Part shown: in pieces, positions 1-16,651 of the stretch
Numbering within the stretch: the first letter of the stretch is position 1
Layout: each line of letters begins with the position of its first letter
From: Vulcanimicrobiota bacterium
Lineage (GTDB): Bacteria > Eremiobacterota > Eremiobacteria > Baltobacterales > Baltobacteraceae
Reading direction: 5' to 3'
Assembly (NCBI GenBank): GCA_030042755.1
Contig: JASHZC010000343.1
Coordinates: 1 to 16,651 of the forward strand
DNA length: 16,651 bases
Position numbers and translations under genes: made by a program
The notes under the pieces: model-generated
Databases searched by the model: none
The model's input: the letters and a program-made list of their open reading frames with translations, nothing else
Told to the model about the DNA's origin: nothing

Positions 1-966
1 GGCGGAGTTGGCGCGGGATACGTCGCGTACGCTCTTGCGGTCGAAGAGCTGGCACGCGTCGACGCGGGAAGCGCGGTGACGCTCTCGGTGCATTCGATGA
101 TAGCGTCCGCGCTCGTGCGGCTTGGAACGCACGAACAGAAGAGTACATGGCTTCCTAAGCTCGCAAACGAAGATACGATCGCAGCGTTCGCGCTTAGCGA
201 GCCGGATTGTGGATCGGATGCGGCGGCGCTGCGCTCGACCGCAAAGCGTGACGGCACGGACTACGTCCTGAACGGCCGCAAGCAATGGTGCACCAACGGC
301 AGCGTCGCAGGATTGACGATGGGAATGTTTCGCACCGGGGGCGGCGGCGCGCGCGGCGTCAGTGCGTTCTTGATCGACAATCAGACGGCGGGAATTGCCG
401 TGGAGAAGCTCACGGAGAAGCTCGGAATCCACACGAGTAACACCTGCGATCTCGCGTTTGACAATGCGCGCGTGCCTGCGTCGGCGCTGCTCGCCGGCGA
501 AGGCGAAGGGTTTGGTTCGGCTATGAGCGCCCTCGCGGGCGGCCGCATCGGTATCGCGGCGCAGGCAACGGGAATTCTCGCGGCGTGCCTCGACCATTCG
601 ATTGCGTTCGCGAAGGATCGCGTGGCATTCGGTCGGGCAATCGGTGCGTTCGAAGGTGTTTCGTTCAAAATCGCGCAGATGGCAATGGATCTTGATGCCG
701 CGCGACTTCTCGTGTATCGCGCTGCGGCGCTCGCCGACGCTGGCCGTCCGTTCGTTATCGAAGCGAGCAAAGCAAAGCTCTTTGCTTCGACTGCTGCGCG
801 CAAACACGCGTCGGAAGCGGTGCAAATCCACGGCGGCTACGGATACACTACAGAATTTCCGGTTGAACGATTCTATCGCGATGCCAAGATCACGGAGATC
901 TACGAAGGAACCTCAGAAATCCAACAGATCATCATCGCAAGGTCGCTGCTGGGCAAGTTGGATTAA
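1..966 (+). CDS. acyl-CoA dehydrogenase, 5' end missing
   Basis: FAD-dependent acyl-CoA dehydrogenase, which introduces a trans-2,3 double bond into acyl-CoA thioesters in beta-oxidation or branched-chain amino-acid breakdown. The frame is open to the first base of the window, so about 60 N-terminal residues of a usual 380-residue enzyme are missing; a GTG at 76 is internal. The first visible residues (GGVGAGYVAYALAVEELARV) already fit the N-terminal helical domain. Both family signatures are present: ALSEPDCGSD in the middle domain, and QIHGGYGYTTEFPVERFYRD near the C-terminus, followed by IYEGTSEIQ, whose glutamate is the usual catalytic base of short- and medium-chain members. The substrate cannot be assigned. 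It is the first gene in the window, and a hairpin follows its stop. Family assignment is firm. Confidence 0.95.
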   Translation, partial: GGVGAGYVAYALAVEELARVDAGSAVTLSVHSMIASALVRLGTHEQKSTWLPKLANEDTIAAFALSEPDCGSDAAALRSTAKRDGTDYVLNGRKQWCTNGSVAGLTMGMFRTGGGGARGVSAFLIDNQTAGIAVEKLTEKLGIHTSNTCDLAFDNARVPASALLAGEGEGFGSAMSALAGGRIGIAAQATGILAACLDHSIAFAKDRVAFGRAIGAFEGVSFKIAQMAMDLDAARLLVYRAAALADAGRPFVIEASKAKLFASTAARKHASEAVQIHGGYGYTTEFPVERFYRDAKITEIYEGTSEIQQIIIARSLLGKLD

Positions 967-970
967 AAGC

Positions 971-999
971 TCAAGCCGCTCCGGTCAGGAGCGGCTTGA
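971..999 (+). terminator. 12-bp perfect hairpin after the acyl-CoA dehydrogenase
   Basis: A perfect 12-bp inverted repeat (971-982 and 988-999) encloses the 5-nt loop GGTCA, five bases after the acyl-CoA dehydrogenase stop. It has the shape of an intrinsic terminator stem, but no T-run follows on the plus strand. On the minus strand, the sequence past the stem reads GCTTTTAA, a short T-run. It may terminate transcription, protect the mRNA 3' end, or both. Confidence 0.6.
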
Positions 1000-1006
1000 T
1001 GATCGC

Positions 1007-1060
1007 TGGAGCGTGCGGGAATCGAACCCGCGGCATCACGCAAAGATAGGAGATTAGCAA
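1007..1060 (-). pseudogene. 3' half of a tRNA-Ser(GCU)-like gene
   Basis: On the minus strand, 1015-1031 forms a perfect T-arm: stem GCGGG/CCCGC around the canonical loop TTCGATT. It is followed by seven acceptor bases ACGCTCC (1008-1014) and discriminator A (1007); CCA is not encoded. Upstream in tRNA orientation come a 17-nt variable region (1032-1048), the 3' anticodon strand TCTCC (1049-1053) and the loop TTGCTAA (1054-1060), with T33, a GCU anticodon and purines 37-38. A long variable region plus GCU points to tRNA-Ser. The 5' half is absent: the expected GGAGA anticodon strand and GGAGCGT acceptor strand do not occur upstream, where sucC begins. It is therefore a remnant broken at the anticodon loop, a common integrase crossover point. 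The T-arm is certain; the Ser identity is moderately supported. Confidence 0.6.
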
Positions 1061-1068
1061 GACCCGCC

Positions 1069-2235
1069 ATGAACCTGATGGAGTATCAGGGCAAGGAACT
1101 CTTCCGCAGAAGCGGCATTCCTGTGCCTCGCTCGCAACATTGTAAAACCCCCGACGACGTCGCTGCGTTCATTGAAAAAAATCCCGGTAAGTGGGTCGTC
1201 AAAGCGCAAGTGCTGATGGGCGGGCGCGGTAAGGCCGGGAAGATCAAGTTCGCATCGACGCCCGAAGAGGGGCGTAAGGTCGCTGCGGAGATCTTGGCTA
1301 CGCCAATGCCGCCGAATCGGCAGAACCCCAACGGCGAACCGATCAATTCCGTCCTGGTCGAAGAAACGCTCGACGTCGCGCTCGAGTCGTATTGCGCGAT
1401 CAGCGTCGACCGCTCGTCGAAGAAGCCTGCGATCATCGTCACGCGTTACGGCGGTATGGACGTCGAAGAGGTGCACGACAAGCATCCGGAATCGTTTTAC
1501 ACGTTCTACGTCGATACGGCGATCGGCTATTCGCCGTTCATCGGGCGTGAGCTCGCGTTCAAGGCGGACCTCGATCCCGGATATCGCAAGCAATTTCCAG
1601 CGATTGTCGCGGGGATGTACCATTTGTTCTTTGCCTATGGTGCCAAGCTCGTCGAGATCAACCCGTTGATCCTAACCAAAGATGGACGCGTGATCGCAGC
1701 CGACGCCAAGGTGGAACTCGACGACGATGCGCTCTTCCGCCACCCCGAGTTCAAAGAATGGCAGAAGACGCTTCCGCTCGACGAAGATGAAACGCTCGCA
1801 ACTGAGGCCGGCCTTGGTATACGCAATTTCCGTCGTTTCGCCGGCACGGTCGGAACGATGGCCAATGGCGCCGGCTTGGCGATGGCGACGATGGACGCGG
1901 TCAAGAACGCGGGCGGCGAGATCGCAAACTTCCTCGACGTTGGTGGCGGTGCAAACGCCGAGCGCGTTCGTAACTGCTACGAACTCGTGGTGAACCACAC
2001 CGGCGCCAAAGTGTTCTTCATCAACATCTTTGGCGGTATTACGCGAGGAGACGAGGTAGCGAAAGGCATCGTCGAGGCTCTCAACACGACGAAAGCGCGA
2101 AAGATTCCGCTGGTGATTCGGCTGACCGGAACCAATGAGGAAGAAGGGCGTCGCATTCTCAAAGATGCGGGCATGACGCCGGTAGAAACAATGGACGAAG
2201 GCGCCAAGCGTGCCGTCGAACTCGCAGGAGTATAA
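1069..2235 (+). CDS. sucC: succinyl-CoA ligase (ADP/GDP-forming), beta subunit
   Basis: The beta subunit of succinyl-CoA synthetase binds the nucleotide and completes the TCA-cycle step succinyl-CoA + Pi + NDP to succinate + CoA + NTP. At 388 aa it matches the family length. The N-terminus [20 protein letters not shown] is the typical ATP-grasp start, with GGRGKAG at residues 51-57, EINPLIL and [15 protein letters not shown] in the Mg-nucleotide region, and NFLDVGGGA and [17 protein letters not shown] in the C-terminal ligase domain. ADP or GDP specificity is not visible. The start is fixed by N-terminal homology. The only Shine-Dalgarno-like string, AGGAG at 1048-1052, is far upstream (16 nt) and lies inside the half-tRNA. 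sucD follows two bases after the stop, giving the standard sucCD pair. Confidence 0.97.
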
Positions 2236-2237
2236 GG

Positions 2238-3116
2238 ATGTCGATTTTCTTAGATAAGAACAGCAAGGTTTTCGTGCAAGGCATTACGGGCGCGGAAGGC
2301 TCGTATCACACGGGTCGCATGCTCGCGTACGGCACAAAGGTCGTCGGCGGCGTGACACCCGGTAAGGGAGGCCAGAAAACCGAGCACGGATTGCCGGTCT
2401 TCAACACCGTCGAGGAATGCCTAGCGGCAACGGGCGCCACGCACCAGTGCATTTTCGTCCCTCCGGCCGGCGCCGCAGATGCTCTCTTCGAAGCCTACGA
2501 AGCCGGCGTTCGATTTTCCGTGTGCATCACCGAAGGCGTTCCCGTTCACGACATGCTTCGCGTGGTGGGAACTACGCCCGGTATGCGGATCATCGGGCCG
2601 AATTGTCCGGGACTCATTTCACCTGGAAAATCGTCCGTCGGTATCATGCCGGGGCATGTCTTCAAAGAGGGCAACGTCGGATTGATTTCGCGTTCGGGAA
2701 CGCTGACGTACGAAGTCGTCGACGGTCTCACGCGCGCGGGGCTTGGGCAATCAACGTGCGTCGGCATTGGGGGCGATCCGATCATCGGAACGACGTTCGT
2801 CGACTGTCTGCGCGAATTCAAGAACGATCCGCAAACCAAGGCGATCGTGATATGTGGCGAGATCGGCGGCTCCGACGAAGAAGATGCTGCCGCATTCATC
2901 AAGGAGCACCTTGCCGGCATGCCGATCGTGGCGTTCATCGGCGGTCGTAATGCGCCACCTGGAAAGTCGCTCGGTCACGCCGGCGCGATCATTTCAGGCA
3001 GCTTTGGCACGCCGCAAAGTAAGATCGCTGCTTTTCGCGACGCCGGCGTGCCGGTTGCAGAGCGGCCGTCGGAAATACCGCAACTGCTTTCGGAACGAAT
3101 GGCAGCAACGGTCTAA
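2238..3116 (+). CDS. sucD: succinyl-CoA ligase (ADP/GDP-forming), alpha subunit
   Basis: The alpha subunit of succinyl-CoA synthetase binds CoA and carries the phosphohistidine intermediate of the TCA-cycle ligase reaction. It is full length at 292 aa. The N-terminal Rossmann-type CoA domain begins [21 protein letters not shown], and [22 protein letters not shown] lies at about residues 118-139. The phosphohistidine is His247 in [10 protein letters not shown], equivalent to His246 of the E. coli enzyme. The Shine-Dalgarno AGGAG (2226-2230) sits inside the end of sucC, 7 nt before ATG, and the intergenic gap is two bases, so the subunits are co-translated. Nothing unusual is seen in the active site. 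Confidence 0.97.
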
Positions 3117-3127
3117 AAATGTAGTCC

Positions 3128-3337
3128 ATGGAATACGGGTACAAGTGCGAGGATTGTGAAGTCGCGATTTTTCCGACGACGACGCGAAGCGAACTTGCGT
3201 GGCTCAAAGATCGCGTGCACGTAGCACGCGAAGTCGCCAAACATTCGAGCGGCGGACTCGATTCATGGATGATGGAGGGGCTAGAATTCTTGAACGATCA
3301 CGTCGGCCACTCGATCGTCGTGGTCAGCCGACGTTAA
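3128..3337 (+). CDS. small CxxC protein of unknown function
   Basis: Predicted soluble 69-residue protein, starting MEYGYKCEDCEVAIFP; I do not recognise the family. There is one CxxC pair (Cys7, Cys10) near the N-terminus and no second pair, so a lone zinc knuckle would need dimerisation or histidine ligands (three His follow). The rest is predicted helical, and the last residues are hydrophobic-basic (HSIVVVSRR). It begins 11 nt after sucD in the same direction with codon use like its neighbours, which supports a real gene, but no good Shine-Dalgarno precedes the ATG. It ends one base before the convergent LysM gene, with no room for a separate terminator. Confidence 0.6.
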   Translation: MEYGYKCEDCEVAIFPTTTRSELAWLKDRVHVAREVAKHSSGGLDSWMMEGLEFLNDHVGHSIVVVSRR

Positions 3338-3338
3338 A

Positions 3339-3620
3339 TTATTGCGGGACGCGGATTTTTTCGCCGGGTTGGATCGTTGAGGCTTCCAAATGGTTCGCGG
3401 CGCTGATGCGATCGATGGTCTCTTGAATGTCGCCGTTCGAACTCGTGTGCGTCGATGCGATCGACCAGAGCGTGTCGCCCGGTTCAACGGTGACGAGCGT
3501 GTAACGCTGCGCAGTAGCAGCGTAGAGATGCATGTTCGAAAGTGTCGGCAGCGTCACCATCAAGCTGAGAGCTGCCAGCGCGATCGCCGGCATGAGCGTG
3601 AACCGTTTCCGCGTGACCAC
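3339..3620 (-). CDS. LysM membrane protein, YneA-like SOS cell-division inhibitor candidate
   Basis: A 93-aa protein with a short basic N-terminus (VTRKR), one hydrophobic segment at about residues 9-27, and a single LysM domain from about residue 40 to the end (TVEPGDTLWSIA ... IQPGEKIRVP). This is the architecture of Bacillus YneA (about 105 aa), an SOS-induced division suppressor held at the membrane by its N-terminus and binding peptidoglycan. As in Firmicutes, it is divergent from lexA, with an SOS box between. The frame extends to a TTG at 3689, but I chose GTG at 3620 because GGAGGAG (3629-3635) lies 8 nt upstream. YneA function is inferred from architecture and position; a generic LysM protein is the alternative. 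Confidence 0.8.
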   Translation of the reverse strand: MVTRKRFTLMPAIALAALSLMVTLPTLSNMHLYAATAQRYTLVTVEPGDTLWSIASTHTSSNGDIQETIDRISAANHLEASTIQPGEKIRVPQ

Positions 3621-3708
3621 CGTCGTAGCTCCTCCATATCTTGTGGCAAACGAGCGTTCGAACACCAATCGGTCTACATCTTGGGCCAAACAGCTGTTCG
3701 TCCCCTAG

Positions 3709-3739
3709 ATTTTAGCATGACGGTTCGGCTGGCTGTCAA
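3709..3739 (-). promoter_or_regulatory. promoter of the LysM (YneA-like) gene
   Basis: Minus strand: consensus -35 TTGACA (3734-3739), 19-nt spacer, then the extended -10 TGC-TAAAAT (TAAAAT at 3709-3714). The spacer is 2 nt longer than ideal, but the extended TG can compensate. Transcription would begin near 3702, leaving a leader of about 80 nt before GTG 3620. The SOS box lies 8 nt upstream of the -35. Confidence 0.6.
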
Positions 3740-3747
3740 GCTCGATT

Positions 3748-3761
3748 CGAACGTATGTTTG
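3748..3761. promoter_or_regulatory. LexA operator (SOS box), Gram-positive type
   Basis: The 14-mer CGAACGTATGTTTG matches the Bacillus/Actinobacteria SOS-box consensus CGAACRNRYGTTYG at every defined position. It lies between lexA (start 3851) and the divergent LysM gene (start 3620), overlaps the putative lexA -35, and abuts the LysM promoter -35. One operator could therefore serve both genes, giving LexA autorepression and damage-induced expression of the LysM protein. Confidence 0.88.
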
Positions 3762-3787
3762 CCTTTTTGTGCACCTTGTGCTAGGGT
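3759..3787 (+). promoter_or_regulatory. lexA: candidate lexA promoter
   Basis: -35 TTGCCT (3759-3764), 17-nt spacer, -10 TAGGGT (3782-3787). The -10 is a poor match, so this is a weak call. Its -35 overlaps the last bases of the SOS box, which is the arrangement expected for autorepression. Confidence 0.4.
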
Positions 3788-3850
3788 TTGTAGTGCATGC
3801 CCATGCCATACGGGTGGCATTGACGTGGCAACCCAAGCCGGAGGCCCCCC

Positions 3851-4462
3851 TTGAGCGACAAACCAGCTACGGAACGACAGCAGCGGATCCTCGACGTAAT
3901 ACGGGCGTTTACCGCCGAACGCGGCTACCCGCCGTCGGTTCGCGAGATCGGGGAGCGCGTCGGTCTCTCCTCCTCGTCGACCATCCACGCCCACCTGAAA
4001 GCTCTCGAACGGCGTGGCCTGATCTTGCGCGACCCCACCAAGCCTCGCGCCTTGCGTTCGGACTTGAACGCCGTCCCCGTCCCGGAAAGCGTCGTGATGC
4101 CGATCGTCGGAAAGGTCGCGGCCGGTGTCCCGATTACGGCGCAGGAGCACCTCGAAGGCGAGTTCGTGCTGCCCGCGTCATTTGTGCCGCGCTCGTCCGA
4201 ATCGTTCATGCTGCGGGTCCAGGGAGACTCGATGATCGACGCAGCGATCCTCGACGGCGATTTGATTCTGGTTCGCCCGCAACGGATCGCGCGCGACGGT
4301 GAAATCGTCGTTGCGATGCTCGACGGCGAGGCCACGGTCAAACGGTATTTCCGCGAGGACGGACGCATTCGTCTTCAGCCGGAAAATCGCAGCATGGCGC
4401 CAATCTACGCGAGCGATGTCGAGATCATCGGTCGCGTCGAGGCGGTCGTCCGCCGGCTCTGA
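3851..4462 (+). CDS. lexA: SOS repressor LexA
   Basis: LexA represses DNA-damage genes and cleaves itself when stimulated by RecA filaments. The 203-aa protein has an N-terminal winged helix (QQRILDVIRAFTAERGYPPSVREIGERVGLSS, recognition region SSSTIHAHLKALERRG) and a C-terminal S24 peptidase domain. The scissile bond is Ala91-Gly92 in KVAAGVP. The catalytic dyad is Ser127 (QGDSMID) and Lys164 (ATVKRYF). The start is TTG at 3851 with GGAGG at 3840-3844, six bases upstream. The helix-turn-helix is of the Gram-positive type, matching the CGAAC-N4-GTTYG operator upstream. Divergence from the LysM gene suggests both respond to damage. Confidence 0.97.
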   Translation: MSDKPATERQQRILDVIRAFTAERGYPPSVREIGERVGLSSSSTIHAHLKALERRGLILRDPTKPRALRSDLNAVPVPESVVMPIVGKVAAGVPITAQEHLEGEFVLPASFVPRSSESFMLRVQGDSMIDAAILDGDLILVRPQRIARDGEIVVAMLDGEATVKRYFREDGRIRLQPENRSMAPIYASDVEIIGRVEAVVRRL

Positions 4463-5600
4463 CCGTCTCGCGGCTCTTGCCGCGATCGCCGAGCTGCCAT
4501 TCCTGGCTGCTATCCGCGAAGCGTTGCCGTGGGCGTTCGTCGGCCTCCTGGCGACGTTTGCGGTCCTCCTGCCATTCGTTCGCGTGGCCGGACCAATCGT
4601 CGGGCCGTCGCTTGGGTTGCGCGTTTCGTCTGCACTCTTGCCGGCCTTCGGCATCATGGGTTTGGTGCTCGCACCGGTTCTTGGATGGCGCTATGCGCTG
4701 CGCGCGCGGATCGCGTCACTGCCGACGATCGCAAGCGCGACGCTCGCGTTTCTCATCGCGCTGCCGCCATATACCGCTCCTCTGCTCGCGTATCTACGGA
4801 TCGTCGGTCCGAGCGGACTCTTTCTTGCCATCGCTGCATGTGGTGCCGTTGCGTGCTTCGCGTGGATCGCACGCAATGTATGGATTGGGGCGCTTACGGC
4901 CATCGCGCTCGCCATTGCGCTGCGCGCGCTGCACGTCGGCGTAGCATTCGCGATCGCGCAATTGCTTCTGCCGCTGGGGCGACTCGGCGACACGTACGTC
5001 GCATTGATCGTCATCGTTCTCGTCCAGACGCTCCTCTGGACGATCGGCATGCACGGACCGGCGCTGCTGGCAGCCGTGGTGACGCCCGTGTACCTTACGC
5101 TGCAGATGCAGAACACGCTCGCATTCGCGCATCACGCCGCGCTGCCGCACATCGTCGTCGTCTCGCTGTTCCTCTTCATCTTTCCGGGCGGCGCAGGCGC
5201 AACGTTGCCGCTGGCAGCGCTGCTCGCGCTCTCGCGCGTGCCGCGATTGCGCACGGTCGGCCGCGCAACGCTCGTCCCGGCGCTGTTCAATGCCAACGAA
5301 CCGCTCCTCTTTGCCGTGCCTGTCGTGCTCAATCCATTTCTCGTCGCACCGTTCATCGCCGTACCGCTCGTTCTCGCTACGACAACGTACGCTGCCGTTG
5401 CGTGGAACTGGGTCGGACGACCGATCTACTACGTTCCGTCCTCAATTCCAACGTTGATATCCACCTATCTCGCGACGATCGATCCGCGCGCGGTTGCGCT
5501 TGCGCTCGTCAACATCGCGATCGCCACGGCAATGTATTTCCCGTTCGTGCGTGCCTACGAGCGCCACGTCGAAGCGATCGAAAACGTGGCGGCCGTATGA
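4416..5600 (+). CDS. PTS EIIC-like membrane transporter, lactose/cellobiose family
   Basis: Integral membrane protein of about 394 aa with roughly ten hydrophobic segments, related to the EIIC sugar-translocating subunit of the lactose/cellobiose PTS family. Family marks are IGMHGPALLA (His213), GGAGATLPLA (258-267), FNANEPLLFAVPVVLNPF (291-308, Glu295) and the ending SIPTLISTYLA...FVRAYERH. The GxHG histidine and NEP glutamate are the conserved sugar-site residues of this family and are both retained. No EIIA, EIIB, EI or HPr gene is present nearby, and neither domain is fused. The start is uncertain: ATG 4416 overlaps lexA by 47 nt without a Shine-Dalgarno, while TTG 4524 would cut into the first conserved helix. 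The stop overlaps the next start as ATGA. Confidence 0.82.
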   Translation: MSRSSVASRRSSAGSDRLAALAAIAELPFLAAIREALPWAFVGLLATFAVLLPFVRVAGPIVGPSLGLRVSSALLPAFGIMGLVLAPVLGWRYALRARIASLPTIASATLAFLIALPPYTAPLLAYLRIVGPSGLFLAIAACGAVACFAWIARNVWIGALTAIALAIALRALHVGVAFAIAQLLLPLGRLGDTYVALIVIVLVQTLLWTIGMHGPALLAAVVTPVYLTLQMQNTLAFAHHAALPHIVVVSLFLFIFPGGAGATLPLAALLALSRVPRLRTVGRATLVPALFNANEPLLFAVPVVLNPFLVAPFIAVPLVLATTTYAAVAWNWVGRPIYYVPSSIPTLISTYLATIDPRAVALALVNIAIATAMYFPFVRAYERHVEAIENVAAV

Positions 5601-6850
5601 TCGAGCGGTTGTGCGAGCTGTTCGAAATCGACGCGCGCATTCGTGAGGCATCGATGCGAGCCTACGAACGCACGCGCGACCTGCGCTATCCGGCGCAACA
5701 AGAAGTGAAAGCGCGTGTCATGCGTGCCTTCTTTGACGAAGGCGTTCACGAAAGCGATCTTGCGGGCACGACGGGGTACGGATACGATGACGCCGCGCGC
5801 GAGCGATACGAATCGCTGCTTTCGCGTATCTTCGGCGCGGAGCGCGTCTTGGCACGCCTCTCGATCGTCAGCGGCACGCACGCGATTCTTGCCGCACTGG
5901 CGGCTTGCGTTCCGCCCGGAGGCCGGCTGATCTCGGTGGCTGGGCGTCCCTACGATACGCTACGCAACGCGATCTCCGACGCGGAGCATTCGCTCGTTTC
6001 GCAAGGGATTCGCTACGAAGAAATTCCGCTTCGCGAGGACGGATCGCTCGATCTCGACGCGATCTGCGAATCGGCCGTCCAGCCCGAGGTGGCGGCTGTA
6101 TTCGTGCAGCGATCGCGAGGCTATGCTCCGCGCCCGTCGCTCGACGTGCGCGCTTGCAACGAATTGAACGCGCGCCTCAAACAGAAAGCGCCTCACGTCG
6201 CGGTGCTGGTCGACAACTGCTACGGCGAGTTGGTCGAGGCGACCGAACCCACGCACGGCGGCGCCGACCTCGTGATGGGGTCGCTGATCAAGAATCTCGG
6301 CGGCTCCCTTGCGCCGGCCGGCGGCTACATCGCGGGCCGAAATGACCTCGTCGCGCGCGTCAGCGCCCGCCTCTTCGCCCCGGGCCTACGCAGCGCGCTC
6401 GGGCCCACGCTCGGCTTCGGACGGGCCTTCATTCAGGGGCTGTTCGTCGCTCCGGCGGTGGTCGAGCAAACCTTGCGCGGCCTGGATTTTGCCGCCGCGC
6501 TGTTCGAAGAACTCGGCTTCCCGGTCGACCCCCGTCCAGGCGCGGTGCGCACCGATATCGTGCAGGCGATACGGCTAGGGGACCCGCAGCGTCTGTTGCG
6601 TTTCGCGGCCGGGCTTCAGACCGCTATGCCGATCAACGCGCGTTTTCGTCCCGAGCCGGGGCCCGTGCCCGGTTATGCCGATCCCGTCATCATGTCGAGC
6701 GGAGCCTTTGTGGGCGGTGCGACGATCGAGCTTTCCTGCGATGCGCCGCTGCGAGCGCCGTACGAGGTATATCTCCAGGGCGGAATCGTTGCCGAACACT
6801 CGATGCTAGGGTCGATGCTCGCCGCGCAGGCGGCCGTTGCGGGCGGCTGA
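5597..6850 (+). CDS. YnbB-type PLP enzyme (methionine gamma-lyase / aluminium resistance family)
   Basis: Fold-type I PLP enzyme of 417 aa in the family of Bacillus YnbB, annotated as methionine gamma-lyase family or aluminium resistance protein; its physiological reaction is not established. Seen here: the cofactor phosphate region SGTHAIL (92-98), Asp206 in VDNCYGE for the pyridine nitrogen, the Schiff-base Lys232 in GSLIKNLGG, and the family-typical N-terminus with TTGYGYDD. It overlaps the EIIC stop by four bases (ATGA), so the two are co-translated downstream of lexA. A long open frame continues upstream through the EIIC gene in this phase but encodes nothing recognisable there, so ATG 5597 is the start. 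Confidence 0.9.
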   Translation: MIERLCELFEIDARIREASMRAYERTRDLRYPAQQEVKARVMRAFFDEGVHESDLAGTTGYGYDDAARERYESLLSRIFGAERVLARLSIVSGTHAILAALAACVPPGGRLISVAGRPYDTLRNAISDAEHSLVSQGIRYEEIPLREDGSLDLDAICESAVQPEVAAVFVQRSRGYAPRPSLDVRACNELNARLKQKAPHVAVLVDNCYGELVEATEPTHGGADLVMGSLIKNLGGSLAPAGGYIAGRNDLVARVSARLFAPGLRSALGPTLGFGRAFIQGLFVAPAVVEQTLRGLDFAAALFEELGFPVDPRPGAVRTDIVQAIRLGDPQRLLRFAAGLQTAMPINARFRPEPGPVPGYADPVIMSSGAFVGGATIELSCDAPLRAPYEVYLQGGIVAEHSMLGSMLAAQAAVAGG

Positions 6851-6887
6851 AGGCCGCGCGGCGGCACCGAGAGAACAACTCTTTCCG

Positions 6888-7247
6888 GTGAGCACTCGAG
6901 ACAACCGCTCGCATGAGCGGCGATTCGTTCGCACAACCGTTGCTTTCCCGGTGACGATCATCGTACCGGGCGGCGAATTGGTGCTGAACGGAACCGCAGT
7001 TGACCTCAGTCGCGGCGGAATGCGCGTTGCAACGTCGACGGATCTCCCCGCGGGACAGCCGATCGTTTTGCGATTCACGCTTCCCGGAGGCGATCGCGAG
7101 ATGTTAGTGCGTGCAAAAATCGTGCTGACGTTCTACGAAGCGTCGAGCAAGTCGTACGCGCACGGCGTCGCCTTCACGCAGTATACGTCCGCCGATCATG
7201 AAAAGATTGGGGCGTACGTAGAGTCAGTGCAGCCGGCGAAGCAATAG
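6888..7247 (+). CDS. PilZ-domain protein, candidate cyclic-di-GMP receptor
   Basis: Single-domain PilZ protein of 119 aa. PilZ domains bind cyclic di-GMP through an RxxxR motif and a (D/N)xSxxG motif. Both are visible, as RRFVR near the N-terminus and DLSRGGMRV about 35 residues later, followed by alternating beta-strand-like segments (PIVLRFTLPGG, LVRAKIVLTF, YAHGVAFTQY). The GTG at 6888 places RRFVR close to the start as usual; an in-frame TTG at 6837 would overlap the preceding gene. The Shine-Dalgarno is weak for either. It follows the YnbB-type gene by 37 nt and ends three bases before a convergent gene. The target process cannot be told from the context. Confidence 0.85.
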   Translation: MSTRDNRSHERRFVRTTVAFPVTIIVPGGELVLNGTAVDLSRGGMRVATSTDLPAGQPIVLRFTLPGGDREMLVRAKIVLTFYEASSKSYAHGVAFTQYTSADHEKIGAYVESVQPAKQ

Positions 7248-7250
7248 AGG

Positions 7251-7466
7251 TTAAGGCGACGTAGATTCGCCAAGGAAACCGTAGAAGAAATACTGGTTTC
7301 CCTCGCTCGTCGTGATGACAATGCGTGTATCTTGTATCTCGGCAGAAGTCACGGTCTTACCCACCAAGGTTTCGAGAATCGCCTGCGCTTGCAGGAATTC
7401 CGCCTCGCGTAGGGCATCCGGCTCCACTTCTATGAGCTCCAAGAGCTCGTCGATCCGGTCGTTCAT
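7251..7466 (-). CDS. small acidic protein of unknown function
   Basis: A 71-aa protein beginning MNDRIDELLELIEVEPDALR; I do not recognise the family. The first half is acidic and predicted helical. The second half alternates as beta strands (KTVTSAEIQDTRIVITTSEGNQYFFYGFLG). The frame continues upstream to 7583, but ATG 7466 is preferred: it has AGGGTGA just upstream, and the extra residues are basic and unlike the rest. It converges on the PilZ gene with a three-base gap and is divergent from the FHA gene, sharing a 123-nt intergenic region. Confidence 0.65.
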   Translation of the reverse strand: MNDRIDELLELIEVEPDALREAEFLQAQAILETLVGKTVTSAEIQDTRIVITTSEGNQYFFYGFLGESTSP

Positions 7467-7517
7467 CGTCACCCTATGAGTAATCGTCAGGACTGCCGGT
7501 TTTGTTAGCATTTCCTT

Positions 7518-7573
7518 TACCAGGCGTCCCGACCACCTGGTGCGTTTTACCAGGAGCCGGGCGCTCGTACCAG
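7518..7573. repeat. three direct TACCAG repeats with an inverted copy
   Basis: TACCAG occurs at 7518-7523, 7548-7553 and 7568-7573, two of them within TTTACCAGG(C/A)G. A complementary CCTGGT at 7536-7541 can pair with the first copy (ACCAGG, 11-nt loop). The set fills most of the region between the divergent small gene and the FHA gene, as an operator might. Six-base repeats can arise by chance, so this is a weak call. Confidence 0.35.
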
Positions 7574-7589
7574 CGAAGGGCACGCCGCC

Positions 7590-7883
7590 ATGTACCTGCT
7601 TGAGGTCCTGAGTGGACCACTCGACGGAAAGACTTGGACGTTCGACAACGAGATTACTATCGGCCGCGATGACTCCGTCGCCCAGGCATGCTTAGCCCTC
7701 GATCGGTACGTCTCACGCAAGCATGCGCACGTGCGCATCGACGGGGACGACGTGCGTCTCACCGACCTGGAAAGCCGAAACGGCACCAAGGTCAACGGTC
7801 AGCCCGTTACCGGCGACGCGGCGCTCGAGATCGGCGTTCCATTTATGGTCGGTCGCACGGTACTACGCGTCACGCGCTTGTAG
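7590..7883 (+). CDS. FHA-domain phosphothreonine-binding protein
   Basis: The 97-aa protein is essentially one forkhead-associated domain, which recognises phosphothreonine peptides. The signature residues are in order: Gly25-Arg26 (ITIGRD), Ser42-Arg-Lys-His45 (VSRKHAHV), Asn64-Gly-Thr66 (LESRNGTKV) and Asn69-Gly70. Nothing else is fused: no transmembrane segment and no zinc ribbon. It starts at ATG with only a weak Shine-Dalgarno (GAAGGG). It lies 13 nt upstream of panC in the same direction and may lead that transcript. Its partner kinase is not in the window. Confidence 0.93.
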   Translation: MYLLEVLSGPLDGKTWTFDNEITIGRDDSVAQACLALDRYVSRKHAHVRIDGDDVRLTDLESRNGTKVNGQPVTGDAALEIGVPFMVGRTVLRVTRL

Positions 7884-7896
7884 CCGCGAAAAGACC

Positions 7897-8721
7897 GTGC
7901 ACGTCACGTCTACGATTTCGCAGGCTCGAGCACTTTTCGACGTCCTGCCGCGTCCGCTCGGTCTGGTTCCGACGATGGGCGCCTTGCACGAGGGGCATCT
8001 CGCGCTTGTACGCAGGGCGCGCGAGGAGTCGCTTGCAGTTGGCGCGTCACTGTTCGTCAATCCAACGCAATTTGGCGAAAACGAAGATCTCGAACGCTAT
8101 CCACGCGATTTCGAAGGCGATCGAGCAAAGTTTGCGCAGGCCGGCGTGGACGTGCTCTTTGCGCCGGAAGCGGCTGCGATGTATCCGCCCGGATTCAGTA
8201 CGACCGTCGACGTGGGAGCGCTTGGTACCGTATTCGAGGGCGCGATTCGTCCGGTGCACTTTCGAGGCGTGGCGACGGTCGTATGCAAGTTGCTCGACAT
8301 CGTGAGGCCGGATACGTTGTACCTCGGTCAAAAGGATGCACAGCAAACGGCGGTATTGCGGCGAATGGTTCGCGACCTCGACATTCCTACGAAGGTGACG
8401 ATCGTGCCGACATACCGCGAGCCTGACGGCCTGGCTCTCTCGAGTCGCAACGTCTATCTTTCACAGCAAGAACGTGAAGCGGCACCATCGTTGCATCACG
8501 CGCTTCAGGCGATTCGTCTGGCAATGGTGAGCGGACGCTCGAAAGCCGACGCCGTCGCGGCGGCGCGAACGCGGCTGCATCCGCTCGCGCAGCTCGATTA
8601 TCTCGACGTCGTCAATGCGGACACGTTCGAATCAGTTGAGACGCTTTCACCACCCGCGTTCGTCATCGGCGCGGCGCGATTCGGAAAGACGCGCTTGCTC
8701 GATAATTTGTGGATCGAGTGA
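7897..8721 (+). CDS. panC: pantothenate synthetase
   Basis: Condenses D-pantoate and beta-alanine with ATP to form pantothenate (vitamin B5), via a pantoyl-adenylate, in the cytoplasm. It is 274 aa, normal for the family. Class I nucleotidyltransferase motifs are seen: VPTMGALHEGH with His31 and His34 (HxGH), FVNPTQFGENEDLERYPR, RPVHFRGVATVV, YLGQKDAQQ, and GLALSSRNVYLS in place of KMSKS. The GTG start at 7897 puts the first motif at the usual distance from the N-terminus; the Shine-Dalgarno is poor. It lies 13 nt after the FHA gene and seven bases before coaBC. panB and panD are not in the window. Confidence 0.96.
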   Translation: MHVTSTISQARALFDVLPRPLGLVPTMGALHEGHLALVRRAREESLAVGASLFVNPTQFGENEDLERYPRDFEGDRAKFAQAGVDVLFAPEAAAMYPPGFSTTVDVGALGTVFEGAIRPVHFRGVATVVCKLLDIVRPDTLYLGQKDAQQTAVLRRMVRDLDIPTKVTIVPTYREPDGLALSSRNVYLSQQEREAAPSLHHALQAIRLAMVSGRSKADAVAAARTRLHPLAQLDYLDVVNADTFESVETLSPPAFVIGAARFGKTRLLDNLWIE

Positions 8722-8728
8722 CGCCGGC

Positions 8729-9901
8729 ATGAACGGTTCGCGCATTCTGATTGGTGTATGCGGCGGTATCGCCGCGTACAAGATCGCGGGACTCGTAAGC
8801 ACGCTCGTGCAGCGCGGAGCGCAGATCGACGTCGTCATGTCGTCGAGCGCAGAGCGATTCGTCGCCCCATTGACGTTCGCGTCGCTAACGGCGCGCCCCG
8901 TATATACGTCGTTGTGGGACGCGCCCGAACGCATCCCGCACATTCGCCTCGTCCGCGAGGCCCAGGTTATGCTGATTGCCCCGGCTACCGCGAACGCAAT
9001 CGCACGTTTGGCCGCCGGCATCGCTGACGATCTCGTCACCGCATGTGCGCTCGCCGCGCGCATACCGGTGATCGTTGCGCCGGCGATGAACGGCGCAATG
9101 CTCGAGAATCCGGCTACGGTCGAAAATCTGCGCGTGCTGCGCGAGCGAGGCTATGAGTTTGTCGATCCCGAGCGGGGCTTCTTGGCGGAACGCGAGAGCG
9201 GGGTCGGTCGACTGGCTAACGAGGAGCGGCTGCTCGAAGCGCTCGAGCGCGTGCTGAACCGCGGGCGCTCGCTCGCGGGAACGAACGTGCTCGTGACCGC
9301 CGGGCCAACGCGCGAGGAATTCGACCCGATTCGTTTTTTGAGCAATGCTTCGAGCGGTTCGACCGGGATCGCGATCGCGCGTGAAGCTGCATTACGCGGG
9401 GCGACGGTGACGCTGCTGCTCGGACCGACGGTGCTCGAACCGCCCGCCGGCGTAACGACGCTTCGCTTCACGACGGCGCAGGAGCTGTACGATCTGGCGT
9501 TGTCGCATGTCAGAGGCGTCGGAATCGTGATCGCAAGCGCCGCGGTTTCGGATTGGCGCCCTGCCGAACGATCCGAAACGAAACTGAAAAAAACGGACGC
9601 TGACCTCGTTGTGCGCATGGTGCGTAACCCCGACGTCCTCGCAGCGATTGCTGAACGCACGGACGCGTTCATCGTGGGATTTGCCGCGGAAACGGACGAT
9701 CACGAAGCTAATGCGCGCGAGAAGCTGGCACGCAAAGGTCTCGATGCAATTATCGTTAACGACGTGCGCCAGGGGCGCGGTTTCGGAACGGGAGAGAACA
9801 CGCTGATCATGCTGTGGAAGGATGGGCGCAAGGAGCTCGGTACGTCGACCAAGGCCGAACTTGCGGCGCGTCTGTTCGATGCAATTGAGGAATTGCGCTG
9901 A
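8729..9901 (+). CDS. coaBC: bifunctional phosphopantothenoylcysteine decarboxylase / phosphopantothenate-cysteine ligase
   Basis: Catalyses CoA steps two and three: 4'-phosphopantothenate is joined to cysteine (CoaB, C-terminal), then decarboxylated to 4'-phosphopantetheine (CoaC, N-terminal flavoprotein). It is 390 aa. CoaC: the flavin loop GVCGGIAAYK, catalytic His71 (IPHIRL) and the PAMN motif (118-121) are present. The substrate flap, usually ACGxxGxGRM with a redox-active cysteine (Cys158 in E. coli Dfp), here reads AERESGVGRL with Glu154 at the cysteine position. CoaB: VTAGPTREEFDPIRFLSNASSG with Asn206, and the KLKK lysines before MVRNPDVLA. ATG 8729 is chosen because homology starts there. 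The stop overlaps the coaX start as TGATG. Confidence 0.96.
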   Translation: MNGSRILIGVCGGIAAYKIAGLVSTLVQRGAQIDVVMSSSAERFVAPLTFASLTARPVYTSLWDAPERIPHIRLVREAQVMLIAPATANAIARLAAGIADDLVTACALAARIPVIVAPAMNGAMLENPATVENLRVLRERGYEFVDPERGFLAERESGVGRLANEERLLEALERVLNRGRSLAGTNVLVTAGPTREEFDPIRFLSNASSGSTGIAIAREAALRGATVTLLLGPTVLEPPAGVTTLRFTTAQELYDLALSHVRGVGIVIASAAVSDWRPAERSETKLKKTDADLVVRMVRNPDVLAAIAERTDAFIVGFAAETDDHEANAREKLARKGLDAIIVNDVRQGRGFGTGENTLIMLWKDGRKELGTSTKAELAARLFDAIEELR

Positions 9902-10668
9902 TGCTGCTGGCGATTGACGTAGGGAACACGGAAACAAAACTCGGCTGCTTCAACGATGGCGACGAGCGGCTCGTTCACCATTGGCGCGTCACGACCGAAT
10001 CGCGCAGAACCGCCGATGAATACGGCGTGTTCTTCACGCAGCTCTTTTCGACCGCCGGCATAAGCCTTCAGGAGATCGACGACGTCGCAATTGCAAGCGT
10101 CGTTCCGCGGCTCGATCATACCCTCGTCGAGGTCTGCAAAAAATTCTTCGGTGTGACGCCCGAAGTGCTCGAGCCGCAAAGTCAACGGCTCATCGCGGTC
10201 AAGACCGATCGCCCCGCCGAGGTTGGCGCCGATCTGGTCGCGTGCGCGATTGGCGGACGCGAGCGGTACGGGTCTCCACTGATTCTTGTGAGTTACGGCA
10301 CCGCGACGGTGTTCATGGCCATCTCCAAAGGAGAGTATCTCGGCGTTGCCATTGCGCCCGGCATCAGCATTTCTATCGACGCGCTCGTGAGTCGCGCGGC
10401 AAAGCTGCCGCAAATCGCGCTCGACGCGCCGGAGCACGCGATCGGGCGCAACACCGTGGAAAGCTTGCAGGCCGGATTCGTTTTCGGATTCGTCGGCCAG
10501 ACCGAAGCGATCGTCGCCCGTATGCGTGAAGAGATGGGGGAAAACGCGCGTGTCGTTGCGACCGGCGGATTGGCAGACGTGGTCGCGCGTCACAGCAAGA
10601 TCATCGAGCGCGTCGATCCACATCTGAGTTTGTACGGCTTGCAGCTCTATCATAGCGATCAGCGTTAG
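9901..10668 (+). CDS. coaX: type III pantothenate kinase
   Basis: Phosphorylates pantothenate to 4'-phosphopantothenate, the first committed step of CoA synthesis. Type III enzymes are ASKHA-fold, feedback-insensitive and need a monovalent cation. It is 255 aa. Seen: the nucleotide loop DVGNTETKLG (6-15), catalytic Asp111 in EVGAD, GTAT (133-136, Thr134 near ATP), IAPGI and IGRNTVESLQAG (Thr185). Two departures from the family: the potassium-binding aspartate of the usual VDFGTATT is Ser131 here (VSYGTATV), and the arginine after GAD is leucine. The start overlaps the coaBC stop by one base, so panC-coaBC-coaX is one unit. A lower-activity or altered-cation enzyme is possible. Confidence 0.93.
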   Translation: MLLAIDVGNTETKLGCFNDGDERLVHHWRVTTESRRTADEYGVFFTQLFSTAGISLQEIDDVAIASVVPRLDHTLVEVCKKFFGVTPEVLEPQSQRLIAVKTDRPAEVGADLVACAIGGRERYGSPLILVSYGTATVFMAISKGEYLGVAIAPGISISIDALVSRAAKLPQIALDAPEHAIGRNTVESLQAGFVFGFVGQTEAIVARMREEMGENARVVATGGLADVVARHSKIIERVDPHLSLYGLQLYHSDQR

Positions 10669-10687
10669 GGAGGCTCTAGGAGGTCGA

Positions 10688-11188
10688 ATGCGTGCACTGT
10701 CCCTCGCGGCCGTGATCATTGGGATCGTGACATGCGCGTGTTCGAGCACTGCGTCGAACGCCACGTCGGGGAATGCGTATCAATGCGACGACCGGCAATT
10801 TGTCTCCGACCAGGGTGGCTTTGCACAGGGTTCGGTTACGGGAGATCAGTTCGTCGACGTGTGCGGCCGAGTGACCTCGGTATATCGCGCGCGCGCAACG
10901 CGAAGCGGACAGCACGGATATTTTTACGTCGCAGTCCCGGGGAGCACGAGCGCGATCGAGATCGTCTCGAATCTCGATGCCATGGCAGAGGCTCCAAGCG
11001 GCGACCCGCCGGCCTGGCCGTGGGTCGCGCCGGGCGATTACGTCTTCGTGCAGGGCCGATACTATTACGACAGCAGCTACAGTCAGGGCATCGACTGGAC
11101 CGAGGACGACGAGAGCCGCTCGTGGCCGCACGCCGGATACGTCGTCGTATGCGATGCGGCCCGCCAAAACTGCCGGCTTTATCAGTAG
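10688..11188 (+). CDS. exported DUF3465-like protein
   Basis: A 166-aa protein with a hydrophobic N-terminal signal (residues 3-15) ending TCACSS. Cys18 could be lipidated, but the lipobox is imperfect (Thr at -3, Ala at -1), so secretion or membrane anchoring is more certain than lipoprotein status. The mature part resembles DUF3465 proteins, small OB-like periplasmic domains, in the run SGQHGYFYVAV, IEIVSNLDAMAEA, APGDYVFVQGRYYYD and GIDWTEDDESRSWPHAGYVV. The histidines of the usual HWTHHD are replaced (DWTEDD). Four further cysteines in the mature part (33, 59, 155, 162) could form disulfides. AGGAGG lies four bases before ATG, the strongest ribosome site in the window. Function is unknown; it follows coaX by 19 nt. 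Confidence 0.7.
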   Translation: MRALSLAAVIIGIVTCACSSTASNATSGNAYQCDDRQFVSDQGGFAQGSVTGDQFVDVCGRVTSVYRARATRSGQHGYFYVAVPGSTSAIEIVSNLDAMAEAPSGDPPAWPWVAPGDYVFVQGRYYYDSSYSQGIDWTEDDESRSWPHAGYVVVCDAARQNCRLYQ

Positions 11189-11214
11189 GCGCCCTGTGCT
11201 ATACTACGGGCGCC
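11188..11214. promoter_or_regulatory. palindrome around an extended -10, directly before dus
   Basis: GGCGCCC (11188-11194) and GGGCGCC (11208-11214) form a perfect 7-bp inverted repeat whose 13-nt loop holds TGC-TATACT, an extended -10 box (TATACT 11200-11205). The right arm ends on the base before the dus start codon. Transcription from this -10 would begin around 11212, giving a nearly leaderless mRNA; no convincing -35 or Shine-Dalgarno is seen. It could be an operator or an RNA hairpin at the start codon. Confidence 0.5.
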
Positions 11215-12222
11215 ATGCACCCCACCGTGCCGCCGCTGCGCATCGGCGATCATAACATCTGGCCGCCTTTGATCTTGGCGCCCATGTCCGGCGTAACCAA
11301 CCGGACGATGCGAGCGCTGTACAAGCCGTTCGGACTTGGGCTTACCGTCACCGAGTTCGTTTCTTCGAACGCGCTCAAGTACGGCAGCCGGCGCACGATG
11401 GAGATGATCGACCAGCACGGGCTTGAGAAGCCGGTATCGACGCAGCTGTGGGGCGACGATCCCGCAACGATGGCGTCCGCGGCGAAAGTCGTACGTGAGT
11501 GCGGCGCCGACATCGTGGACATTAATTTTGGATGTCCGGCTCCGAAAGTCACCAAGACAAACGGTGGATCCGCGTGTTTGCGCGACGTCGATCGTTGCGA
11601 AGCAATCATGAAGGCGGTCGTCGCTGCGGTCGACTGTCCGGTGACGATGAAGATGCGACTTGGGTGGAGCGAGAGCGATCTCGTCTACGTTGACGTTGCC
11701 AAGCGCGCGCAAGAGGTGGGCGTGCAAGCCGTCACGCTGCACGCGCGCACGGCGCGGCAATTCTACAAAGGTAACGCCGACTGGGAGCATATCAAGCGGC
11801 TCAAATCATCGGTGGATATTCCGGTAATCGGCAACGGCGATCTTGACGACGCGCATATCGCGATCGAGCGTATGCGCGCGAGCGGAGTCGACGCGATCAT
11901 GCTTGGGCGCGGAACGCTCGGCAATCCTTGGCTCATCTCGCAAATCGCCGATCTCATGGAGGGCCGAGCGGCGCGCCCGACGCCATGCGCGGCGGATCGG
12001 CTGCGGTTCTGCATCGTACACTACCGTGCAATGGTAGCCGAGTGGGGAGAAGCGCGCGCCGTACCGCAGATGCGCAAACATGTCGCGCTCTACCTCAAAG
12101 GCATTCCGGGAGCGGCCGTATTGCGCGAACGGATGATGCGCATCGATACGGCCGTGGAAGCGATCGCGGCTATCGAAGCGGCGATCGCGCGCGTCGAAAC
12201 CTCACCGACGGCCGCCGCGTGA
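11215..12222 (+). CDS. tRNA-dihydrouridine synthase, DusB-like
   Basis: FMN-dependent enzyme that reduces uridines in the tRNA D-loop to dihydrouridine. It is 335 aa. It has an N-terminal TIM barrel with LAPMSGVTNRTMR (FMN site), VDINFGCPAPKVTKTNGGSACLRD containing the catalytic Cys107, PVTMKMRLGW, VTLHARTARQFYKGNADW, PVIGNGDLDD, and GVDAIMLGRGTLGNPWLI (phosphate site), then a C-terminal helical tRNA-binding domain (MRKHVALYLKGIPGA). These match the DusB branch common to bacteria. A long frame continues upstream through the preceding gene but has no homology, so ATG 11215 is the start. The next gene begins one base after the stop. Confidence 0.94.
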   Translation: MHPTVPPLRIGDHNIWPPLILAPMSGVTNRTMRALYKPFGLGLTVTEFVSSNALKYGSRRTMEMIDQHGLEKPVSTQLWGDDPATMASAAKVVRECGADIVDINFGCPAPKVTKTNGGSACLRDVDRCEAIMKAVVAAVDCPVTMKMRLGWSESDLVYVDVAKRAQEVGVQAVTLHARTARQFYKGNADWEHIKRLKSSVDIPVIGNGDLDDAHIAIERMRASGVDAIMLGRGTLGNPWLISQIADLMEGRAARPTPCAADRLRFCIVHYRAMVAEWGEARAVPQMRKHVALYLKGIPGAAVLRERMMRIDTAVEAIAAIEAAIARVETSPTAAA

Positions 12223-12223
12223 C

Positions 12224-12970
12224 ATGCCCGTCACGGTCGAACTCGTTCCAATTCTGGCACGGTTGCGCGATCTTTACGCGCAACCGCGCGGATTGGCCCG
12301 GTTCGAGGGGTATCTCGAGCTCTTGCGTTCGCAAACCGGAGCGATGGAGTTGCCCCTTTCCGGCGTCAATCCGATGGCCAAAACGCGCGCGCCGGTCGTC
12401 GTCGAGCGGCTCCTCGCACTCGAGGCCGAGAGTGTCGTGATTTCTGCCGCCCGCGAAGGGGTGCAGCGACTTCGGGATCTCGACGATGCATTACGCTTCG
12501 CGGTGATCGTTGCCGACGACGCGGACGGTGGCTGGACCAACAGAGCGTTTTCCGAATTCGCACATCGGTACGAACGAAAGCACGAAGTGCAGCGCGGCTG
12601 GGCGACCGTCGTGATGTGGAGCAGCGAGGATCCCTCAGAGGAGCTGGTGCGCACGCGCACGCTCGAAACGATGTACCGTACGGTCGATGAATTAGAGCAC
12701 GGCGCGGTTCGCACGCTGCGTGCGATTCTCAATCGCGAGGGACGTACGATGCGCTTCGCCGGGCACGAGCCCCGCTACGATGATGCGACCGTGCAGCGCA
12801 TTCGCGAGCGCATCGAGCCGCATCTGGATTCGCATGCGGCGCCGGTGGTTTTGGCTGCACTCTACGGTGACGATATCGCTCGATCCCTTGGCTACCCGCC
12901 GCTCGGCATTCCCGATCGCGGCGGCTACGAACTCGCGCTGGCGAACGCCACGGAGGCGGTCGCGCGTTGA
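12224..12970 (+). CDS. conserved-looking protein of unknown function
   Basis: A 248-aa protein, probably soluble and cytoplasmic, with no signal, membrane segment or motif I recognise. It begins MPVTVELVPILARLRDLYAQ and is mostly charged helices. The middle has a strand-like stretch with an acidic cluster (RFAVIVADDADGGWT) and WATVVMWSSEDPSEE. The end is glycine-rich (YPPLGIPDRGGYELALANATEAV). It sits one base after the dus stop, and its own stop overlaps the aminotransferase start as TTGA, so it is translated in the same unit and may belong to the pathway downstream. Codon use matches its neighbours. The reality of the gene is well supported; its role is not. Confidence 0.8.
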   Translation: MPVTVELVPILARLRDLYAQPRGLARFEGYLELLRSQTGAMELPLSGVNPMAKTRAPVVVERLLALEAESVVISAAREGVQRLRDLDDALRFAVIVADDADGGWTNRAFSEFAHRYERKHEVQRGWATVVMWSSEDPSEELVRTRTLETMYRTVDELEHGAVRTLRAILNREGRTMRFAGHEPRYDDATVQRIRERIEPHLDSHAAPVVLAALYGDDIARSLGYPPLGIPDRGGYELALANATEAVAR

Positions 12971-14226
12971 CACGAGAGGTCACCGAAGATCTCGCAACGG
13001 AAGCGTTCGAGAACTACAAGAGTTACGTCAATCCTCCGCTCGCGCGGGTGATGAAGCTTTCCGGATCGCCGGTTGAAGTGCGTGCTTCGGGCAGCACGAT
13101 CTGGGATCAGAACGGCAAGGCGTATCTCGATTTCGCAGGTGGATACGGCGTGTTTACGCTCGGTCATTCGCATCCGCGCGTTATTGCGGCCGTTAAAGAA
13201 CAAATGGAGCGCATGTCGCTCTCCGGCAAGACGATGTTCAACGTCATGCTGGGCCGCGCGGCGAAGCGGCTCGCGGAGATTGCTCCGGGCGATCTGCAGA
13301 TATCGTTTTGGTGCAACAGCGGAACCGAAGCGCTCGAAGGCGCGATCAAGCTTGCGCGCGTGGCAACCGGACGCGTAAAAATCGTTTCGACGCATGACGC
13401 GTACCACGGGAAAACGCTCGGTGCGCTTTCGATCAGCGGCCGCGAGACGTTTCGCGTTCCGTTTGCGCCGTTGCTCGCCGATGTGGCCCGCGTGCCGTTC
13501 GGTGACGCGTCGGTTCTCGCGGATGCGCTTGACGGCGCCGCCGCCTTCGTTGTCGAGCCGGTGCAAGGAGAGGGCGGAGTCAACGTTCCGCCCGCCGGGT
13601 ACCTGCGCGCGGTGCGCGAGGCGTGCGATCGCGCGGGCGCGCTCTTCATCGCAGATGAAGTGCAAACGGGGCTCGGGCGGTGTGGATATCTCTTTGCGTG
13701 CGAACGCGACGGCGTCGTGCCCGACGTGATGACGCTCGCCAAAGGGCTTTCCGGCGGCATCGTGCCGGTCGGAGCGTACATTGCGCGGGCCGACGTTTGG
13801 AACCGCGCCTATGCGAAGCAGCCGCTGATTCATACTTCGACGTTTGGCGGAAGCGAGATCGCGTGCGCTGCGGCGATCGCGGCAATCGACGTGCTCGTCG
13901 AAGACGATCTCGTCGCGAACGCGCGCGCTCGGGGCGATCAGCTTCTCGACGGCTGCCGGACGCTCGCGCTCGAATATCCGCAGGTGATCCGCGAAGCGCG
14001 CGGGCTGGGGCTGCTGGTTGGCGTGGAGCTCACCAACGAAGGCTACGGTGGCTGGATCATTCCCGAGATGCTCAAAGCGGGCGTAACCGCTGCGTGGACG
14101 CTCAATCAACAGCGTGTCATTCGCCTCGAGCCGCCGCTCGTCGTGAGCGAAGGCGAAGTCGACCTCGCGCTCTCCGCTCTGAGCGCAGGGGTAGCGGCCG
14201 CAGCCGAGAAGCTCGGGCGCTTGTAA
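12967..14226 (+). CDS. class III PLP aminotransferase, putrescine aminotransferase-like
   Basis: Fold-type I, class III transaminase of 419 aa; these move amino groups between omega-amines or amino acids and aldehydes or keto acids. It aligns along its length with E. coli putrescine aminotransferase (PatA/YgjG): NYKSYVNPPL, FAGGYGVFTLGHSHP, WCNSGTEALEGAIKLA (PLP phosphate), DAYHGKTLGALS, EPVQGEGGVNVPPAGYL, ADEVQTGLGR (Asp230), LAKGLSGG (Schiff-base Lys259) and STFGGSEIACAAA. The TTG start at 12967 has GGAGG 10 nt upstream and keeps the homologous N-terminus. The substrate is open: a diamine, an omega-amino acid or, given the acyl-ACP reductase homologue two genes on, a long-chain aldehyde. 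The gap to the next gene is two bases. Confidence 0.92.
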   Translation: MTREVTEDLATEAFENYKSYVNPPLARVMKLSGSPVEVRASGSTIWDQNGKAYLDFAGGYGVFTLGHSHPRVIAAVKEQMERMSLSGKTMFNVMLGRAAKRLAEIAPGDLQISFWCNSGTEALEGAIKLARVATGRVKIVSTHDAYHGKTLGALSISGRETFRVPFAPLLADVARVPFGDASVLADALDGAAAFVVEPVQGEGGVNVPPAGYLRAVREACDRAGALFIADEVQTGLGRCGYLFACERDGVVPDVMTLAKGLSGGIVPVGAYIARADVWNRAYAKQPLIHTSTFGGSEIACAAAIAAIDVLVEDDLVANARARGDQLLDGCRTLALEYPQVIREARGLGLLVGVELTNEGYGGWIIPEMLKAGVTAAWTLNQQRVIRLEPPLVVSEGEVDLALSALSAGVAAAAEKLGRL

Positions 14227-14228
14227 AA

Positions 14229-14663
14229 ATGGCCTACGTCGAAACCAGGATCGCGATTGCTGCTCCAGCACGCGAAGTCTACGAACTTGCCAAAGATCAG
14301 GAGCGGTTTCCCGAGTTCATGCCGGACGTCGAGACGGTCAAGGTGCTCGAGCGTCATCCTGACCGGGTCATTTCGCGTTGGAAAACGCTGGTCGAAGAAG
14401 CGCCCATCGAGTGGACGGAAGAGGATCGCTTCGACGACGACGCGCTGCGGATCGAGTACGCGTTGCTGGAGGGAGATCTCGAGACGTTCGAAGGCGCCTG
14501 GACGTTCGAGGAGCGCGACGGCTTGACGCACGTACTGCTCACCGTAGAGTATGATTTCGGGGTCCCGACGCTAGCCGAGCTGATTGGGCCGACGCTTCAG
14601 AAGAAGGTGCTCGAGAACAGCGAGATGATGTTGAACGCGCTGAAGGCGCAAGCAGAGCAATGA
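14229..14663 (+). CDS. SRPBCC (START/Coq10-like) ligand-binding protein
   Basis: A 144-aa single-domain protein of the helix-grip SRPBCC superfamily, nearest to the Coq10/polyketide-cyclase-like group. It has an N-terminal strand plus ETRIAIAAPAREVYELAKDQERFPEFMPDVETVKVLE, central antiparallel strands, and a long C-terminal helix (LQKKVLENSEMMLNALKAQ) that closes the cavity. Such folds bind hydrophobic small molecules such as quinones, lipids or polyketide intermediates; no catalytic residue can be named. It lies two bases after the aminotransferase, and its stop overlaps the next start as ATGA. Context suggests it handles a substrate or product of the flanking enzymes. RatA-type naming is possible but uninformative. 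Confidence 0.85.
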   Translation: MAYVETRIAIAAPAREVYELAKDQERFPEFMPDVETVKVLERHPDRVISRWKTLVEEAPIEWTEEDRFDDDALRIEYALLEGDLETFEGAWTFEERDGLTHVLLTVEYDFGVPTLAELIGPTLQKKVLENSEMMLNALKAQAEQ

Positions 14664-15775
14664 AGTTCTGTTTCGTTATTCACCCGCTTTCGCTCGACGA
14701 CGTTGCGCGATACGAACCCGGTGCAGCCGGGAAGGGCGCGCCGATCATCCGCAAGATCCTCGAGTGGATGCCGTCGTACGCCGCCGTCCACGTCACCGGC
14801 GTGCGGACCCCCGACGGACGCGAAACCGAGGGCTGGTTTGTCGCTGCTCCGCTGCTTCCCGAGCAAATAATGGATCTGCCGCGCGAAGAGGTCTACAAGC
14901 GCATCGTGCGCGCAATCGAGATCGGCGCGGAACTGGGCGCGGAAGTCGCCGGCTTGGGAGCGTTTACCGGAGTGGTTGGCGACGGGGGCATCACGATTGC
15001 CGAACGCTCGCCCATCGCGGTGACGACGGGGAATTCGCTCACGATCGCTGCCGGCATACAAAGTTTCTTCCGCGGCGCGCGCGAGATGGACGTCGATCCG
15101 GCGCAATCGACTGCAACGATCGTCGGCGCGACAGGCTCGATCGGCGGCGCCTGCGTGAAGCTGATTGCGCCCTTCGTAAACCATATCGTGCTCGTTGCGC
15201 GCAACAACACGCGCCTTTCGAAGTTTGCCGAGCAAATGAAGAACGAACTGCCGTGCGAGGTCTCGTATACGACCGATATTCCGCAAGCAGTGCGCCGCTC
15301 GCAACTCGTGCTGACGGCGACGTCTTCAACGCAGGACGTCATCGAGCCGGAAGATTTACGGACCGGCGCGGTTGTGTGCGAGCTCTCTCTCCCGCACGAC
15401 GTGAGCCGCCGTGTCGCGGTCGAACGCCCGGACGTGCTCGTCACCGAAGGCGGAAACATGGTCGTTCCCGGCCATCCGTTCTTCGAGCGCGTGCGCGAGC
15501 CTGGAACTGAATTCGATCTCAATCTGCCGCCGCGAACTGCGCTCGCGTGCATGAGCGAGACGATGGTTCTCGCACTCGAAAATCGCGCCGAATGTTACAC
15601 GCTCGGTCGCGGCATCGATGTCAACAAGGTCGTCGAGATCGAGCAAATGGCGGCGCGCTGCGGTTTCACGTTGGCCGACATGCGCGCGTTCGATGCGGCA
15701 ATCACGCCGGAGAAGATTGCGGCGACAAAAGCAGCGGCGCTGCGCATCGACAACGTGGGAGCGAGCACGACGTGA
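14660..15775 (+). CDS. acyl-ACP reductase (AAR)-like enzyme
   Basis: The 371-aa protein resembles cyanobacterial acyl-[acyl-carrier-protein] reductase, which reduces acyl-ACP or acyl-CoA to fatty aldehyde with NADPH. Shared blocks are GLGAFTGVVG (98-107), the TTGN motif (122-125), the Rossmann loop VGATGSIGGA (155-164) followed by VLVARNNTRL, EGGNMVVPGHPFF, and LACMSETMVLALE. In the last, Cys297 aligns with the catalytic, acylated Cys294 of Synechococcus AAR (FACFAEAMLLEFE). The C-terminal LGRGIDVNKVVEIEQMAARCGF also matches. The N-terminal 60 residues differ, and the C-terminus runs about 25 residues longer. Automatic annotation might call it shikimate dehydrogenase-like. Coupled by ATGA to the SRPBCC gene and by GTGA to the next; no aldehyde-deformylating oxygenase is seen. 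Confidence 0.82.
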   Translation: MKFCFVIHPLSLDDVARYEPGAAGKGAPIIRKILEWMPSYAAVHVTGVRTPDGRETEGWFVAAPLLPEQIMDLPREEVYKRIVRAIEIGAELGAEVAGLGAFTGVVGDGGITIAERSPIAVTTGNSLTIAAGIQSFFRGAREMDVDPAQSTATIVGATGSIGGACVKLIAPFVNHIVLVARNNTRLSKFAEQMKNELPCEVSYTTDIPQAVRRSQLVLTATSSTQDVIEPEDLRTGAVVCELSLPHDVSRRVAVERPDVLVTEGGNMVVPGHPFFERVREPGTEFDLNLPPRTALACMSETMVLALENRAECYTLGRGIDVNKVVEIEQMAARCGFTLADMRAFDAAITPEKIAATKAAALRIDNVGASTT

Positions 15776-16651
15776 AGCGCGTGGTTTCGGTTTCGCTGGG
15801 CAGTTCGACGCGGGATCACCGCGCGGTCGTGCAACTGCTCGGGGAAGAGTTCGACATTTCGCGGGAAGGCGTCGACGGAAAGCTCGATGCCGCAATCGCG
15901 CGCGTGCGCGAACTCGACGGAGCGGTCGATGCCATCGGTCTTGGCGGAATCGACGTGTATCTCTATGCCGGATCGAAGCGCTACGCGTTGCGTGACGGCG
16001 TGCGGCTGCTGCAGGCCGCGAAGGTGACGCCCGTCGTCGACGGGAGCGGCTTAAAAAACACGCTCGAGCGCAATGCAGTCCGGTACATGCAAGACGAGAT
16101 GGGCATACATCTGCGCGGCAAGCACGTGCTGATGGTCAGCGCGCTCGACCGTTTTGGAATGGCGCAGGCGTTGGTCGACGCCGGCGCCGACATCCTGTTC
16201 GGCGATTTCATCTTTGCACTCGACAAAGACATGGCGGTGCGCGACCTGCACACGTTCGAGGAGATGGCGGAGAAGTATCTGCCGGACGCGTGCAAGCTCC
16301 CGTTTCAATTTTTCTATCCAACCGGGAAAAAGCAAGAGAAGCCGCCCGAGCCCAAATATCCGCAATACTATGAGGAAGCCGATATCATCGCGGGCGACTT
16401 TCACTTCATGCGCCAATTCATGCCGGAACGGATCGACGGGAAGATCGTGCTGACAAACACGGTAACTCCCGCGAACGTCGACGAATTGCGCGATCGCGGT
16501 GTGAATATGCTGATTACCACAACGCCCGATTTTCAAGGCCGTTCTTTCGGGACCAACGTCGTCGAGGCTGCTCTGTTGGCGCTGCTCGGCAAGCGCTGGG
16601 AAGACGTCAGTCCGAACGATTACGAGCGGCTATTGCGCGAATTGCACTTGC
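15772..16651 (+). CDS. quinate 5-dehydrogenase-labelled family protein, 3' end missing
   Basis: An open frame runs from GTG 15772 to the window end (293 complete codons, no stop). The GTG overlaps the upstream stop as GTGA, and GGGAG at 15757-15761 serves as ribosome site. From memory, the sequence (VKRVVSVSLGSSTRDHR, GLGGIDVYLYAG, VVDGSGLKNTLERNAVRYM, VLMVSALDRFGMAQAL, AGADILFGDFIFAL) belongs to a family that databases label quinate 5-dehydrogenase. I cannot see the glycine-rich GxGxxG/A loop or the Lys-Asp pair of true shikimate/quinate dehydrogenases, so that label is doubtful. TTTPDFQGRSFGTNVVEAALLALLG near the end is strikingly regular and likely conserved. It probably works on the same substrate as the AAR-like enzyme. 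Confidence 0.75.
   Translation, partial: MKRVVSVSLGSSTRDHRAVVQLLGEEFDISREGVDGKLDAAIARVRELDGAVDAIGLGGIDVYLYAGSKRYALRDGVRLLQAAKVTPVVDGSGLKNTLERNAVRYMQDEMGIHLRGKHVLMVSALDRFGMAQALVDAGADILFGDFIFALDKDMAVRDLHTFEEMAEKYLPDACKLPFQFFYPTGKKQEKPPEPKYPQYYEEADIIAGDFHFMRQFMPERIDGKIVLTNTVTPANVDELRDRGVNMLITTTPDFQGRSFGTNVVEAALLALLGKRWEDVSPNDYERLLRELHL

Follow-up and report, generated by a model that had tools for sequence, protein, structure and literature searches.

The window analysed here, a stretch of 16,651 nucleotides from Candidatus Eremiobacterota, ends in a coupled run of four genes specifying, in order, a class III aminotransferase (AT), a START/SRPBCC protein of the polyketide cyclase / lipid transport kind (START), an acyl-thioester reductase resembling AAR and the N-terminal half of PigE (AAR), and a member of the 'quinate 5-dehydrogenase' family (Q5DH). 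Q5DH and AAR form one module, an association that is new here. We regard it as somewhat probable that the set converts acyl-ACP to a fatty aldehyde and then to an alkylamine destined for membrane lipids of the N-glyceroyl alkylamine type.

All four genes lie on the plus strand. AT spans positions 12967–14226 (419 aa, TTG start, PLP lysine K259), START 14229–14663 (144 aa), AAR 14660–15775 (371 aa, catalytic C297, GATGSIG at residues 156–162) and Q5DH 15772–16651, where the end of the window cuts it after 293 residues of a full length of about 301. The stop codon of the preceding gene overlaps the AT start in the sequence TTGA (12967–12970); the AT stop, ending at 14226, is separated by 2 nt from the START ATG at 14229; START and AAR overlap in ATGA (14660–14663), and AAR and Q5DH in GTGA (15772–15775). 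The reading frames and all of the junctions claimed in the original prediction were confirmed in the sequence, and the four-gene coupled set exists as proposed. Scans of the window for Rfam families and for tRNA genes returned no match each. The gene upstream of AT, ORF248 (12224–12970), was also considered as a member of the set; because it was matched in only 3 of 65 loci (L001, L037 and L046) it was left outside, the TTGA overlap notwithstanding.

All four genes, each at 70% or more of query length, were found in 41 of 60 Eremiobacterota-type loci, and their order and strand were identical in all 41; the arrangement thus exceeds chance. In the other 19 loci one or more of the genes were missing at that length, and most of these loci stop at a contig edge on the side in question. 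Two 21-kb loci that are not edge-limited are also incomplete: one (L047) has AAR-Q5DH with AT and START absent nearby, the other (L052) has START-AAR-Q5DH without AT. At some Eremiobacterota loci START and AAR are separated by inserted genes, which vary and hence were not taken as pathway members. In a sample of 118 Eremiobacterota genomes, AAR was present in 114 and Q5DH in 111. Co-occurrence beyond this genome, on which the original prediction had staked itself, holds in Bacillota and in other phylum samples (the labels Bacillota, Armatimonadota and Deltaproteobacteria follow loci L057, L058 and L064; each sample includes incomplete matches at contig edges, and Fisher values for the counts take no account of kinship).

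The AAR protein matched PF01488 (36 bits) and the NCBIfam model of PigE (200.7 bits); among PDB entries it scored 135 bits with 4ppm (PigE) and 56 bits with the cyanobacterial AAR 6jzq, and 210 and 161 bits when searched as a profile. Its catalytic cysteine, C297, is invariant in 29 of 29 aligned rows. AT matched PF00202 (331 bits), and the PLP lysine K259 is invariant in 11 of 11 rows. Both halves of the PigE/TamH type are present, catalytic Cys and PLP Lys included, in separate genes and not as a single bifunctional polypeptide; against the PigE cut-off of 850 bits the halves score 419 (AT) and 201. By sequence, AT and AAR correspond to the two PigE/TamH halves, each encoded by its own gene. 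According to PMC9594044, both the thioester-to-aldehyde and the aldehyde-to-amine steps have been shown for PtTamH, which together with PtTamA turned C12 acid into C12 acyl-ACP and then C12 amine in vitro. The same direction is argued for PigE in PMC8341465. These matches and precedents bear out the acyl thioester-aldehyde-amine sequence that had been proposed for the set; the suggestion that the chemistry was undescribed was not supported, PigE, TamH and KecF being already known. Amine chemistry is a likely property of the set. Transaminases are reversible and putrescine aminotransferases act in putrescine breakdown, considerations that would allow the set to run backwards and degrade amines or aldehydes. 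Such a reversal appears highly improbable given the direction established for TamH and argued for PigE, and given a near-universal setting unlike that of an optional catabolic operon.

A different possibility is that AAR and Q5DH supply aldehydes for alcohols, wax or ether lipids, with AT being an unrelated, putrescine-type companion in the operon. AT did score higher with the NCBIfam putrescine aminotransferase model (431 bits) than with PigE (419 bits), a majority of the Bacillota-sample genomes have AT far from AAR, and no AT was matched at 1e-105 in 15 that carry both AAR and Q5DH. AT nevertheless falls below the cut-offs of both putrescine aminotransferase models (377 vs 658.65 bits for TIGR03372; 431.2 vs 612 bits for NF008570). 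In a tree containing no E. coli putrescine aminotransferase, the window AT grouped with START-linked Bacillota aminotransferases (support 94/84), in a clade adjoining that of PigE, the fusions described below and Moorella-type ATs. Furthermore, AT and AAR are recurrently fused. Fusions, recognised by an AT match within an open frame of 850 aa or longer, were found in 32 genomes; 16 of the frames also match TIGR04058, and Q5DH is present in 30 of the 32 genomes. The frame in genome G123 is a PigE above the cut-off, and at locus L126 the fusion is directly preceded by Q5DH. Four fusion frames were read (L126, L127, L162 and L163), the last three being close relatives in the tree. A model of one fusion (A5) had a pLDDT of 90.2 and a pTM of 0.71, leaving the mutual packing of the halves unsettled. 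Genome G004 has a frame of 1544 aa. Together, the tree and the fusions make this alternative quite unlikely.

The START protein matched PF03364 with 74.1 bits against a Pfam gathering score of 23.4, which places it in the START/SRPBCC lipid-binding superfamily. Its best PDB relative is 2d4r, 'hypothetical protein TTHA0849' (E 3.1e-22), whose TTHA prefix denotes Thermus thermophilus HB8. START is optional, since only 20 of the 199 Bacillota-sample genomes carry it, one of them (G164) by a partial match of 44.8 bits. Of these 20, 17 have all four families; 19 have AT, which in 17 of them precedes START by no more than 400 nt. At 15 Bacillota AT loci START was a neighbour in seven and every other neighbour family in five or fewer; the one family present at five loci resembles, by inspection, a transporter ATPase. 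The 4-kb locus of an Armatimonadota AT gave no START match.

The fourth protein, Q5DH, matched no Pfam and no NCBIfam family, the shikimate/quinate dehydrogenase models included, and no family model supports reading the 'quinate 5-DH' label of the original prediction as an activity; searches of PDB sequences gave best E values of 0.39 and 0.31. Its tie to AAR is found in gene content and position. The two co-occur in the Eremiobacterota, Bacillota and Armatimonadota samples. Among the 199 Bacillota-sample genomes, Q5DH was present in 104 of the 105 with a stand-alone AAR frame, in 90 of them directly upstream of AAR (in the one genome without it, G025, AAR sits at a contig edge), and in 129 of the 132 with AAR or with AT in a long frame. 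In the Armatimonadota sample both were present in 109 of 121 genomes and adjacent in 58; for 6 of 113 AAR genomes the AAR match was a weaker one only (176–260 bits, in a frame of 567–625 aa). Among 140 genomes of another phylum, all three carriers of Q5DH had it fused to AAR. Since hhalign of the Q5DH and AAR profiles was not significant (probability 0.4%), the kinship of the two proteins is argued from fold, adjacency and fusion. Two observations count against the explanation that we favour: neither AAR nor a long AT frame was found in 24 of 153 Q5DH genomes, and AT is far from Q5DH-AAR in most Bacillota genomes.

The genomic setting also bears on what the module might make. In Bacillota loci it is surrounded by core genes, a neighbourhood that we count in favour of the lipid reading too, and two of the phylum samples have it almost throughout; moreover, AAR weakly resembles glutamyl-tRNA reductase (44 bits; PDB 3oj0 and 1gpj). 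AAR, Q5DH and AT could accordingly act on a small acyl thioester or aminoacyl group, which they would reduce and aminate to a small core metabolite and not to a lipid amine, in the manner of glutamyl-tRNA reductase and its aminomutase. This we consider unlikely, as PigE and TamH, the nearest relatives that have been characterised, use medium to long chains, and as START, a hydrophobic-ligand fold, is linked to AT. Another alternative is that the amines go into secondary metabolites akin to prodigiosin, tambjamine or koreenceine: PigE, TamH and KecF all serve such pathways, and three plasmid loci bearing the fusion lie in pig-like clusters. No cluster of this sort was detected among the ten window proteins scanned, and the distribution in the Eremiobacterota sample given above is that of a nearly constant gene pair. 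In tblastn searches of 72,556 plasmid records, Q5DH gave no match at E 1e-3 and AAR matched 17. A secondary-metabolite role thus seems very improbable.

Under the preferred reading, Cys297 of AAR would accept the fatty acyl chain of acyl-ACP, which the enzyme would then reduce with NAD(P)H to the fatty aldehyde, as its homology and conserved residues suggest. By analogy with TamH and PigE, AT would then place an amino group, probably from glutamate, on the aldehyde to give the alkylamine. From adjacency, fusion and fold, Q5DH would work together with AAR, probably as a second protomer that has an AAR-like fold, lacks the catalytic Cys and either shapes the substrate site or hands on the aldehyde. 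START, where present, might shield or move the greasy intermediate. The alkylamine would most likely become the amide tail in lipids of the N-glyceroyl alkylamine type.

For this last step, in Eremiobacterota as elsewhere, we infer the destination from the distribution of the genes. N-glyceroyl alkylamine lipids are made by Deinococcus, Thermus and Moorella (PMC3398001, PMC3035268 and PMC13274423); phosphoglycolipids of this type are described from Deinococcus, Thermus, Meiothermus and some Bacillota, and the main ones of Deinococcus and Thermus carry the long-chain amine. Six further Bacillota strains appear in Table 1 of PMC13274423 with no alkylamine listed. A family carrying the quinate 5-dehydrogenase annotation is recorded in PMC9425974 for all 33 Deinococcus genomes and also for Thermus. 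Among 14 control genomes, scored for match or no match irrespective of gene order, AAR was matched in Thermus composti and Deinobacterium chartae (moderately, between 1e-25 and 1e-10) and in S. elongatus, and in none of the other 11. AT was matched at 1e-95 in Thermus composti and E. coli and not in Deinobacterium; E. coli is not known for lipids of this type. A Moorella-type genome (G104) has Q5DH-AAR and AT, its Q5DH sharing 93–96% identity with six proteins that bear the name Moorella or Neomoorella. Against the lipid reading count the near universality of Q5DH-AAR in the Armatimonadota sample and the lack of any alkylamine lipid that we found reported for Eremiobacterota; for one cultured relative, Vulcanimicrobium, polar lipids are given as unidentified. 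A search short of genome-wide revealed no genes for joining the amine to glycerate.

In the literature surveyed, which leaves subscription papers mostly outside, we found no genes named for the Deinococcus/Thermus lipid amine. A 2022 Thermus paper states, in its accessible text, that an amine pathway probably exists and nothing more specific (PMC9636437); the ThermusQ page that it cites may name candidates. The present set is a concrete candidate for these genes. More tentatively, and as a joint proposal that we rate somewhat below even chances, Q5DH-AAR may be the old, shared core of a pathway that provides the alkylamines of membrane lipids in Deinococcota, several Bacillota, Eremiobacterota and Armatimonadota, with Q5DH as the Cys-less AAR-fold partner in a hetero-dimeric reductase and one of two AT lineages, START-linked or PigE/fusion type, completing the amine. 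If true, this would name the missing amine genes of Deinococcus and Thermus phosphoglycolipids and predict such lipids in Eremiobacterota and Armatimonadota, as unusual lipids of uncultured soil bacteria. The gene set would also offer a role for a functionally uncharacterised family, the one recorded in every one of the 33 Deinococcus genomes of PMC9425974.

Compared with known systems, the set is related to N-glyceroyl alkylamine lipids in that their amine part is the proposed product and the distribution of the genes overlaps the known producers; these producers are known elsewhere, with none found reported for Eremiobacterota. With PigE, TamH and KecF it shares the two enzyme families, the catalytic Cys, the PLP Lys and the putative thioester-aldehyde-amine order. 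Those systems combine the activities in one protein, whereas the window has two genes accompanied by START and Q5DH partners, its set occurs almost throughout the phylum sample, and its AT falls outside the PigE/fusion clade. With the cyanobacterial AAR (TIGR04058, 6jzq) the window reductase has in common the sequence family, the catalytic Cys and, by homology, the fold; in contrast to that enzyme, it reaches only 76.8 bits against the cut-off of 449.7 of the long-chain acyl-ACP reductase model TIGR04058, and it sits with AT and Q5DH.

Re-reading the sequence confirmed the four genes and their junctions in the window as the original prediction had described them. By family, the first three encode a class III aminotransferase (AT, 12967..14226), a START/SRPBCC protein (START, 14229..14663) and an acyl-thioester-reductase-like protein resembling acyl-ACP reductase (AAR, 14660..15775). 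The fourth gene (Q5DH, 15772..16651, cut by the window end) belongs to a family named 'quinate 5-dehydrogenase' and matches no family in Pfam or NCBIfam. The five best relatives of the window AAR, 84-87% identical, all lie in contigs titled Candidatus Eremiobacterota, the phylum to which the window belongs. Sixty of the 65 homologous loci retrieved are Eremiobacterota-like, and 41 of these 60 carry all four genes, a gene being counted when it reached at least 70% of the query. The order AT-START-AAR-Q5DH on a single strand is found in 41/41 of the four-gene loci, 24 of which have every one of the three gaps shorter than 150 nt. The majority of the 19 incomplete loci stop at a contig edge, the exceptions being L047 and L052. 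The START-AAR interval contains opposite-strand or unrelated insertions in the Eremiobacterota loci L040, L041, L043, L048, L049 and L050, and in L055 (3998-5107) part of the C-terminal half of AAR diverges from the family in a frameshift-like manner. The L050 record is titled Rhodospirillales and its AAR is 70% identical; since the locus is Eremiobacterota-like, the contig is probably mis-binned. The window also encodes a methionine gamma-lyase family protein (PF06838, 5546-6847), a PilZ domain protein (6837-7247) and an FHA domain protein (7590-7883).

The top PDB match of the window AAR is PigE (4ppm, 135 bits), in which an aminotransferase and a thioester reductase are joined; cyanobacterial AAR scores less, at 56 bits. 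A profile version of the search gave 210 and 161 bits, respectively. In NCBIfam, the C-terminal half of the PigE model matches AT at 419 bits and the N-terminal half matches AAR at 201 bits. Residue C297 of the window AAR occupies the position of PigE Cys296, described as equivalent to AAR Cys294 (PMC8341465), and the cysteine is kept in all 29 aligned rows, as is the PLP lysine of AT, K259, in 11/11. Judging from these sequence features, the gene set likely produces fatty amines.

Association of the families was assessed in 199 genomes from the phylum of G001, the genome of locus L057, whose title reads Bacillota. AAR was found in 119 (TIGR04058, 1e-10), Q5DH in 153 (Q5DH profile, 1e-20), AT in 120 (PigE model, 1e-105) and START in 20 (START profile, 1e-8). 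AAR and Q5DH occur together in 117 genomes, AAR only in 2, Q5DH only in 36 and neither in 44 (Fisher p 1.4e-19, not corrected for kinship). Q5DH accompanies a stand-alone AAR frame in 104 of 105 genomes, lying directly upstream on the same strand in 90 of the 105, with 49-420 nt between match ends. It is likewise present in 30 of the 32 genomes whose AT match falls in a long frame (850 aa or more), and in 129 of the 132 with either AAR or a long AT frame. TIGR04058 also matches 16 of the 32 long frames; the four that were read contain both AT and AAR, and in locus L126 such a fusion immediately follows Q5DH. All four families are present in 17 of the 20 START genomes, and in 17 of the 19 that have AT this gene lies upstream of START at no more than 400 nt, the remaining two being 1.9 and 3.2 kb off. 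At the thresholds used, 24 of the 153 Q5DH genomes (e.g. G007 and G158) have neither AAR nor a long AT frame, reflecting reductases that have diverged or an additional role for Q5DH. In the Bacillota loci L138 (8439-9347), L139 (8904-9773) and L140 (7723-8631), the place of AAR after Q5DH is taken by a different open frame, about 290-300 aa long; none of the three matched the AAR profile, and scans of L138 and L139 gave no Pfam family.

The association extends to other phyla. AAR was found in 114 and Q5DH in 111 of 118 Eremiobacterota genomes, the 4 genomes without AAR being also without Q5DH. Among 121 Armatimonadota genomes, each occurs in 113 and the two together in 109 (Fisher p 5e-4); in 58 genomes they are adjacent, in the order Q5DH-AAR. 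Just 3 of 140 genomes from the phylum of G004 carry Q5DH, in all three joined to the N-terminal side of AAR; the Cys motif of these fusions reads ACLAETI in two, and the third has AAVVEAA, without the motif.

Genes ahead of the set in the window include CoaX, assigned by inspection (9901-10668), and DusB (TIGR00737, 351 bits). In Bacillota loci L129, L133 and L134, CoaX (identified by BLAST to the window CoaX), a Dus-like gene (by inspection) and a gene of about 180-220 aa lie upstream of Q5DH-AAR; inspection places greA- and lysS-like genes downstream in L129 and L133, and a lysS-like gene alone in L134. Parts of this arrangement are seen in L130, L131 and L132. CoaX followed by a Dus-like gene precedes the module in the window (9901-12222), L129, L130, L133 and L134 despite the opposite order of Q5DH and AAR, and this neighbourhood is perhaps an old shared one. 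Such core-gene neighbours are more in keeping with a housekeeping function than with secondary metabolism. Several Bacillota loci have a gene of about 177 aa before Q5DH, e.g. L130 (11851-12387, minus strand) and L131 (7920-8453); one of these two copies weakly matches a helix-turn-helix family (PF01381, 25.8 bits), the other does not. The gene is a possible regulator of the module.

The best PDB relative of the window START protein is TTHA0849, presumably a Thermus protein. In loci L155 and L158, two shared genes near AT-START, about 5-8 kb from AT, resemble plsY and gpsA of phospholipid synthesis on inspection. An N-glyceroyl alkylamine phosphoglycolipid, related to the one found in Deinococcus radiodurans, is described as the major phospholipid of Thermus and Meiothermus strains (PMC3035268, PMC3398001). 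Table 1 of PMC13274423 gives N-glyceroyl alkylamines for Moorella thermoacetica, not for the table's six other Bacillota strains, and the paper's reference list includes Bale et al. 2025, which deals with these lipids in several members of the Bacillota. One of the uncharacterised families that PMC9425974 expects to be important is 'annotated as quinate 5-dehydrogenase' and occurs in 33/33 Deinococcus genomes and also in Thermus; by its name it would be the Q5DH family. We infer that the amine is destined for N-glyceroyl alkylamine-type lipids; the roles of Q5DH and START in the set are putative as well. Among 14 control genomes, TIGR04058 matches S. elongatus, Thermus composti and Deinobacterium chartae at 1e-10 and S. 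elongatus alone at 1e-25, making the Deinococcota AAR signals moderate. At both 1e-105 and 1e-95 the PigE model matches E. coli and Thermus composti and gives no AT match in Deinobacterium; the E. coli match shows that this AT test does not single out lipid makers. In genome G104, Q5DH adjoins AAR, AT scores 519 bits and the START profile finds no match; the G104 Q5DH shares 93-96% identity with six Moorella/Neomoorella-named proteins, none named M. thermoacetica.

A tree of 33 aminotransferases points to two lineages, START-linked versus PigE/fusion/Moorella-type. The window AT clusters with Eremiobacterota ATs (support 100/100), and these group with START-linked Bacillota ATs and one Armatimonadota AT at 94/84, below the tool's star level. 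PigE, the AT-AAR fusions, the Moorella-type AT and other START-less Bacillota ATs form a separate clade (100/99). PtTamH, itself an aminotransferase-reductase fusion, is reported to convert C12 acyl-ACP (loaded by PtTamA) to the C12 amine with NADH and glutamate and not to accept free acyl-CoA, its aminotransferase half taking C7-C14 aldehydes (PMC9594044). KecF of koreenceine synthesis is another fusion, with predicted activity (PMC6498172). Thus the acyl thioester-aldehyde-amine chemistry of the original prediction, offered there as possibly undescribed, is well founded in the matches to both PigE halves and to AAR and in the kept cysteine and PLP lysine, yet already known from PtTamH, PigE and KecF.
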